Assembly: GCF_003938605.1 (NCBI RefSeq)
Contig: NZ_RHWX01000004.1
Location: forward strand, 62,001 to 126,000
Direction of reading: 5' to 3'
From: Brevundimonas sp. 357
GTDB taxonomy: Bacteria > Pseudomonadota > Alphaproteobacteria > Caulobacterales > Caulobacteraceae
Length of the DNA stretch: 64,000 nt
The notes beneath the pieces are model-generated. The model ran no database searches. It was not told where the DNA came from and saw only the letters and a program-made list of their open reading frames with translations. Every line of letters starts with the position of its first letter. The stretch's first letter is position 1. Of the stretch, positions 1-64,000 are shown piece after piece. A program made the position numbers and the translations under genes.

Positions 1-693
1 TGTGGTGGTCAGTTCGTCCAGACCCTGACCGTTGACGGTCCAGGCTCGCTTGGCGCCCAGTCGGCCCAGCACTTCAGCTAGCGGCTCCAGCAGGGCCGGG
101 TCATAGACGCCCATGACCTGATGCGTCGCGCCCGCCGGATTGCAAAGCGGCCCCAGCAGGTTGAACACGGTGCGGAAGCCGATCTCGCCGCGCACCGGCC
201 CGACGTGGCGCATGGCCCCGTGGTAGGTCGGGGCGAACAGGAAGGCGATGCCCGCCTGATCCAGCGCCCGCGCCTGCTGGGCGGGCGTGGCGTCCAGATT
301 GACGCCCAGCGCGGCCAGAACGTCGGACGAGCCGGACTTGGAGCTGACGGCGCGGTTGCCGTGCTTGGCGACCTTCAGCCCCGCGCCCGCCAGGACGAAG
401 GAGGCCGCCGTCGAGACGTTGTAGGTGTGCCGGCCGTCGCCGCCGGTGCCGCAGGTGTCGATGACCTGTTCGAACGGGTGATCCAGAGACCGGGCGGCGT
501 CGCGCATGGCGCTGGCGAAGGCGACGATCTCGTCCACCGTCTCGCCTCGGATGCGCAGGGCCGTCACGGCGGCCGCGACCTGTGACGGGGTCGGTTCGCC
601 GCGCAGGCAGGCGGAGAAGAAGGCCTTGGCCTCATCCAGGTTCAGCACCTGTCCGTCGACCAGCTTGGCCAGCAGAGGCTTGATGCTGTCCAT
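1..693 (-). CDS. trpD: Anthranilate phosphoribosyltransferase (3' end beyond window)
   Basis: TrpD transfers phosphoribose from PRPP to anthranilate, the second committed step of tryptophan synthesis, in the cytosol. The minus strand is open for 231 codons from the ATG at 693 to the window edge. It shows the PRPP-binding motif CGTGGD near residue 80, then KHGNRAVSS and the NLLGPLCNP segment, all in family order. The remaining roughly 100 residues lie outside the window. The start overlaps the trpG stop by one base (TGATG), so the two are translationally coupled. No frame disruption is seen. Confidence 0.95.
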
Positions 694-1283
694 CAGATGG
701 TCGCCAATCGTTTGACGCCCGCCAGGTCGAGGAAGTTGGCGATCATCGCGTGGCCGTGCTGGGTGGCGATGGATTCCGGGTGGAACTGGACGCCGTGGAT
801 CGGTCGGGTGCGATGCGATAGGCCCATGATCTCGCCGTCCTCGGTCCAGGCGGTGACTTCCAGCACGTCGGGCAAGGTCTCGCGGCGCACGGCCAGCGAG
901 TGATAGCGCGTCGCCGTAAACGGCGAGGGCAGGCCGCCGAACACGCCGCGTCCTTCGTGCAGGATGGGCGAGGTCTTGCCGTGCATCAGGGTCTTGGCGC
1001 GAACCACTTCGCCGCCGAAGGCCTGGCCGATCGACTGGTGCCCCAGGCAGACGCCGAAGATGGGCATGGTTTCGGCGGCCGTCTCGATCAGCGACAGGCA
1101 GATGCCCGCCTGATCGGGCGCGCAGGGGCCGGGGGACAACAAAACGGCCTCGGGCTTCAGCGCCCAGGCCTCTTCGACGGTCAGGTCGTCGTTGCGGACG
1201 ACGTGCGTCTGGGCGCCCAGCTCCGCGAGGTAGTGGACGAGGTTGTAGGTGAAGCTGTCGTAGTTATCGACGACGAGGATCAT
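693..1283 (-). CDS. trpG: Anthranilate synthase component II, glutamine amidotransferase
   Basis: This is the glutaminase subunit that supplies ammonia to TrpE for anthranilate synthesis. The 196-residue protein begins [11 protein letters not shown]. It carries the class I amidotransferase signature [13 protein letters not shown] with the nucleophilic Cys, and the HPES motif near the C-terminus, a normal length for the family. An in-frame start further upstream (1469) is possible, but the extension has no family resemblance and runs through the opposite-strand small gene, so the ATG at 1283 is chosen. It is followed by trpD with a 1-nt overlap. trpE lies upstream on the same strand, separated by about 300 nt. 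Confidence 0.95.
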
Positions 1284-1406
1284 GGCGAAGGCTTCTTGGT
1301 ACGGGGAGGCAGGGCGGTCCCAACATGGAAGGCAAGCGGGCCGATTGAAAGCGGACGTTAAGCTGTCCGGGCGATACAGGAGCATCGCCATCGGAAGAAA
1401 TCCGTC

Positions 1407-1595
1407 TTGAACCCTATCGAAGCCATTCGCGACGCCCGCGCCCTGTTGAACGAGGCCCCGGCGGAACAACCGAAACCCCTGCGCCTGCTTGCCGCAGCCG
1501 CCTTCGCCGCCATGACGGCGGTTCTATTGGCGGGGACTATGGTCGCAGGCCCCGGCGTATCGTTCGACCAGGGTTCCACGGTTTCCAATCCTTAG
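1407..1595 (+). CDS. Small predicted membrane protein between trpG and trpE
   Basis: A 62-codon frame begins with TTG at 1407, preceded by a good Shine-Dalgarno-like GGAAG at 1392-1396. The product has a charged, proline-containing N-terminal third and one hydrophobic helix at about residues 26-47, then a short polar tail, suggesting a single-pass inner-membrane protein. It lies antisense to the trp genes, filling the trpE-trpG interval. Its TAG overlaps the trpE stop by a few bases. I recognise no family and assign no function. The coding call rests on the ribosome binding site, the alanine/leucine-rich helix and the fit to the gap. The opposite-strand reading is rich in Arg and Ser and looks like a shadow. 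Confidence 0.55.
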
Positions 1596-3115
1596 ACTGA
1601 TCCGCCGGCGCCCTGGCCGCGAGTGGTCGCGGTGAAACGCCACGCGTCCGCAGCCGCCTTCATCGGCGCGCGAGCCTTGGCCAGGGTTTCAGCATATTCG
1701 GCGGCCGGATCGCTGTCGGCGACGACGCCGGCGCCGGCCTGGACGAAGATCTGGCCTTTCGCGAACATGGCGGTGCGCAGGACGATGCAGATGTCCGCTT
1801 CGCCATTGGCCGAGATATAACCCACGCCGCCGCCGTAGCCGACGCCGCGTTTTTCGGTCTCAAGCTCGTCGATGACCTCCATCGCCCGCACCTTGGGCGC
1901 GCCCGAAAGCGTGCCGGCGGGCAGGGCGGCCAGAAGCGTGTCCACTGCGTCCAGCTTGGGATCAACCGCGCCGTTCACATTGGAGACGATGTGCATGACC
2001 TGGCTGTAGCGCTCGACCACGAAGCTTTCCGTGACCTCGACCGAGCCGGGCTTGGAGACGCGGCCCACGTCGTTGCGGCCCAGGTCCAGCAGCATCAGAT
2101 GCTCGGCCCGCTCCTTGGGATCGGCCAGCAGTTCGACTTCCAGCGCCTTGTCCTGGTCGGTCGTGGCGCCGCGCGGGCGGGTGCCCGCCAGCGGGCGGAT
2201 GGTGACGCGCCCATCCTTCAGCCGGACCAGGATTTCCGGGCTGGATCCAGCCAGTTGGAAGTCCACATAGTCGAGGAAGAACAGGTAGGGCGACGGGTTG
2301 CCGCGACGCAGCGAGCGGTAGAAGGCGAACGGATCCTGGCTCCACGGCGCCGAGAAGCGGTGCGCCAGCACGACCTGGAAGATGTCGCCGGCGGCGATGT
2401 AGTCCTTGGCCCGCGCGACCATGCGGCCGAAGGCGGCTTCATCGACGTCGGAGTGGAAGGCGGGCGCGGGAACCGGCTCGACTTCGCGCTGGATCGGCAG
2501 GGGGCCACGCAGGCGGTCCTCGAAATCCTCCAGACGGGCCTCGGCGGCGGCGTAGGCCTGGACTGGATCGCTTGCGGTGTCCGGATAGGCGGCGGCGATC
2601 AGGACGATCTCGTGCTTCACCGAATCGAAGATGGCGACCAGGGCCGGGCGCGCCATGACGGCGTCGGACAGGTCCAGCGGATCGGGATTTGCGGCGCCCA
2701 GCGGCTCCAGCAGGCGCACCATGTCGTAGCCGAACACGCCGAACAGTCCAGCGGCCATCGGCGGCAGATCGGCCGGCAGGTCGAACTTGGTCGCCGCGAT
2801 CAGGGCGCGCAGGGATTCCAGCGCGGGCCGGTCTTCGGGCGTGAAAGCGTCGGACAGAACGTCGACGCCGCGCGCGATCTCGGCCTTGCCGTCCCGGCAG
2901 CGCCAGACCACGTCCGGCGACAAGGTGACGAAGGAGTAGCGGCCGTTGACGGCGCCGCCCTCGACCGACTCGAACAGACTGGCGTAACGCCGCCCGTGCC
3001 CGACCTTCAGGAAGGCCGAGACGGGGGTCTCCAGATCATCGACCAGGCGGCGGACCAGAACCTGAGGGCGGCCCGCCGTCAGACCGGCGATGAAGGCGTC
3101 GCGTTCTTCGTGCAT
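1592..3115 (-). CDS. trpE: Anthranilate synthase component I
   Basis: TrpE converts chorismate plus ammonia to anthranilate and is normally feedback-inhibited by tryptophan. The 507-residue length is typical. The chorismate-binding half carries IRPLAGTRPRGAT, the AEHLMLLDLGRND segment, SNVNGAVD and the GTLSGAPKVRAMEVIDELE block, in order. The N-terminal half has the usual Anth_synt_I_N region. The ATG at 3115 overlaps the stop of the upstream PpiD-like gene by one base (TAATG), so TrpE translation is probably coupled to it. No leader peptide or attenuator is obvious upstream because the preceding gene abuts it. Confidence 0.96.
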   Translation of the reverse strand: MHEERDAFIAGLTAGRPQVLVRRLVDDLETPVSAFLKVGHGRRYASLFESVEGGAVNGRYSFVTLSPDVVWRCRDGKAEIARGVDVLSDAFTPEDRPALESLRALIAATKFDLPADLPPMAAGLFGVFGYDMVRLLEPLGAANPDPLDLSDAVMARPALVAIFDSVKHEIVLIAAAYPDTASDPVQAYAAAEARLEDFEDRLRGPLPIQREVEPVPAPAFHSDVDEAAFGRMVARAKDYIAAGDIFQVVLAHRFSAPWSQDPFAFYRSLRRGNPSPYLFFLDYVDFQLAGSSPEILVRLKDGRVTIRPLAGTRPRGATTDQDKALEVELLADPKERAEHLMLLDLGRNDVGRVSKPGSVEVTESFVVERYSQVMHIVSNVNGAVDPKLDAVDTLLAALPAGTLSGAPKVRAMEVIDELETEKRGVGYGGGVGYISANGEADICIVLRTAMFAKGQIFVQAGAGVVADSDPAAEYAETLAKARAPMKAAADAWRFTATTRGQGAGGSV

Positions 3116-5046
3116 TACTTCTTGGCGGGAGCGGGCGCAGCCGGGGCCGCGGGCGCAGCGGCCGCAGCCTCCACGCCCAGGGCTTGCAGGGCCAGGGCCG
3201 GGTCGTTGCGCGACTTGGTGCGCAAGGCGGCGGCGGCGATCGTGCGGTCAGCCAGGGTGTTGGCCAGTTCTTCGGTCAGACGCGGGCGCGCCTGCTCAGC
3301 AAGCGGCGCGGCCAGGACGGGCGTCGCCGCGTGGATGGCGTCAACGCGGCCGACCACAAAGGCGGTCTGCGACTGGGCGTCGGAGAAGACCTGGCCCTTG
3401 CTCTGACCGAACAGGCCGCGCAGCACGCCGTCGCCGACCTGGGCCTGCGACTCGCGGCTCTGCTGCACGCCGGTGCGGACCGTCAGCGGGGCTCCGGCCT
3501 CGGCGGCCACCTTGGCGATGTCCTCGCCGGCGCGGACGCGGCCGGCCAGTTGCTCGGCCTTGGCCGACAGCAGGCGAGCGTTCTCACGCAGGGTCCACTG
3601 CTGGCTCAGCGGGGCGCGCACTTCGTCCAGCGTCGGCAGGGCCGACGGGCGGATGTCGTCCAGGCGGACGGCGAAATACTGACCGTCGCCGGCGTCGATC
3701 ACGTCGCTCTCGCCGCCCTTGGTCAGGGCGTAGGCGCTTTCCAGAACCTGGCGCGGGGCGTTCATCGGCTGGCCGTCGGGCAGTTGGCCCTGCTGGGTGA
3801 AGGGCGGCAGCTGGATGACGCGGGCCTTGGCGGCCGTGGCGGCGTCGGCCAGGTTCTTGCCTTCCTGACGGGCCTTCTCGAACTGCTCGACCTTGGCGTA
3901 GGTCGCGGCCTTGACGGCCTCGGCCTGAAGCTCCTGGGTCAGGGCGGGGCGGGCGCTTTCCAGCGTCACGGCCTGACCGGCCTGAATGGCGGCCAGCTTG
4001 GCGACGGTGAAGCCCAGGCGGCCCTGGATCGGGGCTGAAACCTGGTCGACGGCCAGGCCGAACACGGCGGCGCCGACGGCGGGGTCGCCCACGGCGGCTT
4101 GCGGCGTGCCCTTGTAGTCGCCCAGCTGGATGTTGTTGGCCTTGGCGACCTCGGCCGGAGCCTTGCCGGCGCGCAGGTCGGCGGCGATCTTGTCGGCGGC
4201 TTCCTTGGTCGGAACGGTCAGGGTGACGAAGGTGCGCTTTTCCGGGTCAGCCAGAGCGGCCTTGCGGAACTCATAGCGCTCTTGAATCTGTTCTTCGGTG
4301 ACGGTCGGGCGCGGGTCGTTCGGGCCCGGCGTGAACAGCACCAGGGAGATCATGCGGAATTCGGGGCTGCGCAGACGCGCCTCGTTTTCCTTCATGAAGG
4401 CGGTCAGTTGGGCGTCGGTCGGTGCGCCCGCGCGACCGGCCATGTCCTGAGTGACCGAGAACCAGCGGCCGTCGCGCGTTTCCAGCGCCTGGCCCGCCAG
4501 CAGGGCGGCGTAAACACGCGGTGCTTGCAGGCCGGCGAAGACAGCCGAGCCGACGTGGGCGGTGACGTACTGGTCGCGCAGATCGTCTTCCAGCATCTGC
4601 GAGGTCAGGTTTTGCTGGGCCAGAGCCTGGGCGTACAGTTCCTGATCAAATTGGCCAGTGATCTGATTGAAGAAGGCCGGAATCTTGCGAATCTGGGCCA
4701 AGACCAACTCTTTTCCGGGACGGATCCCCGCCTTATAGGCCCAGTCTAGGAAGCCCAAGCGCTGGGTCTGGCTCTCCAGATATTGAACGTGCAGGTTTTC
4801 CTTGACCATGTCGTCATAGCTGACGGGGCGGCCGGCCTGTTCCTGAAGATTGGCGCGCACGCGCTCGAAATCATTACGGAACTGCATGGAATCGACGCTG
4901 CGGTCGCCGGCGCTGATGATGTGACGCGGTCCCAGGCTGGCAAAGATATCGGATTGAGCGCCGACCACCAGGAAGCTGAGGATGATCAGGGCGAACAGGC
5001 CCCCAGCCCACTTGGACTTGGCGAAGTTGCGGAAGTGCGTGATCAT
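3115..5046 (-). CDS. PpiD-like membrane-anchored peptidyl-prolyl isomerase
   Basis: This is a predicted inner-membrane chaperone/foldase acting on secreted proteins in the periplasm. The 643 residues start with a short cytosolic segment and one transmembrane helix at about 13-30, the topology of PpiD. A SurA_N-like region (about 35-170) and a parvulin (PpiC) region at about 270-360 follow, then a second degenerate parvulin-like part and an Ala/Pro-rich tail. The length is close to the 620-650 usual for alphaproteobacterial PpiD/SurA_N proteins. It heads a cistron coupled to trpE by TAATG, an arrangement that is metabolically unrelated and probably just shared transcription. Divergent from tpiA, with a shared promoter region at 5047-5177. 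Confidence 0.88.
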   Translation of the reverse strand: MITHFRNFAKSKWAGGLFALIILSFLVVGAQSDIFASLGPRHIISAGDRSVDSMQFRNDFERVRANLQEQAGRPVSYDDMVKENLHVQYLESQTQRLGFLDWAYKAGIRPGKELVLAQIRKIPAFFNQITGQFDQELYAQALAQQNLTSQMLEDDLRDQYVTAHVGSAVFAGLQAPRVYAALLAGQALETRDGRWFSVTQDMAGRAGAPTDAQLTAFMKENEARLRSPEFRMISLVLFTPGPNDPRPTVTEEQIQERYEFRKAALADPEKRTFVTLTVPTKEAADKIAADLRAGKAPAEVAKANNIQLGDYKGTPQAAVGDPAVGAAVFGLAVDQVSAPIQGRLGFTVAKLAAIQAGQAVTLESARPALTQELQAEAVKAATYAKVEQFEKARQEGKNLADAATAAKARVIQLPPFTQQGQLPDGQPMNAPRQVLESAYALTKGGESDVIDAGDGQYFAVRLDDIRPSALPTLDEVRAPLSQQWTLRENARLLSAKAEQLAGRVRAGEDIAKVAAEAGAPLTVRTGVQQSRESQAQVGDGVLRGLFGQSKGQVFSDAQSQTAFVVGRVDAIHAATPVLAAPLAEQARPRLTEELANTLADRTIAAAALRTKSRNDPALALQALGVEAAAAAPAAPAAPAPAKK

Positions 5047-5177
5047 CTAAGAAGAACCTGACGAGGGCCGGCGTCGAAAGGGCGCCAAGGGTCGCGTATA
5101 GGGGGTGCAGGGCCGCCGCCGCAAGTGAGGCTTGACGACATCTTGGCTTCCGCCGCCGTCGCCACTAGACAGGCCGC

Positions 5178-5927
5178 ATGAAACAATCTGTGAAGCTGGT
5201 CGCCGGCAACTGGAAAATGAACGGCCTGGGCGCGAGCCTGGCCGAGGCTGAAACCCTCGAGAAGGCGCTGAAGGAGCAGGCTGCGGCCTGTCGCGTGGCC
5301 CTGTGCCCGCCCGCCACCTTGATCGACCGCATGGCCCAGGCGCTGAAGGGCGGCGTCGTCGAGATCGGCGGGCAGGACTGCCACGCTGAAACCTCGGGCG
5401 CCTACACCGGATCGGTCTCGGCCGAGATGGTTCGCGATGCGGGCGCGGGTCTGGTGATTCTCGGCCACTCGGAGCGCCGCGCCGGATTCGGCGAGACCGA
5501 CGCCGATGTCGCCGCCAAGGTCGAAGCCGCCCTGGTCGCCGGTCTGGAGCCTATCATCTGCATCGGCGAGACGCTGCAGGAACGCGAAGCCGGGCAGGCG
5601 GTCGAGGTCGTCAGCCGTCAGGTCGCCGGTTCGCTTCCGGCCTCGCTGGCGGGCAAGGCCTTCGCCGTCGCCTATGAGCCGGTCTGGGCCATCGGCACCG
5701 GCCTGACGCCGACGCTGGAGCAGATCGAGGAAGTCCACGCCGCCGTGCGCGCCGCCATGGTCGCCAAGCTGGGCGAGGGCGGCCGCGTCGCCCCGATCCT
5801 GTACGGCGGCTCGGTCAAGCCGTCGAACGCCAGGGAGATCCTGGCGGTGGCCGAGGTCGGCGGCGCCCTGGTCGGCGGCGCCTCGCTGAAGGCCGAAGAC
5901 TTTCTGGGCATCATCCGCGCGGTTTGA
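5178..5927 (+). CDS. tpiA: Triosephosphate isomerase
   Basis: Cytosolic TIM-barrel enzyme interconverting dihydroxyacetone phosphate and glyceraldehyde 3-phosphate. The 249 residues contain all the expected catalytic landmarks: the N-terminal AGNWKMNG with the active-site Lys, VILGHSERR with the catalytic His, and AYEPVWAIGTG with the catalytic Glu and flexible loop. The C-terminal phosphate-binding ILYGGSVKP and GGALVGGASL are also present. It is divergent from the PpiD-like gene, and secG follows 77 nt downstream in the same direction. Nothing unusual is seen. Confidence 0.97.
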   Translation: MKQSVKLVAGNWKMNGLGASLAEAETLEKALKEQAAACRVALCPPATLIDRMAQALKGGVVEIGGQDCHAETSGAYTGSVSAEMVRDAGAGLVILGHSERRAGFGETDADVAAKVEAALVAGLEPIICIGETLQEREAGQAVEVVSRQVAGSLPASLAGKAFAVAYEPVWAIGTGLTPTLEQIEEVHAAVRAAMVAKLGEGGRVAPILYGGSVKPSNAREILAVAEVGGALVGGASLKAEDFLGIIRAV

Positions 5928-6004
5928 CCGCGCGCCTGAGCGTTTGCCCGAAACCTCCATCAATGTTAGAGGCGGCCGCTTGATCGGCGCGCTTCTGCGC
6001 CCAC

Positions 6005-6421
6005 ATGAATGACGCCATGCTCCAGACCATTCTGCTCGTCGCCATGATCCTGATCTCGGTCGCCCTGTCGGCCGTGATCCTGCTGCAACGTTCCGAGGGC
6101 GGCGCCCTGGGCATGGGCGGCGGTCCTTCGGGCTTCATGACGGCGCGCGGGGCAGGCAATCTGCTGACCCGCACCACGTCGATCCTGGCGATCGCCTTCT
6201 TCGTTTGCGCCATCGGCCTGACGATCGCGGGCAACTATGCGCGCGGTTCGCGTTCGGTGATCGACGCTGACGCCGTCGGCTCCATCGCCGTGGACCAGCC
6301 GCAGCAGACGGCTCCGGCTACGCCTGAAGCCGCACCGGCGACCCCGGCCGCTCCGGCCGCCCCGTCGCTGGACGATCTGGAAGCCAGCCTGCCGGCCGGC
6401 CAGGGCGCGCCCGCCCAATAA
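6005..6421 (+). CDS. secG: Preprotein translocase subunit SecG
   Basis: SecG is the small accessory subunit of the SecYEG translocon in the inner membrane. The 138-residue product has two hydrophobic helices (about 5-25 and 55-78) flanking the family signature LLQRSEGGALGMGGG, plus an alanine/proline-rich C-terminal tail typical of alphaproteobacterial SecG. The tpiA-secG-pyrG order is common in alphaproteobacteria. A strong hairpin terminator lies 28 nt downstream, which separates it from pyrG. Confidence 0.94.
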   Translation: MNDAMLQTILLVAMILISVALSAVILLQRSEGGALGMGGGPSGFMTARGAGNLLTRTTSILAIAFFVCAIGLTIAGNYARGSRSVIDADAVGSIAVDQPQQTAPATPEAAPATPAAPAAPSLDDLEASLPAGQGAPAQ

Positions 6422-6448
6422 GGGCGTCGCCGCCATCGAGTTTTGGGG

Positions 6449-6480
6449 AAGCGCGCCGCAAGGCGCGCTTTCTTCTTTTG
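6449..6480 (+). terminator. Rho-independent terminator after secG
   Basis: A perfect 9-bp stem (6449-6457 pairing with 6462-6470) is closed by a GCAA tetraloop and followed by a T-rich stretch (TCTTCTTTT). It lies between secG and pyrG and should end the tpiA-secG transcript. Confidence 0.85.
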
Positions 6481-6503
6481 ATCAACAGTTGGATTTTTCC
6501 TGA

Positions 6504-8198
<1,695 letters not shown>

Positions 8199-8268
8199 TC
8201 ACAGACGATTGTAGCGGCGTTCTCCGAATTTCGTGTCAAGTTGTCGTTAACGATTGGGAACGACGCCG

Positions 8269-8397
8269 ATGGCCGGAGACATTCTCTACTTTCTGCACCG
8301 CCACTTTAAGGCGGTATTTGCGATCAGCCTGACGCTGGGCGTGCTTCTGGCGTACGCCGTGGCTCGAATGACGCTGCGCTTGATTTTCGGGATCTGA
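8269..8397 (+). CDS. Very small predicted membrane protein (42 aa)
   Basis: A short frame from the ATG at 8269 to the TGA at 8395-8397 encodes a 42-residue peptide. It has an amphipathic, histidine-containing N-terminus and one strongly hydrophobic helix from about residue 16 to 40, ending in a short tail. A GGGAACGA stretch just upstream could serve as a ribosome binding site. It fits the space between pyrG and the tRNA. I recognise no family. It could be chance, because the frame is short, but the residue order (charged end, then a clean helix) resembles genuine small membrane proteins. Confidence 0.4.
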   Translation: MAGDILYFLHRHFKAVFAISLTLGVLLAYAVARMTLRLIFGI

Positions 8398-8419
8398 GAA
8401 AGCCAGCCACTATCCGTAG

Positions 8420-8509
8420 TGGCGGACAGGGTGGGATTCGAACCCACGGTAGGCTTCCACCTACGGCGGTTTTCAAGACCGCTGCCTTAAACCACTCGGC
8501 CACCTGTCC
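8420..8509 (-). tRNA. tRNA-Ser (anticodon UGA)
   Basis: Read on the minus strand, a 90-nt tRNA runs from the GGACAGG acceptor at 8509 to an encoded CCA at 8420-8422. The acceptor pairs with CCTGTCC, with G as discriminator base. The anticodon loop CTTGAAA gives anticodon TGA, reading UCA and related serine codons. A long variable arm (GTAGGTGGAAGCCTAC region) marks it as a class II tRNA, as expected for serine, and the T-arm GGTTCGAATCC is intact. Confidence 0.97.
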
Positions 8510-8575
8510 AGCGCGACTCGGCGCGCACGCGTGCATAGCCGTAAAGCTGCATGTGATCCAAGTGGAAAGCGCGCC

Positions 8576-9562
8576 TTAGCTGCGGGTGGGTGATCGACTT
8601 GAGCGGGTAACCAGCCAGATCCCGACGCAGACCAGGATCAGCGCGATCAGATAGCTCCATTTGAACATGGATTCTCCCAGGAAAACGGCGGACAGCGTCA
8701 CGCCGAAAACAGGGATCAGGAAGTTGAAGGCGGCGATCAGGCCGACTGGATTGTGCTTCAGCAACAGGCTCCACACAGCGAAGGCGACCGAGGACAGCAG
8801 CGCCAGATAGAGCAAGAGGGCGCCAGATGCGGCGTTCAGCGCCTCCAGGTGGCCGCCCGTCGCCCATCCGCCGCCGGTCAGCACGGCGCCGCCGATGAAT
8901 AGTTGCCAACCAGTCATGACCATAGGGTCCATCTCGCGAGAGATTCGCTTGCCATAGATGGAGGCCGCCGCCAGCATGAAGGCGGCGATGACGATGAAGC
9001 CTTCGCCCAGCAGTATGAAATCGAATCCCAATCCTGCTCCGCCTAGATTGACGACGACGACGCCCAGGAAGCCGATCAGGCAGCCCAGAGCCTTGCGCCC
9101 GTTCAGACGGTCGTCGGCATAGAGGTAATGAGCCAGTACGACGCTGAAAAAGACGCTGGTGGCGTTCATGATCGAGGACTTAACGCCGGTGGCGTGAGCC
9201 AGGCCGATGTAGAAGAAGACGTATTGAATCGTGGTCTGCGTCAGGCCCAGCAGGGCGACTTGTGCGACCTGTCGAGGCCTGAAGCGCAGAATTGGTTTTC
9301 TGAGCGCGGCGGCGACGATCAGCAGGATCAATCCGGCCAGGGCGAACCGCCAGCCTGCGAACGCCAACTGGCTGGGAATGTCATTCTGAGCGATGTGCAG
9401 CAGGGCGTAGCCGCTTTTTACGGCAGGGAAGGCGCTGCCCCACAATGCGCAGCACAGGGTCGCAAGAACGAAGACCCCGGAGCGGGCCTGATACAGCGGT
9501 TGGGTCAAGATCTGCTTCAGGGAGAGGGAGGAAGGAGAGTCGCGACGTTCAGTCGCGCTCAT
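8576..9562 (-). CDS. EamA/DMT-family transporter
   Basis: An inner-membrane transporter of the drug/metabolite superfamily with about ten hydrophobic helices in two EamA repeats, total about 328 residues. Family features include CCALWGSAFPAVK in the first helix, the WRFALAGLILL segment, and a second repeat ending in FLGESMFKWSYLIGA-like sequence. The substrate cannot be deduced; amino acids, metabolites or drugs are all possible. The start at the ATG 9562 gives an N-terminus MSATERRD. An in-frame TTG eight codons earlier (9586) is possible, and neither start has a clear ribosome binding site. It is divergent from the RlpA-like gene. Confidence 0.82.
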   Translation of the reverse strand: MSATERRDSPSSLSLKQILTQPLYQARSGVFVLATLCCALWGSAFPAVKSGYALLHIAQNDIPSQLAFAGWRFALAGLILLIVAAALRKPILRFRPRQVAQVALLGLTQTTIQYVFFYIGLAHATGVKSSIMNATSVFFSVVLAHYLYADDRLNGRKALGCLIGFLGVVVVNLGGAGLGFDFILLGEGFIVIAAFMLAAASIYGKRISREMDPMVMTGWQLFIGGAVLTGGGWATGGHLEALNAASGALLLYLALLSSVAFAVWSLLLKHNPVGLIAAFNFLIPVFGVTLSAVFLGESMFKWSYLIALILVCVGIWLVTRSSRSPTRS

Positions 9563-9645
9563 AGGCGCAAACGCCGCGTTAACCAAACCGGAAAACCCCC
9601 TGGCCCATAAAGGCGGCGTTTCCAGTCGGTCGGAGTACGTTGATC

Positions 9646-10557
9646 ATGTGGGCCAGAACGTTGAAAGGCGCGATTGTCGCCGCCGCCTTTTCGACCCTGG
9701 CGGCGTGCGCCAGCCTTGGGGGCGAACGTGACGCGCCGCTGAATCCGCCCGTGGTGACAGACCCTGCGCCCTTCGTGTCCGGGACCATGCGCCCATATCA
9801 GGTGCGCGGGCGCTGGTATCACCCGAAGGAACAGCCCAACTACGATGAAACGGGGCAGGCGTCGTGGTACGGCGCGTATCATCATGGACGCTCGACCTCG
9901 ACCGGCGAGCGTTTCGACATGAACGCCCTTACGGCTGCGCACAAGACATTGCCCCTGCCCAGTCTGGTCGAAGTGACCAATCCTGCGAACGGTCGTCGAG
10001 CGATCCTGCGCGTCAATGACCGCGGGCCCTTTGTGGATGGTCGGATCATTGACCTTTCGCAAGGCGCGGCGGAGGCGTTGGGGCTGCTGAACCAGGGCGT
10101 TGGCGAGGTGCGGGTCCGCTATGTCGGTCGTGCGCCGCGCCAGGGCGGCGGAACGCCGATGCAACGCGCGGAGGCGTCGCCGCCACGCTCAACCCCGGTA
10201 GCGACGCGGGGATCCGGGCCGCGTCCTTATTATGAAGCTGCCGCTGTTGAGCAGCCTTCACCGGTTTCGATGCCGCCGCCGCTGCCGGCTCAGCCTGTTC
10301 AGCCGTATGTGACGCCGGTCGCCACGTCGCCTGCCGCGGCCTATTGGGTTCAGGCTGGCGCCTATGCGGACAGACGTGGAGCCGACGAGGTCGCACGACG
10401 TCTTGGCGACCGTGCTTCCATCCAGAACGTCGATCGCAACGGCCGCCCCCTGTTCCGTGTCGTCGTCGGCCCCTGGCCCGATGCGACCGCCGCCGAACGC
10501 GCGCGCCAGGCCGTGATTGCGCGTGGTTTCAGCGACGCCCTGTTGATAGGCGGCTGA
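9646..10557 (+). CDS. rlpA: RlpA-like septal lipoprotein with SPOR domain
   Basis: A predicted outer-membrane lipoprotein that cleaves or binds denuded glycan strands at the division site. The precursor has a signal peptide and lipobox LAAC with Cys21. A double-psi beta-barrel (RlpA core) follows at about residues 65-160, including GQASWYG, TSTGERFDM, LPLPSLVEVTN and VNDRGPFVDGRIIDLS. A Pro-rich linker then leads to a C-terminal SPOR domain (about 225-303) starting YWVQAGAYAD. I chose ATG 9646 over TTG 9640 because GGAG at 9632-9635 is at proper distance from the ATG. tmk follows 40 nt later. Confidence 0.9.
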   Translation: MWARTLKGAIVAAAFSTLAACASLGGERDAPLNPPVVTDPAPFVSGTMRPYQVRGRWYHPKEQPNYDETGQASWYGAYHHGRSTSTGERFDMNALTAAHKTLPLPSLVEVTNPANGRRAILRVNDRGPFVDGRIIDLSQGAAEALGLLNQGVGEVRVRYVGRAPRQGGGTPMQRAEASPPRSTPVATRGSGPRPYYEAAAVEQPSPVSMPPPLPAQPVQPYVTPVATSPAAAYWVQAGAYADRRGADEVARRLGDRASIQNVDRNGRPLFRVVVGPWPDATAAERARQAVIARGFSDALLIGG

Positions 10558-10597
10558 CGGGTCTTGCGTCCCTCGCCCGGGTCGCCATTGTGCGCAG

Positions 10598-11224
10598 GTG
10601 CAGCGAGGCAGATTCATCACGTTCGAAGGCGGCGAAGGCGCCGGCAAGACCACTCAGGCGCGCCTGTTGGTCGAGCGGCTGCGCGCTGCGGGTCTGGACG
10701 TGATTCAGACGCGCGAGCCTGGCGGTTCGCCGGGGGCGGAGGAAATCCGCAACATCGCTGTTTCGGGCGAGGCCGACCGCTGGTCGCCCCGCACCGAAAC
10801 GCTGTTGATGTACGCCGCCCGTTCCGACCATCTGGAGCGCACCATCCGCCCGGCGTTGGCTGCGGGCTCTTGGATCGTCTGCGATCGCTTCGCCGATTCG
10901 AGCCGCGTCTATCAGGGAGCGGGCGGCGGCGTATCTGAAAGCCTGATCGAGGCGCTGGATGCGGCGGTGGTTGATGGCGATCAGCCGGACCTGACCCTGG
11001 TGTTCGACCTGCCGGTGGATGTGGGGCTGGAGCGCGCCTTCGGCCGTGGACTGTTCGAGACTCGGTTTGAATCCAAGGGCGTGGCTTTCCATCAGAAGTT
11101 GCGTGACGGGTTTCTGGATGTCGCCGAACGTCATCCCGACCGCTGCGTCGTCATCGACGCCACGGGCGAGGTGGACGAGGTGTCCGAACGCCTTTGGGCG
11201 GTGGTGGAGGCGCGGCTGCTTTGA
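10598..11224 (+). CDS. tmk: Thymidylate kinase
   Basis: Phosphorylates dTMP to dTDP. The 208 residues contain the P-loop FEGGEGAGKTTQ at about 9-20, the substrate motif REPGGSPGAEEIR, and the CDRFADSS (DR[YF]) motif followed by YQG. The start is a GTG at 10598, with no strong ribosome binding site. Its TGA overlaps the TTG start of holB (TTGA), so translation of the two is coupled. The tmk-holB-tatD-MBL order is widespread in alphaproteobacteria. Confidence 0.95.
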   Translation: MQRGRFITFEGGEGAGKTTQARLLVERLRAAGLDVIQTREPGGSPGAEEIRNIAVSGEADRWSPRTETLLMYAARSDHLERTIRPALAAGSWIVCDRFADSSRVYQGAGGGVSESLIEALDAAVVDGDQPDLTLVFDLPVDVGLERAFGRGLFETRFESKGVAFHQKLRDGFLDVAERHPDRCVVIDATGEVDEVSERLWAVVEARLL

Positions 11225-12201
11225 GCGAGCACCCGCGCGACCGGTTCGATCTGATCGCGGACCTCAAGGCCGAGGAGGCCTTTCTGGACGCCCTGGATCG
11301 TGGCCGTCTCCATCACGCATGGCTTTTGTGCGGGGGCGAGGGATCGGGCAAGGCCAGTTTCGCTTACCGCGCCGCGCGGCGTCTGCTGGGCGCGGCGCCC
11401 GACCTGTCGCGCGGGCCGCTGGGCGCTTCGCCGCATGATCCGGTCAGCCGTCTGGTTTCGGCCCAGTCGCATCCTGATCTGCTGGTGCTGGAGCGTCTGG
11501 TCGAGGGCGGCAAGCAGAAAAAGTCGATCTCAGTCGAACAGGCGCGTGATCTGCCCGAGTTCTTCGCCAAGAGCCCGTCTCAGGCGCGGCATCGGGTGGC
11601 GATCATCGACGCTGCAGACGACCTGAACGTCAATGCCGCCAACGCCTTGTTGAAAATTCTTGAGGAACCGCCTGAAAGCGGTGTCCTGTTCCTGGTGACG
11701 CACGCGCCGGGCCGTTTGCTGGCCACCATCCGGTCGCGATGTCGCCGTCTCAGCTTTCCCGTCTGGTCTGAACATCGGCTGGCGGAACTGGTTCTGCAGC
11801 GTACGGGCGTTTCGCCGTCCGAGGCGGACGAGGCCGCGCGTATGGCCGGAGGTTCGCCGGGCGCGGCCCTGGATCTGGCTTCCGGCGCCATGTCCGAGAC
11901 AGATCGGCTGGCGCGCGCCTGGGTCGAGGGCGGCGCCGTGGACCGCGCTGAGCAATTGGCTGTCGCCGACGGTTTTCGCGGAGCCGAGGGGCAGGCGCGA
12001 TTCGAGGCCCTGATGGATCGGCTGATCGCGGCGGTGAAGCGGCGAGCGGTCGAGACCGGCGGGCGCGAGGGCGCGCAATGGGCTGAGCTGTGGGGACGGT
12101 TGTCGGAATTGCCGGATCGCGCGGCGGGTCTGAACATGGACAAGGGAGATGCTCTGGCCGGCGCCCTGGCTGATATCGCCCGCGTCAAGGCATCTGTATG
12201 A
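11221..12201 (+). CDS. holB: DNA polymerase III delta' subunit
   Basis: A clamp-loader subunit of the replicative polymerase. With the TTG start at 11221, overlapping the tmk stop by four bases, it is 326 residues, the usual size. An upstream in-frame start at 11194 would add nine residues inside tmk, five of them consecutive glycines, and is unlikely. Visible motifs are the P-loop-like GGEGSGKAS at about 38-46 and NAANALLKILEEPPE, the delta' signature, followed by the sensor-1-like RSRCRRL. The four-cysteine zinc module of the E. coli protein is not apparent, which is not unusual in this class. tatD follows after 15 nt. Confidence 0.92.
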   Translation: MSEHPRDRFDLIADLKAEEAFLDALDRGRLHHAWLLCGGEGSGKASFAYRAARRLLGAAPDLSRGPLGASPHDPVSRLVSAQSHPDLLVLERLVEGGKQKKSISVEQARDLPEFFAKSPSQARHRVAIIDAADDLNVNAANALLKILEEPPESGVLFLVTHAPGRLLATIRSRCRRLSFPVWSEHRLAELVLQRTGVSPSEADEAARMAGGSPGAALDLASGAMSETDRLARAWVEGGAVDRAEQLAVADGFRGAEGQARFEALMDRLIAAVKRRAVETGGREGAQWAELWGRLSELPDRAAGLNMDKGDALAGALADIARVKASV

Positions 12202-12216
12202 GAGCGTCCGCCTGAA

Positions 12217-13002
12217 ATGATCATCGACAGCCACGTCAATCTTCACGCGCCCCAGTTCGACGAGGACCGCGACGCCGTGATCGATCGCGCGAGAGAGGCG
12301 GGCGTGCGGCTGATGGTCGAGATTTCCGACAAGCTGTCCACCTTCGAGGCTACGCACGCCCTGGCCATGAACAACGCCGACATCTGGTGCACGGTCGGGG
12401 TCCATCCGCATGAGGCCAAGGATTACGCCGGGCTGACGGCTGACCGTCTGGTCGAACTGGCTCAACGTCCGCGGGTCATCGGCATCGGCGAGTGCGGACT
12501 GGATTTCCACTACGACCTCAGTCCGCGCGATGTTCAGGCGGCGGTGTTCCGCCAGCACGTAGAGGCGGCGCGTCGCACGGATCTGCCTCTGGTGATCCAT
12601 ACTCGCGAGGCGGATGGCGTCATGGCCGACATCCTGCGTGAAGAGCAGGCCCGCGCGCCGTTCAAGTTCCTGATGCACTGCTACACCAGCGGGATGGAAC
12701 TGGCGGAACTGGCGATGGACTTGGGCGGCTGGTTCTCAGTCTCCGGCATCGCCACCTTCAAGGCCGCCGAGGAGGTGAGGGAGGTCATCCGGCGCATGCC
12801 AGAGGATCGCATCATCGTCGAGACAGACTGCCCCTATCTGGCGCCGATTCCGCATCGGGGCCGTCGCAATGAGCCGGCCTATGTCGGCCTGGTGTTGGCT
12901 AAGCTGGCCGAGATTCGGGGCTGGTCGCCCGAACAGGCCGAGCGCCTGACCGCCGACGCCTTCTTCAACCTGTTCGATCGTATCCCAAGGCCTGCGGAAT
13001 GA
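12217..13002 (+). CDS. tatD: TatD-family metal-dependent hydrolase
   Basis: A 261-residue TIM-barrel hydrolase of the TatD/YcfH family, members of which act as metal-dependent nucleases. Motifs include GIGECGLDFHYD, VIHTREADG, MHCYTSG and ETDCPYLAPIPHRGRRNEP. At the N-terminus the first metal motif reads DSHVNLH rather than the common DSHCHL, so one classical His is Asn. I have the impression this form is common in alphaproteobacteria, so it is not taken as inactivating. The gene lies in the tmk-holB run and overlaps the next gene by 4 nt (ATGA). Confidence 0.92.
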   Translation: MIIDSHVNLHAPQFDEDRDAVIDRAREAGVRLMVEISDKLSTFEATHALAMNNADIWCTVGVHPHEAKDYAGLTADRLVELAQRPRVIGIGECGLDFHYDLSPRDVQAAVFRQHVEAARRTDLPLVIHTREADGVMADILREEQARAPFKFLMHCYTSGMELAELAMDLGGWFSVSGIATFKAAEEVREVIRRMPEDRIIVETDCPYLAPIPHRGRRNEPAYVGLVLAKLAEIRGWSPEQAERLTADAFFNLFDRIPRPAE

Positions 13003-13802
13003 GCGAGCTGGAGGTCGTCATCCTGGGGTGCGGCTCATCGGGCGGAGTGCCGCGCGGCGACGGCGACTGGGGCGACTGCGATCCGGCCGAGCCGCGCAAT
13101 CGGCGCACGCGCTGCTCCTTGCTGGCCCGCCTTCACGGCCCCGATGGCGTGACTAGCGTGGTCATCGATACCTCGCCCGATTTCCGCCAGCAGATGCTGA
13201 TGGCGGGAGTCCGCCGTGTTGATGGCGTTCTTTATACCCATGACCATGCAGATCAGACTCACGGCATTGATGATCTGCGTGTCTTCGCCGCCCATGCCCG
13301 GCGACGTATTCCCGCCTGGATGGATGAGGCGACTCGTACGGCTCTGACGCGGCGGTTCGACTACATCTTCGAGAGCCAGCACGGCTATCCCGCCATCGTC
13401 GAGGCGAGGTCGGTTCCATCGCACGGCGAGATCTGGAGCGTGACCGGACCGGGGGGCGATCTGCCCGTCGTCACCTTTGATCAGGCGCACGGGCCGATCC
13501 GTTCAGTCGGTTACCGGATCGGCGGCCTGGTTTATTCCAGCGATGTATCTGACCTTGACGAAGCGGCTCTGGATGCGGTGCGCGGGGCTGATTTGTGGGT
13601 TCTGGACGCCCTTCGCTATACGCCGCATCCGACCCACGCGCATGTCGACAAGGCGCTGGACTGGATTGCGCGTACGAGAGTGAAGCGGGCCGTGCTGACC
13701 AATCTGCACATTGATTTGGATTACCAGCGGTTGAAACGCGAGCTTCCGGCTCATGTTGACGTCGCCTACGACGGTTGGAGCGACCGGCTGTCGTTGGCTT
13801 AG
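12999..13802 (+). CDS. PhnP-like MBL-fold phosphodiesterase
   Basis: A metallo-beta-lactamase-fold hydrolase of 267 residues. It opens with the strand-turn LGCGSSGGVPR typical of the PhnP/RNase Z-like branch. The metal motif is YTHDHADQTHG (His81, His83, Asp85), followed later by a SSDVSDLDE region and THAHVDKAL. Two cysteines (27 and 39) lie near the N-terminus, where PhnP binds a structural metal. Phosphoribosyl cyclic phosphodiesterase activity is only suggested by the family. No phn genes are nearby, so another cyclic-phosphate substrate is likely. It is coupled to tatD by ATGA. Confidence 0.85.
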   Translation: MSELEVVILGCGSSGGVPRGDGDWGDCDPAEPRNRRTRCSLLARLHGPDGVTSVVIDTSPDFRQQMLMAGVRRVDGVLYTHDHADQTHGIDDLRVFAAHARRRIPAWMDEATRTALTRRFDYIFESQHGYPAIVEARSVPSHGEIWSVTGPGGDLPVVTFDQAHGPIRSVGYRIGGLVYSSDVSDLDEAALDAVRGADLWVLDALRYTPHPTHAHVDKALDWIARTRVKRAVLTNLHIDLDYQRLKRELPAHVDVAYDGWSDRLSLA

Positions 13803-13849
13803 GCGCGCATCGGCGTCTGATCCGACATGGATCGTCGGGAGAATATGTG

Positions 13850-13969
13850 ATGGGCGACGACGTTTTTATCGTTTATTCGCTGCTGCCTGAATTGCGGCGG
13901 GTGGGGGCCCTCCATTGGTACAACGGCGATGACGGGGCTCCCGTCACGCGAGCCTGGACGACTGTATGA
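13850..13969 (+). CDS. Short upstream ORF overlapping the symporter start
   Basis: A 39-codon frame starts with the ATG at 13850, behind a purine-rich GGGAGAA at about 13837-13843. It ends in a TGA that overlaps the ATG of the next gene (ATGA at 13966-13969). The product is acidic at the N-terminus and contains VFIVYSLLPEL, with no recognised family. The overlap and the ribosome binding site suggest it is translated and couples the symporter. Whether the peptide itself has a function is unknown. A longer frame from 13775 exists but lies partly inside the MBL gene. Confidence 0.5.
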   Translation: MGDDVFIVYSLLPELRRVGALHWYNGDDGAPVTRAWTTV

Positions 13970-15237
13970 AACGTTTGTTCGCTTACTTCATCATCGGGGC
14001 GATGGTCCTCGGGGTGTTGACGGGCTGGGGCCTGAACCACTTCCTGACCGCAGACCAGGCGTCGTCGGCGGCGTCGAACCTGAATCTGATCACCGACGTC
14101 TTCCTGCGCCTGATCAAGATGATCATTGCGCCGTTGGTGTTCACGACCCTGGTGGCCGGCATTGCGCACATGGAGGACGCGGCCTCGGTGGGACGGATCG
14201 GCGTCAAGACCATGACCTGGTTCATCGGCGCCTCGATCGTGTCGCTGGTGCTGGGCCTGGTGATGGTCCAGCTGCTGCAGCCCGGCGCGAACATGCATCT
14301 GCCCGAAGCCGTGGCGGCCAGCGCGCCGGCGGCTTCGACGGACGCCTTCTCCCTGCATGGCTTCATCACCCATCTGGTGCCGACCTCGATCTTCGACGCC
14401 ATGGCCAAGAATGAGATTCTGCAGATCGTCGTCTTCTCGGTCTTCGTCGGAACGGCGGTCGCGGCCCTGGACGACAAGGCGCCGGCGGTGCTGCACCTGG
14501 TCGAACAGGCCGCCTCCATCATGCTGAAGGTGACCGAGTTCGTGATGAAGCTGGCGCCCTTCGCCATCTTCGCCGCCCTGGCCTCGACTATCGCCACCCA
14601 GGGTCTCGAGATGCTGGGCACCTACGCCAAGTTCGTGCTGGGCTTCTACGGCTCCATGGGCGTGCTGTGGGGTTTGCTGTTCCTGGCCGGAGCCGTGGTG
14701 CTGGGCAAGCGGGTGATCCCGCTGTTCCGCGAGATCCGCACCCCAACCCTGCTGGCCTTCTCGACGGCCAGTTCGGAAGCGGCCTACCCGCGCATCCTGG
14801 AGGCCCTGCCCAAGGTCGGCGTGCGCCGCCGTATCGTCAGCTTCGTCCTGCCGCTGGGCTATTCGTTCAATCTGGACGGGTCGATGCTCTACTGCACCTT
14901 CGGCACCATGTTCATCATGCAGGCCCACGGCGTGCAGCTCAGCGTGTCGCAGCAGATATTCATGCTGCTGCTGCTGATGGTGACGTCCAAGGGGATCGCC
15001 GGCATTCCGCGCGCGTCGCTGGTGGTGATCATGGCGACCCTGACCTACTTCGGCCTGCCTGAGGCATGGATCGCCATCGTCCTGGGCGTCGACCACCTGC
15101 TCGACATGGGCCGCTCGGCCACCAACGTCGTCGGCAACTCTGTCGCCGCCGCCGTGGTCGCCAAGTGGGAAGGCGAGCTGGATGACATGCCCGAGGCCGA
15201 CGGGCAGGACGGCCAGGCGCAACCCGCCACCGTCTGA
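13966..15237 (+). CDS. Dicarboxylate/amino acid:cation symporter (DctA/GltP family)
   Basis: A sodium- or proton-coupled inner-membrane transporter for C4-dicarboxylates or acidic amino acids. The 423 residues have about eight hydrophobic helices plus re-entrant loops. Family landmarks are VFLRLIKMIIAPLVFTTL, the HP1-like STASSEAAYPRILE, the TM7 motif GYSFNLDGSM, MVTSKGIAGIPRAS, and GVDHLLDMGRSATNVVGN. The exact substrate cannot be set from sequence. The start overlaps the stop of a 39-codon ORF. A clear intrinsic terminator follows at 15262-15294. Confidence 0.92.
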   Translation: MKRLFAYFIIGAMVLGVLTGWGLNHFLTADQASSAASNLNLITDVFLRLIKMIIAPLVFTTLVAGIAHMEDAASVGRIGVKTMTWFIGASIVSLVLGLVMVQLLQPGANMHLPEAVAASAPAASTDAFSLHGFITHLVPTSIFDAMAKNEILQIVVFSVFVGTAVAALDDKAPAVLHLVEQAASIMLKVTEFVMKLAPFAIFAALASTIATQGLEMLGTYAKFVLGFYGSMGVLWGLLFLAGAVVLGKRVIPLFREIRTPTLLAFSTASSEAAYPRILEALPKVGVRRRIVSFVLPLGYSFNLDGSMLYCTFGTMFIMQAHGVQLSVSQQIFMLLLLMVTSKGIAGIPRASLVVIMATLTYFGLPEAWIAIVLGVDHLLDMGRSATNVVGNSVAAAVVAKWEGELDDMPEADGQDGQAQPATV

Positions 15238-15261
15238 GCCGGCTCCGGCTGTTCAAGATCA

Positions 15262-15294
15262 GGGCGTGGAGGCAACATCCTTCACGCCCTTTTT
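15262..15294 (+). terminator. Intrinsic terminator after the symporter gene
   Basis: An 11-bp stem with one G-U pair (15262-15272 with 15279-15289), a six-base loop CAACAT and five T residues lie 24 nt beyond the symporter stop and just before the convergent end of cobU. Confidence 0.85.
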
Positions 15295-15305
15295 CGTAGC
15301 CGCGT

Positions 15306-15827
15306 TCAGAGGCGTTGCAGCGGCAACCCCATGCCTGCCGCGATCAGCCAGGTTTCGTCCGCCAGGGCAGCGATTCGCTGGTTCAGACGACCAGCCTCGT
15401 CTCTGAAACGGCGGCCCAGAGGGTTGTCCGGCACCAGAGACCACCCAACCTCGTTGCTGACGACCCATAGGCGCGCTGGGCAGGCGGTTAGGGCGGCGGC
15501 CAGTTCATCGACGGCGGGGGCCAGGTCGCGCTCGGCCAGCATCTGATTGCTGAGCCACAAGGTCAGGCAGTCGACCACCGCCACATCCTCGGCCGACAGG
15601 GCGCGCACGGCCTCGGCCAGATCCAACGGCGCTTCGATTTGGCGCCAGCCCTGGCCGCGTTCGGCCTGATGGCGGGCGATGCGGTCGCGCATCTCGTCGT
15701 CGAAAGCCTCGGCGGTGGCGATGAAGACGGGCGAGAGGCCCGCCGCCTCGGCGGCCTGTTCAGCCTGCCTTTGGGCGTAGCCGCTCTTGCCGGAACGGGC
15801 GCCGCCGAGAACCAGGCTTAGGGTCAT
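15306..15827 (-). CDS. cobU: Adenosylcobinamide kinase / adenosylcobinamide-phosphate guanylyltransferase
   Basis: A bifunctional enzyme of nucleotide-loop assembly: it phosphorylates adenosylcobinamide and then attaches GMP to give adenosylcobinamide-GDP. The 173-residue length is standard (cobP in Pseudomonas nomenclature). The Walker A GGARSGKS lies at residues 8-15, and VAVVDCLTLWLSNQM and VSNEVGWSLVPDNPLGR are characteristic. It is transcribed away from the btuB operon, so the plus-strand riboswitch between them cannot control it. Confidence 0.95.
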   Translation of the reverse strand: MTLSLVLGGARSGKSGYAQRQAEQAAEAAGLSPVFIATAEAFDDEMRDRIARHQAERGQGWRQIEAPLDLAEAVRALSAEDVAVVDCLTLWLSNQMLAERDLAPAVDELAAALTACPARLWVVSNEVGWSLVPDNPLGRRFRDEAGRLNQRIAALADETWLIAAGMGLPLQRL

Positions 15828-15884
15828 GCGTCGTCTCTCCGGTTGACCTGAACCGCACGCGGTCCTACTGCCACGGTCGCGTCA

Positions 15885-16062
15885 GGTTCCCCGAAAGGGG
15901 ATTGAAAGGGAACGGAGTGTGAAACTCCGGCTGTTCCCGCAACTGTAAGCGGCTAGCCCGCGCGTCATACGCCACTGGCGGTCCGGAAGGCCACGGCCTG
16001 AACGACTGCTGGGAAGGCGACGCGCACCGGCCTTGATCCGCGAGCCAGGAGACCTGCCTGTC
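15885..16062 (+). promoter_or_regulatory. Cobalamin (adenosylcobalamin) riboswitch
   Basis: The plus strand carries the conserved core in order: a GGTTCC hairpin, AAAGGGAACGGAGTGTGAAA, the CCCGCAACTGTAAGCGG segment (about 15935-15952), GCCACTGG (15971-15978), and the B12-box-like GAGCCAGGAGACCTGCC (16042-16058). It lies in the 380-nt gap between divergent cobU and btuB and reads toward btuB. By family knowledge, ligand binding would lower expression of the uptake/assembly operon. The 145 nt between its end and the btuB start is GC-rich and may hold the expression platform, but I could not settle its fold by eye. Confidence 0.93.
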
Positions 16063-16207
16063 GCCGTCGTTCTCCGTGCGGTCGGGATGTGCCGGGCGGT
16101 CGAGGCAACTCGTGTGACGACAGTCGTAAACCAGCCGCGTCAGCGGCCGCCTTCGCTCATCCGGGCGACGGGCGGTCCGGCGCGGCGTCGTCATATGGAG
16201 ACCCGGA

Positions 16208-18166
16208 ATGAACCGGACCGCATTCGCTACCCTGGCCGCCGCCAGCCTTATGGCCGCCGCTCCCGCTTTCGCCGCTGAAACCGTCGATCAACAGGCCGCC
16301 GCTCCTGACGTGGCGGGCCGCGCCGGCGCCACCGCCGTCGAGGACGTGGTCGTCACCGCCAACCGCTCGGCCCAGCCGATCGAGCGCGTCGGCGCCTCGG
16401 TCACTGTCCTGACCCAGGCCGCCATCGAGGCGCGCCAGACCCCGGCCGTGGTCGAGCTTCTGGCCCAGACGCCGGGCGTCAGCTTCACCCGCAACGGCGG
16501 CGTCGGCACCTCGACGGGCGTCAACATCCGCGGCGCTGAGAGCCAGCACACCGTCGTCCTGATCGACGGGGTCAAGCTGAACGACCCGTCCTCGACCCAG
16601 GGCGGCTTCAACTTCGGCAACCTGCTGGTCGGCGACACGGCGCGCATCGAGGTGCTGCGCGGCGCCCAGTCGACCCTGTGGGGCAGCCAGGCCATCGGCG
16701 GCGTGGTCAACATCGTCACCGCCGAACCGACCGAAGCCCTGCAAGGCGGCCTCGACGCCGAGGCCGGCGCGCGCGGCACGACCTATTTCCGCGGCGGGAT
16801 CGGCGGGGCCAGTGAGCGCCTGAGCTGGCGTCTGGCCGCCAGCCGCTATGACACCGACGGCTTCTCGGCCTTCGCCAAGGGGACCGAGGACGACGGCTAC
16901 ACCAACACCGGCCTGTCCGGCCGCCTGAACGTCAAGGTGACGGACGCGGTGTCCCTGGACCTGCGCTCGGTCTGGTCCAGCGGCCGCAACGACTTCGACG
17001 CCTTCAACGGCGACAGCCGCGAATACGGCAAGACCCAGGAGCTGGTCGCCTACGCCGGACTGAACTTCGACCTGCTGGACGGCCGGTTCCGCAACCGCAT
17101 CGGCTACGCCCATACCGACACGGACCGCCGCAACTTCAACCCGGACAACAAGGTCCAGACCCTGACCTTTGACGCCGAGGGCCAGAACCGCCGCTGGGAG
17201 TATCAGGGCGCCTTCGCCGTCACCGAGGCGCTGAACGCGACTTTCGGCCTGGAGCACGAGAAGTCGGAGATGAAGACCCGCTCGCCCGGCGACTGGAACC
17301 CGAACCCGGCCTTCGGCCGCGGCGAAGCCGAACTGAACAGCGCCTATGGCCAGGTGCAGTGGACGGTGCTGGACGGCCTGACCCTGACCGGCGGCCTGCG
17401 CTATGACGACCACGCGCAATATGGCGACAACCTGCTGGGCCAGGTCGCGGCGGCCTGGGCCCTGAACGAGGGCGATACGGTGGTGCGCGCCAGCTGGGGC
17501 CAGGGCTTCCGCGCGCCGGGCCTGTATGAGCTGTACAGCGAGTACGGCAATCTGAACCTGCAACCGGAAGAGTTCGACAGCTGGGAGATCGGCGTCGAGC
17601 AGCGCCTGTTCGACCGCGCCGTCGTCTCGGCGACCTACTTCAACCGCCAGGCGGACAATGAGATCCGCTACAACGGCTGCTCGACGCCCTCGACGGACCC
17701 GCTGTGCACCGTCAACGGCGCAGGCCGCTGGGGCTATTACCGCAACGTCCAGAAGACCGAGGCGCAAGGCGTCGAACTGGTCGGCCGCGTGGATGTGACG
17801 GAGCGCCTGAACGTCAGCGCCAACTACACCTGGACCGACGCCAAGAGCGCCTCGGGCGCCGCGGACGGCAAGCGTCTGACGCGCCGTCCCGAGCATATGG
17901 CGAATTTCGCCGCCGACTACGCCTTCGCCTTCGGCCTGAAGACGGGCGTGGCGGTGCGTTACGTCGGCGAGACGTTCAACAACGACACGAACACGGCGAA
18001 GGTCGACGCCTACACCCTGGTCGATCTGCGCGCCTCCTATCCGATCAACGACGCCCTCGAAATCTACGGCCGGATCGAGAACGCCTTCGACGAGGACTAT
18101 CAGACGGTCCTGAACTACGGCGCGCCGGGCCAGGGCGTGTTCGGCGGCGTTCGCGTCCGGTTCTGA
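16208..18166 (+). CDS. btuB: TonB-dependent vitamin B12 receptor
   Basis: An outer-membrane beta-barrel receptor importing cobalamin or other corrinoids with TonB energy. The 652 residues include a signal peptide (about 1-22), a TonB-box-like VEDVVVTA near residue 45, a plug domain with VNIRGAESQHTVVLIDGVKLND and IEVLRGAQSTLWGSQAIGGVVNIVT, and a 22-strand-sized barrel. It ends in an aromatic residue (GVRVRF). GGAG at 16197-16200 gives a good ribosome binding site. Placement directly behind the riboswitch and ahead of btuFCD homologues supports cobalamin as ligand. cobC follows after 4 nt. Confidence 0.93.
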   Translation: MNRTAFATLAAASLMAAAPAFAAETVDQQAAAPDVAGRAGATAVEDVVVTANRSAQPIERVGASVTVLTQAAIEARQTPAVVELLAQTPGVSFTRNGGVGTSTGVNIRGAESQHTVVLIDGVKLNDPSSTQGGFNFGNLLVGDTARIEVLRGAQSTLWGSQAIGGVVNIVTAEPTEALQGGLDAEAGARGTTYFRGGIGGASERLSWRLAASRYDTDGFSAFAKGTEDDGYTNTGLSGRLNVKVTDAVSLDLRSVWSSGRNDFDAFNGDSREYGKTQELVAYAGLNFDLLDGRFRNRIGYAHTDTDRRNFNPDNKVQTLTFDAEGQNRRWEYQGAFAVTEALNATFGLEHEKSEMKTRSPGDWNPNPAFGRGEAELNSAYGQVQWTVLDGLTLTGGLRYDDHAQYGDNLLGQVAAAWALNEGDTVVRASWGQGFRAPGLYELYSEYGNLNLQPEEFDSWEIGVEQRLFDRAVVSATYFNRQADNEIRYNGCSTPSTDPLCTVNGAGRWGYYRNVQKTEAQGVELVGRVDVTERLNVSANYTWTDAKSASGAADGKRLTRRPEHMANFAADYAFAFGLKTGVAVRYVGETFNNDTNTAKVDAYTLVDLRASYPINDALEIYGRIENAFDEDYQTVLNYGAPGQGVFGGVRVRF

Positions 18167-18170
18167 TGCG

Positions 18171-19181
18171 ATGAAGGACGCCGCGTTCCTGACGACGGCG
18201 ACCCGGCACGGCGGCGGCCTGATAACGGCCGCCGCCGCCTATCCCGACGCGCCGCAGCCCTGGCTGGACCTGTCCACGGGGATCAATCCCGAGCCGTGGC
18301 GGGGAGCGCGCGCGTCGGAGGAGGCGCTGAACCGCCTGCCCGATCCCGCCGCCCTGGCGGCGTTGGAGGCGGTCGCTGCGGCCGCCTTCGGCGCTTCGCC
18401 TGAGCGGACGGCGGCGGTCGCGGGAGCCGAAGCGGCGATCCGTCTTCTGCCCCTGCTGCTGGGCGTGCGGGCGGTCGAGGTCGTCGGCCCGACCTACGGC
18501 GCCCATGCCGAGGCCTGGCGGGCGGCGGGCGTGGCGACGCGCCTGATCGCGCCGGATCAGGCGGCGGCCTCGCAGGCGGGCGTGCTGGTCGTCGTCAATC
18601 CGAACAATCCCGACGGGCGCCTGACCCGGCGGGCCGATCTGATCGCCATGGCGCGGGCGCGGTCCAAGGCGGGGCGCTGGCTGGTGGCGGACGAGTCCTT
18701 CATCGAATGCGCGCCCGGCGACAGCGTGTCGGACCTGGCCGAGCCGGGGCTGATCGTCCTGCGCTCGTTCGGTAAGTTCTACGGTCTGGCCGGGGTGCGG
18801 CTGGGCTTCATGCTGGCGGCGCCCGAGCTGATCCGGCGATTGCGCGCGCTTCAGGGCGACTGGCCGGTCAGCGCCGACGCCCTGACGCTGGGGCTGGGCG
18901 CCTACGCTGACGAGGCCTGGCGGCGCCGGACCGAGGCGGCCCTGGCCGAGCGGGCCGATCGGCTGGACGACTTGCTGGCGCGGGCGGGGTTCCAGATCAT
19001 CGGCGGGACCAGCCTGTTCCGCATGACGCGCACGCCCCACGCCGCGCGCTGGTTCCAGCACCTGTGCCGCGCGGGCATCCTGACCCGGCCGTTCGACCAT
19101 ACGCCCGACGCCCTGCGCTTCGGCGTTCCGGTCGAGCGCGACTTCCCTCGACTGCGACGCGCGCTGGAGGCCTTCGGATGA
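18171..19181 (+). CDS. cobC: Threonine-phosphate decarboxylase-like aminotransferase-fold enzyme
   Basis: A PLP-dependent enzyme that makes (R)-1-amino-2-propanol O-phosphate for the corrin side chain (cobC in aerobic nomenclature, CobD in Salmonella). The 336 residues show the N-terminal LDLSTGINP, VVNPNNPDGR, and the PLP-lysine motif LRSFGKFYGLAGVRLGF at about 199-215. Expected partners follow: cbiB uses its product. Overlaps btuF by four bases (ATGA). Symbols conflict between nomenclatures, so the call is by reaction. Confidence 0.9.
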   Translation: MKDAAFLTTATRHGGGLITAAAAYPDAPQPWLDLSTGINPEPWRGARASEEALNRLPDPAALAALEAVAAAAFGASPERTAAVAGAEAAIRLLPLLLGVRAVEVVGPTYGAHAEAWRAAGVATRLIAPDQAAASQAGVLVVVNPNNPDGRLTRRADLIAMARARSKAGRWLVADESFIECAPGDSVSDLAEPGLIVLRSFGKFYGLAGVRLGFMLAAPELIRRLRALQGDWPVSADALTLGLGAYADEAWRRRTEAALAERADRLDDLLARAGFQIIGGTSLFRMTRTPHAARWFQHLCRAGILTRPFDHTPDALRFGVPVERDFPRLRRALEAFG

Positions 19182-20029
19182 GGGCGAGCCGGCGACAGGC
19201 GCTGGCGGGCGCGGGAGCCATGCTGGTCGTCGGGCCGGCTGCGGCCGACGCTGCGCCGCGCCGCGTGGTGTCGCTGAACGCCTGCCTTGACGCCATCCTG
19301 GTCCACGTCGCCGACCGGGGGCAGATCGCCTCCCTCAGCCACTATGCGCGCGAGCCGGTCGGCTCGACCATTTCCGAGGTGGCCGAGACCCTGCCCTTCA
19401 CCTGGGAGACGGCGGAAGAGGTCATCGCCCTGCGCCCCGATCTGGTGCTGACCAGTCGCCACAGCGCCCTGGCGACCCGCAATGCCCTGGGCCGTCTGAA
19501 CATCCAGACCGAACTGTTCGCCGTGCCCGACAGCGTGGCCGCAAGCCTGGACCAGGTGCGCGAGGTCGCCCGCCTGGTCGGCCGCCCGGCGCGGGGCCAG
19601 GCCCTGATCGCGCGCATCGAGGCGGCCATCGCCGCCGCCGCCCCGCCGCCGGGATCGGCGCCGCTGACGGCCCTGATCTACCAGCCCAACGGTTTCGCCG
19701 CCGGGCGCGGCACCTTGATGGACGAGATGATGACCCGCGCCGGTTTCGAGAATGTCGCCGGCCGCTATGGCCTGGGCAAATGGGGCAATGTCCCGGTTGA
19801 GCGCCTGCTGGCCGACCCGCCCCAGGTGTTGCTCAGCGGCGTGCCGGTGCGCGGCTCGCGCACCTGGGCCGACCGGGTGATGCGTCATCCGGCGCTGAAG
19901 TCCCTGTCCGGGCGGATGGTGCAGGCGCAACTGGAAGAGAAGCTGCTCTATTGCGGCGGGCCGGTGCTGATCCAGACCGCCGCCGCCCTGGCTCGCGCGC
20001 GCCGCACGGCGCTGGAGGCCCTGACATGA
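19178..20029 (+). CDS. btuF: Corrinoid ABC transporter substrate-binding protein
   Basis: A periplasmic class III binding protein feeding BtuCD. The ATG at 19178 is in ATGA overlap with cobC. It gives 283 residues beginning with a twin-arginine-like or Sec signal (MRASRRQALAGAGAMLVVG). The mature part starts RRVVSLNACLDAILV, as in other BtuF/FhuD-type proteins. It continues with LRPDLVLTS and a long central helix, and contains the second-lobe YQPNGFAAGRG and LLSGVPVRGSR. Cobalamin specificity is inferred from the operon, because siderophore-binding relatives look similar. Coupled to btuC by ATGA. Confidence 0.88.
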   Translation: MRASRRQALAGAGAMLVVGPAAADAAPRRVVSLNACLDAILVHVADRGQIASLSHYAREPVGSTISEVAETLPFTWETAEEVIALRPDLVLTSRHSALATRNALGRLNIQTELFAVPDSVAASLDQVREVARLVGRPARGQALIARIEAAIAAAAPPPGSAPLTALIYQPNGFAAGRGTLMDEMMTRAGFENVAGRYGLGKWGNVPVERLLADPPQVLLSGVPVRGSRTWADRVMRHPALKSLSGRMVQAQLEEKLLYCGGPVLIQTAAALARARRTALEALT

Positions 20030-21009
20030 CCCTGCCGCGTCCCCTGGTGATGATCGGGCTTCTGCTCCTGATCGTCGCCCTGTCCGTCGCCAGCATGAGC
20101 GCGGGCCGCGTCTGGATTCCGTGGAGCGACTGGGCGAGCCAGCGCGGCGATCCCGCCTGGGCCATCCTGTTCGAGCTGCGCCTGCCGCGCACCGTGCTGG
20201 CCCTGATGGTCGGGGCGGTGCTGGGCCTGACCGGGGCGGCGTTGCAGGGCTATACGCGCAACCCGCTGGCCGATCCGGCGATCCTGGGCGTCTCGACCAT
20301 GGCGGCGCTGGGGGCGGTGCTGACCTTCTATCTGGGCGGGGCGGCCAGCGCGCCGTGGGTGCTGCCGGTCGTGGCCATGGTCGGGGCGGGGATCGGCGTG
20401 CTGTTGCTGCTGGCCCTGGCGGGGGCGACCAGCAGCGTCGTCACCTTCATTCTGGCCGGGGTGGTGATTCAGACCATGGCCGGGGCGGGCGTGGCCCTGG
20501 CGCTGAACCTGGCGCCCAACCCCTGGGCGGTGAACGAGATCGTCAACTGGCTGATGGGGTCGCTGGCCGACCGCAGCGTGGTCGAGCTGAGGCTGGCGGC
20601 GCCGGGCATGATCCTGGGCTGCCTGCTGCTGTTGACCCAAGGGCGGACGCTGGACGCCCTGACCCTGGGCGAGGCGGGGGCGCGGTCGTTGGGGGTGCGG
20701 CTGGACGTCGGGCGGATGATGCTGGCGCTGGGGGCGGCCCTGGCGGTCGGTTCGGCGGTGGCGGTGACGGGGTCGATCGGCTTCGTCGGCCTGATCGTGC
20801 CGCATCTGCTGCGGCCCCTGATCGGCGCGCGGCCCAGCGGCCTGCTGCTGCCCTCGGCTCTGGGCGGCGCCGCTCTGACGCTGGCGGCGGACATTCTGGT
20901 GCGGCTGACGCCCGCTTCGACCGAGATCAAGCTGGGCGTGGCCATGGCGGCCCTGGGCGGCCCCTTCTTCCTGGCCCTGCTGATCAACATGAGAAGGAAG
21001 CTGGCGTGA
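20026..21009 (+). CDS. btuC: FecCD/BtuC-family ABC transporter permease
   Basis: The inner-membrane permease of the corrinoid importer. The 327 residues have about ten helices and the family motifs LRLPRTVLALMVGAVLGLTGAALQGYTRNPLADP near the N-terminus, and GSIGFVGLIVPHLLRPLIG toward the C-terminus (coupling region). The start at 20026 is in ATGA overlap with btuF, and the stop overlaps the GTG start of the ATPase gene. Confidence 0.93.
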   Translation: MTLPRPLVMIGLLLLIVALSVASMSAGRVWIPWSDWASQRGDPAWAILFELRLPRTVLALMVGAVLGLTGAALQGYTRNPLADPAILGVSTMAALGAVLTFYLGGAASAPWVLPVVAMVGAGIGVLLLLALAGATSSVVTFILAGVVIQTMAGAGVALALNLAPNPWAVNEIVNWLMGSLADRSVVELRLAAPGMILGCLLLLTQGRTLDALTLGEAGARSLGVRLDVGRMMLALGAALAVGSAVAVTGSIGFVGLIVPHLLRPLIGARPSGLLLPSALGGAALTLAADILVRLTPASTEIKLGVAMAALGGPFFLALLINMRRKLA

Positions 21010-21782
21010 GTATCCTGAGCGCGGAGAACCTGTCTGTCCGGCTGGGCGACAAGGCGGTGCTGAACGGCGTCGACGCCGCCTTCGCGCCGGGGCTGGTGAC
21101 GGCGATTGTCGGACCGAACGGGGCGGGCAAGTCGACGCTGCTGGACTGTCTGGCGGCCCTGCGGACGCCCGACGCGGGCCGCGTGATGTTGGACGGCCGA
21201 GCATTGCGCGATCTGCCTGCGCGCGCGCGTTCACGGCGCATCGCCTATCTGCCCCAGAACGCCGAGATCGCCTGGGCGGTCGAGGGGCGGACCTTCGTCG
21301 GCCTGGGCCGCACCCCCTACGTCGGCGCCTGGGGCCTGAGGGCGGACGACCGCGCCGCCGTGGCCCGCTCCATGGCCGTGGCGGGGGTGGAGGGGTTCGC
21401 CGACCGCGTCGTCTCGACCCTGTCGGGCGGCGAGCGGGCGCGCGTCCTGATCGCCCGCGCCCTGGCCGGAGAACCGCAATGGCTGCTGGCGGACGAGCCG
21501 CTGGCGGGCCTCGATCCGGGTCATGTGCTGGACGCCTGCGACCTGTTCCGGCGGCTGGCGGATGAAGAGGGGCGGGGCGTCGTCCTGACCCTGCACGACC
21601 TCGACGCGGCCTTGCGCGTGGCGGATCGGGTGATCGTTCTGGCTGAGGGACGCGTGCTGGCCGACGCCGCCCCGGCCGAGGCCCTGTCGCCCGAGGTGCT
21701 CAAGACGGCGTACGGCGTCGAGGCGCGCACCCTGGACGGCGCGCGCGGCCCGGTGCTGGAGATGGTCGGCCGTGCCCGTTAG
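21006..21782 (+). CDS. btuD: ABC transporter ATP-binding protein of the corrinoid importer
   Basis: A 258-residue ATPase energising BtuC. The GTG start at 21006 overlaps the btuC stop (GTGA). Motifs in order: Walker A GPNGAGKST, Q-loop AYLPQNAEI, ABC signature LSGGERARV, Walker B WLLADEPLAGLD, and switch His in LTLHDLDAAL. The same reading frame stays open far upstream inside btuC, but that stretch is Gly/Arg-rich shadow sequence. It overlaps the next gene by 11 nt. Confidence 0.93.
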   Translation: MSILSAENLSVRLGDKAVLNGVDAAFAPGLVTAIVGPNGAGKSTLLDCLAALRTPDAGRVMLDGRALRDLPARARSRRIAYLPQNAEIAWAVEGRTFVGLGRTPYVGAWGLRADDRAAVARSMAVAGVEGFADRVVSTLSGGERARVLIARALAGEPQWLLADEPLAGLDPGHVLDACDLFRRLADEEGRGVVLTLHDLDAALRVADRVIVLAEGRVLADAAPAEALSPEVLKTAYGVEARTLDGARGPVLEMVGRAR

Positions 21783-22719
21783 CAGCCTGCCCATGCCCTG
21801 GATCGTCGCGGGGGCTTTGCTGGTCGAGGGCGTCGTCGGCTGGCCCCGGCGCCTGTCGCATCCGGTGGCGTGGCTCGGCGCCCTGATCGCGGTGCTGGAG
21901 CGGCGCTGGAACAAGGCGGAACGGCCCGAAGGCGCACGCCGCATCCTGGGCGTCGTCACGGTCCTGATCCTGATCACGGTCGCAGGCGGGGCGGGCTGGG
22001 GCGTACAGGCGATGGCCGCCGCCTCGCCGTTTTGGCCGGGGGTGGCGTTGCTGTTAGTCTGCGGCGCGACGGGACTGGCGGCGCGCAGCCTGTTCGACCA
22101 CGTCCGCGCCGTGGCTCGGCCGCTGAAGGCGGGCGACCTGCCCGCCGCGCGTCTGGCGGTCGGCATGATCGTCGGCCGCGACGTCGAGGCGATGGACGAG
22201 AACGAGGTCGCGACGGCCGCTCTGGAAAGCCTGGCCGAGAGCTTCTGCGACGGCGTGGTCGCGCCGGTCTTCTGGTTCGTGATCGGCGGCCTGCCGGGCC
22301 TGTTTGCCTATAAGGCCATCAACACCGCCGACAGCATGATCGGCCACAGGGAGCTGCGCTGGCGGGCCTTCGGCTGGGCCGCGGCGCGGATCGACGACGT
22401 GATGAACTGGATCCCGGCGCGCATCGCGGGCGCCCTGATCGCTCTGGGCGGCGCAGGCGGTTGGCGCATCATGTGGCGCGATGCAGGCAGGCACGCCTCG
22501 CCCAACGCCGGGTGGCCCGAGGCGGCCATGGCGGGCGCGCTGCGGGTTCGACTGGGCGGGCCGGTCCGCTATGACGGCGTCATGACCGACCGACCTGTCT
22601 TCGGCGACTGGGCGCCGCCGTCCGCTCATGATCTGAAACGCGGGCTGAAGGTTTACGGCCTCGCCTGCGCCCTGTTGCTGATGCTGCTGATCGGCGGGGG
22701 CTTCGCATGGCCGCGCTGA
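21772..22719 (+). CDS. cbiB: Adenosylcobinamide-phosphate synthase (CbiB/CobD)
   Basis: A membrane enzyme joining aminopropanol (phosphate) to adenosylcobyric acid to form (phospho)cobinamide. The 315 residues carry about five helices and the family motifs [45 protein letters not shown] and [11 protein letters not shown]. The start is given as GTG 21772, overlapping btuD by 11 nt. An ATG at 21793 would trim seven residues without loss of conserved sequence. cobQ overlaps its end by 13 nt. Confidence 0.92.
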
Positions 22720-24179
22720 TGATCCAGGGCTGCGGCTCGGACGTGGGCAAGTCGGTGCTGGTCGCGGGCCTGTGCCGCGTCTTCGCCAATCGCGGCCTGA
22801 AGGTGCGGCCGTTCAAACCGCAGAACATGTCCAACAACGCCGCCGTCACAGCTCCCGATCAAGCTGGCCGCACCGGCGAGATCGGCCGCGCCCAGGCGCT
22901 TCAGGCGCTGGCCTGCCGCACCCCGGCGACCGTCGACATGAATCCCGTCCTGCTAAAGCCGCAGAGCGACACCGGCGCCCAGCTGGTCGTGCGCGGTCAG
23001 GTCGAGGGCGTGTGGCAGGCGGCGGGTTACCAGGACCGCAAGGCCGCTCTGCTGGACGTGGTGCTGGACAGCTTCCGTCGCCTTCAGGCTGAAGCCGATC
23101 TGGTGATTGTCGAGGGCGCGGGCAGTCCGGCCGAGACCAATCTGCGCGCCGGGGATATCGCCAACATGGGTTTCGCCCGCGCGGCGGACGTGCCGGTGGT
23201 GCTGGTCGGCGACATCGACCGGGGCCATGTGATCGCCTCCCTGGTCGGCGCCCATGCGGTGCTGGACGACGAAGACCGGGCGATGATCCGGGGCTTCATC
23301 ATCAACAAGTTTCGCGGCGATCCGGCCCTGTTTGATCAGGGCCGGGCCGAGATCACGCGGCGCACGGGCTGGGCGGACCTCGGCATGGCGCCGTGGCTGG
23401 CGGATGCGCGGGCTCTTCCGGCCGAGGACGCCGTGGTGCTGGAACGGTCGGCCGACGCGCGTGGCGGAAAGGTGCGGATCGCCGTGCCCATGCTGTCGCG
23501 CATCGCCAACTTCGACGACTTCGATCCGCTGCGGCATGAGCCGGGCGTGGACTTCGGCTTCGTGCCGCCGGGGCAGGCCCTGCCGGGCGATGCGGACTTG
23601 ATCATCCTGCCGGGGACCAAGGCGACGCTGGCCGATCTGGCCTTCCTGCGCGCGCAGGGCTGGGACGTGGACATCGCCGCCCATGTGCGACGCGGCGGGC
23701 GTGTGCTGGGCGTGTGCGGCGGCTATCAGATGCTGGGCCGCACGATCAGCGATCCCGACGGCGTCGAGGGCGTGGCGGGTTCGGCGCCGGGGCTGGGCCT
23801 GCTGGACGTCGAGACGGTGTTGGCGGGGGCCAAGACCCTGCGCCGGGTCGAGGGACGGCTGACGCCCTCGGGCGCGGCGATCGAGGGCTATGAGATCCAC
23901 ATCGGCCGCACCGGCGGCCCGGACACGGCGCGGCCGGTCGCCATGATCGACGGGGAGGCGCACGGCGCGCGCTCGGGCGACGGGCGGATCGCGGGCCTCT
24001 ATGTCCACGGCCTGTTCGACCGGGCCGAGGCGCGGGCGGCCCTGCTAGCGGAGGTCGGGGCCGTGTCTGACCGCGTGGATCAGGGCGCGTGGGTGGATCA
24101 GGCGCTGGACCGCATCGCCGCCGTGCTGGAAACCCATTTCGACATTCCGGCTCTGGCCCGGATTGCAGGACTGAAATGA
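22707..24179 (+). CDS. cobQ: Cobyric acid synthase
   Basis: Amidates four carboxyls of adenosylcobyrinic a,c-diamide using glutamine and ATP. At 490 residues it has the normal two-domain layout: an N-terminal dethiobiotin-synthetase-like ATPase with [11 protein letters not shown] and [12 protein letters not shown], and a C-terminal glutaminase-like domain with [13 protein letters not shown] (nucleophile Cys) and a late YVHGLF. Its presence means the cell can work from incompletely amidated corrinoids, not only cobinamide. Coupled to cobT by ATGA. Confidence 0.95.
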
Positions 24180-25219
24180 CCGAACTGACCGAGCTTTTCT
24201 CCGTGCCGCCGCTGGATCAGGGGCTGCGCGCGTCGCTGCGGGAGGCGCTGGACGGCAAGGCCAAGCCGGTCGGCGCCCTGGGTCGGATCGAGGATCTGGC
24301 CCTGACACTGGGTCTGATCCAGCAGACTCTGCGCCCGACCGTGACCCAGCCGGTGCTGCTGGTCTTCGCTGGGGATCACGGGCTGACGCGCTCGGGCGTG
24401 GCGGCCTATCCGGCGGGGGTGACTGTGGCCATGGTCGATACGTTGCTGATGGGCCGGGCCAGCGCCAACGCCTTCGCCAAGGTCGTCGGCGCGCAGGTAC
24501 AGGTGATCGACGCGGGCGTCGCCGCCGATCTGTCAGACCGGGCCGGCTTGATCCACGCCAAGGTCGCGCCGGGAACGAAGGACGCCTCGGTCGAGCCCGC
24601 CATGACGCCCGATCAGGCGCAGGCCGCCCTGCTGGAAGGCGCCGCCATGGCGCGTGCCGCCATCGACGAGGGCGTCGATGTGATCGCGCTGGGCGAAATG
24701 GGCATTGGCAACAGCGCTTCGGCGGCCCTGCTGATGCACCGACTGGCGCCCGCGCCTCTGGCCGACTGCGTGGGGCAGGGGGCGGGCCACTCGCCCGAGG
24801 GCATGGCGCGCAAACAGGCTGTGCTGGCTAAGGCCGCCGCTCGGTCGGACGCGACGGCGCCGCTGGAGGTGCTGACCCAGTTCGGCGGCTTCGAGATCGC
24901 CATGATGGCCGGGGCCCTGCTGGGCGCGGCGAAGGCGGGCGCGCCGGTCGTCGTCGACGGCTTCATCGGTTCGGCGGCGGCCCTGCTGGCGATCCGGCTG
25001 GCGCCGGATGCGCGCGACTACTGCATCTTCGCCCACGCCTCGGCCGAGGCGGGGCATCGTCGGATGCTGGAGGCCGTCGAGGCGCAACCCCTGCTGGGCC
25101 TCGACATGCGTTTGGGCGAGGGGACGGGCGCGCTGCTGGCCGTGCCGCTGCTGAAGGCGGCCTGCGCCCTGCTATCCGATGTGGCCGAGCTGAAGGACAT
25201 ATTGGAGGCCGCGCGATGA
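24176..25219 (+). CDS. cobT: Nicotinate-nucleotide:dimethylbenzimidazole phosphoribosyltransferase
   Basis: Activates the lower-ligand base to alpha-ribazole 5'-phosphate, using nicotinate mononucleotide. The ATG at 24176 overlaps cobQ (ATGA) and gives 347 residues, the family norm. Motifs include [47 protein letters not shown] and the C-terminal [17 protein letters not shown] with the expected catalytic Glu. It is not the cobaltochelatase subunit that shares the name CobT. The product should feed the following cobS gene. Confidence 0.95.
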
Positions 25220-25983
25220 TCGGGCGCGAGGCGCGGCTCTTCGTCTGCGCCCTGCAGTTCCTGACGCGCCTGCCGACGCCGCCGCTGCGCGATTTCCAGC
25301 CCGAGTGGATCCAGCAGAGCGCGCGCTGGTTCCCGCTGGTCGGGCAGGTGGTCGGCGTGATCGCGGCGGCGATTCTGTATGGCGCGGCCCAGGTGTGGAG
25401 CCCGTGGATCGCGGCCCTGCTGGCCGTGGCGGCGGGCGTGGCCCTGACTGGCGGCTTCCACGAGGACGGGCTGGCCGACGCCGCCGACGGTCTGGGCGGC
25501 GGCCAGACGCGGGCGCGGCGGTTGGAGATCATGAAGGACAGCCGTCTCGGATCATACGGCGCGCTGACGCTGGGGCTGACGCTGGCGTTGCGGGTGGCGG
25601 CGCTGGCGATGCTGGTCGCCGTCTCGCCGTGGATGGCGGCGGCGGCGCTGGTCGCATCACACGGACTGGGCCGGGCGGCGGCGGTCGGGGCGATGGCGCT
25701 GATGTCCTATGGCGGCGACCCCGGCATGGCCAAGGAGGGCAAGCCGGACCGCGCCTCGATGACGGGGTTTACGGTCGCCGTTCTGGTCGCCCTGTGGCCG
25801 TTGGCCCTGTTGCCGGTTGCGGCGGGCGTAGTCGGCGTGGCGGCGGGGCTGGTCGTCGGGGCGGTTCCGGCCTGGCAGGCGCAACGGCTGATCGGCGGGC
25901 GTACCGGCGACGTGCTGGGCGCGGTGGAGCAGATGTTCGAGGTCGGCTTCCTGCTGGCCGTCGCCGGGCTGCTGGCGACATGA
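25216..25983 (+). CDS. cobS: Adenosylcobinamide-GDP ribazoletransferase (CobS/CobV)
   Basis: An integral membrane enzyme that joins adenosylcobinamide-GDP to alpha-ribazole or its phosphate, the last ring-closing step. The 255 residues are very hydrophobic, with about six helices. The metal/diphosphate motif GGFHEDGLADAADGLGGG lies at about 77-94 and LGSYGAL follows. It overlaps cobT at its start and the phosphatase gene at its end (both ATGA). The name is ambiguous with the cobaltochelatase CobS at 29194; this one is cobV in aerobic nomenclature. Confidence 0.93.
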   Translation: MIGREARLFVCALQFLTRLPTPPLRDFQPEWIQQSARWFPLVGQVVGVIAAAILYGAAQVWSPWIAALLAVAAGVALTGGFHEDGLADAADGLGGGQTRARRLEIMKDSRLGSYGALTLGLTLALRVAALAMLVAVSPWMAAAALVASHGLGRAAAVGAMALMSYGGDPGMAKEGKPDRASMTGFTVAVLVALWPLALLPVAAGVVGVAAGLVVGAVPAWQAQRLIGGRTGDVLGAVEQMFEVGFLLAVAGLLAT

Positions 25984-26498
25984 GGCTGATCGTCTCGCCC
26001 CTGCCGCAGGTTGAGCGGCTGCTGGCGGCGCACCAGCCGTCGCATCTGGTGACGCTGGCCTCGCCGGGGGCTGAAGCGGCCTTTGAGGCCGAACATCGGC
26101 TGGACCTGCGTTTCAACGACATCGCCGCCCCGCGCGGGGGTCTGGTCGCGCCGTCGCTCGAACACGTCGAGGCCCTTTTGACGTTCTCGAAGGGATGGAG
26201 CGGCGCGCGGTCTCTGCTGATCCATTGCTGGGCGGGGGTCAGCCGCTCGACGGCGGCGGCCTATGTCGTCGCCTGCGCCCGCACGGCGCCGGGGCGCGAG
26301 TCTGAGTGGGCTGCGCGTCTGCGAGACGCCGCCCCGACCGCCACGCCCAATGCCCTGATCGTCGCCCATGCAGACCGCTTGCTGGATCGCGACGGGGCTA
26401 TGGTCCGCGCCGTCGAGGCCATCGGCCGGGGCGCCGAGACCGACTGGGGCGCGCCCTTTGAACTGGACCTGACCGCCGAAGGAGACGGCCGCCGATGA
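25980..26498 (+). CDS. Tyrosine-phosphatase-fold protein inside the cobalamin operon
   Basis: A 172-residue protein with the Cys-dependent phosphatase P-loop HCWAGVSRS (Cys83, Arg89), the C-x5-R signature of PTP/dual-specificity phosphatases. A preceding LRFNDIAAP segment supplies a candidate general-acid Asp47. It has no transmembrane helix. It resembles the predicted protein tyrosine phosphatases annotated in many alphaproteobacteria. The gene is locked between cobS and cobO by ATGA overlaps on both sides, so it is co-translated with nucleotide-loop assembly enzymes. Function is not known. Protein dephosphorylation is the default guess. Dephosphorylation of alpha-ribazole phosphate or cobalamin 5'-phosphate is an inference from context. 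Confidence 0.85.
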   Translation: MRLIVSPLPQVERLLAAHQPSHLVTLASPGAEAAFEAEHRLDLRFNDIAAPRGGLVAPSLEHVEALLTFSKGWSGARSLLIHCWAGVSRSTAAAYVVACARTAPGRESEWAARLRDAAPTATPNALIVAHADRLLDRDGAMVRAVEAIGRGAETDWGAPFELDLTAEGDGRR

Positions 26499-27112
26499 AC
26501 GACCCGCACGACGACGAACTGAACGCCCGCCACGCCGAGAAGATGAAGCGCATCCAGGCCGCTCGCGCCCGGATGATGCAGTCCAAGACGGTCGAGCGCG
26601 GCCTGGTCATCGTCCACACCGGAACCGGCAAGGGTAAGTCGACGGCGGCCATGGGCATGGTCTGCCGCATGATCGGCCACGGGATGAAGACCTCCATCAT
26701 CCAGTTCATCAAGGGGGCGATGGAGACGGGCGAGCAGACCCTGTTCGACAGCTTCCCCGACCTGGTCGAGATGCGGCCGATGGGCGAGGGCTTCACCTGG
26801 GACACCCAGGACCGCGCCGCCGACATCGCCAACGTCCGCCGCGCTTGGGAGGCCGCCAAGGCCCGCATCATGGACCCGGAATGGAAGATGGTCGTCTGCG
26901 ACGAGCTGAACATCGCCCTGCGCTACGACTACCTGCCGGTCGAGGAGGTGCTGGAGGTTCTGGCCGCCCGCCCGGCTGGCGCCCACATCGTCATCACCGG
27001 TCGCAACGCCCCGGAGGCCCTGATCGCGGCGGCCGATCTCGTCACCGACATGCAGATGGTCAAGCACCCCTTCCGCAGCGGGGTGAAGGCCCAGGCCGGG
27101 GTGGAGTTCTGA
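26495..27112 (+). CDS. cobO: Cob(I)yrinic acid a,c-diamide adenosyltransferase
   Basis: Adds the 5'-deoxyadenosyl ligand to the cobalt of reduced corrinoids. The 205 residues are of the CobA/CobO/BtuR type, with the unusual P-loop HTGTGKGKSTAA at about 41-52. Motifs IQFIKGAMETGE, GFTWDTQD, VVCDELNIALRYDYL and ITGRNAPEALI follow. Overlaps the phosphatase gene (ATGA) and ends in TGATGA with the DUF1636 gene. The enzyme needs cob(I), and no CobR-type reductase is seen in the cluster. Confidence 0.95.
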   Translation: MNDPHDDELNARHAEKMKRIQAARARMMQSKTVERGLVIVHTGTGKGKSTAAMGMVCRMIGHGMKTSIIQFIKGAMETGEQTLFDSFPDLVEMRPMGEGFTWDTQDRAADIANVRRAWEAAKARIMDPEWKMVVCDELNIALRYDYLPVEEVLEVLAARPAGAHIVITGRNAPEALIAAADLVTDMQMVKHPFRSGVKAQAGVEF

Positions 27113-27486
27113 TGACGGAGGCGACGGCGCGATTGGTCGTCTGCACCACCTGCCGTCTGTCGTCGGACGAGCCCGTGGACGCGGACGGCGTCTGCGGCGG
27201 ACAACGGCTGCTTCAGGCCGTGGCGGCGGCGGCGCGGGTCGCGCCCGAACTGCGGGTCGAGGAGCAGGCCTGCCTGTGGGCCTGCCGCAGCCATTGCACC
27301 GTCTATCTGGCCCAGGGTGGAAAGCCCGGCTACCTGGCCGGAACCTTCACGCCGACCGCCAACGCCGCCGAGGCCATCGTCGATTTCGCGCGCCGCTACG
27401 CCGCCAGCCCGGACGGCGCTGTGCCCTATCGCGACTGGCCCGAGGGGATGAAGGGCCACTTCATCGCCCGCCTGCCTACGGTCTAG
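27112..27486 (+). CDS. DUF1636 cysteine-rich predicted metal-binding protein
   Basis: A 124-residue soluble protein beginning right at the cobO stop (1-nt overlap). It has six cysteines: Cys11 and Cys14 (CTTC), Cys28, and a C-x3-C-x3-C cluster at Cys54, Cys58 and Cys62. This fits metal or Fe-S binding in a thioredoxin-like-ferredoxin-sized fold. DUF1636 genes recur next to cobalamin genes in proteobacteria, but I know of no assigned function. A role in cobalt handling or in electron delivery for corrinoid reduction is speculative. It is the last gene of the plus-strand run. Confidence 0.85.
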   Translation: MTEATARLVVCTTCRLSSDEPVDADGVCGGQRLLQAVAAAARVAPELRVEEQACLWACRSHCTVYLAQGGKPGYLAGTFTPTANAAEAIVDFARRYAASPDGAVPYRDWPEGMKGHFIARLPTV

Positions 27487-27489
27487 AGC

Positions 27490-27687
27490 CTATTTTTCTC
27501 GCTCGGCCCAGCGCAGCAAGGGAATGAGCGGAAGGCCCCAACCGACGCCCGCGACGGTGAAGAAGATCAGATCGATCCACCAGGCGTCCGGCAGCAGATC
27601 GTGCAGCGTCACCGCCCCCCAGATCCAGAAGATCAGGAAGAAGATCACGCCCAGGGTGGCGACGAAGCGGCGTGCGCGCGGCGGCAT
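27490..27687 (-). CDS. DUF2842 small membrane protein
   Basis: A 65-residue protein with two hydrophobic helices (about 7-27 and 36-55) separated by a short loop, and the WIDLIFFTVAGVGWGLPLIPL segment typical of DUF2842, an uncharacterised alphaproteobacterial inner-membrane family. The ATG at 27687 overlaps the stop of the upstream membrane gene by one base (TGATG). Longer frames upstream are shadows of that gene. It converges on the DUF1636 gene with a 3-nt gap. Confidence 0.78.
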   Translation of the reverse strand: MPPRARRFVATLGVIFFLIFWIWGAVTLHDLLPDAWWIDLIFFTVAGVGWGLPLIPLLRWAEREK

Positions 27688-28013
27688 CAGCGTTTGCTCC
27701 GGAACAGGAAGAAGGCGGCCAGACCGATCACCGTCGCCGCCATTGACCAGGGCAGCCATGCCCAGTCGGCCAGGGTGGCGATGGCGAAAACCCGAATAGC
27801 CAGGAAGGCACCGCACGCCCCGCTGACCAGGGCGACCAGGATGACAGCTCCGATTCCTCTGCGGCCCGTCAGCAGATCGGCGATCCACGCCAGGGTCAGG
27901 GCGCCGACGACGGCGATGGCGATCTCGATATATGGCACCGACCGGCGCTCCCTGACTGCTGTGCGACGCTTTGGCGAAGAAAGCGACTCGATCTTGTCTC
28001 GCGAGAGGGGCAT
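27687..28013 (-). CDS. Hypothetical membrane protein (108 aa)
   Basis: A basic N-terminal segment of about 27 residues is followed by three hydrophobic helices (about 28-46, 53-75 and 84-104), ending FFLFRSKR. The start at 28013 has a purine-rich GAGGG nearby but at short spacing. An ATG at about 28052 is an alternative that adds 13 residues. It is coupled to the DUF2842 gene by TGATG. I do not recognise the family. It could be a small YeaQ/GlsB-type membrane protein, but the match is too weak to call. Confidence 0.6.
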
Positions 28014-28076
28014 ATCCCTCGGTTCCGCCGCCCGCGAAAGAGGCGGCAGCATATCGGGGCGAACGGCAGGCGTCGA

Positions 28077-29132
28077 ATGAAGCGTATAGGTGAATTGGAC
28101 CACAGCCGCGCGGTGGCGCTGTGGTTGTTTTTCTGCGCGACCTTGGTGTTCGCCATGGTGGTGGTCGGAGGCGCGACGCGCCTGACCGGCTCGGGCCTGT
28201 CGATCACGGAATGGAAGCCCATCATGGGCGCCTTGCCGCCGATGAACCACGCCGACTGGGTCGAGGCGTTCGACAAGTACAAGGCCATCCCCCAGTACGT
28301 CGAAGTCAACGCCGGCATGAGCATGGCGGAGTTTCAGTACATCTTCTGGTGGGAATGGGCGCACCGCCTGCTGGGTCGGCTGATCGGCGTGGTCTTCGCC
28401 GTGCCATTCGTCCTGTTCCTGGTCTTCCGCGCCATTCCGCGACGTCTGATCGTGCGCTGCGCCATTCTGCTGGCGTTGGGCGGTCTGCAGGGGCTGATCG
28501 GCTGGTGGATGGTGTCCAGCGGCCTGGCTGAGCGCATCGATGTGGCGCCGGAACGGCTGACGACCCACCTAGGCCTGGCCTTCCTGATCTTCGCCGGACT
28601 GATCTGGACGGGGCTGGAGGCTTGGTCCGGTTCGGACTTCACGCGCGCGCCGCGCGGCTGGAGCTGGGGCGCTGGCCTGCTGCTGGGCGGCGTTTTCTTC
28701 CAGTGCCTGCTCGGCGGCCTGGTGGCCGGGGCCAAGGCGGGCATGATCTATACCGACTGGCCGATGATGAACGGCGCCTTGTTCCCGCCGGTCGAGTGGG
28801 GGCAGGGGGCGCTGGCCTTCCTGCACGATCAGGGGCTGGTGCAGTTGAACCACCGGATCGGCGCCTATGTGCTGCTGTTCGCGGGCACCTTCTATGCGGT
28901 TCAGGCCCTGCGCGGGCGTCTGGGTGAGGGGCTGGGCGCTTCGGCCCTCGTTTTGGCGGGCGCGCTGTGGCTGCAGGCGGGGCTGGGCGTCCTGACGCTT
29001 ATCCATGCGGTGCCGGTCACGCTCGGCGTGCTGCACCAGGCTGTGGCGGCGCTGGTGCTGGCGACGGCTACAGTCAATCTGTGGCTGGTGCGGCGTTCAC
29101 GTCCGAGGATGTTCGTCTCGGGACTTCGCTAA
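28077..29132 (+). CDS. ctaA: Heme A synthase (COX15/CtaA)
   Basis: An inner-membrane enzyme converting heme O to heme A for cytochrome aa3 oxidases. The 351 residues have eight hydrophobic helices. Motifs are [19 protein letters not shown] at about 27-45, [12 protein letters not shown] with a heme His, LTTHLGLAF, and the second-half counterparts QLNHRIGAY and [10 protein letters not shown]. The type is the alphaproteobacterial/mitochondrial (COX15, type 2) form. It ends close to a hairpin terminator shared with the convergent cobaltochelatase gene. Confidence 0.95.
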
Positions 29133-29133
29133 G

Positions 29134-29169
29134 AAAAAAGGCCGCCTTCCGGATCTGGAAGGCGGCCTT
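29134..29169 (-). terminator. Hairpin between convergent ctaA and cobaltochelatase genes
   Basis: A perfect 13-bp stem (29138-29150 with 29157-29169) has a six-base loop GGATCT. On the minus strand it is followed by a T-run (the A6 at 29134-29139), so it is a classical terminator for the minus-strand cobS-type gene. The plus-strand side lacks a T-run but the hairpin may still help end ctaA transcripts. Confidence 0.85.
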
Positions 29170-29193
29170 CTCAATTGCGCGAGGGGGAAGCCT

Positions 29194-30198
29194 CTAGCCG
29201 ATCTTCACCCGCGTGGCGGATTCCGGCAGGTCTTCGCCGAAGGCGCGTTGATAGAATTCGGCGATGGTCGGCCGCTCCAGCTCGTCGCACTTGTTCAGGA
29301 AGGTCAGACGAAAGCTCAGGGCCACGTCGCCGCCGAAGATGATGGCGTTCTGGGCCCAGGTGATGACCGTACGAGGCGACATGACCGTTGAGATGTCGCC
29401 GTTCATGAACGCGTTGCGGGTCATGTCGGCGACACGGACCATGGCGGCGATGCGGCGCTTGCCCTCGGCGTCGTTCCACTCGGGCACCTTGGCGGCGACG
29501 ATCTCGGCTTCCACGTCGTGGTCGAGATAGTTGAGCGTGGTGACGATGTTCCAGCGGTCCAGCTGCGCCTGATTGATCTGCTGGGCGCCGTGGTACAGGC
29601 CCGTGGTGTCGCCCAGGCCGACAGTGTTCGAGGTGGCGAACAGGCGGAACCACTTGTTCGGGCGAATGACGCGGTTCTGGTCCAGCAGGGTCAGGCGGCC
29701 CTGCGCCTCCAGCACGCGCTGGATCACGAACATGACGTCCGGACGGCCTGCGTCATATTCGTCGAACACCAGGGCGACCGGGCGCTGCAGCGACCACGGC
29801 AGGATGCCCTCGCGGAATTCGGTGATCTGCTTGCCTTCCTTCAGGACGATGGCGTCCTTGCCGATCAGGTCGATGCGGCTGACGTGGGCGTCCAGGTTAA
29901 CGCGAACCATGGGCCAGTTCAGGCGGGCGGCGACCTGCTCTATGTGGGTCGACTTGCCGGTGCCGTGATAACCCTGAACCATCACGCGGCGGTCGTAGGC
30001 GAAGCCCGCGCAGATGGCGAGCGTCGTCTGGGGATCGAAGCGATAGGATTCGTCGATCTCGGGGACGTGGCTGTCGCGCGTCTCGAAGGCGGGCACGACC
30101 ATGTCGGAGTCGATGCCGAACGCTTCCTTCAGCGTGACCTTGCGGTGCGGTTCAAGGATGACGAGCGGATCGGGGGAGGCGTCGAGCGGAGAGGTCAT
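29194..30198 (-). CDS. Cobaltochelatase subunit CobS (AAA+ ATPase)
   Basis: The ATPase subunit of the aerobic cobaltochelatase that, with CobT and CobN, inserts cobalt into hydrogenobyrinic acid a,c-diamide. The 334-residue AAA+ protein has Walker [10 protein letters not shown], Walker [15 protein letters not shown], sensor-1 [11 protein letters not shown] and the expected N-terminal [10 protein letters not shown]. The start at 30198 is preferred because AGGTGG lies six bases upstream; two earlier starts (30204, 30237) are in frame. Neither CobT nor CobN is adjacent, which is unusual. Nearby J-domain and BolA genes match a familiar alphaproteobacterial CobS neighbourhood. Confidence 0.9.
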
Positions 30199-30279
30199 GA
30201 CCATCCACCTAGCGCCCTCGCGCGCGCGGCTCAACACGCGCGAGGGGCCGGATGATTTATTCGCCCTGGGCCGGTCGGA

Positions 30280-30708
30280 TTATTCCGCCGACAGGTCCAC
30301 GTCGACGTTGCCGCGCGTGGCGTTGGAATAGGGGCAGACCTGGTGCGCCTTCTGGATCAGGTCGTCGATCACCGCACGATCCAGCCCATGGTCCGTCACC
30401 CGTAGGGTCACGTCGAGATTGAAGCCTTCACCGCGGGTGTTCTTGCCGAAGCCGATCCCGGCCGAAACCTTGGTGCCCGGGTCGACCGGCGTACCCGCCT
30501 TGCCCGAGACCAGCCGCAGAGCGCCCAGGTAGCAGGCGGCGTAGCCCGTGGCGAAAAGCTGCTCGGGATTGGTCCCGTCGCCGCCCTTGCCGCCCATTTC
30601 GGTCGGAACTGACAGGCGAACGTCGATCTTGCCATCGTCGGTAGCCGAGCGACCTTCGTCGCGCCCTCCGCCGGAGGCCGTGGCGTGGGCGCGGTACAGG
30701 ACTTCCAT
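30280..30708 (-). CDS. ohr: Organic hydroperoxide resistance protein (Ohr/OsmC family)
   Basis: A thiol peroxidase reducing organic hydroperoxides in the cytosol. The 142-residue protein has the two redox cysteines in the expected settings, GYAACYLGALRL and HQVCPYSNATRGN, the latter being the Ohr-type form. The Arg expected in the active site is not assigned by eye. The ATG at 30708 has a GGAG ribosome binding site; an earlier in-frame start at 30795 adds residues outside the family. No OhrR-type MarR regulator lies beside it. Confidence 0.93.
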   Translation of the reverse strand: MEVLYRAHATASGGGRDEGRSATDDGKIDVRLSVPTEMGGKGGDGTNPEQLFATGYAACYLGALRLVSGKAGTPVDPGTKVSAGIGFGKNTRGEGFNLDVTLRVTDHGLDRAVIDDLIQKAHQVCPYSNATRGNVDVDLSAE

Positions 30709-30844
30709 GGGGCAGGCTCCATAAGAGGTGAAGGAAGAATGGACGTGGGGACGCCGTGTATCAGAAACAACGGTTCTGTGATTCGAAACGTCCACAGGCG
30801 GGTGTTAATAATTGCGACATCGCTCTCATAGGGGAGGGGCTGAA

Positions 30845-31117
30845 ATGACCACGCTGCCGCAGTTCTTCTGCTATGTTTATGATGCGCCCGGCCGGACGCC
30901 TCAGATGCTCGCTCTTGAGGCGAACACCTTCACGGAAGCGATCCGCGAGACGCGGCGCGTGATGCGTGGCGAGAGCGGCGTGGAGGCTTTCGCGGAAATA
31001 TGGGATTCGTCCGAACTGGGCGGCCAAGTCACGCGCATAGACGCTCCACCCGGCGGCGGGGGGCTGTTGCGGTCGATCAGGCGTAACCGGCCTTTTTCAA
31101 GGTTTTCCAGGCTTTAA
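30845..31117 (+). CDS. Small hypothetical protein (90 aa)
   Basis: A plus-strand gene with a strong ribosome binding site (GGGGAGGGG about 8 nt before the ATG at 30845). The product begins TLPQFFCYVYDAPGRTPQ, has a helical middle with ETRRVMRG and WDSSELGGQ, then a Gly-rich turn and a basic tail. No signal or membrane segment is seen. The 3' end overlaps the convergent J-domain gene by 41 nt. I do not recognise the family. Confidence 0.65.
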   Translation: MTTLPQFFCYVYDAPGRTPQMLALEANTFTEAIRETRRVMRGESGVEAFAEIWDSSELGGQVTRIDAPPGGGGLLRSIRRNRPFSRFSRL

Positions 31118-31745
31118 TGACGCTTTGAAGCTTGGCCTCTGCGCCGCGGTCGCCGCCGTTGGTGTCAGGATGAAAGCGTTTCAACATCTCATGATAGCGC
31201 GCCTTGACGGCGGATTTGTCCGCATCCGGTTCCAGGTTCAGGTCTGCCAAGGCGGCGCGCTCTAGCTTGCCCATGCGTTGTTCGGGGGCGTCGGCGACAG
31301 GCGCGTCCTGGGTGCGGCGCCCGAAAAGGCCAAAGCTGTCGCGCCATGAACCGGCGCCCGCGTTGTTGTTCGTGCCGAACTTGGCGGCGAAGGCGGCGGC
31401 CTCACGCGTTTGCGGGCCAGCTTTCATCTGCCAGGTGGGGCGGCCCCCGGTCATGGCCTCGTTTTCTTGGGCCGCGCGAATCTGACTTTCGTTCATGCCT
31501 GCGTAGAAGTTCCAACCCTTGTTGTACTGCCCGGCGTGGACCTGGCAGAAGTTGTAGAACTCGTTGAGCTGTTCGCGCGACTTGGGCGCCTTGGCGCTGG
31601 CGGGCTGGGTGCAGTCGGGCCACTCGCAGCGCTTCTGGCCGGGTTTCAGGCGCAGGACATCAGCCTCGGCTTCTTCCTCTTCGGGCCGAGGGGGCTTCAC
31701 ACGGATGTCGGTGAAGCGAGGCTTGTATTGAAAAGAAGCGGACAT
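31077..31745 (-). CDS. J-domain protein (DnaJ-like co-chaperone)
   Basis: A 222-residue protein whose J domain is at the C-terminus (about 162-222), including the diagnostic HPD in KRFHPDTNGGDR. The N-terminal part has a CEWPDC...FCQVH cysteine/histidine pattern that may bind zinc. This architecture differs from classical DnaJ and matches the alphaproteobacterial J-domain proteins found beside bolA. It should stimulate DnaK in the cytosol. It is divergent from bolA (46-nt gap) and overlaps the small hypothetical gene at its 3' end. Confidence 0.9.
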   Translation of the reverse strand: MSASFQYKPRFTDIRVKPPRPEEEEAEADVLRLKPGQKRCEWPDCTQPASAKAPKSREQLNEFYNFCQVHAGQYNKGWNFYAGMNESQIRAAQENEAMTGGRPTWQMKAGPQTREAAAFAAKFGTNNNAGAGSWRDSFGLFGRRTQDAPVADAPEQRMGKLERAALADLNLEPDADKSAVKARYHEMLKRFHPDTNGGDRGAEAKLQSVIKAWKTLKKAGYA

Positions 31746-31790
31746 CCTCCGAAGTGTAGGCCTGATTTGGACAGCTTCAAGGAATGACCC

Positions 31791-32090
31791 ATGTCTGATG
31801 GTCCCGTAGCGACGATTATCCGTGAAAAACTGACTGCAGCGTTCGTTCCGAGCGTGATTGAGCTAGAAGACGACAGCTGGAAGCACGCCGGCCACCACCA
31901 TGAAGGCGGCATTGACGCCCAGGATGGCGGAGAAAGCCATTTTCAGTTGAGGATCGTTTCCAGCGCCTTCGAAGGCCAGAATCGTGTCGCGCGTCAGCGG
32001 GCGATAAACGCCGTGCTGAAAGCCGAACTCAGCGGTCAGGTTCACGCGTTGTCGATCCGCGCCCAGACGCCTGGAGAAGCAGCGAGCTGA
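31791..32090 (+). CDS. bolA: BolA-family protein
   Basis: A 99-residue BolA-type protein. The family core is SVIELEDDSWKHAGHHH, a short acidic loop, then GESHFQLRIVSSAFEGQNRVARQRAINAVL with the conserved helix and the C-terminal VHALSIRAQTP. BolA proteins partner with monothiol glutaredoxins in Fe-S and iron homeostasis or act in morphology control; which applies here is unknown. It stands divergent from the J-domain gene, the usual arrangement near cobaltochelatase genes in alphaproteobacteria. Confidence 0.93.
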   Translation: MSDGPVATIIREKLTAAFVPSVIELEDDSWKHAGHHHEGGIDAQDGGESHFQLRIVSSAFEGQNRVARQRAINAVLKAELSGQVHALSIRAQTPGEAAS

Positions 32091-32196
32091 TACCCACGCC
32101 TTTCACATTACGTGGTTCTTTGCGTTCACGCCGTCTTAGAACATTTGGTCATAGCGTCCGTCCCCGAAGCATTTTTGCAGCGGGCGGGGGCGTCGT

Positions 32197-34005
32197 ATGG
32201 TAGATTCCGAGGGCATAGGGAAGGGGTCGGAGAGCCAAGAGGCCGGTAGCGCCGCCCAGGCCCTGTCCGCCATCCTGCAAACCCACTACTTGCGCTATAT
32301 GATCATCGCCAGCTGGGCGCTGGGCCTGATCGCGACGGTCGGCTTGCCGCACGGCCTGCTTTGGTTTGCCGGAACGCTCGCGGCGGGCGCCCTCCGCGGC
32401 GTCGCCGAAAAGCGGATCAGTGAAAGCCAGGACGCCGAGGCCGGTTGGGGCAGAATATTCCCCATTGTCGGTGCGGTGACTACGGCGGCTTGGGCCGTTG
32501 CGCCCTTGCTGGCGTGGTTTTCGCCGTCGTATTTCGGGCGTGAGCTGGCGATCGCCTTCCTGATTTCAGGTTATGTTCTGGTTTTCGCCCAGCTTCGCAG
32601 TTCGCCGAAGCAGGCGCTGATCATCTCGTCGCCCTACGGCTTGGCGGCTGCGATCATCGGCGTGACCCTGATCGGCCATCCAGACGCGTTCTGGCCGTTT
32701 GTGGCGCTGATACCGGTTACTATGGCCTCGCTGTTTGTCCTGGTGACCATGACCATGCTGCGCGAAGACCGCATCCGCGCCTTCCAGGAGCATCAGGCTC
32801 ATCTGATTGAGGAGCTGGAGGCCGCTCGTGACAAGGCCGATGCGGCGAATGAGGCGAAGTCCAACTTTCTGGGGGTTATCTCTCACGAACTACGCACGCC
32901 GATGAACGGGGTGTTGGGCGTGGCTCAATTGTTGAGCGCGACGCGCCTTGACGGCGCCCAACGCGAATACCTGGCGATCATCCGCAACTCAGGCGACAAT
33001 TTGCTGAGCTTGCTGAACGACATCCTCGACATGACCAAGATCGAGGCGGGGCGGATGAATTTCGAATCCATTGATATTCAGCTTGATGACCTGCACCGTC
33101 GGATTGTCGGGCCGTTTGAGGCGCAGGCCGAAGCCAAAGGGCTGACGTTCGTGTCTGAGTTCGAAGGTGAGATGCCTGCGGTTGTACGCGGCGACCCGCT
33201 GCGTGTCTGCCAGGTCGTGCAGAACCTTCTGTCCAACGCTGTGAAATTCACTGATGGCGGAGACATCCGCCTGGTGACGCGAGGGCGTCGCATCTCGGAA
33301 CGGCGCGTGGCGTTCGAATTCGCCGTGTATGACAGCGGGGCGGGCATTTCCGAAGCGGACATGGATCAACTGTTCAAGCCGTTCACGCAGATCGACGCCT
33401 CGCCCACGCGGCGATTTGGCGGCACGGGCCTGGGCCTCACCATCTCGCGGCGGCTGGCTAACATCATGGGCGGGGATATCTCGGTGACATCCGAAGTCGG
33501 CAAAGGATCGGTCTTCGTCTTCGCCGTCGAGGGGGAGGTCGTGCACTGGGTCGATGAGACTGCTGAAGTCGACGCAGACGCTGAGATGACCCAGGAGGAT
33601 GCGATGGAGGTGCTGGTCGTCGAGGACCACGCCGTCAACCGCATGATCCTGGAGGCCTGGATGGGATCGACGGGACGACGCACCACTACCGCCGAGAACG
33701 GCCAGGAGGCTGTTGAGATCGCTCGCCACCAGACGTTCGACCTGATTGTCATGGACGTGAACATGCCGATCATGGATGGGCTGACGGCGACGCGGCTGAT
33801 CCGTGAAGGGGGCGCCAACGCCGAGACGCCCATCGTCGTTCTATCGGCCTCGGCGCGGAACGAGGATCAGGAGGCGGGGCTGGCGGCGGGCGCCGACGCC
33901 TATCTAAACAAGCCGATCGACTTCCGTAGTTTGGCGGGCCTGATGAGCCAGGCCAAGGGCGGACGTTCGATGTTGCGGCGGATGATCGAAAGCGAAGCGG
34001 CCTGA
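32197..34005 (+). CDS. Membrane hybrid histidine kinase with receiver domain
   Basis: A 602-residue sensor kinase. The N-terminal 190 residues hold about six hydrophobic helices with no obvious periplasmic sensor domain. A coiled-coil then leads to the HisKA site SHELRTPMNG with His230, followed by the HATPase region (QNLLSNAVKFTD, DSGAGI, GGTGLGLTISR). The C-terminal receiver starts near residue 470, with the phosphoacceptor Asp520 in VMDVNMPIMDG and the usual Lys in LNKPIDF. No histidine phosphotransferase or cognate output regulator adjoins it, so it probably signals through a shared phosphorelay. The stimulus is unknown. Confidence 0.92.
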   Translation: MVDSEGIGKGSESQEAGSAAQALSAILQTHYLRYMIIASWALGLIATVGLPHGLLWFAGTLAAGALRGVAEKRISESQDAEAGWGRIFPIVGAVTTAAWAVAPLLAWFSPSYFGRELAIAFLISGYVLVFAQLRSSPKQALIISSPYGLAAAIIGVTLIGHPDAFWPFVALIPVTMASLFVLVTMTMLREDRIRAFQEHQAHLIEELEAARDKADAANEAKSNFLGVISHELRTPMNGVLGVAQLLSATRLDGAQREYLAIIRNSGDNLLSLLNDILDMTKIEAGRMNFESIDIQLDDLHRRIVGPFEAQAEAKGLTFVSEFEGEMPAVVRGDPLRVCQVVQNLLSNAVKFTDGGDIRLVTRGRRISERRVAFEFAVYDSGAGISEADMDQLFKPFTQIDASPTRRFGGTGLGLTISRRLANIMGGDISVTSEVGKGSVFVFAVEGEVVHWVDETAEVDADAEMTQEDAMEVLVVEDHAVNRMILEAWMGSTGRRTTTAENGQEAVEIARHQTFDLIVMDVNMPIMDGLTATRLIREGGANAETPIVVLSASARNEDQEAGLAAGADAYLNKPIDFRSLAGLMSQAKGGRSMLRRMIESEAA

Positions 34006-34069
34006 ACCGACGCGGAAACGACTGCGAGGTTCGCCGTTCTAAAGGAGCGTTTGAACCCAAGGAGCTGAA

Positions 34070-35767
34070 TTGCACGGCTTCGCCGAACTGCTTGATCGAC
34101 TGTCGTTGACCGCTTCGCGCAAGGCGAAGCTGCTCCTGTTGCGAGATTATATGCGCGCCACGCCCGATCCGGATCGCGGGTGGGCGTTGGCGGCGCTGAC
34201 CGGCGATCTGAGCTTTTCGGCGGCCAAGCCGGCCATGATACGCAAGGCGGCCGAGGCGCGGGTCGATCCTGTGCTGTTCGGCTGGTCTTATGACTACGTC
34301 GGCGACCTGGCGGAGACGGTCGCCCTGATATGGCCGATCAATCCTGATTGTCGCCTTAACCGCGAACCATCCTTGGCTGAAGTGGTGGACGCGCTTCAGG
34401 GTGCTGACCGGCAGGAAGCGTCCGGTCTGGTTGAAGATTGGCTGGACTTCCTGGAGCCCAAGGGTCGCTGGGCGTTGCTCAAGCTGGTCACGGGCGGTTT
34501 GCGCGTCGGCGTGTCGGCGCGGCTGGCGCGCACGGCCGTTGCTATGGTGCGGCCAGAGGCGGTCACTGAACACCCGACGCCTGAAGGCGGCGAACAGGCC
34601 GCGTCCTTGCCGCCGGTCGATGTCAGCGAGGTCGAGGAGGTCTGGCATGGACTGAGAGCCCCCTATGGCGACCTGTTTGCCTGGCTGGAAGGTCGGGGAG
34701 AGCGTCCTAGCGCTGAAGTTCCAGGGCGGTTCCGCCCCGTCATGCTGGCGACAGCGCTGGACGAGGCGGTTGATCTGGCGCGGCTGGATCCGCAGGCCTT
34801 CATCGCTGAATGGAAATGGGACGGCGTCCGGGTGCAAGCCGTGTGTGAGGCGGGCGTCACGCGATTGTACTCGCGCACCGGCGACGACATTTCGGCTGCA
34901 TTCCCCGATGTGACGGCGAATCTGGCGTTTGACGGAGCGGTGGACGGCGAGCTTCTGGTGATCCGCGACAACGTCGTTGCACCGTTCGGCGATCTGCAGC
35001 AGCGATTGAACCGCAAGACGGCCGACGCCAGACTGCAGGCGGCCTATCCGGCAGCGATACTGGCCTATGACCTGCTGGCCGAGGGAGGCGAGGATCTGCG
35101 GCGCCTGCCGTTGACCAAGCGTCGCACGCGGCTGGAACGGCTGGTCGCGACGCATGGGGGGCGACGGCTTTATCTGTCTCCGCTGCTGCAGCATGAGACG
35201 TGGGCGGAGTTGGCGGCCTTGCGCGCCGATCCTCCGGTAGGTGCGGCGGCGGAGGGGCTGATGCTGAAACGCCGGGACAGCGTCTATACGGCGGGCCGCC
35301 CCAAAGGCCCCTGGTTCAAGTGGAAGCGTGATCCGCACGTCATCGACGCCGTGCTGATGTACGCCCAGCGAGGACATGGGAAGCGCTCCGGCTACTACTC
35401 CGACTACACCTTTGGCGTCTGGACGGAGGAGGGGGCGCTGGCGCCCGTCGGCAAGGCCTATTTCGGCTTCACCGACGAAGAGTTGAAGCAGATCGACAAA
35501 TTCGTCCGCGACCACACGACGGATCGCTTCGGCCCGGTCCGCGCCGTTCGCGCCGAGCGCGATTTCGGTCTGGTGCTGGAGATCGCCTTCGAGGGACTGC
35601 AGCGCTCTACACGCCATAAATCGGGCGTGGCCATGCGCTTTCCGCGCGTCAGTCGCATCCGCTGGGACAAGCCCGCGCGGGAGGCTGACACCCTCGCCTC
35701 TGTTCTGGACCTGCTGGACGCCATCGAACGCGGCGGCGGGCGGGTCAGCGCCGGTGAAAAAGCTTGA
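34070..35767 (+). CDS. ATP-dependent DNA ligase, cisplatin-response (LigC-like) type
   Basis: Seals nicks using ATP, distinct from the replicative NAD-dependent LigA. The TTG start at 34070 is supported by AAGGAG five bases upstream. The 565-residue protein has the N-terminal DNA-binding domain of the cisplatin-damage ligase family (FAELLDRL, RATPDPDRGWAL), the adenylation motif EWKWDGVR with Lys249, SRTGDDIS, VDGELLV, GLMLKRRDS and the C-terminal WFKWKRDP. Family members usually sit beside a ligase-associated exonuclease and helicase; neither is here. Confidence 0.93.
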   Translation: MHGFAELLDRLSLTASRKAKLLLLRDYMRATPDPDRGWALAALTGDLSFSAAKPAMIRKAAEARVDPVLFGWSYDYVGDLAETVALIWPINPDCRLNREPSLAEVVDALQGADRQEASGLVEDWLDFLEPKGRWALLKLVTGGLRVGVSARLARTAVAMVRPEAVTEHPTPEGGEQAASLPPVDVSEVEEVWHGLRAPYGDLFAWLEGRGERPSAEVPGRFRPVMLATALDEAVDLARLDPQAFIAEWKWDGVRVQAVCEAGVTRLYSRTGDDISAAFPDVTANLAFDGAVDGELLVIRDNVVAPFGDLQQRLNRKTADARLQAAYPAAILAYDLLAEGGEDLRRLPLTKRRTRLERLVATHGGRRLYLSPLLQHETWAELAALRADPPVGAAAEGLMLKRRDSVYTAGRPKGPWFKWKRDPHVIDAVLMYAQRGHGKRSGYYSDYTFGVWTEEGALAPVGKAYFGFTDEELKQIDKFVRDHTTDRFGPVRAVRAERDFGLVLEIAFEGLQRSTRHKSGVAMRFPRVSRIRWDKPAREADTLASVLDLLDAIERGGGRVSAGEKA

Positions 35768-35811
35768 CCTGCGGGGCTTCCAATCGGCGGCGCGTGCGTT
35801 AGACCCGGCTC

Positions 35812-36792
35812 ATGCTCACGAATTCCCTGCATACCCCTGTCGTGCTCGCCGAGCCTCTGGCTCAAGTGGTGGCCGCTGGCGAGCAGAAGTTGACCGTCGA
35901 CGCCGCCATCCTGGCCAAGGCCATGGATATGCTGGGTGATTTCGCCATCAACCTGACGGTGGCGGCGATCATCTTCGCCCTGACGCTGATCGCGGCGCGC
36001 TGGGCGTCGGGCGCGGCGCGCAAGCTTCTGGGTCGCACCAAGGCCGTCAGGCGCGACCCGACAGTGCTGGCCTTCATGGTTCAGATCGTGCGGGTGGTGG
36101 TCATCATCGTCGGCATGATCGCGGTGCTGCAGCGCCTGGGCGTGCAGACGACCTCCATCATCGCCGTTCTAGGCGCCGCCTCCCTGGCGGTCGGCCTGGC
36201 GTTGCAAGGCACGCTGTCGAACGTGGCGGCGGGGGTGATGCTGCTGGTCCTGCGCCCCTATCGCGTGGGCGAGGTCATCGACGTGGGCGGCGCGTCGGGC
36301 ACGGTGCAGAAGCTGGATCTGTTCACCACCCAGCTGTCGAACGCCAACAACCACAAGATCGTCATTCCGAACTCCAAGGTGCTGAGCGACGTCATCATCA
36401 ATCTGACGGGCCAGCGAACGCGCCGGATCGAGATCAAGTTCACCGTCGGCTATGGCGAGAATCTGAAGGAGGCGCGCGACGTGCTGGCGGCGGTCGCCCG
36501 GCTTCACGACAAGGTGCTGAAGGATCCGGCGACCTGGACGGGGGTGACGGCGCTGCTGGACAGCGCGGTCGAGATCACCCTGCATGCCTGGGTGAACAAC
36601 GCCGACTGGTGGCAGACCCAGGCTGATCTGATGCAGTCGGGCAAGGAGGCCCTGGACCAAGCCGGCATCGAGATTCCCTTCCCGCACCAGGTCGAGGTGC
36701 CGGCGAAGGACGCCAAGTTCGCGCGGGTCGTCATGGCCCCGATCCAGGATGGTGCGGTTCAGGGCGAGGCCTCTGACCAAGGGGGAGAATGA
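35812..36792 (+). CDS. mscS: MscS-family small-conductance mechanosensitive channel
   Basis: An inner-membrane channel that releases solutes on hypo-osmotic shock. The 326 residues include three hydrophobic helices (about 40-62, 85-108 and 113-145). The pore helix AASLAVGLALQGTLSNVAAGVMLLVLRPYRVG carries the Ala/Gly packing pattern, and the cytosolic beta domain (GTVQKLDLFTT, IPNSKVLSDVIINLT) and alpha/beta C-terminal domain follow. It lacks the large periplasmic extensions of MscK/YbdG types. Upstream by 44 nt is the ligase gene, and the threonine aldolase follows after 3 nt. Confidence 0.93.
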   Translation: MLTNSLHTPVVLAEPLAQVVAAGEQKLTVDAAILAKAMDMLGDFAINLTVAAIIFALTLIAARWASGAARKLLGRTKAVRRDPTVLAFMVQIVRVVVIIVGMIAVLQRLGVQTTSIIAVLGAASLAVGLALQGTLSNVAAGVMLLVLRPYRVGEVIDVGGASGTVQKLDLFTTQLSNANNHKIVIPNSKVLSDVIINLTGQRTRRIEIKFTVGYGENLKEARDVLAAVARLHDKVLKDPATWTGVTALLDSAVEITLHAWVNNADWWQTQADLMQSGKEALDQAGIEIPFPHQVEVPAKDAKFARVVMAPIQDGAVQGEASDQGGE

Positions 36793-36795
36793 GCC

Positions 36796-37812
36796 GTGCG
36801 TTTTGATTTCGGTTCCGACAACACGACGGGCATGGCGCCCTCGGCGCTTCAGGGTCTGGTGGCCGCCAATACCGGGTTCGCGCGAGCTTATGGCGCGGAC
36901 GAAACCTCGACGCGCGCCGCCGATTTGATCCGCCAGACGCTGGATGCGGACGCCGAGGTGCGTTTTGTCTTCAGCGGCACGGCGGCCAACGCCATCGGTC
37001 TGTCGATGTTGGCGCGGGCCTATGAGGCGGTGCTGGCGCACCATGCGGCCCATGTCTGCACGGACGAGACGGGCGCGCCCGGCTTCTTCGGTCAGGGCGT
37101 CGGCCTGATCGGCCTGCCGGGCTATTCGGGCAAGGTTGATGTGGCCGCGCTTTACGCCGCTCTGGAAGAACCCGTGGTGGGCCATCGTCAGCCGCCGGCG
37201 GCGCTCAGCCTGACCCAGACGACCGAATACGGCGCCGTCTATTCCGAGGAAGAACTGCGCCATTTGATTGAGCCCTCCAAGCGAGCAGGTCTGGGCGTGC
37301 ATATGGACGGGGCGCGACTGGCGAACGCCGTAGCAGCGGGCTTTGACCCCAAGGACATTCCGCGTCTGGGCGTCGATGTGCTGTCATTCGGCGGGGCCAA
37401 GGCGGGCGCCCACTGCGTCGAGGCCCTGGTGATCTTCGACAAGACGTTGACCCGCCGCATCGACAATCGGCTGAAACAGGCCGGACAGACCGCGTCCAAG
37501 GGCCGGCTGCTGGCCGCGCCGATGCTGGGGTTGCTGGAATCGGGCGACTGGTTATCGGGCGCCGCTCACGCCAATCTGATGGCGCAGCGCCTGGCCGACG
37601 GGATTGAGACGAAAACGCCCTTCGTCCTGGCTCATCCGGTGGAATCGAACACCGTCTTCGTGCGGATGCCGGACGAGGCGCATCAGGCGCTGAATGCAGC
37701 GGGCTGGGCCTGCTATCAATTCGACGACGGCTCGGTGCGGTTCGTCTGTTCCTGGGCGACTGATGAGGCGTCGGTTGACGCCTTGATCGACGCCGTGGCG
37801 AGCCTGGATTGA
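36796..37812 (+). CDS. ltaE: Low-specificity L-threonine aldolase-type lyase
   Basis: A PLP enzyme of the beta-eliminating lyase/threonine aldolase family that splits L-threonine (and allo-threonine) into glycine and acetaldehyde. The 338 residues open with FDFGSDNTTG. They carry the substrate/PLP region VFSGTAANAIGL, the Asp-containing HMDGARLANA, and the PLP Lys in SFGGAKAGAH. The start is GTG 36796, three bases after mscS. Other fold members such as phenylserine aldolase cannot be excluded. Confidence 0.88.
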   Translation: MRFDFGSDNTTGMAPSALQGLVAANTGFARAYGADETSTRAADLIRQTLDADAEVRFVFSGTAANAIGLSMLARAYEAVLAHHAAHVCTDETGAPGFFGQGVGLIGLPGYSGKVDVAALYAALEEPVVGHRQPPAALSLTQTTEYGAVYSEEELRHLIEPSKRAGLGVHMDGARLANAVAAGFDPKDIPRLGVDVLSFGGAKAGAHCVEALVIFDKTLTRRIDNRLKQAGQTASKGRLLAAPMLGLLESGDWLSGAAHANLMAQRLADGIETKTPFVLAHPVESNTVFVRMPDEAHQALNAAGWACYQFDDGSVRFVCSWATDEASVDALIDAVASLD

Positions 37813-37862
37813 CGTGGCGGACGCGTTCCGCATCGGTGGCATGATGGCGGCGGGACGTGACG

Positions 37863-39749
37863 ATGCGCGGTGAACGCTCGGGACGGCGCGGCGACGTCGC
37901 AAGCAAGGCCATGAACGCTGGGACGGATCCGGCGCAACAGGAGGCGCCGCCTACGCTGGATGCGCTGAAGAACCTGATCGGCGTGGTGGCCCGTTCGGGC
38001 GCGCCGCAACTGCCGTGGCGCGTGGCGGGGGCGATCCTGCTGACGCTGGCGGGCAAGGGGCTGGGCGTGCTGGCGCCGCTGGTCCTGGGCGCGGCGGTCA
38101 ACCATCTGGCGGCGGATCAGGGACCGGCGGCGTCGGTGGGACTGGGCTTCGCCGCCTTTGCCGTGGGCTGGGCCCTGGTGCGCTTTCTGTCGTCGGCGAC
38201 GCCGCAGTTGTCGGACGTGGTGTTCGCTCCGGTACGCGCGGCGGCCCAACGCAAGACGGCGGCCGAGACGTTTGCTCACGCTCTCAGCCTGTCGCTGGAC
38301 TTCCATCAGACCAAGCGATCCGGCGCCCTGTCGCGGGTGATGGACCGAGGCTCGCGTGCGGTCGACTTCCTGCTGCGCATCCTGATGTTCAACCTGGGCC
38401 CGACGGTGCTGGAGCTGGTGCTGGCGGCGGCGGTTCTGGGCGGCAAATACGACTGGCGGTTCGGCGTCGTGGCGGTGGGCGTGGTGCTGGTCTATGCTGT
38501 CACGACCTTCGCCATGGCCAACTGGCGGCTGGAGCATCGGCGCGCCATGAACGCGGCCGACAGCGAGGCGGCGGGCCTGTCGGTCGACGCCCTGCTGAAC
38601 TATGAAACCGTCAAGTCGTTCGGTGCCGAGGGCCGGGCGGCGCAGGCCTATGAGGCGTCTCTGGCCACTTATGCGAAGGCGTCGCTGAAGGCGAACACTT
38701 CGCTGGCGACCCTGAACCTGATCCAGGGTCTGATCATGAATGTCGGCCTTGGGATCATGGCCGTCATGGCCGGGTTCGAGGCGGCGGCGGGGCGCATGGG
38801 GCCGGGCGATGTGACAGCGGCCGTGCTGATCATGATCTCCCTCTATGCGCCGCTGAATATTCTGGGCTTTGCCTATCGCGAAATCCGCCAATCCTTCATC
38901 GACATGGAGGAGATGCTTAAGGTGACGCGGCAGGCGCCGCAGGTGGCGGATGCGCCCGACGCCATCGATCTGCCGCGTCCTGAAAGCGGCCGAGGGGCCG
39001 AGGTCGTGTTTGACCATGTCGGTTTCCGGCATGACGCGCGGGCGGCGGGTCTGGACGACGTCAGCTTCGTCACGCCGGCGGGCACCACGACCGCTCTGGT
39101 CGGGCCGTCGGGGGCGGGCAAGTCCACCATCGTCAAACTGGCCTTGCGGCTGCTCGACCCGCAGGAGGGCGCGGTGCTGATCGACGGCCGGGACGCGCGC
39201 AGCGTGACACAGGCGTCGCTGCGGGCGGCTGTGGCCCTGGTGCCGCAGGACGTGGCCCTGTTCAACGACACCATCGCCGCCAACATCGCCTTTGCCCGAC
39301 CCGACGCGAACGAGGCGGCGATCTGGGCGGCGGCCGAGGCTGCGGAACTGGCCGACTTCATCTGCAACCTGCCCGAGGGCATGGACACGCGCGTCGGCGA
39401 ACGGGGCCTGAAGCTGTCGGGCGGCGAGCGTCAGCGAGTGGGCATCGCCCGCGCTCTGTTAGCGGACCCCTGCATCCTGATCCTGGACGAAGCGACCAGC
39501 GCGCTCGATAGCCGGACCGAGGCCGCCATCCAGAAGACGCTGCGCAAGGCACGGACCGGTCGCACGACCCTGGTGGTGGCGCACCGTTTGTCGACCGTCG
39601 CCGACGCCGATCAGATCCTGGTGCTGAAGGCAGGCCGCATCGTCGAACGCGGCGCCCATCATGAGCTGGTGGCGCGTCAGGGCGGGGAATACGCAGCCCT
39701 GTGGCGCAAACAGACGCGCGGGGCAAAGACGCCGACCGCAGAGATCTGA
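37863..39749 (+). CDS. Atm1-type ABC exporter (half transporter)
   Basis: A 628-residue half transporter with the membrane domain first (six helices, about 50-340) and the nucleotide-binding domain last. NBD motifs: Walker A GPSGAGKST, Q-loop LVPQDVALFNDTIAANI, signature LSGGERQRVGIARALL, Walker B ILILDEATSALD, and H-loop VVAHRLSTV. The membrane part has the Atm1/HMT landmarks NYETVKSFGAE and LNILGFAYREIRQSFIDMEEM, so export of glutathione derivatives or metal conjugates in Fe-S/metal homeostasis is likely. ATG 37863 is chosen over GTG 37857 because the GGCGGGA motif sits at proper distance. Confidence 0.92.
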   Translation: MRGERSGRRGDVASKAMNAGTDPAQQEAPPTLDALKNLIGVVARSGAPQLPWRVAGAILLTLAGKGLGVLAPLVLGAAVNHLAADQGPAASVGLGFAAFAVGWALVRFLSSATPQLSDVVFAPVRAAAQRKTAAETFAHALSLSLDFHQTKRSGALSRVMDRGSRAVDFLLRILMFNLGPTVLELVLAAAVLGGKYDWRFGVVAVGVVLVYAVTTFAMANWRLEHRRAMNAADSEAAGLSVDALLNYETVKSFGAEGRAAQAYEASLATYAKASLKANTSLATLNLIQGLIMNVGLGIMAVMAGFEAAAGRMGPGDVTAAVLIMISLYAPLNILGFAYREIRQSFIDMEEMLKVTRQAPQVADAPDAIDLPRPESGRGAEVVFDHVGFRHDARAAGLDDVSFVTPAGTTTALVGPSGAGKSTIVKLALRLLDPQEGAVLIDGRDARSVTQASLRAAVALVPQDVALFNDTIAANIAFARPDANEAAIWAAAEAAELADFICNLPEGMDTRVGERGLKLSGGERQRVGIARALLADPCILILDEATSALDSRTEAAIQKTLRKARTGRTTLVVAHRLSTVADADQILVLKAGRIVERGAHHELVARQGGEYAALWRKQTRGAKTPTAEI

Positions 39750-39755
39750 TCCCTG

Positions 39756-40232
39756 TTAGTCCTTGGCGCCGGGAACCTTGGCCTTCAGCACGTCCTTGAG
39801 GCTGTCTAGCACTTGGCTGCGGGCGTCGGCGGCCTCTTTCGGCAGGGTCAGCAGCAGACGCAGCGCCTGGGCGTGGACGGTGACGATGCGCCAGTCGAAG
39901 GCGCGGTCTTCCGGCGCAGCGTCGATCAGGTCGCACAGGTTGGCGGCGGCCGTGCAGATGTCCTTCATCTCGAAGGGCCCGGCCGCGTCGATCACGGCGC
40001 TGGAGCGGACGTACGCCTGATCCAGGGTGACGGAGACGTCTTCAAGGCCGGCGGGCGGCGTCATGGCGGCCAGGGCTGCGACCTGTTCCTCGATGACCTG
40101 ACGGCTGCGGGCCTCATACTCGGCCAGGTTGGCGCGCGCCTGGGTCAGGGCGGTTCCGACGCTGACGCCGCCAGGCTGATCGATCAAGGTCGACAGGCGC
40201 GAGCGGCGGCGATTGTGCGTGATGACGGTCAT
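39756..40232 (-). CDS. Hypothetical protein coupled to a response regulator
   Basis: A 158-residue soluble, largely helical protein with a basic N-terminal stretch (TVITHNRRRSRLSTLID). A helix-rich body follows, including EYEARSRQVIEEQVAALAAM and FDWRIVTVHAQALRLLL. It has no signal, no cysteine-rich motif and no recognised domain. Its start overlaps the stop of the response regulator gene (ATGA), so the two are made together and it probably acts with it. It could be a phosphorelay or chemotaxis accessory protein; I cannot name the family. Confidence 0.75.
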   Translation of the reverse strand: MTVITHNRRRSRLSTLIDQPGGVSVGTALTQARANLAEYEARSRQVIEEQVAALAAMTPPAGLEDVSVTLDQAYVRSSAVIDAAGPFEMKDICTAAANLCDLIDAAPEDRAFDWRIVTVHAQALRLLLTLPKEAADARSQVLDSLKDVLKAKVPGAKD

Positions 40233-40804
40233 AGATCGATCGAGGCTCTGCGTTGGGCTTCGAATTGCGCCTTGCGGATTTCTTCGGAACGACGCTCGGG
40301 GCCAGGCCAGGGTTCCTCCTTGAACCGTCGATCTGGCCCGAAATAGTCGCCGACCTCAAGGAAGGGGCGTGCATCGCGCGCCACCCAGACGATGCGCTCC
40401 AACAGCACGCCGGCGCTGAACGGCTTGGTGATCAGGAAGTTGGCGCCGCAGTCTCGGGCCTCTGACACCTTTGAGCGGCGTACGTGGGCGGCGGTCATGA
40501 TGACGGGGGCGTAGGCGTTCGGTTCCAGTCCCGAACGGCGCAGCCAGCGCACGAATTCATAGCCGCTCATGCCTGGCATCTCGCAATCGACCAGGATCAG
40601 ATCGACGGGATGGGTCTGCAGAACCTTGATGGCCTCGGCCGCGTCGGCGCAGGCGTGGCGCACCTTGATACCGAAGCCCAGCAGGGCCTGGGCCGTCAGC
40701 TCCATCGCGAAGGGGGAGTCGTCGATGACCATGGTCATCGCCCCGTCGAAGTTGAAGACGGCGCTTTCGCGCAGAGATTCGCCAACTCCGTTCATGCCGG
40801 GCAT
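40229..40804 (-). CDS. Single-domain response regulator with basic tail
   Basis: A 191-residue protein with one CheY-like receiver (about 20-140): acidic pocket IDDSPF, phosphoacceptor Asp73 in LVDCEMPGMSG, switch Thr in MTAAH, and Lys in LITKPFS. The remaining 50 residues are charged and form no recognisable output domain, with a GPDRRFKEEPWPGPERR stretch. The start may be ATG 40804 or ATG 40795. It is coupled to the 158-residue gene downstream, and no kinase is adjacent. Confidence 0.88.
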   Translation of the reverse strand: MPGMNGVGESLRESAVFNFDGAMTMVIDDSPFAMELTAQALLGFGIKVRHACADAAEAIKVLQTHPVDLILVDCEMPGMSGYEFVRWLRRSGLEPNAYAPVIMTAAHVRRSKVSEARDCGANFLITKPFSAGVLLERIVWVARDARPFLEVGDYFGPDRRFKEEPWPGPERRSEEIRKAQFEAQRRASIDL

Positions 40805-40901
40805 GGAAGTCTCGAATCACGCATCACTGAACCTTCGACGAATCGCATCGGCGCAGCTTCGGCGGCGGCGGCCCGCCATGCAATGGGTTGAACGTCTCGA
40901 T

Positions 40902-41852
40902 TCAGCCCAGGCGGCCGATGGCGTAGAAACGGTCGGCGCGTTGCTTCTTGAGCTGTTCGGCGGACAGGCCCGACAACGCCTTCAGTTCTTCTTCCAGAAC
41001 CTGGCCGACGTTCTGCATGGCCTTTTCGCGATCAGCGTGGGCGCCGCCCAGGGGCTCGGGAATCACGCGATCGACGATCTTCAGCTCGATCAGATCGGGC
41101 GCCGTGATCTTCATCGCATTGGCCGCGTCCTTGGCGCGCGTGCCGTCACGCCACAGGATGCCCGCTGCGCCTTCCGGCGAGATGACCGAGTATATCGAGT
41201 GTTCCAGCATCAGAACGCGGCTGGCGGCGGCGATGGCGATGGCGCCGCCCGAACCGCCTTCGCCCGTCACCGTGGCGATGGAGGGGACGCCCAAAGTCAG
41301 GCCGCGCTCGGTCGAGCGGGCGATAGCCTCGGCCTGTCCGCGTTCCTCGGCGCCCAGGCCCGGATAGGCGCCGGCGGTGTCGACGAAGGTCAGGACCGGC
41401 AGGCCGAACTGCTCGGCCATGTCCATCAGGCGGACGGCTTTGCGATAGCCCTCGGGGCGGGCCATGCCGAAGTTGTGGGTGATGCGGGTCTGGGTGTCGT
41501 GACCCTTTTCGTGGCCCATGACCACGACCGGCTGGCCGCGGAAGCGGGCCAGGCCGCCCAGGATGGCCTGGTCGTCGCCGAACTGACGGTCGCCGTGTAG
41601 CTCCACGAAGTCGGTGAACAGGCCGTCGACGTAATCGACGAAGTGCGGGCGCTGAGGGTGGCGCGCGACCTGGGTGCGCATCCACGGATCCAGGTTGGCG
41701 TAGGCCTTGGTGCGCATGGCGTCGGCCTTCTTGCGCAGGGCTGCGATCTCGGTCTCGAACGATCCGCTGGTCGGCGCCAGCAGCGACAGCTCGGCGATCT
41801 TGGCGTCCAGTTCGGCGATCGGCTTTTCGAATTCGAGATAGTGCGTGGCCAT
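40902..41852 (-). CDS. accA: Acetyl-CoA carboxylase carboxyltransferase subunit alpha
   Basis: Half of the carboxyltransferase that makes malonyl-CoA for fatty acid synthesis. The 316 residues start MATHYLEFEKPI and carry VELHGDRQFGDD, GHEKGHDTQTRITHNFGMARPEGYRKA, FVDTAGAYPGLGAEERGQ and EGGSGGAIAIA in family order. Divergence or operon partners: xerD lies upstream on the same strand with an 85-nt gap. accD and the biotin carboxylase genes are not in the window, as expected. Confidence 0.96.
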   Translation of the reverse strand: MATHYLEFEKPIAELDAKIAELSLLAPTSGSFETEIAALRKKADAMRTKAYANLDPWMRTQVARHPQRPHFVDYVDGLFTDFVELHGDRQFGDDQAILGGLARFRGQPVVVMGHEKGHDTQTRITHNFGMARPEGYRKAVRLMDMAEQFGLPVLTFVDTAGAYPGLGAEERGQAEAIARSTERGLTLGVPSIATVTGEGGSGGAIAIAAASRVLMLEHSIYSVISPEGAAGILWRDGTRAKDAANAMKITAPDLIELKIVDRVIPEPLGGAHADREKAMQNVGQVLEEELKALSGLSAEQLKKQRADRFYAIGRLG

Positions 41853-41937
41853 AAGGCGTCCGTGAGGAAGAAGCGCGCTTGGCGCTACGGAAGGCGGCGG
41901 AACCTAGAGCGCGGAACGTCTCGGAGCAAGCGCGGGT

Positions 41938-42840
<903 letters not shown>

Positions 42841-42907
42841 GCGGGCGTCAGGTCATCGCTTCTGGGTGTGGAGCCGGGCGGCGTCTGGTGTAGAGGGTGT
42901 ACGGACC

Positions 42908-43477
42908 ATGCCTTCCGACGCCTCGCCTGATTCCTTCCCGTTGTCTTCGGTCCGCACCATAGCCTTGGTGGGGCTGATGGGCGTCGGAAAATCGACCGTG
43001 GGGCGACGCCTGGCGGCTCGCTTGGGCTTGCCGTTCGCCGACGGCGATCATGTGATCGAGGAAGCGGCGGGCATGACCGTCAGCGAAATCTTCGCCACGC
43101 GCGGCGAGATCGAGTTCCGGGCCGGCGAGGCGCGGGTGATGAAGCGTCTGCTGGAAGGGCCGCCGATCGTGCTGGCGACCGGGGGCGGTGCGGTGCTCAA
43201 CCCCGACACCCGCGCCCTGATGAAGCAGCACGCCGTCAGCGTCTGGATGCGCGCGGACCTGAAGGTCATCGCTGAGCGGGTAGGGCGACGCGACACCCGG
43301 CCGCTGTTGCGCAATCGCGATCCCCTGACGGCCCTCAACGACCTGGCCAAGGCGCGCTATCCCATCTACGGCGAGGCCGATCTGACGGTCGATGTGGGCG
43401 GCGGATCGCATGCCCAGGCCGTTGAGGCCATCCTGAAACAATTGCGCCGGTTCGGACGGCGGGAGACCCAGTCATGA
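42908..43477 (+). CDS. aroK: Shikimate kinase
   Basis: Phosphorylates shikimate at the 3-hydroxyl in the chorismate pathway. The ATG at 42908 gives 189 residues with a short N-terminal tail. The P-loop [15 protein letters not shown] follows at about 25-39, then ADGDHVIEE, the Arg-containing [14 protein letters not shown] and the LID region RPLLRN. It overlaps aroB by four bases (ATGA), a coupling typical of alphaproteobacteria. It is divergent from xerD with a 67-nt promoter region. Confidence 0.95.
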
Positions 43478-44580
43478 CCACGACGATCCCGGTCGCGGGC
43501 GGCGCCTTCGCCCCCTATGAGGTCGTCGTCGGGCGCGGTCTGCTGAAGACGGCGGGAGCCGAGGTCGCCGTGTTGAAGCCCACGCGAGCCTTCATCGTCA
43601 GCGATGAGACGGTCGCGGCGATCCACGGCGAGACGGTGCGCGCCTCTCTGGAAGGCGCGGGCCTGGCGACCGGGATTGTCGCCGTACCCGCAGGCGAGGC
43701 GTCCAAGTCGTTCGAACAGCTTGAGGCGGTGCTGGACCGATTGCTGGCCGAGGGGCTGGATCGCAAGAGCCTGGTCGTCGCCCTGGGCGGCGGCGTAGTC
43801 GGCGACCTGGCCGGGCTGGCGGCGGCGCTGTTCATGCGCGGGATCGACTTCGTGCAGATTCCGACCACGCTTCTGGCTCAGGTGGATTCCTCGGTCGGCG
43901 GCAAGACGGCCATCGACACCCCGCGCGGCAAGAACCTGATCGGCGCCTTCCATCAGCCGCGTCGGGTGCTGGCGGACATCGAGGCCCTGGCCACCCTGCC
44001 GGTGCGCCAGGTGCGCTCGGGCTGGGCCGAGGTGTTGAAGCACGGGCTGATCTGCGACGCGGCCTTCTTCGACTGGCTGGGCGGCGAGGGAGCAGCTGGG
44101 GCGCAGGGCGATCCCGATGCGCTGGAGCGTGCTGTGATCCGCTCGGTCGAGATCAAGGCCCGGATCGTCGGCGAGGATGAGAAGGAGGCGGGCCGTCGCG
44201 CTCTGCTGAACCTGGGCCACACCTTCGGCCACGCGCTGGAGGCCGAACTGGCGTTCGACGAGACCCTGACCCACGGCGAGGCGGTGGCGTTGGGCTGCGC
44301 CATGGCCTTCCGTTATTCGGCGCGGCAGGGGCTGTGCCTGGCGGCTGAGGCCGAGCGCGCCGAGGCGGGCATTCGTGCAGCGGGCCTGCCGACGCGACTG
44401 TCGGATGTGGCTCACGCCTTCGCGGCCGACGCCCTGATTGCACGCATGGCGGGCGACAAGAAGGCCGAGGGCGGCCGTCTGACCCTGATCCTCGCGCGGG
44501 CCGTCGGCGATGCCTTCACCGACAAGGACGTGGACGCCGAGGCGGTGCGCGCCTTCCTGATCGAGGAAGGCGCGGCGTGA
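43474..44580 (+). CDS. aroB: 3-dehydroquinate synthase
   Basis: An NAD- and zinc-dependent enzyme closing the ring of DAHP to 3-dehydroquinate. The 368 residues hold the NAD/phosphate-binding [32 protein letters not shown], the metal ligand segment [11 protein letters not shown] with zinc histidines, and [12 protein letters not shown]. Length is normal. Coupled upstream to aroK and downstream to the GNAT gene through a GTGA overlap. Confidence 0.96.
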
Positions 44581-45164
44581 AACTGTCGCCCGTCGTCCTT
44601 GAAGACGCTTTCGTGCGGCTGGAGCCGTTCACTGAGACGTTGAAGGATGAGGTGCGGGCAGCGCTGGACTGCGACCCGGACGCCTGGAACGGCATGGTCG
44701 CGGCCGCCTATGGCGCGCATTTCGACGGCTGGTGGGATGCGGCGCTGAAGGCGACGGCGGCGGGGTCGCGCATCGCCTATGCCGTGCGGCGTCGCAGCGA
44801 CAATGCGGTCGTCGGCACGACCAGCCTCTATGAGATCAAGCCCGAGCATCGCCGCTGCGAGATCGGTTCGACCTTCTATCGACCCGAGGCGCGGGGCGGG
44901 CCGATCAACCCGGCGTGCAAGCGCCTGTTGCTGGACTACGCCTTTTCGAACGGGGCGATCCGGGTCGAGATCATCACCGACGCTCTGAACGCCGCCAGCC
45001 AGGCCGCCATCCGCAAGCTGGGCGCGACCCATGAGGGCGTGCTGCGCAAGCACAAGACGACCTGGACCGGGCGGGCGCGGGATACCGCGCAGTTCGCCAT
45101 CCTGGACGAGGACTGGCCCGAGGTGCGGCGGCGGCTGGACGAACGGTTGGCGGCCTTCGCCTAG
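44577..45164 (+). CDS. GNAT-family N-acetyltransferase (RimJ/RimL-like)
   Basis: A 195-residue acetyltransferase that starts with GTG overlapping the aroB stop (GTGA). It has the N-terminal RLEPF segment of the RimJ/RimL group, [10 protein letters not shown], the [17 protein letters not shown] region near the CoA site, [17 protein letters not shown] (motif B) and a C-terminal strand. The substrate is unknown. Its TAG shares the palindrome CTAG with the stop of the convergent MliC-like gene. Confidence 0.87.
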
Positions 45165-45574
45165 TCGACGGCCCGGCATTCGGTGGGTTCGCGGTCGGCG
45201 GCGATCCATGTGGTCATGACGCCCTTGCCGCGCAGTTCATAGCCAGAGGCGCGATACCAGATGCCGTCGGCGGCGCGTTCCTGAAACAGATCCACCGCCT
45301 CGCCGCTGGAGTTGCGCACGGTCGCCATCTGGCGCGGGTTGTCGAAGTCGACCGACAGGCGCTCGGAGTTGTTGCACAGATAGACGGCGTGGATGACGCG
45401 GTTCAGGGCGCGGTCCTGAAGCTCGGCGCCGGTGCGGCGGCGCGCGGTCTGGGCTTCGACGGCGCGTTCGCGCACGGCGTCGCCGTCAGTCGGGGCCTCG
45501 CGCGGCTCCTGGCCGCAGGCGGACAACAGCACCAGGACGAAGACGATGGTCGGCCAGAGGATACGGGTCGGCAA
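45161..45574 (-). CDS. MliC-like lipoprotein (lysozyme-inhibitor family)
   Basis: A 137-residue predicted lipoprotein: hydrophobic signal, lipobox LLSAC with Cys20, then a linker and an MliC-type beta domain starting AVYLCNNSERLSVDF and including the SGYELRGKG motif. MliC proteins bind c-type lysozyme in the cell envelope. The TTG start at 45574 is supported by GAGAGG upstream. The family call rests on the C-terminal 75 residues and is moderate. Confidence 0.72.
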   Translation of the reverse strand: MPTRILWPTIVFVLVLLSACGQEPREAPTDGDAVRERAVEAQTARRRTGAELQDRALNRVIHAVYLCNNSERLSVDFDNPRQMATVRNSSGEAVDLFQERAADGIWYRASGYELRGKGVMTTWIAADREPTECRAVD

Positions 45575-45604
45575 GAGGAGCCTCTCAAGGTCAAGCTTGG
45601 AAAC

Positions 45605-46099
45605 TCAACGCCCGGCGTCGCTCAGCGTTCCTGATCGTGATTTCCGGCGTGAGCGGAAGAAGCTGCGCAGCATTTCAGCGGCCGGATCAGCCATGACGCC
45701 GCTCTCGGTCCGGGGCCGCCAGTGACAGGTCGGCTGGTCGAAGAAACGCCCGCCGTGGATCACGGCGCCGCCCTTGGGATCGTCCGCCCCCCAGACCACG
45801 CGCCCGATGCGGGCGTGGCTGATGGCGCCCGCGCACATGGCGCACGGCTCGAGCGTGACATACAGAGTCAGGTCCGTAAGGCGATAATTCTGCAACGTCG
45901 CCGCCGCATCGCGCAGGGCGACGATCTCGGCATGGGCGGTCGGATCATGGGCCGTGATGGGCCCGTTTTGCCCGCGCCCAAGCACTTCGCCGGTGTTTTC
46001 GTCCACGATCACCGCGCCGACGGGCACCTCGCCGGCTTCAGCCGCCGCTTGCGCCAGACCGAGCGCCATGCTCATGAACCGCTCATCATGGATCGCCAT
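45605..46099 (-). CDS. tadA: tRNA adenosine(34) deaminase
   Basis: Converts A34 to inosine in tRNA-Arg(ACG). The 164-residue deaminase has the zinc motif HAE (His56, Glu58) and PCAMC (Cys86, Cys89), plus the substrate loop VWGADDPKGGAV. The start at ATG 46099 gives MAIHDERFMSMAL, as in homologues, and overlaps the divergent rluB-type start by 12 nt. A start at 46075 would remove the overlap. The long open frame continuing upstream is antisense to the pseudouridine synthase gene and not part of TadA. Confidence 0.93.
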   Translation of the reverse strand: MAIHDERFMSMALGLAQAAAEAGEVPVGAVIVDENTGEVLGRGQNGPITAHDPTAHAEIVALRDAAATLQNYRLTDLTLYVTLEPCAMCAGAISHARIGRVVWGADDPKGGAVIHGGRFFDQPTCHWRPRTESGVMADPAAEMLRSFFRSRRKSRSGTLSDAGR

Positions 46100-47590
46100 C
46101 CCAAAGACAACGACAAGAAGCCCCGCTCCCGTCAAGATGACGGCGCGCGCGGCCCCCGCAATTTCGCCGATAAAGGCCCGCGAAAGTCCTTCGACAAGGA
46201 CGCAAAGCCGGGCGGCAAGCCGCGCGACCGCGCCGGAGGCAAGCCGGGCGACAAGTCTGCGCCCGAGCCTAAAGGCCCCGAACGCACCGAACGAATCGCC
46301 AAGGCCATGGCGCGCGCGGGCATCGCCTCGCGTCGCGAGGTCGAACGCCTGATCGGTCTGGGTAAGGTGGCGGTGAACGGCCGCATCCTCGCCACGCCCG
46401 CCGTGCTGGTGAAGCGCGACGACAAGATCACCGTCGACGGCAAGCCGATCGGCGCCGCCCAGGCGACGCGCGTCTGGCGCTATCACAAGCCTGCGGGTCT
46501 GATCACCAGCCACAACGATCCGGCGGGCCGCCCCACCGTGTTCGACGCCCTGCCCAGTGGCTTGCCGCGCGTGATTTCCGTCGGCCGCCTCGATCTGGCG
46601 ACCGAGGGCCTGCTGCTGCTGACCAACGACGGCGAACTGAGCCGGGCGCTGGAGCTGCCGGACACGGCGCTGGTGCGCCAGTATCGCGCCCGTGCGCGCG
46701 GCCGCATCACCCAGGAGCAACTGGACAAGCTGAAGGACGGCGTCGTTGTCGACGGCGTGCGTTACGGTCCGGTGGAAGCCACCATCGACAAGGCCAAGGA
46801 AAAGGCGGAGGGCGAAAAGTCGTCGGCCAACCTGTGGCTCAGCGTCCAGATCACCGAGGGCAAGAACCGCGAAGTCCGCAAGGTGCTGGAGAGCGTCGGC
46901 CTGACGGTCAACCGCCTGATCCGCCTGGCCTATGGTCCGTTCCAACTCGGCACCTTGCCGGTCGGGTCGGTCGAGGAAGTCGGCCCGCGCGTGATCCGCG
47001 AGATGCTGGCCGAACATATCCGTCCCGAGAACCTGCCGACCGGCAATACGGTCGCGACGCCGGCGCCTGTTCCGGGGCGTCGCGCCAACACGCCGATCGT
47101 GCGCGGCAAGTCCGGCTCGGCTATGTCGGATCCGTCGCGTAAGCCCAGCCGCGTGCGCGCCGCAGAAACGGCGGCCGAGGAAGGCGCTGAGTTCGGCAAG
47201 CCCGCTCGCAAGGAGGGCTGGGCCAAGGCCAAGCCGAAGTTCGAGCACAAGAAGACCTTCAAGCCGCGCGCCCGTCCGGGTCATGACGAAGGGACGGAAG
47301 GCGGCGATCGTCCGCGCCGTCCGTTCACGCCGCGCGAACCGCGCGCCGACCAGTTCATCGACGACCGTCGCGGTCCGCCCAAGGGCGGCCGTCCCGGCGG
47401 AAAGCCCGGCGGCAAGCCGTTCGGTCGTCCCAGTGGAGCCGGTGGGCGTCCTGATGCGCGTTCGGACTCTCGTTCGGGCGACCGACCAGGCGGTCCTCGC
47501 GGCGGCGGCAAACCGTTCGGAGGCAAACCTTTCGGCGGCAAGCCTTCGGGCGGTGCAGGCGGTCGTGGCGGCCCGCGCGGACGCGGCTGA
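46088..47590 (+). CDS. rluB: RluB-like 23S rRNA pseudouridine synthase with extended basic tail
   Basis: Isomerises a uridine in 23S rRNA helix 89-type sites. The 500-residue protein has a charged N-terminal extension (about 1-70), an S4 domain (ERIAKAMARAGIASRREVERLI), and the catalytic core with GRLDLATEGLLLLTNDGEL (catalytic Asp). KNREVRKVLESVGLTVNRLIRL completes the fold. After about residue 325 comes a long low-complexity tail rich in Lys, Arg, Gly and Pro, ending in repeated GKPFGG units. It may bind RNA. RluB, RluE and RluF are hard to separate by eye. The start overlaps divergent tadA. Confidence 0.88.
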   Translation: MDRHPKDNDKKPRSRQDDGARGPRNFADKGPRKSFDKDAKPGGKPRDRAGGKPGDKSAPEPKGPERTERIAKAMARAGIASRREVERLIGLGKVAVNGRILATPAVLVKRDDKITVDGKPIGAAQATRVWRYHKPAGLITSHNDPAGRPTVFDALPSGLPRVISVGRLDLATEGLLLLTNDGELSRALELPDTALVRQYRARARGRITQEQLDKLKDGVVVDGVRYGPVEATIDKAKEKAEGEKSSANLWLSVQITEGKNREVRKVLESVGLTVNRLIRLAYGPFQLGTLPVGSVEEVGPRVIREMLAEHIRPENLPTGNTVATPAPVPGRRANTPIVRGKSGSAMSDPSRKPSRVRAAETAAEEGAEFGKPARKEGWAKAKPKFEHKKTFKPRARPGHDEGTEGGDRPRRPFTPREPRADQFIDDRRGPPKGGRPGGKPGGKPFGRPSGAGGRPDARSDSRSGDRPGGPRGGGKPFGGKPFGGKPSGGAGGRGGPRGRG

Positions 47591-47612
47591 CTATTGAGCA
47601 GAGGCGCAAGGC

Positions 47613-48029
47613 ATGGCGGACGTTGAAACCCAGTTGAACGGCCGCTGTCTGTGCGGGGCGGTGCGCTTTACCGCCACGCCCAAGGGCGGAATGCACGCTT
47701 GCCATTGCGAACGGTGTCGCCGGACCTCGGGCGGGGTGTCGCTCAGCGTCGACTGCGGCGACACCGTCGAGGTCGAGGGGCCGCTGTCGATCTATGATTC
47801 GTCCGAGTGGGCCGAGCGGCAGTTCTGCTCGGCCTGCGGCTCCAACCTGTTCTGGCGATTGAAGGCGGGCGGGATGGTGATGGTTTCGGTTCAGGCGTTC
47901 GACGACCCGTCGGCCTTCGCCTTCGACAGCGAGGTCTATATCGACGCCAAGCCTAGCAACTACGCCTTCGTCGGCGACCGCACCCGCATGACCGGCGCCG
48001 AGGTCGAAGCCCTCTACGCGGAGGGCTGA
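47613..48029 (+). CDS. GFA-family (CENP-V/Mss4-fold) protein
   Basis: A 138-residue zinc-binding protein of the glutathione-dependent formaldehyde-activating family. Zinc ligands are visible as GRCLCGAVRF, HACHCERCRRTSG and FCSACGSNLFW. Most family members are not formaldehyde enzymes, and the role here is unknown. It begins 22 nt after rluB and overlaps the convergent CPBP gene by 16 nt. Confidence 0.88.
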   Translation: MADVETQLNGRCLCGAVRFTATPKGGMHACHCERCRRTSGGVSLSVDCGDTVEVEGPLSIYDSSEWAERQFCSACGSNLFWRLKAGGMVMVSVQAFDDPSAFAFDSEVYIDAKPSNYAFVGDRTRMTGAEVEALYAEG

Positions 48030-48961
48030 GCGCGTCGGGCGCGCACGATCCGCTTGACGACGATCAACACCACGATCAGGGCGACGGCTTCATAGGCAAG
48101 CGCCGACAGCGGCGTGGGCTCCGTAGAAACCGCTTCCGTGGTCAGCGGTTCGCCCAGCAGGGCGATGGCGAGGTTTCCGGCCCAGTGGGCACCGATGGCG
48201 AACTCGATCCCGCCAAGGCGCAAGGCCGCCCAGGTCCAGATCAGGCCTGACAGGGCGCGCGCGACGAAGGCCACAGGATCGGGGTCCAGGTGAATGGCGG
48301 AAAACACGACGGCGTTGAACAGGCATAGGATGATCAGGCTGCCTGTGAATCCGCCCGTCACCCGGAGCAGGACGCCGCGAAAGACGACCTCTTCGGCGGC
48401 TGCTGCGGCGAACAGGCCGAGGGTCGCGGCGGCGACGTAGAACCGTCGGCTTTCGATCGAATAGGCGGGATTCAGGATCGGCGCCGGACCTGCAGGGTCA
48501 ATCAGGTTGTAGATAATAGCGCTGGCGCTCCCCACCACGGCCATAACGGCGAACCCGAGCCGCAATTGTCGCAGCGAGAAGCGGCGGCGGGGCCAGAGAA
48601 AGGCCGTCGTCGGCACGCCATAGGCGATTCTGGCGCTGAGCAGGGCGGCCCCCGCCAGCAAACCAAGGAAAGCTCCGAGTTCCAGCACGTATGCGCCTTC
48701 GCCATACAGGCGGTCAGGGCCTTCCGGCACAGTGGCCAAGGCGTCTGCATCAAATATGCCTGCGGCCTCTAAAGCGGACATCGCCAGACCGATGACGATG
48801 CCGGTGGTGATTATCAGCACGCAGGATAGAGCGATGAAGCCCGCGAGCCGCTTCCACCGCGCCGCAGGCCGAACGCCGACGATCAGCGGACTGCTTCGTG
48901 CTTCCTCGACCGCAGTGAAGAAAGGCGAGGGGGGGGAACTTGAGAATCCGGCGTTCGACAT
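48014..48961 (-). CDS. CPBP-family intramembrane metalloprotease
   Basis: A 315-residue polytopic membrane protein with about eight helices. The C-terminal half has the CPBP/Abi motifs: EEVVFRG with the Glu pair and Arg, FSAIHLDPDP with a metal His, and HWAGNLAIA with a second His. Such enzymes are Rce1-like proteases or serve in peptide-related functions. The start ATG 48961 begins MSNAGFSSS. A longer frame to 49069 would run through the rsmD promoter and is rejected. It is divergent from rsmD. Confidence 0.85.
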   Translation of the reverse strand: MSNAGFSSSPPSPFFTAVEEARSSPLIVGVRPAARWKRLAGFIALSCVLIITTGIVIGLAMSALEAAGIFDADALATVPEGPDRLYGEGAYVLELGAFLGLLAGAALLSARIAYGVPTTAFLWPRRRFSLRQLRLGFAVMAVVGSASAIIYNLIDPAGPAPILNPAYSIESRRFYVAAATLGLFAAAAAEEVVFRGVLLRVTGGFTGSLIILCLFNAVVFSAIHLDPDPVAFVARALSGLIWTWAALRLGGIEFAIGAHWAGNLAIALLGEPLTTEAVSTEPTPLSALAYEAVALIVVLIVVKRIVRARRAQPSA

Positions 48962-49007
48962 GGGGCGACCGTTGCATTGCGCGCGTGCTCGGTCCAGAGG
49001 CGGGGCC

Positions 49008-49583
49008 ATGAGAATCGTCGCTGGACAATATCGCGGTCGGGTCATCGTCACGCCCGAGGGACAGAACACGCGGCCGACGTCGGATCGAGCGCGTCAGGCG
49101 ATCTTCAACGTGCTGGAGCATGCGCCGTGGGCTGAAGGTCTGCATGAGGCCCGGGTGATCGACCTCTACGCCGGTTCGGGCGCGCTGGGGTTCGAGGCGT
49201 TGTCGCGCGGGGCGGCCTTCTGCCTGTTCGTGGATACGGACGACGGGGCGCGCGGCGCGATCCGCGAGAATATGGACGCCTATGGCCTGTTCGGCCGGTG
49301 TCGGGTGCATCGGCGCAGCGCGACCGATCTGGGGCCGCGCCCCGGTTCGGCGGGCGAGGCCTTCACCCTGGCGTTTCTGGATCCGCCCTACGCCAAGGGC
49401 CTGGGCGAGCAGACGCTGGCGCGGCTGCTGGAGGGCGGTTGGCTGGCGCCGGGCGCCATCGTGGTGTTCGAGCGCGGCTCGGACGAGCCTGAGATTGACA
49501 CGCCCGGCTATGAGCGGTTGGACGCGCGCGACTACGGCGCCGCGCGCGTCCTGTTCCTCAGAGCGTCAGAAGCTTCGACCTGA
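49008..49583 (+). CDS. rsmD: 16S rRNA (guanine966-N2)-methyltransferase
   Basis: Methylates G966 of 16S rRNA. The 191-residue protein starts MRIVAGQYRGR, has the N-terminal RPTSDRARQAIFNVL block, the SAM-binding DLYAGSGALGFEALSRGA, and the catalytic DPPY in LAFLDPPYAKGL. The start is set by these conserved N-terminal residues, although the frame is open much further upstream. Its 3' end overlaps the convergent yjhX by 18 nt. Confidence 0.94.
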   Translation: MRIVAGQYRGRVIVTPEGQNTRPTSDRARQAIFNVLEHAPWAEGLHEARVIDLYAGSGALGFEALSRGAAFCLFVDTDDGARGAIRENMDAYGLFGRCRVHRRSATDLGPRPGSAGEAFTLAFLDPPYAKGLGEQTLARLLEGGWLAPGAIVVFERGSDEPEIDTPGYERLDARDYGAARVLFLRASEAST

Positions 49584-49841
49584 GGTCCGGTTGTCGGCCC
49601 GGCTGCGCAGGCGGCTGAGGCCGTCGCGGTTGACGACGTAGGGGCCGCCGTTTCGAGACTTGATGACGCCCTTGCGCTTCAGGCTGCGCCATTGATCCAG
49701 GGTGCAGCCGTCCAGCACCCAGCCTTCGCGGGTAAAGCAGCGGGCGGCCAGGATGCGGCCCTGTTCGTCGCGTTCCAGCAGGATGCGACCGCCCTGGGCG
49801 AGGGCGTGGAGCGTGCGTTGCTCCGCACGTGACAGGTTCAT
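49566..49841 (-). CDS. yjhX: YjhX-family putative toxin
   Basis: A 91-residue protein matching the YjhX family: MNLSRAEQRTLHALAQGGRI, CFTREGWVLDGCTLDQW, and a winged-helix-like C-terminus with SRNGGPYVVNRDGL. In E. coli the homologue inhibits topoisomerase I and is neutralised by the acetyltransferase YjhQ. No such partner gene is next to it here. The ATG at 49841 is chosen over an upstream start at 49886 because the family begins MNLSR. It is single, between rsmD and the LMW phosphatase. Confidence 0.85.
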   Translation of the reverse strand: MNLSRAEQRTLHALAQGGRILLERDEQGRILAARCFTREGWVLDGCTLDQWRSLKRKGVIKSRNGGPYVVNRDGLSRLRSRADNRTSGRSF

Positions 49842-50025
49842 GGGATTGAGATTTCCAAGGCATGAGAAGACACGCGCCCGGCGCAACGGGGCGCGGGGCG
49901 GGTTCAGGTGGCCTCGGGACGATCAGCGTCCGGGCCTATGCCGTGGCTACAATCTCAAACATGGTTCGATCCCATTAGGGGAAGGGCGGGGCCTTTAACA
50001 CAGGCGTGTCGCGAGGGCCAGCAGC

Positions 50026-50496
50026 TCAGATTTCGCGCGCCAGTAACCGGGCGACCAGAGCGCGGGCGCCGGCCGTGACGTAGGCCCAGGTGATGTCGAA
50101 ACCGTCGTCCTCGCCGAAATAGGGATCGGCCACGGCCTGACCGGCGCGGCCCTCGACGTGATCCAGCAGCAGGGACAGCTCGGCCGTGGCATCGAGCGGG
50201 GCGAGGCGGCGCAGGTTGGCCAGATTGTCGTGATCCATCGCCACCAGATGGGTGAAGCGGCGGAAGTCGGCGGGCTTCACCTGACGGCCGCGCAAGGCCG
50301 AGATGTCGACGCCGTTTTTCAACGCGACCGCCTGCGCCCGCGGGTCGGGCGGAGAGTCGACGTGCCAGCCGCCCGTGCCTGCAGAATCGGCGACCACATC
50401 CAGCTTCAGGCGAAGCGCTGCCTCACGGAAGGCCGCCTCGGCCAGCGGCGAGCGACAGATGTTGCCGAGACAGACGAAGAGGACGGAAGGGGTCAT
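50026..50496 (-). CDS. Low-molecular-weight protein tyrosine phosphatase
   Basis: A 156-residue phosphatase of the arsenate-reductase-like fold. The P-loop VCLGNICRSP (Cys9, Arg15) is at the N-terminus as the family requires, and the general-acid motif DPYFGED lies toward the C-terminus. Partner kinase genes (BY-kinase, exopolysaccharide cluster) are not in the neighbourhood. It is distinct in fold and sequence from the phosphatase in the cobalamin operon. Confidence 0.93.
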   Translation of the reverse strand: MTPSVLFVCLGNICRSPLAEAAFREAALRLKLDVVADSAGTGGWHVDSPPDPRAQAVALKNGVDISALRGRQVKPADFRRFTHLVAMDHDNLANLRRLAPLDATAELSLLLDHVEGRAGQAVADPYFGEDDGFDITWAYVTAGARALVARLLAREI

Positions 50497-50532
50497 GCCC
50501 TCAAGTAGCGAAGCGGTAGGGTGACGAAAAGA

Positions 50533-52455
50533 TCATCGCCGCCCGAACAGCTTTTCCAGATCGTGCAGCTTCAGCTCCACATAGGTCGGGCGGCCGTGGT
50601 TGCACTGGCCGGAGTGTGGCGTGGCCTCCATCTGGCGCAGCAGGGCGTTCATCTCGGGCGCCGACAGGACGCGGCCCGAGCGCACCGAGCCGTGGCAGGC
50701 CATGGTGCCGCAGACCTCGGCCATACGCTCTTTCAGCGACAGGGCGGCGCCGTGTTCGGACAGGTCGTCGGCGATGTCGCGGATCAGGCCCTGAACGTCG
50801 GTGTCGCCCAGCAGGGCGGGCGTTTCGCGCACCAGCACCGCGCCCGCGCCGAACGCTTCGACGACCAGGCCCATCTCGGCCAGTTCCTCGGCCTTGGCGG
50901 CGACGCGCTCGGCCTCGGCGGGGTCCAGTTCGACGACTTCGGGCGTCAGCAGGGCCTGACGAGTGACGGCGCCGTCGGCCATCTGGGCCTTCATCCGCTC
51001 ATAGACCAGTCGTTCGTGCGCGGCGTGCTGATCGACGATGACCAGGCCGTCGCGGGTCTGGGCCACGATGTAGTTGGCGTGCAGCTGCGCCCGCGCGGCG
51101 CCCAGCGGGTAATCGATCAGATCGACCGGGGCAGGGGCGCCCGGCGTGATCTGGCCCGCGTGTTCGGCCTGGATCTCGCCCAGGGTGCGGAAGTCGGGAG
51201 CAGCGGCTTCCCCGCTCCACGTATGCTCGACGCGGGCGGAGCGTTCGTTGAGGCCCGGCAGGTTCTGGGCGGCGGCGGCCGGTTGCGACCAGCCCTGCCA
51301 GCCGCTCCAGCCCGGCGCGGCATTGCTGAACGTCTGCGGCGCGGCCGGGTTGTAGAGGGCCTCGCCCGTATGCGGGCGGAACCCTGACAGGGCGTCGGCG
51401 GCGACTGTGGTCGAGGCGCGGTGTCCCGCGGCGTGCAGGGCGTGGCGCAGGGCGCCGACGATCAGGCCGCGCACCAGCGCCGGATCGCGGAAGCGGACCT
51501 CCGCCTTGGCCGGGTGGACGTTCACGTCGACATACAGCGGGTCGATGTCGATGAAGAGGGCCGCAGCCGGGTGCCGGTCGCGCGCCAGGAAGTCGGCGTA
51601 GGCCCCGCGCAGGGCGCCCTGCAGCAGGCGGTCGCGCACCGGGCGGCCGTTGACGAACAGGAACTGGTGCGCCGCATTGCCGCGTGAATAGGTCGGCAGG
51701 CCCGCATAGCCCGACAGGCGCACGCCGTCGCGCTCCTGATCGATCAGCAGGGCGTTGGCTTCGAAGTCGCGGCCCAGCAGGGCGCCGAGGCGTTTCAGCC
51801 GTCCCTCGTCGCCGGGGTGTTCGGCGGGCAGGCGCAGGGTCGTCTTGCCGTCGAGACTAAGGGTGAAGGCAACCGCCTCATGCGCCATCGCCTGACGCTT
51901 GATCTCTTCGGAGATGGCCATGGCCTCGGCCCGCTCGGACTTCATGAACTTCAGCCGGGCAGGGGTGGCGTAGAAGAGGTCGCGCACCTCGACCCGCGCG
52001 CCGTGCGGGCCGGGGAAGGCGGCGGGCGACAGGGGCCGCTGGGCGCCGCCCTCGACGGAGATGGCCCAGGCGTCGTTCTGAGGCTGGCCGGTTTCGGCGC
52101 GCGCACGGGTCGTGATGTTCAGGCGAGCGACCGAGCCGATGGAAGGCAGGGCCTCGCCTCGGAAGCCGAGTGTGAAGATGCGCAGCAGGTCCACGTCGCC
52201 CGCATCGTCCGGCTCCAGCTTCGACGTGGCGTGGCGTTCGATGGCGACGGGCAGTTCGTCGCGGGGAATGCCCTTGCCGTCGTCGGCGATCAGGATGCGG
52301 GTCAGGCCGCCGCCGTCCGCCTGAATCTCGATGCTGCGGGCGTCGGCGTCGATGGCGTTCTCGACCAGTTCCTTGATGGCGCTGGCGGGGCGTTCGACCA
52401 CCTCGCCGGCGGCGATGCGGTTGACGGTTTCGGGGGGGAGGCGACGGATGGTCAT
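50533..52455 (-). CDS. mutL: DNA mismatch repair protein MutL
   Basis: Couples mismatch recognition by MutS to strand processing. The 640-residue protein begins [19 protein letters not shown] with the GHKL ATPase motifs ([26 protein letters not shown]). The C-terminal domain has [18 protein letters not shown] and CNHGRPTY, the pattern of the endonuclease-type MutL found in bacteria without MutH. The start at 52455 is fixed by the family N-terminus; a frame extension to 52494 adds 13 unrelated residues. mutS is not adjacent. Confidence 0.95.
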
Positions 52456-52668
52456 GTGAGTCGCGAGGATAGGCGCCGTCGCCTGCGGACGCACCTCAAT
52501 CCTTTTTTCGTGAGGTCAAAAGCGGATTTCGTGATCGGGGGGCTTGAAGCGCGCAAATGGCAACTTATACTGTTGCAGTCCGACGGCGCGGCCGGACGGA
52601 CACTCCACCTGTTTCCGGACTGTCTGTCCAGTTTTCGTTTCAACCGCCTGATTGAGGTTTCCTCTCCC

Positions 52669-53382
52669 ATGAAGATCAAAGCCGCCCTGATCGCCGTTTC
52701 GGCCGCCGCCCTGCTGGCCGCCTGCAGCCAGCCCGCCGACACCGCCGGCGCCCCGACGACCGACGCCGCCTCGACTGCCCCGGTGGCGCTGAAGGCCACC
52801 TCGGGCGTCTATGTGATGGACCCGACCCACGCCTCGCTGCAGTGGTCGCTGCCGCATAACTCGATCTCGAACTACACGGCGCGCTTCAACAAGTTCGACG
52901 CCAAGATCACTCTGGACACCGCCAACCTGGCCAACAGCATGGTTGAGGCGACCATCGATCCGGCCTCGGTCGACGCCAACTATCAGGGCGACTATGTCGG
53001 CACCCACGCCGCCACCGGCTTCAAGAGCTGGAGCGAGGACATCGCCAAGAACAAGGTCTTCCTGAACGCCACGGCCTTCCCGCAGATCACCTTCAAGTCG
53101 ACCAAGGTCGAGCTGACCGGCACGCGCACCGCCAAGGTGACGGGCGACCTGACCTTCCTGGGCGTGACCAAGCCGGTGACGCTGGACGCCACCTTCAACG
53201 GCGACCTGGAGAAGCACCCGTTCGTGCCGGCGCCGGCCATCGGCTTCTCGGCTGAAGGCAAGTTCAAGCGCACCGACTTCGGCATGGCGCTGGGCCCGGT
53301 CGGGGATGAAGTGACGATCCGTTTCGACGCCGAGTTCATCAAAGAAGTCGCCCCGGCGGCTCCGGCGGCTCCCGCCGCCTGA
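52669..53382 (+). CDS. YceI-family lipoprotein
   Basis: A 237-residue envelope lipoprotein: signal peptide with lipobox LLAAC (Cys19), a Thr/Ala-rich linker, and a YceI lipocalin-like barrel (about 48-225) with VYVMDPTHASLQWSLPHN, LNATAFPQITFKS and FGMALGPVGDEVTI. YceI proteins bind polyisoprenoids, including ubiquinone-related lipids. The frame stays open far upstream in the mutL region, but the signal peptide fixes the start. A cytochrome b561-YceI fusion follows, an association common for this family. Confidence 0.92.
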   Translation: MKIKAALIAVSAAALLAACSQPADTAGAPTTDAASTAPVALKATSGVYVMDPTHASLQWSLPHNSISNYTARFNKFDAKITLDTANLANSMVEATIDPASVDANYQGDYVGTHAATGFKSWSEDIAKNKVFLNATAFPQITFKSTKVELTGTRTAKVTGDLTFLGVTKPVTLDATFNGDLEKHPFVPAPAIGFSAEGKFKRTDFGMALGPVGDEVTIRFDAEFIKEVAPAAPAAPAA

Positions 53383-53401
53383 TAGGCTGCGACACGACGA
53401 G

Positions 53402-53430
53402 GGGGCGGGGCCGTTCGGTCCCGCCTCTTC
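53402..53430 (+). terminator. Possible hairpin terminator after YceI lipoprotein gene
   Basis: An 11-bp GC-rich stem with two G-U pairs (53402-53412 with 53417-53427) and a GTTC loop lies 20 nt past the stop. Only two T residues directly follow it, so it may attenuate more than terminate. Confidence 0.5.
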
Positions 53431-53456
53431 ATATTCAGACTGACGCGAGACCTCTC

Positions 53457-54764
53457 ATGACCCGCCGCCGCCCCAGCCGATACAGCGCCGTCGCCATCAC
53501 CCTGCACTGGTTGATCGCGATCGCCATTCTGTCGATGATCCCGATGGGCTGGTGGATGAGCGACGCCATTGTCGAGCCGGACAGCCAGGCGCTGGCCTAT
53601 CGCGTCTTCCAGATTCACAAGTCGATCGGCTTCCTGATCCTGGCGCTGACGGTGCTGCGCATCGTGTGGCGGCTGACGCACCCGGTTCCGGCTCTGCCCG
53701 GCGCCATGAAGGGGTGGGAGCAGTTCGCCGCGCGGGCGACGCACGCCGCCTTCTACGCCCTGATGCTGGCCTTGCCGCTGACGGGGTGGGCCTATGTCTC
53801 GACCGGCTGGGCCGTAGTCACGGACACCCCGCTGGCCGTGGCGACCAGCTGGTTCGGCCTGTTCGCCATTCCGCATCTGCCCTTCATCGAGCATGCTTCC
53901 GAAGCCGCCCGCCGCGCGACGGCGTGGATGGCCATGGGCGCGCACAGCAAGCTGGCCTGGGGCGCGATCGTGCTGGTCGCTCTGCACGTCGGAGCGGCGC
54001 TGAAGCATCAGTTCTTTGAGCGCGACGGCGTGCTGTCGCACATGATCCCGGTCCTGCCGCATGGCGACGACGCGCATGGCGGCGCGCCCGAGCCGACGCT
54101 GGCCGTCCGTTGGGCCGAGCGGCTGGCAGGCGTGGCCTTCGTGGTCGTGATCGGCGCCGCCTTCGGCCTGGCCGCCAAGCCTGCGCCCAAGACGGAAGGG
54201 CAGGCGGTCGCCTCGGCGCCTGCCGCTGCGCCTGCGGCCGACGCCGCTGTGGCGCCGGGCACGGCCGCCGCCTGGACCGTGGATAAGGCCGCTTCGAGCA
54301 TCCAGTTCACCGGAACCCACACGGGCAAGGCCTTCACCGGTCGATTTGAGCAGTGGGACGCGCAAGTCTGGTTCGACCCGGCCGATCTGGCTGGATCGAA
54401 AGCCGTGGTGACGGTCCATACCGGTACGGCCAAGACCGGCGACGCCACCCAGGAAGGCAGCCTGCCGGGCGCCGAATGGTTCGACACGGCGACCTATCCG
54501 ACCGCCCGCTTCGAGGCGACGGCGTTCAAGGCGCTGGGCGGGAACCGCTATGAGGCGACGGGAACCCTGCGGATCAAGGCGACGACGGTCCCGGTCGTCC
54601 TGCCCTTCACCTTCGACGAGGCGAACGGGACGGCGACGGTCGCAGGCAAGCTGGAGCTGGACCGCACGGCGCTGAACATGGGCATGGCGTCCGACGCGGG
54701 CGGCGACTGGGTGTCTAAGGCCATCGGCGTCGAGATCAAGGTGACGGCGACGCGGGCGGGGTAA
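53457..54764 (+). CDS. Cytochrome b561 fused to a YceI domain
   Basis: A 435-residue fusion. The N-terminal half is a b561/NiFe-hydrogenase-cytochrome-b-like domain with four to five helices and candidate heme histidines (His17 in ITLHWLIA, the His in FQIHKSIGF, the His of ALHVG). After an Ala/Pro-rich linker (about 240-272) comes a YceI barrel, starting AWTVDKAASSIQFTGTH and including GSLPGAEWFDTATYPTARFEA. The periplasmic YceI part could bring quinones or isoprenoid lipids to the heme domain. It lies 74 nt behind the YceI lipoprotein gene. Confidence 0.92.
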   Translation: MTRRRPSRYSAVAITLHWLIAIAILSMIPMGWWMSDAIVEPDSQALAYRVFQIHKSIGFLILALTVLRIVWRLTHPVPALPGAMKGWEQFAARATHAAFYALMLALPLTGWAYVSTGWAVVTDTPLAVATSWFGLFAIPHLPFIEHASEAARRATAWMAMGAHSKLAWGAIVLVALHVGAALKHQFFERDGVLSHMIPVLPHGDDAHGGAPEPTLAVRWAERLAGVAFVVVIGAAFGLAAKPAPKTEGQAVASAPAAAPAADAAVAPGTAAAWTVDKAASSIQFTGTHTGKAFTGRFEQWDAQVWFDPADLAGSKAVVTVHTGTAKTGDATQEGSLPGAEWFDTATYPTARFEATAFKALGGNRYEATGTLRIKATTVPVVLPFTFDEANGTATVAGKLELDRTALNMGMASDAGGDWVSKAIGVEIKVTATRAG

Positions 54765-54782
54765 GCCTCAGAACCAAAACGC

Positions 54783-54810
54783 CGTCATCCTCGGGCTTGA
54801 CCCGAGGATC
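54783..54810. repeat. REP-like palindromic repeat, left copy
   Basis: A 28-nt element containing the perfect inverted repeat CCTCGGG/CCCGAGG around CTTGA. It pairs with the right copy at 54849-54876 in opposite orientation, matching at 26 of 28 positions by my count. The two differences keep the local hairpin paired. Confidence 0.85.
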
Positions 54811-54848
54811 TAGCTTTCGGCGTCTCGCCGGTCTGGTGTTCGGCGCCT

Positions 54849-54876
54849 GACCCTCGGGTCAAGCCCGAGGGTGACG
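54849..54876. repeat. REP-like palindromic repeat, right copy (inverted)
   Basis: The inverted partner of 54783-54810, with stem CCCTCGGG/CCCGAGGG around TCAAG-type loop. The 38-nt spacer between the copies is unrelated. The pair sits between the b561 fusion gene and serS. Such elements are common in GC-rich alphaproteobacterial genomes and may act as transcription ends. Confidence 0.85.
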
Positions 54877-54897
54877 AAGAGGAGGGGCGGGGCATGA

Positions 54898-56456
<1,559 letters not shown>

Positions 56457-56457
<1 letters not shown>

Positions 56458-57248
56458 TGCGTATCCTTCTGACCAACGACGACGGCATCGAGGCCGAGGG
56501 CCTGGCCTGCCTGGAGAAGATCGCCCGCGCCCTATCGGACGACGTCTGGGTCGTCGCGCCGCAGACCGAGCAGTCGGCCAAGGGGCGGGGCATCACCCTG
56601 ACCGAGCCGCTGCGCGTCAATCAACTGGGCGACAAGCGGTTCGCCGTGACCGGCACGCCGACCGACTGCGTCATTCTGGCCGTCAACGACATCATGCCTC
56701 AGAAGCCCGATCTGGTGCTGTCGGGCGTCAATCGCGGCCACAACGTCGGCGAGGACGTCAGCTATTCCGGCACGGTGGCGGGCGCCCTTCAGGGCATGGC
56801 CTTCGGCATCCGCTCCATCGCCCTGTCGCAGTCGCTGGAGCGTTTCCACGACGAGGCGATCGCCCACTGGGAAACGGCCGAAGCCTTTGGTCCCGGCATC
56901 GTCGCCCGTCTGCTGGAGCAGAAATGGGAGGAGGGCGTGGTCATGAACGTCAACTTCCCGCGCCTGCCGCCCGAACTGGTCAAGACGGTCGAGGTGACGC
57001 GCCAGGGCTTCCGCGACATCGGCGAGATGCACGCCATCCGCCGCACCGACCTGCGCGGCCGCGACTACTACTGGATGGCCTTCCGCGGCGCGCCGCAGGA
57101 GCACGCCGACGGCACCGACCTGCGCGCCATGGACGAGGGCCGCATCTCGGTCACGCCGCTGCATATCGACCTGACGCACATGCAGTCGGTCAATGATCTG
57201 AAGAAGGTGCTGGGCGGGGCGCCGCCCAAGGGGCCGCAGGAAAAATGA
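56457..57248 (+). CDS. surE: 5'-nucleotidase SurE
   Basis: A metal-dependent nucleotide monophosphatase of stationary-phase survival. The 263 residues start MRILLTNDDGIEAEGL with the metal-binding Asp pair, then VVAPQTEQSAKGRGITL, VTGTPTDCV, and LSGVNRGHNVGEDVSYSGTVAGALQGM, all family signatures. It is coupled to serS upstream (TGATG) and to pcm downstream (ATGA); the serS-surE-pcm order is widespread in alphaproteobacteria. Confidence 0.96.
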
Positions 57249-57889
57249 GCCTCAGGGACGACCGCGCGGGCCGATTGATCCTGTCGCTGCGGCGTCAGGG
57301 GGTGACGGACGCGCGGGTGTTGAAGGCGATGGAATCCATCGACCGAGCGGTCTTCGTCCATGAGAAATTCCTCGATCAGGCGTGGGAGGATCAGGCCCTG
57401 CCGATCGACTGCGCCCAGACGATCAGCCAGCCCTATATCGTCGGCCTGATGACCCAGGCGCTGCAGGTCGGCCCGCGCCACCGGGTGCTCGAGATCGGCA
57501 CCGGCAGCGGCTATCAGTGCGCGGTCCTCAGCCGGATGGCGCGTTTCGTCTATTCGGTCGAGCGCTACAAGAGTCTCTTAAATGAGGCTGAAAACCGATT
57601 GAAAATACTCGGCATCGATAATGTCTTCACTCGCCACGGCGACGGCGGGCAGGGCTGGATGGAGCAGGCGCCGTTCGACCGCATCATGGTCACAGCCGCT
57701 TCGCCGCACGAGCCGACGGAGCTGCTGAAACAGTTGAAGCCGGGCGGCGTTCTGGTCGCGCCGGTGGGACGCACCTCGGTGCAGATGCTGAACCGCTACA
57801 CGGGCCAGCCGGACGGCAGTTTCCAGCGCGAGAGCCTGTGTGAAGTCCGCTTCGTGCCGTTGGTCGAGGGTACGGCGAAAGAGGGTTGA
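57245..57889 (+). CDS. pcm: Protein-L-isoaspartate O-methyltransferase
   Basis: Repairs isoaspartyl damage in proteins using SAM. The 214-residue protein has the N-terminal AMESIDRAVFVHEKFLDQAWEDQALPI, QTISQPYIVGLMTQ, the SAM site VLEIGTGSGYQCAVL and the post-motif region VTAASPHEPTELLKQLKPGGVLVAPVG. About 70 nt at 57566-57635 are markedly AT-richer (29 G/C of 70 by hand count) than the rest of the gene, without a frame disruption. Coupled to surE by ATGA. Confidence 0.95.
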   Translation: MSLRDDRAGRLILSLRRQGVTDARVLKAMESIDRAVFVHEKFLDQAWEDQALPIDCAQTISQPYIVGLMTQALQVGPRHRVLEIGTGSGYQCAVLSRMARFVYSVERYKSLLNEAENRLKILGIDNVFTRHGDGGQGWMEQAPFDRIMVTAASPHEPTELLKQLKPGGVLVAPVGRTSVQMLNRYTGQPDGSFQRESLCEVRFVPLVEGTAKEG

Positions 57890-58015
57890 GGAGCGAAATC
57901 TCACCGCTCCATTAACCTTTCCGCCCCACTTTCGCGCGGGTTATTGGGTTGGATTTTGCGGCGGACCGGGGCAAACCGGGTTCGAATGCTGGACAAGGTT
58001 AATACGGAGAGACGC

Positions 58016-59110
58016 ATGAGCGGCTTCACAGGCTGGATCAGGGCGGCGGTTGTCGTCGGCGGGGCGCTGGCGGTTACAGCGTGTTCGACCTATCCGAGCG
58101 AGCCGCGTTATTCGACCCGGCCGACCACGCCGGGCGCCTATCCGCAACAGCCGGGGCAACCCCAGGGCCGGCAGCCCGGCGCCTATCCGAACAATCCCTA
58201 TTACCAGGGCCCGGCGACACAGCCGCAGCAACCTGCGCCTCCGCCGTACGAGGAAGGGCCGCGTGCTCCGGCCGGCAGCATCGAGGGCGGCGGTCTGCCC
58301 CCTCCGGGCGGCCCAGCCTATCCCTCGACCGGCGCCCCGGTCACGGTGACGCCGCCCCCCGCCGCAGGCAATCCCTCGATGCCTGGCGCGACCTATGTGA
58401 TCCAACCGGGCGACACCATCTCGGGCGTGGGGCGTCGTTTCCGTACGCCGGTGCAGATCCTGATCGACCTGAACGGCCTGGGGCCGCGCGGCGCGATCTC
58501 GGCTGGGCAACGCATCATCCTGCCGGACAGCGCGGTGGACGCCGGGACTGATCCTTACGCCATGGGGCCGTCGCCTGTCGGCGTGCGTACGCCGAACAGC
58601 GGCGTGGTTCCTCCGCCTCCGCCGCCGCCCAGCGGTAATGCGCCGTTGCCGCCGCCTCGCACGCCCGCTGCGGCGACGCCTGCTTCGCCGGTTCGCACGC
58701 CCTCGACGGCGGTCGGTCAACCGCTGGCCCTGCAATGGCCGGTGCGTGGTGACATCCTGCGTCGCTTCGGTCCGGTGGGGATGGGCGAGCGCAACAACGG
58801 CATCAACATCGGCGCTTCGGCCGGAACCGAGGTCAAGGCCTCGGCCGACGGCACGGTGGCCTATGTCGGCGATGACATCGTCGGGCAGGGGCTGACGGTT
58901 CTGGTCGTTCACCGCGACGGCTGGCGCACAGTCTACGGGCATCTGGGCTCGGCCACGGTGCGGGACGGGGCGCAGGTTCGGGCCGGTCAAGCCATCGGCA
59001 CGGTGGGTCTGACGGCGGGTGATGGGCGTCCGTCGATCCACTATGAAGTGCGTCAGATGCGCGGCGATGATCCGGTTGCTCTGGACCCGCTGACGGTGCT
59101 TCCGCGCTGA
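58016..59110 (+). CDS. nlpD: NlpD-like lipoprotein with LysM and degenerate LytM/M23 domain
   Basis: A 364-residue lipoprotein with signal and lipobox VTAC (Cys23), then a Pro/Gln-rich low-complexity region to about residue 120. A LysM domain (ATYVIQPGDTISGVGRRF), a second Pro-rich linker, and a C-terminal M23/LytM domain (about 255-360) follow. The usual zinc positions are altered: the HxxxD site reads NNGIN and the HxH site reads SIH. It therefore probably activates amidases rather than cutting peptidoglycan, as in E. coli NlpD. The position after surE-pcm matches the nlpD locus. ATG 58016 has GGAGA upstream. Confidence 0.88.
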   Translation: MSGFTGWIRAAVVVGGALAVTACSTYPSEPRYSTRPTTPGAYPQQPGQPQGRQPGAYPNNPYYQGPATQPQQPAPPPYEEGPRAPAGSIEGGGLPPPGGPAYPSTGAPVTVTPPPAAGNPSMPGATYVIQPGDTISGVGRRFRTPVQILIDLNGLGPRGAISAGQRIILPDSAVDAGTDPYAMGPSPVGVRTPNSGVVPPPPPPPSGNAPLPPPRTPAAATPASPVRTPSTAVGQPLALQWPVRGDILRRFGPVGMGERNNGINIGASAGTEVKASADGTVAYVGDDIVGQGLTVLVVHRDGWRTVYGHLGSATVRDGAQVRAGQAIGTVGLTAGDGRPSIHYEVRQMRGDDPVALDPLTVLPR

Positions 59111-59127
59111 TTGCGTGAAAAGGCGTG

Positions 59128-59152
59128 TCCGGGCGGCGACGCCCGGATGCTC
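59128..59152 (+). terminator. Hairpin terminator after nlpD-like gene
   Basis: A perfect 8-bp stem (59128-59135 with 59140-59147) is closed by a GCGA tetraloop, 17 nt beyond the stop. The following bases are only mildly T-rich, so termination may be partial. Confidence 0.55.
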
Positions 59153-59256
59153 TTGTCACTGCGTCGCGTTGCAAATCGGCCCGGCGCGCCCTAGGTTCCG
59201 CGCCTTGTTTTTGATGGGCCCCCGATGAAGGCGCGGCCCGCGTCGGGGAGTTTCCA

Positions 59257-59571
59257 ATGACTGCAACCCAAGACGGCGGCCTGATGGCCCTAGTCATCCA
59301 GATCGCGCCGATCGTCGCGATCTTCATTCTGTTCTACTTTCTGATGATCCGCCCGCAGCAAAAGCGGATGAAGGCGCATCAGGCCCTGATCGCAGGCGTC
59401 AAGCGCGGCGACGAAGTCGTCCTGTCGAACGGCATGGTCGGCAAGGTCACCCGCGTCGAGGACGCCGAGGCCATGGTCGAGATCTCGCAAGGCGTGAACG
59501 TCCGCGTGGTCAAGGCGATGATCGCCGAAGTCCGCAATCGCACCGCCATCGCAGCTAACGACAAGGGCTGA
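59257..59571 (+). CDS. yajC: Preprotein translocase accessory subunit YajC
   Basis: A 104-residue single-pass membrane protein that associates with SecDF. One helix at about 10-30 is followed by FYFLMIRPQQKRMKAHQALIAG, the conserved YajC segment, and a small cytosolic domain with KRGDEVVLSNGMVGKV. secD follows after 39 nt. The 146-nt gap upstream, after the nlpD hairpin, probably contains the promoter of the yajC-secD-secF operon. Confidence 0.96.
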   Translation: MTATQDGGLMALVIQIAPIVAIFILFYFLMIRPQQKRMKAHQALIAGVKRGDEVVLSNGMVGKVTRVEDAEAMVEISQGVNVRVVKAMIAEVRNRTAIAANDKG

Positions 59572-59610
59572 TAGCCCGGTCCCTGACCTTCGCCCGAAGA
59601 GAGCCCTGAC

Positions 59611-61209
59611 ATGATTCAGCTTGCGCGCTGGAAAGTCGTCCTGGTCGTGTTGTCGCTCGTCATCGGGCTGCTGCTGGCCTTCCCGAGCATGCTCAGCCAG
59701 GAGCAGCGCGATGCGCTGCCCGGTTGGCTGCCCAAGAACGGCCTGAACCTGGGCCTCGATCTGCAGGGCGGTTCATACCTGCTGCTAGAAGTTGACGTGC
59801 CGGAGATGCGTGAAAAGCGCCTCACCAACCTGATGGAGGACGTTCGCGTCACGCTCAGGGAAGAGCAGATCAACATCGCGAGCATGCAGCGTGAAGCTGG
59901 CGGCGTCGTCGTGACCGTGGCCGAGGGCGCGTCATACGACGCCGCCTTTAACGCCCTGCGCACCATGGCTCAGCAGGGCGCAGGCGCGACCGGCCAGCCG
60001 GATCGCGTGGCGACCAAGCTGGGCGGCGGCCGTATCCGCTATGCCTTCACCGATGTGGCTCTGAACAGCATGGGAGCCACGGCAGTCGATCAGTCGATCG
60101 AGGTCGTGCGTCGTCGCCTGGACAGCTCGGGCACCAAGGAAATCTCGATCACGCGTCAGGGGGCCGACCGCATTGTGGTTCAGGCCCCGGGCCAGAGCGA
60201 TCCTGCCGAGTTGGAGCGCCTGGTGGGCCGCACGGCTCAACTGACCTTCCAGATGGTGGATACCTCGCCGACGGGGCTAAACGACGCCCTGGCCGGCCGG
60301 GTGCCGCCGGACGCCCAACTGCTGACCGATGACCTTGGCACGCCTTACCTGGTCAAGAAACGCATTCTGGTCTCGGGAGAGAACCTGACCCGCGCCGGCG
60401 TCGGAACGGACCAGAACCAGCGTCCCGCCATCGACTTCCAGTTCGACGGTCAAGGCGCCCGCCGCTTCGCTGAAGCCACCGCCCAGAACCTGGGCAAGCC
60501 GTTCGCCATCATCCTGGACGGCAAGGTGATCTCAGCACCAACCATCCAGTCGGCCATCACCGGCGGCAGCGGGCAGATCACCGGCAGCTTCACCATCGCT
60601 TCGGCTTCGGAGCTTGTGAATCTTCTGAACGGCGGCGCCCTGCCGGCCCCGCTGAACGTTGAAGAACGCCGCGTCGTCACCGCCGAACTGGGCGCTGACG
60701 CCGTGTCTGCGGGCATGGTTTCGACCGTCATCGGCTTTATCCTGATCTGCGCCTTCATGATCGGTGCCTATGGCTTCCTGTTCGGCGGCGTTTCGGTGCT
60801 GGGTCTGATGCTGAACGGCATCCTGATCATCGCCGCCATGTCGCTGTTCGGCGCGACCCTGACCCTGCCCGGCATCGCCGGTCTGGTGCTGACCTTCGCC
60901 GTGGCCGTGGACGCCAACGTGCTGATCTATGAGCGGATGCGCGACGAAGCGCGGGCCGGCCGTTCGGTCATCGCCTCGATGGACGCCGGCTTCAACAAGG
61001 CCATGGGCACCATCATTGACGCCAACCTGACCACCTTGGTCGCGGCGCTGATCATGTTCATGTTCGGCGCGGGCCCCGTGCGCGGCTTCGCCTGGACGCT
61101 GACCATTGGCGTCTTCACCTCAATGTTCTCCTCGGTGATGGTCGCCCAGGTGCTGCTCGGGTATTGGCTCAAGGCCGCCAAGCCCAAGAAACTGCCGATT
61201 GCGGAGTGA
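59611..61209 (+). CDS. secD: Protein translocase subunit SecD
   Basis: A membrane component that uses the proton gradient to help late steps of secretion. The 532 residues have one N-terminal helix, the LNLGLDLQGGSYLLLEVD motif, a large periplasmic region, and five C-terminal helices with LPGIAGLVLTFAVAVDANVLIYERMRDE, the conserved SecD signature. Its stop overlaps the secF start (TGATG). Confidence 0.97.
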   Translation: MIQLARWKVVLVVLSLVIGLLLAFPSMLSQEQRDALPGWLPKNGLNLGLDLQGGSYLLLEVDVPEMREKRLTNLMEDVRVTLREEQINIASMQREAGGVVVTVAEGASYDAAFNALRTMAQQGAGATGQPDRVATKLGGGRIRYAFTDVALNSMGATAVDQSIEVVRRRLDSSGTKEISITRQGADRIVVQAPGQSDPAELERLVGRTAQLTFQMVDTSPTGLNDALAGRVPPDAQLLTDDLGTPYLVKKRILVSGENLTRAGVGTDQNQRPAIDFQFDGQGARRFAEATAQNLGKPFAIILDGKVISAPTIQSAITGGSGQITGSFTIASASELVNLLNGGALPAPLNVEERRVVTAELGADAVSAGMVSTVIGFILICAFMIGAYGFLFGGVSVLGLMLNGILIIAAMSLFGATLTLPGIAGLVLTFAVAVDANVLIYERMRDEARAGRSVIASMDAGFNKAMGTIIDANLTTLVAALIMFMFGAGPVRGFAWTLTIGVFTSMFSSVMVAQVLLGYWLKAAKPKKLPIAE

Positions 61210-62180
61210 TGGCGATGCGTGGATGGCCCCTCATCAAACTGCTGCCGCAGAAGACGAACTTCCGGTTCGTCAAATATGCGCCCGCCGCCGGCGTGATCTC
61301 GCTGATCCTGTGCGTGGCGGCGATCGTCGGCTGCTTCTATCCAGGTCTGAACCTGGGCATCGACTTCCGCGGCGGCGCCTCGATGGAAGTGTCGAAGCCC
61401 GCCGGTCAGGTTCTGGAACTGGATCAGGTGCGCGGCGCCGTCAGCGATCTGGGGCTGGGCGACGTTCAGGTGCAAGGCATCGACAGCGCCTCCAGCGCCA
61501 TCGTCCGTTTCCAGATTCCTGAAGGCGAAGGTCAGAGCGTTGTCGTCGCGCGGGTCGAGAAGGCGATCGACGACGCCGTGGGCGAGGTGAAATACTCGGG
61601 CGTCAGCGTCGTCGGCTCCAAGGTATCGGGTGAGCTGTTTACCAGCGGCCTGTTGGCGCTGGGCGCGGCCATTGTGCTGATGTTCATCTACATCTGGTTC
61701 CGGTTCGAGCCGCAGTTCGGCTTCGGCGCCCTGGCCGGACTGGTGCACGACATGGTGTTGACGTTCGGACTGATCGTGCTGTTCCGTTTCGAGTTCAGCC
61801 TGAACACCGTCGCGGCTGTCCTGACCGTTATCGGTTATTCGATGAATGATACCGTCGTCGTGTTCGACCGTCTTCGCGAGAACCTGCGCAAGTATAAGAC
61901 CATGCCGCTGCGCGAGGTCATCGACCTGTCCCTGAACGAGACACTGTCGCGAACCATCATCACTGGCGTCACGGCCGTCGGCGTTCTGGCGGTGCTGGCC
62001 CTGTTCGGCGGCGAGGCCCTGTTCGGCTTCTCCATCGTGCTGATGGTCGGCATCATCATCGGCACCTATTCGTCGATCTATGTCGGCGCGCCGATCATCC
62101 TGATGTGGGGCGTGAAGCGCGGTGGTTCGGCCGACGAGGACGCTAAGCCGATCAAGTTCGGCATGGCCAGCCGCCCCTAA
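61209..62180 (+). CDS. secF: Protein translocase subunit SecF
   Basis: The partner of SecD. The ATG at 61209, in one-base overlap with secD, gives 323 residues with six helices. Conserved segments are LGIDFRGGASMEVS in the periplasmic part, GALAGLVHDMVLTFG and VIGYSMNDTVVVFDRLREN. An in-frame earlier start at 61164 lies inside secD and is rejected; ATG 61215 two codons later is also possible. A strong intrinsic terminator follows. Confidence 0.97.
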   Translation: MAMRGWPLIKLLPQKTNFRFVKYAPAAGVISLILCVAAIVGCFYPGLNLGIDFRGGASMEVSKPAGQVLELDQVRGAVSDLGLGDVQVQGIDSASSAIVRFQIPEGEGQSVVVARVEKAIDDAVGEVKYSGVSVVGSKVSGELFTSGLLALGAAIVLMFIYIWFRFEPQFGFGALAGLVHDMVLTFGLIVLFRFEFSLNTVAAVLTVIGYSMNDTVVVFDRLRENLRKYKTMPLREVIDLSLNETLSRTIITGVTAVGVLAVLALFGGEALFGFSIVLMVGIIIGTYSSIYVGAPIILMWGVKRGGSADEDAKPIKFGMASRP

Positions 62181-62205
62181 AAACAGGCGCGCTCGTGCTC
62201 CGTTC

Positions 62206-62240
62206 AAACCCGCTCTTCCAGTCAGGAGGGGCGGGTTTTT
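62206..62240 (+). terminator. Intrinsic terminator of the secDF operon
   Basis: A stem of about 14 bp with two G-U pairs (62206-62219 with 62225-62238), loop AGTCA, and T5 at 62236-62240 lies 25 nt after secF. Confidence 0.88.
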
Positions 62241-62309
62241 ACGTTCAGGAAGGGCCGATCCGCTCATCTGGACTTGAGCCGCGAACCGCAATGGTCGATG
62301 GCCCTGCAC

Positions 62310-62942
62310 ATGAACAGTTCCGTTGATCTCGATGCTCAGGTCCGTGCGGCCGATCCCGACCGCTGGCTGTCCAGCCGGTTCGTCGCTGATGAGCAGATGC
62401 GCGCTGACCTGATCGCCCTGTACGCTTTCGAGGCCGAGCTGCTGGCCATACCCACGCGGGTCACTCAACCTCTGCTGGCCGAGATGCGCTATACGTGGTG
62501 GGCCGAGCAGATGGACGGTGCGTTCAGCGATGCGCCGCGTGTCGGCCACCCGATCCTGGAGGCTCTGACCGCCGCGGTGACGCGGCACGGCCTGTCACGC
62601 GAACCCTTTGACGCTCTGATCCAGGCGCATATCGGCCGAGTGCATGGCGAAGCGCATGATCTGGACGCCTTCTATACTGGGCCGATGCAGGTCGCGGCGC
62701 GCATTCTGGCGGGCGAGGGGCATGAGGCGGAGGTCGCCGAGGCGGGCCGTATGCGTGGCCTGGCTCAGACGGGGCGGAATGATGAGGCCAGAAATATGCG
62801 CCGGGCGGCGAACACAGCCTTGAAGGGCCTGCCGACGGCCGCCTTTCCAGCCGTGGCGCACGCGACGTTAACGCGGGCGGATGAAGCGGAGCCGTTCAAG
62901 CGGCTGCGGCTGTTCTGGGCCGTGCTGAGCGGGCGCGTCTAG
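62310..62942 (+). CDS. Squalene/phytoene-synthase-family protein (NDUFAF6-like)
   Basis: A 210-residue all-helical protein of the trans-isoprenyl diphosphate synthase, head-to-head fold. Family features are DPDRWLSSRFVADEQMRADLIALYAFEAEL and EMRYTWWAEQMDGAF. The metal-binding Asp-rich motifs of true phytoene or squalene synthases are not present, and the protein is short. It therefore resembles the NDUFAF6 group involved in complex I assembly more than a carotenoid enzyme. No crt or hpn genes are near. The start is uncertain among TTG 62274, ATG 62298 and ATG 62310; the last fits the family N-terminus best. Confidence 0.75.
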   Translation: MNSSVDLDAQVRAADPDRWLSSRFVADEQMRADLIALYAFEAELLAIPTRVTQPLLAEMRYTWWAEQMDGAFSDAPRVGHPILEALTAAVTRHGLSREPFDALIQAHIGRVHGEAHDLDAFYTGPMQVAARILAGEGHEAEVAEAGRMRGLAQTGRNDEARNMRRAANTALKGLPTAAFPAVAHATLTRADEAEPFKRLRLFWAVLSGRV

Positions 62943-63814
62943 ACTGAGTTCAACGGCAGCTTGATGAAGCGCTTGCCTGATGCTTCGCTTGGGGGCAGGG
63001 CGCCGGCGCGGATGTTTACCTGAAGCGCGGGCAAGATCAGCTGCGGCGCCTTCAATGTGGCGTCTCGCGCCTCGCGTAGGGCGACAAAGGCGGATTCTGA
63101 GCAACCGCCGCCGATGTGGATGTTGTCGTTCTTCTGTGCGGCGACCGTTGTTTCCCAGTGAAATTCGGTGCGACCTTCGGGCAGGTAGTCGTGGCCGACG
63201 AAGACGCGTGTGTCGTCTGGCAGGCCGAGGATGCGCTGGATCGAACGATACAAGGCGCAGGCGTCGCCGCCTGGGAAATCACAGCGCGCTGTGCCGAAGT
63301 CCGGCATGAACAGAGTGTCGCCGACGAAGACCGCATCACCGATTCGATAGCTGACGCAGGCGGGCGTATGACCGGGCGTGTGCAGCACTTCGACCGGGAT
63401 CGAGCCGAGCATGAAGCGCGCGCCGTCGGCGTATGTCTCGTCGAAGACTGCGCCGTCGGACGTTACGTCCACGGCGTCGAACAGGGCGCCGAAGGTTTTT
63501 TGTACGCGTGCGATCCTATCGCCGATGCCGATGGGGGCGCCGGTGCGGGTGCGGATATTATCGGCGCCTGTCAGATGGTCGGCGTGTGCGTGGGTTTCGA
63601 GGATGCGCTCAAGCCTCAAGCCGCGCACGGCGAGGACGTCGAGTACTCGCTCCACCGAAGCGGTCGATGTGCGCGCCGTAGCCGGATCATAGTCCAGCAC
63701 GGGATCGATGATGATCGCCGCATTGGTCGCCGGATCCGAGACCACATAGGTCACGGTGTGGGTGGCCGGATCGAAGAAGCCGAGAACGTCAGGGCGGGCG
63801 GGAAGGCGGGTCAT
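62939..63814 (-). CDS. blh: Blh/ETHE1-like MBL-fold persulfide dioxygenase
   Basis: A 291-residue metallo-beta-lactamase-fold protein of the persulfide dioxygenase/beta-lactamase-hydrolase-like group. The iron/zinc motif THAHADHLTG (His75, His77, Asp79, His80) is followed by HTPGHTPACVSYRIG, GDTLFMPDFGTARCDFPGG, and VGHDYLP. These enzymes oxidise glutathione persulfide in sulfide detoxification. Its promoter is shared with a divergent ArsR-type regulator, the bigR-blh arrangement known in other alphaproteobacteria. The 3' end overlaps the squalene-synthase-like gene by 4 nt. Confidence 0.9.
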   Translation of the reverse strand: MTRLPARPDVLGFFDPATHTVTYVVSDPATNAAIIIDPVLDYDPATARTSTASVERVLDVLAVRGLRLERILETHAHADHLTGADNIRTRTGAPIGIGDRIARVQKTFGALFDAVDVTSDGAVFDETYADGARFMLGSIPVEVLHTPGHTPACVSYRIGDAVFVGDTLFMPDFGTARCDFPGGDACALYRSIQRILGLPDDTRVFVGHDYLPEGRTEFHWETTVAAQKNDNIHIGGGCSESAFVALREARDATLKAPQLILPALQVNIRAGALPPSEASGKRFIKLPLNSV

Positions 63815-63833
63815 GGAGGTCTCCGTTCCTTTC

Positions 63834-63859
63834 CTAAATATTAGTTATTGCTAATTTAG
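63834..63859. promoter_or_regulatory. Palindromic operator between blh and the ArsR-type gene
   Basis: An AT-rich inverted repeat, CTAAATATTAG and CTAATTTAG separated by TTATTG, lies 19 nt from the blh start and 13 nt from the regulator start. It stands out in a GC-rich window. Position and symmetry fit the binding site of the adjacent ArsR/BigR-type repressor controlling both genes. Confidence 0.75.
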
Positions 63860-63872
63860 CAAGATTGAATAT

Positions 63873-64000
63873 ATGAGCATCATGATCGATCTCGAAGCCA
63901 TGGGGCTGGAACGTTTCCAGGCCAGCGCCGGCGACGCCGCGGGCTTGCTGAAGGCGTTGTCCAACGAAAACCGCCTGATGATCCTGTGTCAGATCGGCGA
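63873..64000 (+). CDS. ArsR-family regulator, BigR/SqrR-like (truncated by window end)
   Basis: The first 42 codons of a plus-strand gene starting at ATG 63873. The visible sequence has LLKALSNENRLMILCQIG, the start of the winged-helix domain typical of ArsR proteins, including the Cys in ILC found in persulfide-sensing BigR/SqrR types. The rest, including the second sensor Cys, is beyond the window. Divergence from blh supports the sulfur-stress reading. Confidence 0.85.
   Translation, partial: MSIMIDLEAMGLERFQASAGDAAGLLKALSNENRLMILCQIG

Follow-up and report, generated by a model that had tools for sequence, protein, structure and literature searches.

The window, that is the whole stretch of 64,000 nucleotides of Brevundimonas sp. 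357 DNA that was analysed, contains a cobalamin gene cluster in which a gene for a putative Cys-based phosphatase (hereafter PTP) lies between cobS and cobO (Table 1). Judging from sequence and genomic context, we consider it probable (about 0.6) that PTP is a small-molecule phosphatase replacing CobC in the late assembly of the nucleotide loop, with adenosylcobalamin-5'-phosphate (AdoCbl-5'-phosphate) and/or alpha-ribazole-5'-phosphate as its substrate. In Salmonella, the alpha-ribazole phosphate produced by CobT is linked by CobS to AdoCbi-GDP, which gives AdoCbl-5'-phosphate, and CobC then removes the phosphate. PTP would remove the 5'-phosphate from the AdoCbl-5'-phosphate made by CobS and/or from the alpha-ribazole-5'-phosphate made by CobT. 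In the proposed mechanism, Cys83 would attack the phosphorus, the phosphate would be held by Arg89 and the P-loop, Asp47 is the candidate general acid, and water would free the phospho-cysteine. The chemistry of CobC runs through phospho-His and that of Cys-based phosphatases through phospho-Cys.

Table 1. The PTP gene and the cobalamin-related features around it (positions in the window)
Feature	Position	Strand	Evidence or remark
cobU/cobP	15306..15827	-	Pfam PF02283 (CobU), 189.4 bits (cut-off 27)
Cobalamin riboswitch	15867..16075	+	RF00174, 115 bits, E 1.7e-28
TonB-dependent receptor ORF, riboswitch ahead of it	16208..18166	+	
Threonine-phosphate decarboxylase	18171..19181	+	TIGR01140, 314.6 bits (cut-off 290.55)
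Corrinoid ABC transporter, three ORFs	19166..21782	+	Start of first gene chosen by hand
cbiB/cobD	21772..22719	+	TIGR00380, 225.8 bits (cut-off 165.9)
cobQ (cobyric acid synthase)	22707..24179	+	TIGR00313, 415.5 bits (cut-off 309.9)
cobT (NaMN:DMB phosphoribosyltransferase)	24176..25219	+	TIGR03160, 387.1 bits (cut-off 319.3)
cobS (adenosylcobinamide-GDP ribazoletransferase)	25216..25983	+	TIGR00317, 122.2 bits (cut-off 110)
PTP (dual-specificity-phosphatase-fold protein, proposed CobC replacement)	25980..26498	+	172 aa, open ORF
cobO (corrinoid adenosyltransferase)	26495..27112	+	TIGR00708, 224 bits (cut-off 167.75)
DUF1636 protein behind cobO	27112..27486	+	PF07845, 108.3 bits (cut-off 31.6)

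The genes belong to a corrinoid salvage and nucleotide-loop cluster. After the riboswitch, a tight run on the + strand comprises btuB, the threonine-phosphate decarboxylase gene, btuF, btuC, btuD, cbiB, cobQ, cobT, cobS, the PTP gene, cobO and the DUF1636 gene, and the spacing suggests that the run is co-transcribed as a single operon. The receptor ORF is presumably btuB-like, and we take the three transporter ORFs to be btuF-, btuC- and btuD-like. The threonine-phosphate decarboxylase is the CobD of Salmonella and the CobC of the aerobic nomenclature. The cobalamin riboswitch ahead of btuB is strong and probably controls the whole gene run. A DUF1636 gene was also found 3' of cobO in three other loci (L118, L121 and L122).

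The open reading frame and its coordinates bear out the original prediction that a protein with the P-loop motif HCWAGVSRS (CX5R) is encoded between cobS and cobO with ATGA overlaps on both sides. The ATGA at 25980-25983 joins the cobS stop to the PTP start, and the one at 26495-26498 joins the PTP stop to the cobO start. Moreover, the gene looks selected because dN/dS is well below 1 against three close relatives (0.054/0.314, 0.047/0.201 and 0.091/0.317). The closest named match to the locus comes from Brevundimonas diminuta 3F5N, in which the PTP is 91%, the cob and btu genes are 91-98% and the DUF1636 protein is 89% identical.

PTP is over no Pfam or NCBIfam cut-off. The Pfam model PF00782 (DSPc) gave 14.4 bits, which is below its cut-off of 33.5, and every one of the weak Pfam matches was to a Cys-based phosphatase. 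A DSPc match at E<=0.01 was obtained for 39 of 60 aligned relatives, and the residues D47, H82, C83, G86, S88, R89 and S90 are invariant among the 60 aligned members. HC-x5-R is present in 79 of the 80 named relatives, which are the best 80 of 544 confirmed. The exception is a Bartonella apihabitans relative (L171:9992-10504) that reads NCFMGISRS, without the His before the catalytic Cys. With an HC-X5-R(S/T) P-loop, an upstream Asp and a predicted dual-specificity-phosphatase fold, PTP shows the features of the PTP/DSP superfamily. The AlphaFold2 model, based on the 60-row alignment, reached a pLDDT of 95.4 and a pTM of 0.92. Its nearest solved structures are human DUSP1 and DUSP7 (Z 13.9, 129-131 residues, 2.5-2.6 A, 11-13% identity), and the top Foldseek match was DUSP22 (4.6e-5). 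The 60-row profile was needed for sequence searches of the Protein Data Bank, in which it matched DUSP16 at 5.1e-5 and viral PTP-2 at 1.3e-6; the single PTP query returned mostly antibody chance matches (best E 0.027). Thus, PTP has its fold and catalytic motif in common with dual-specificity protein phosphatases (PF00782; DUSP1, DUSP7, DUSP22), but it differs from them by its low identity (8-22% across structurally aligned chains) and its score below the Pfam cut-off. Given the predicted fold and the invariant catalytic residues, PTP is likely to be an active Cys-type phosphatase, although the fold does not tell the substrate. No more than three positions (3, 45 and 55), all of them weak, were found to separate the cob-linked rows from the others, and a specificity signature is therefore not claimed.

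The absence of CobC and CobZ from the cob cluster of the window, which had been claimed before, could be confirmed and extended to the whole genome (3.29 Mb, 61 contigs, completeness 100), where neither was found over cut-off. Searching this genome with the CobC model TIGR03162 yielded two matches, the best at E 1.2e-11 and none over the cut-off, and the CobZ model TIGR03161 gave none at E<=0.001 with the PTP gene included. The NCBIfam scan of PTP likewise gave no TIGR03161 match. There are three PF00300 matches in the genome: a phosphoglycerate mutase (302.1 bits for TIGR01258, cut-off 81.7; 69.6 bits for TIGR03162, cut-off 162.9), a SixA-like protein (57.5 bits, under the 74.5 cut-off) and a protein without an NCBIfam match at E<=1e-5. 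All seven examined Brevundimonas-type carriers of a cob-linked PTP, one of which is a bin labelled Bordetella, were also without a TIGR03162 match at E<=1e-15. Among 25 examined genomes with cob-linked members, such a match was present in 17 and missing in eight; the best per genome ranged from 2e-22 to 1.5e-41, and 0/17 were over the cut-off. Since sub-cut-off TIGR03162 matches also occur in members of the family without cobS, they are not specific for B12. However, the matched proteins may be a working phosphatase in those carriers.

The position behind cobS was compared in an order sample of 200 genomes, 49 of which have a cobS match. A CobC-type histidine phosphatase is located next to cobS in 27 of the 49 genomes, namely in 22/22 of the neighbouring family (f2), 4/4 of f156 and 1/9 of f154. 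PTP takes this position in 13 of the 49, namely in 13/14 of the window's own family (f1), and no genome of the 49 has both phosphatases beside cobS. Nine genomes, of which eight belong to a single f154 genus and one to f1, have neither; in two of these loci (L276 and L280) cobS lies at a contig end and the slot is partly unseen. In the five of the nine loci that were examined at full length (L103-L106 and L114), cobT and cobS are divergent, and a phosphatase of either kind was not found within 14-15 kb. The f2 gene order cobT-cobS-CobC-cobO (L109) mirrors the order cobT-cobS-PTP-cobO of the window. CobC (TIGR03162; adenosylcobalamin/alpha-ribazole phosphatase) occupies the same slot overlapping cobS in the neighbouring family, and PTP would catalyse the same reaction. 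However, the folds are unrelated, and PTP matched neither of the histidine-phosphatase models TIGR03162 and PF00300 at E<=1.

Both kinds of phosphatase gene overlap cobS. The histidine phosphatase gene does so by 10 bases in 16 and by 13 bases in one of 17 f2 genomes; in f156 there is a 10-base overlap in two genomes and a 49-base gap in one (two loci). This set comprised 22 loci of 21 genomes, with the f154 case outside it. PTP overlaps cobS in 40/40 of the cob-linked loci measured (36 distinct proteins, identities down to 45%, start codons picked by script), by four bases in 38 and by 10 bases in two. The overlap with cobS in both families is consistent with a complex between the phosphatase and CobS, and for this reason AdoCbl-5'-phosphate would be the more likely of the two substrates.

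Of 249 genomes sampled from the window's own family, cobS was matched in 55 and PTP in 91. Like CobC, PTP is encoded with nucleotide-loop genes, as it was found directly behind cobS in 42 of the 55 cobS genomes (read from coordinates). Of the other 13, G483 has a weak cobS match (37 bits) outside any cob cluster, G294 is of the type with divergent cobT and cobS, and 11 have the same cluster as the window. The latter keep the order btuC-btuD-cbiB-cobQ-cobT-cobS, with PTP and histidine phosphatase both absent within about 5 kb of cobS. An unlinked relative is present elsewhere in six of them, no relative was found in four, and one has two fragments on another contig. These 11 clusters are the strongest evidence that the PTP gene is dispensable or replaceable, and the original description of the gene as locked into the operon was too strong. 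A different exception is the genus g255. Its two cobS genomes of the family sample (G484 and G494, the latter being L179) both carry PTP behind cobS, followed at a distance of about 1 kb by a CobC-like histidine phosphatase. The order is cobS, PTP, a nitroreductase-like gene (presumably BluB) and the CobC-like gene, whose product in G484 scores 118.3 bits, under the 162.9 cut-off. Moreover, three g253 genomes (G482, G493 and G502) possess a PTP relative and no cobS match, and G502 keeps cobQ beside it; two of the three relatives fall in the cob clade described below, and G493 is not in the tree. We read this pattern either as a gene that outlasted the loss of the pathway or as a return to another role. 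The locus L154 is similar, with cobQ-PTP, no cobT/cobS in the locus and no cobS found in the genome.

Across the class, 112 of 240 sampled genomes have a cobS match, and 102 were examined after 10 with a partial or weak cobS had been left out. Within the flanks covered (up to about 1.5-2.5 kb), a histidine phosphatase was present near cobS in 66 of the 102 genomes (29 by coordinates and 37 by a profile built here), mostly adjacent, PTP in two and neither in 34. A phosphatase beside cobS is thus a usual arrangement. The two PTP cases are the genome of the window and G014, which belongs to another order and has the whole cluster. Among the 34, cobS is near the end of its contig in three loci (L199, L226 and L243), and in G194 a histidine phosphatase is encoded on the opposite strand at a distance of 2.4 kb. 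A relative of PTP at any place was detected in 14/34 genomes with neither phosphatase near cobS, 11/66 with a histidine phosphatase, 16/128 without cobS, 2/2 where it is itself the neighbour of cobS and 0/10 of the cobS genomes left unexamined. The Fisher p values for the presence of relatives are 0.014 and 0.0004, which is only a hint that the phosphatase is provided by unlinked relatives where cobS has no histidine phosphatase nearby, because the sampled genomes are related.

In a tree of 123 rows, the 38 cob-linked rows (36 behind cobS and two beside cobQ only) form one clade (100/95) together with the unlinked L127. L127 and L143 are sisters, and both come from Caulobacteraceae bins that match the g253 genomes G482 and G502. 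The cob-linked rows need three changes in a larger tree including six very long rows (L028-L033) and two in the tree without them; L012, L025, L027 and L053 (<140 residues) as well as identical proteins were left out of both larger trees. The first tree (58 rows) also had one clade, of 14 rows (84/72). As the tree is without an outgroup root, a single gain is the simplest reading, and the clade probably goes back to one recruitment, with an alphaproteobacterial phosphatase encoded at a non-cob locus as its source. The genomic half of the earlier proposal of a non-orthologous CobC replacement has held up, with CobC and CobZ absent over cut-off, the CobC-type enzyme in the f2 slot, one clade and the overlap with cobS in all 40 loci measured. 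Catalysis, substrate and the need for PTP are what we infer, and the proposed replacement is a well-supported candidate with real exceptions.

Among the best 80 of the 544 confirmed relatives, 26 are located behind cobS and two behind cobQ only, a proportion that is meaningless because the list is ranked by similarity to the cob clade. The wider family is mostly not cob-linked. Homologues without linkage to cob genes had been named in advance as evidence against the proposal; they do prevail in the wider family, whereas the clade holding the PTP of the window is cob-linked. The unlinked alphaproteobacterial relatives (e.g. of Ochrobactrum, Methylobacterium and Pseudovibrio) share about 35-54% identity and the same P-loop with PTP and differ in lying outside cob clusters. 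In 45 loci, representing 45 of the 52 named non-cob relatives, an HD hydrolase is encoded just upstream in 29 cases, and the one example scanned is YfbR-like by Pfam. The protein encoded just downstream in 20 of the 45 loci is presumably NadQ-like; the one example scanned matched nothing in Pfam or NCBIfam. Using the consensus for the box of the NAD regulator NadQ given in the part of PMC5343134 that describes it, boxes were predicted in 15 of 286 loci (L014, L016, L049, L056, L060, L061, L117, L127, L139, L158, L165, L174, L177, L180 and L195), each of them near a relative that lies outside cob clusters. L127 has a box and yet is a member of the cob group in the tree, and in one g253 genome a clade member lies about 4 kb from a predicted box. 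The boxes and neighbours place part of the source family near NAD-regulated genes and suggest a link of this family to NAD metabolism. Recruitment from the source family is plausible, given that CobT takes NaMN as its donor and releases another mononucleotide, alpha-ribazole phosphate. A tentative idea, which we would not call likely, is a single recruitment event in which a widespread DSP-fold phosphatase of alphaproteobacteria for pyridine or other mononucleotides, encoded in the vicinity of NAD-regulated genes, became coupled to cobS as a dedicated phosphatase for a B12 intermediate. Such a recruitment would bring to the CobC step a fold that was not found assigned to it in the literature searched, from a source family that is still identifiable.

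The same neighbourhoods allow a rather unlikely reading in which PTP acts on another phosphorylated metabolite (e.g. nicotinate mononucleotide or a different mononucleotide) and keeps the NaMN pool that feeds CobT in balance or clears side products, and a less specific phosphatase carries out the CobC step. Besides the HD hydrolase genes, the NadQ boxes and the g253 member close to such a box, the 11 family clusters that manage without PTP speak for it. It has also been reported in a passage of PMC13389410 that E. coli CobC itself dephosphorylates FMN; such phosphatases can thus be broad. However, PTP overlaps cobS and not cobT in all 40 loci, and it sits in the slot of CobC. The overlap with cobS and the predicted fold of a dual-specificity protein phosphatase would also suit a protein phosphatase with CobS or a different late enzyme, and not a pathway intermediate, as its target of regulation. 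We regard this role as quite improbable, since PTP sits where the neighbouring family has a metabolic phosphatase and no protein-kinase gene was noticed among the ORFs of the cob cluster in an unsystematic look.

A replacement of CobC by an unrelated protein, as we propose it for PTP, has a precedent. CblX, CblY and CblZ are names for predicted CobC replacements. A passage of PMC8123684 uses the designation 'CobC/CblZ'. A title cited in PMC9561151 and passages of PMC3223730 present the archaeal CobZ as a non-orthologous substitute for CobC. CobZ of Methanosarcina (TIGR03161) is such a replacement and belongs to a different family from the PTP of the window. A tyrosine or dual-specificity phosphatase joined to the CobC step was found neither among the open-licence PMC papers searched nor in passages of PMC8123684, PMC7242693, PMC13389410, PMC9503650, PMC6461909, PMC9561151, PMC8092220 and PMC3223730. 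If PTP acts as proposed, it would fill in the final step that B12 salvage lacks in Brevundimonas and many Caulobacter, and a Cys-based phosphatase would join CobC and CobZ, which are unrelated enzymes known to catalyse it. It would also provide a marker for annotation pipelines where cobC is scored absent, and an example of a metabolic step taken over by a phosphatase whose source family can still be recognised.

Tight coupling of PTP to the end of cobS is seen in Brevundimonas and Caulobacter as well as in a few other bacteria. That it is a mere passenger, a housekeeping phosphatase unrelated to the pathway that became trapped in the operon and has no role in B12 synthesis, is the least probable explanation: the 11 clusters of 55 without PTP beside cobS and the relatives kept in the three g253 genomes without cobS would fit it, but the overlap with cobS in 40 of 40 loci, the low dN/dS and the occurrence with the cluster in another order (G014) and in Acidocella bins argue against it. 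Six loci (L120, L125, L134, L136, L154 and L191) come from bins labelled Bordetella, Rhodospirillaceae or Marinimicrobia that contain Caulobacteraceae-like cob clusters and are possibly mislabelled or mixed.
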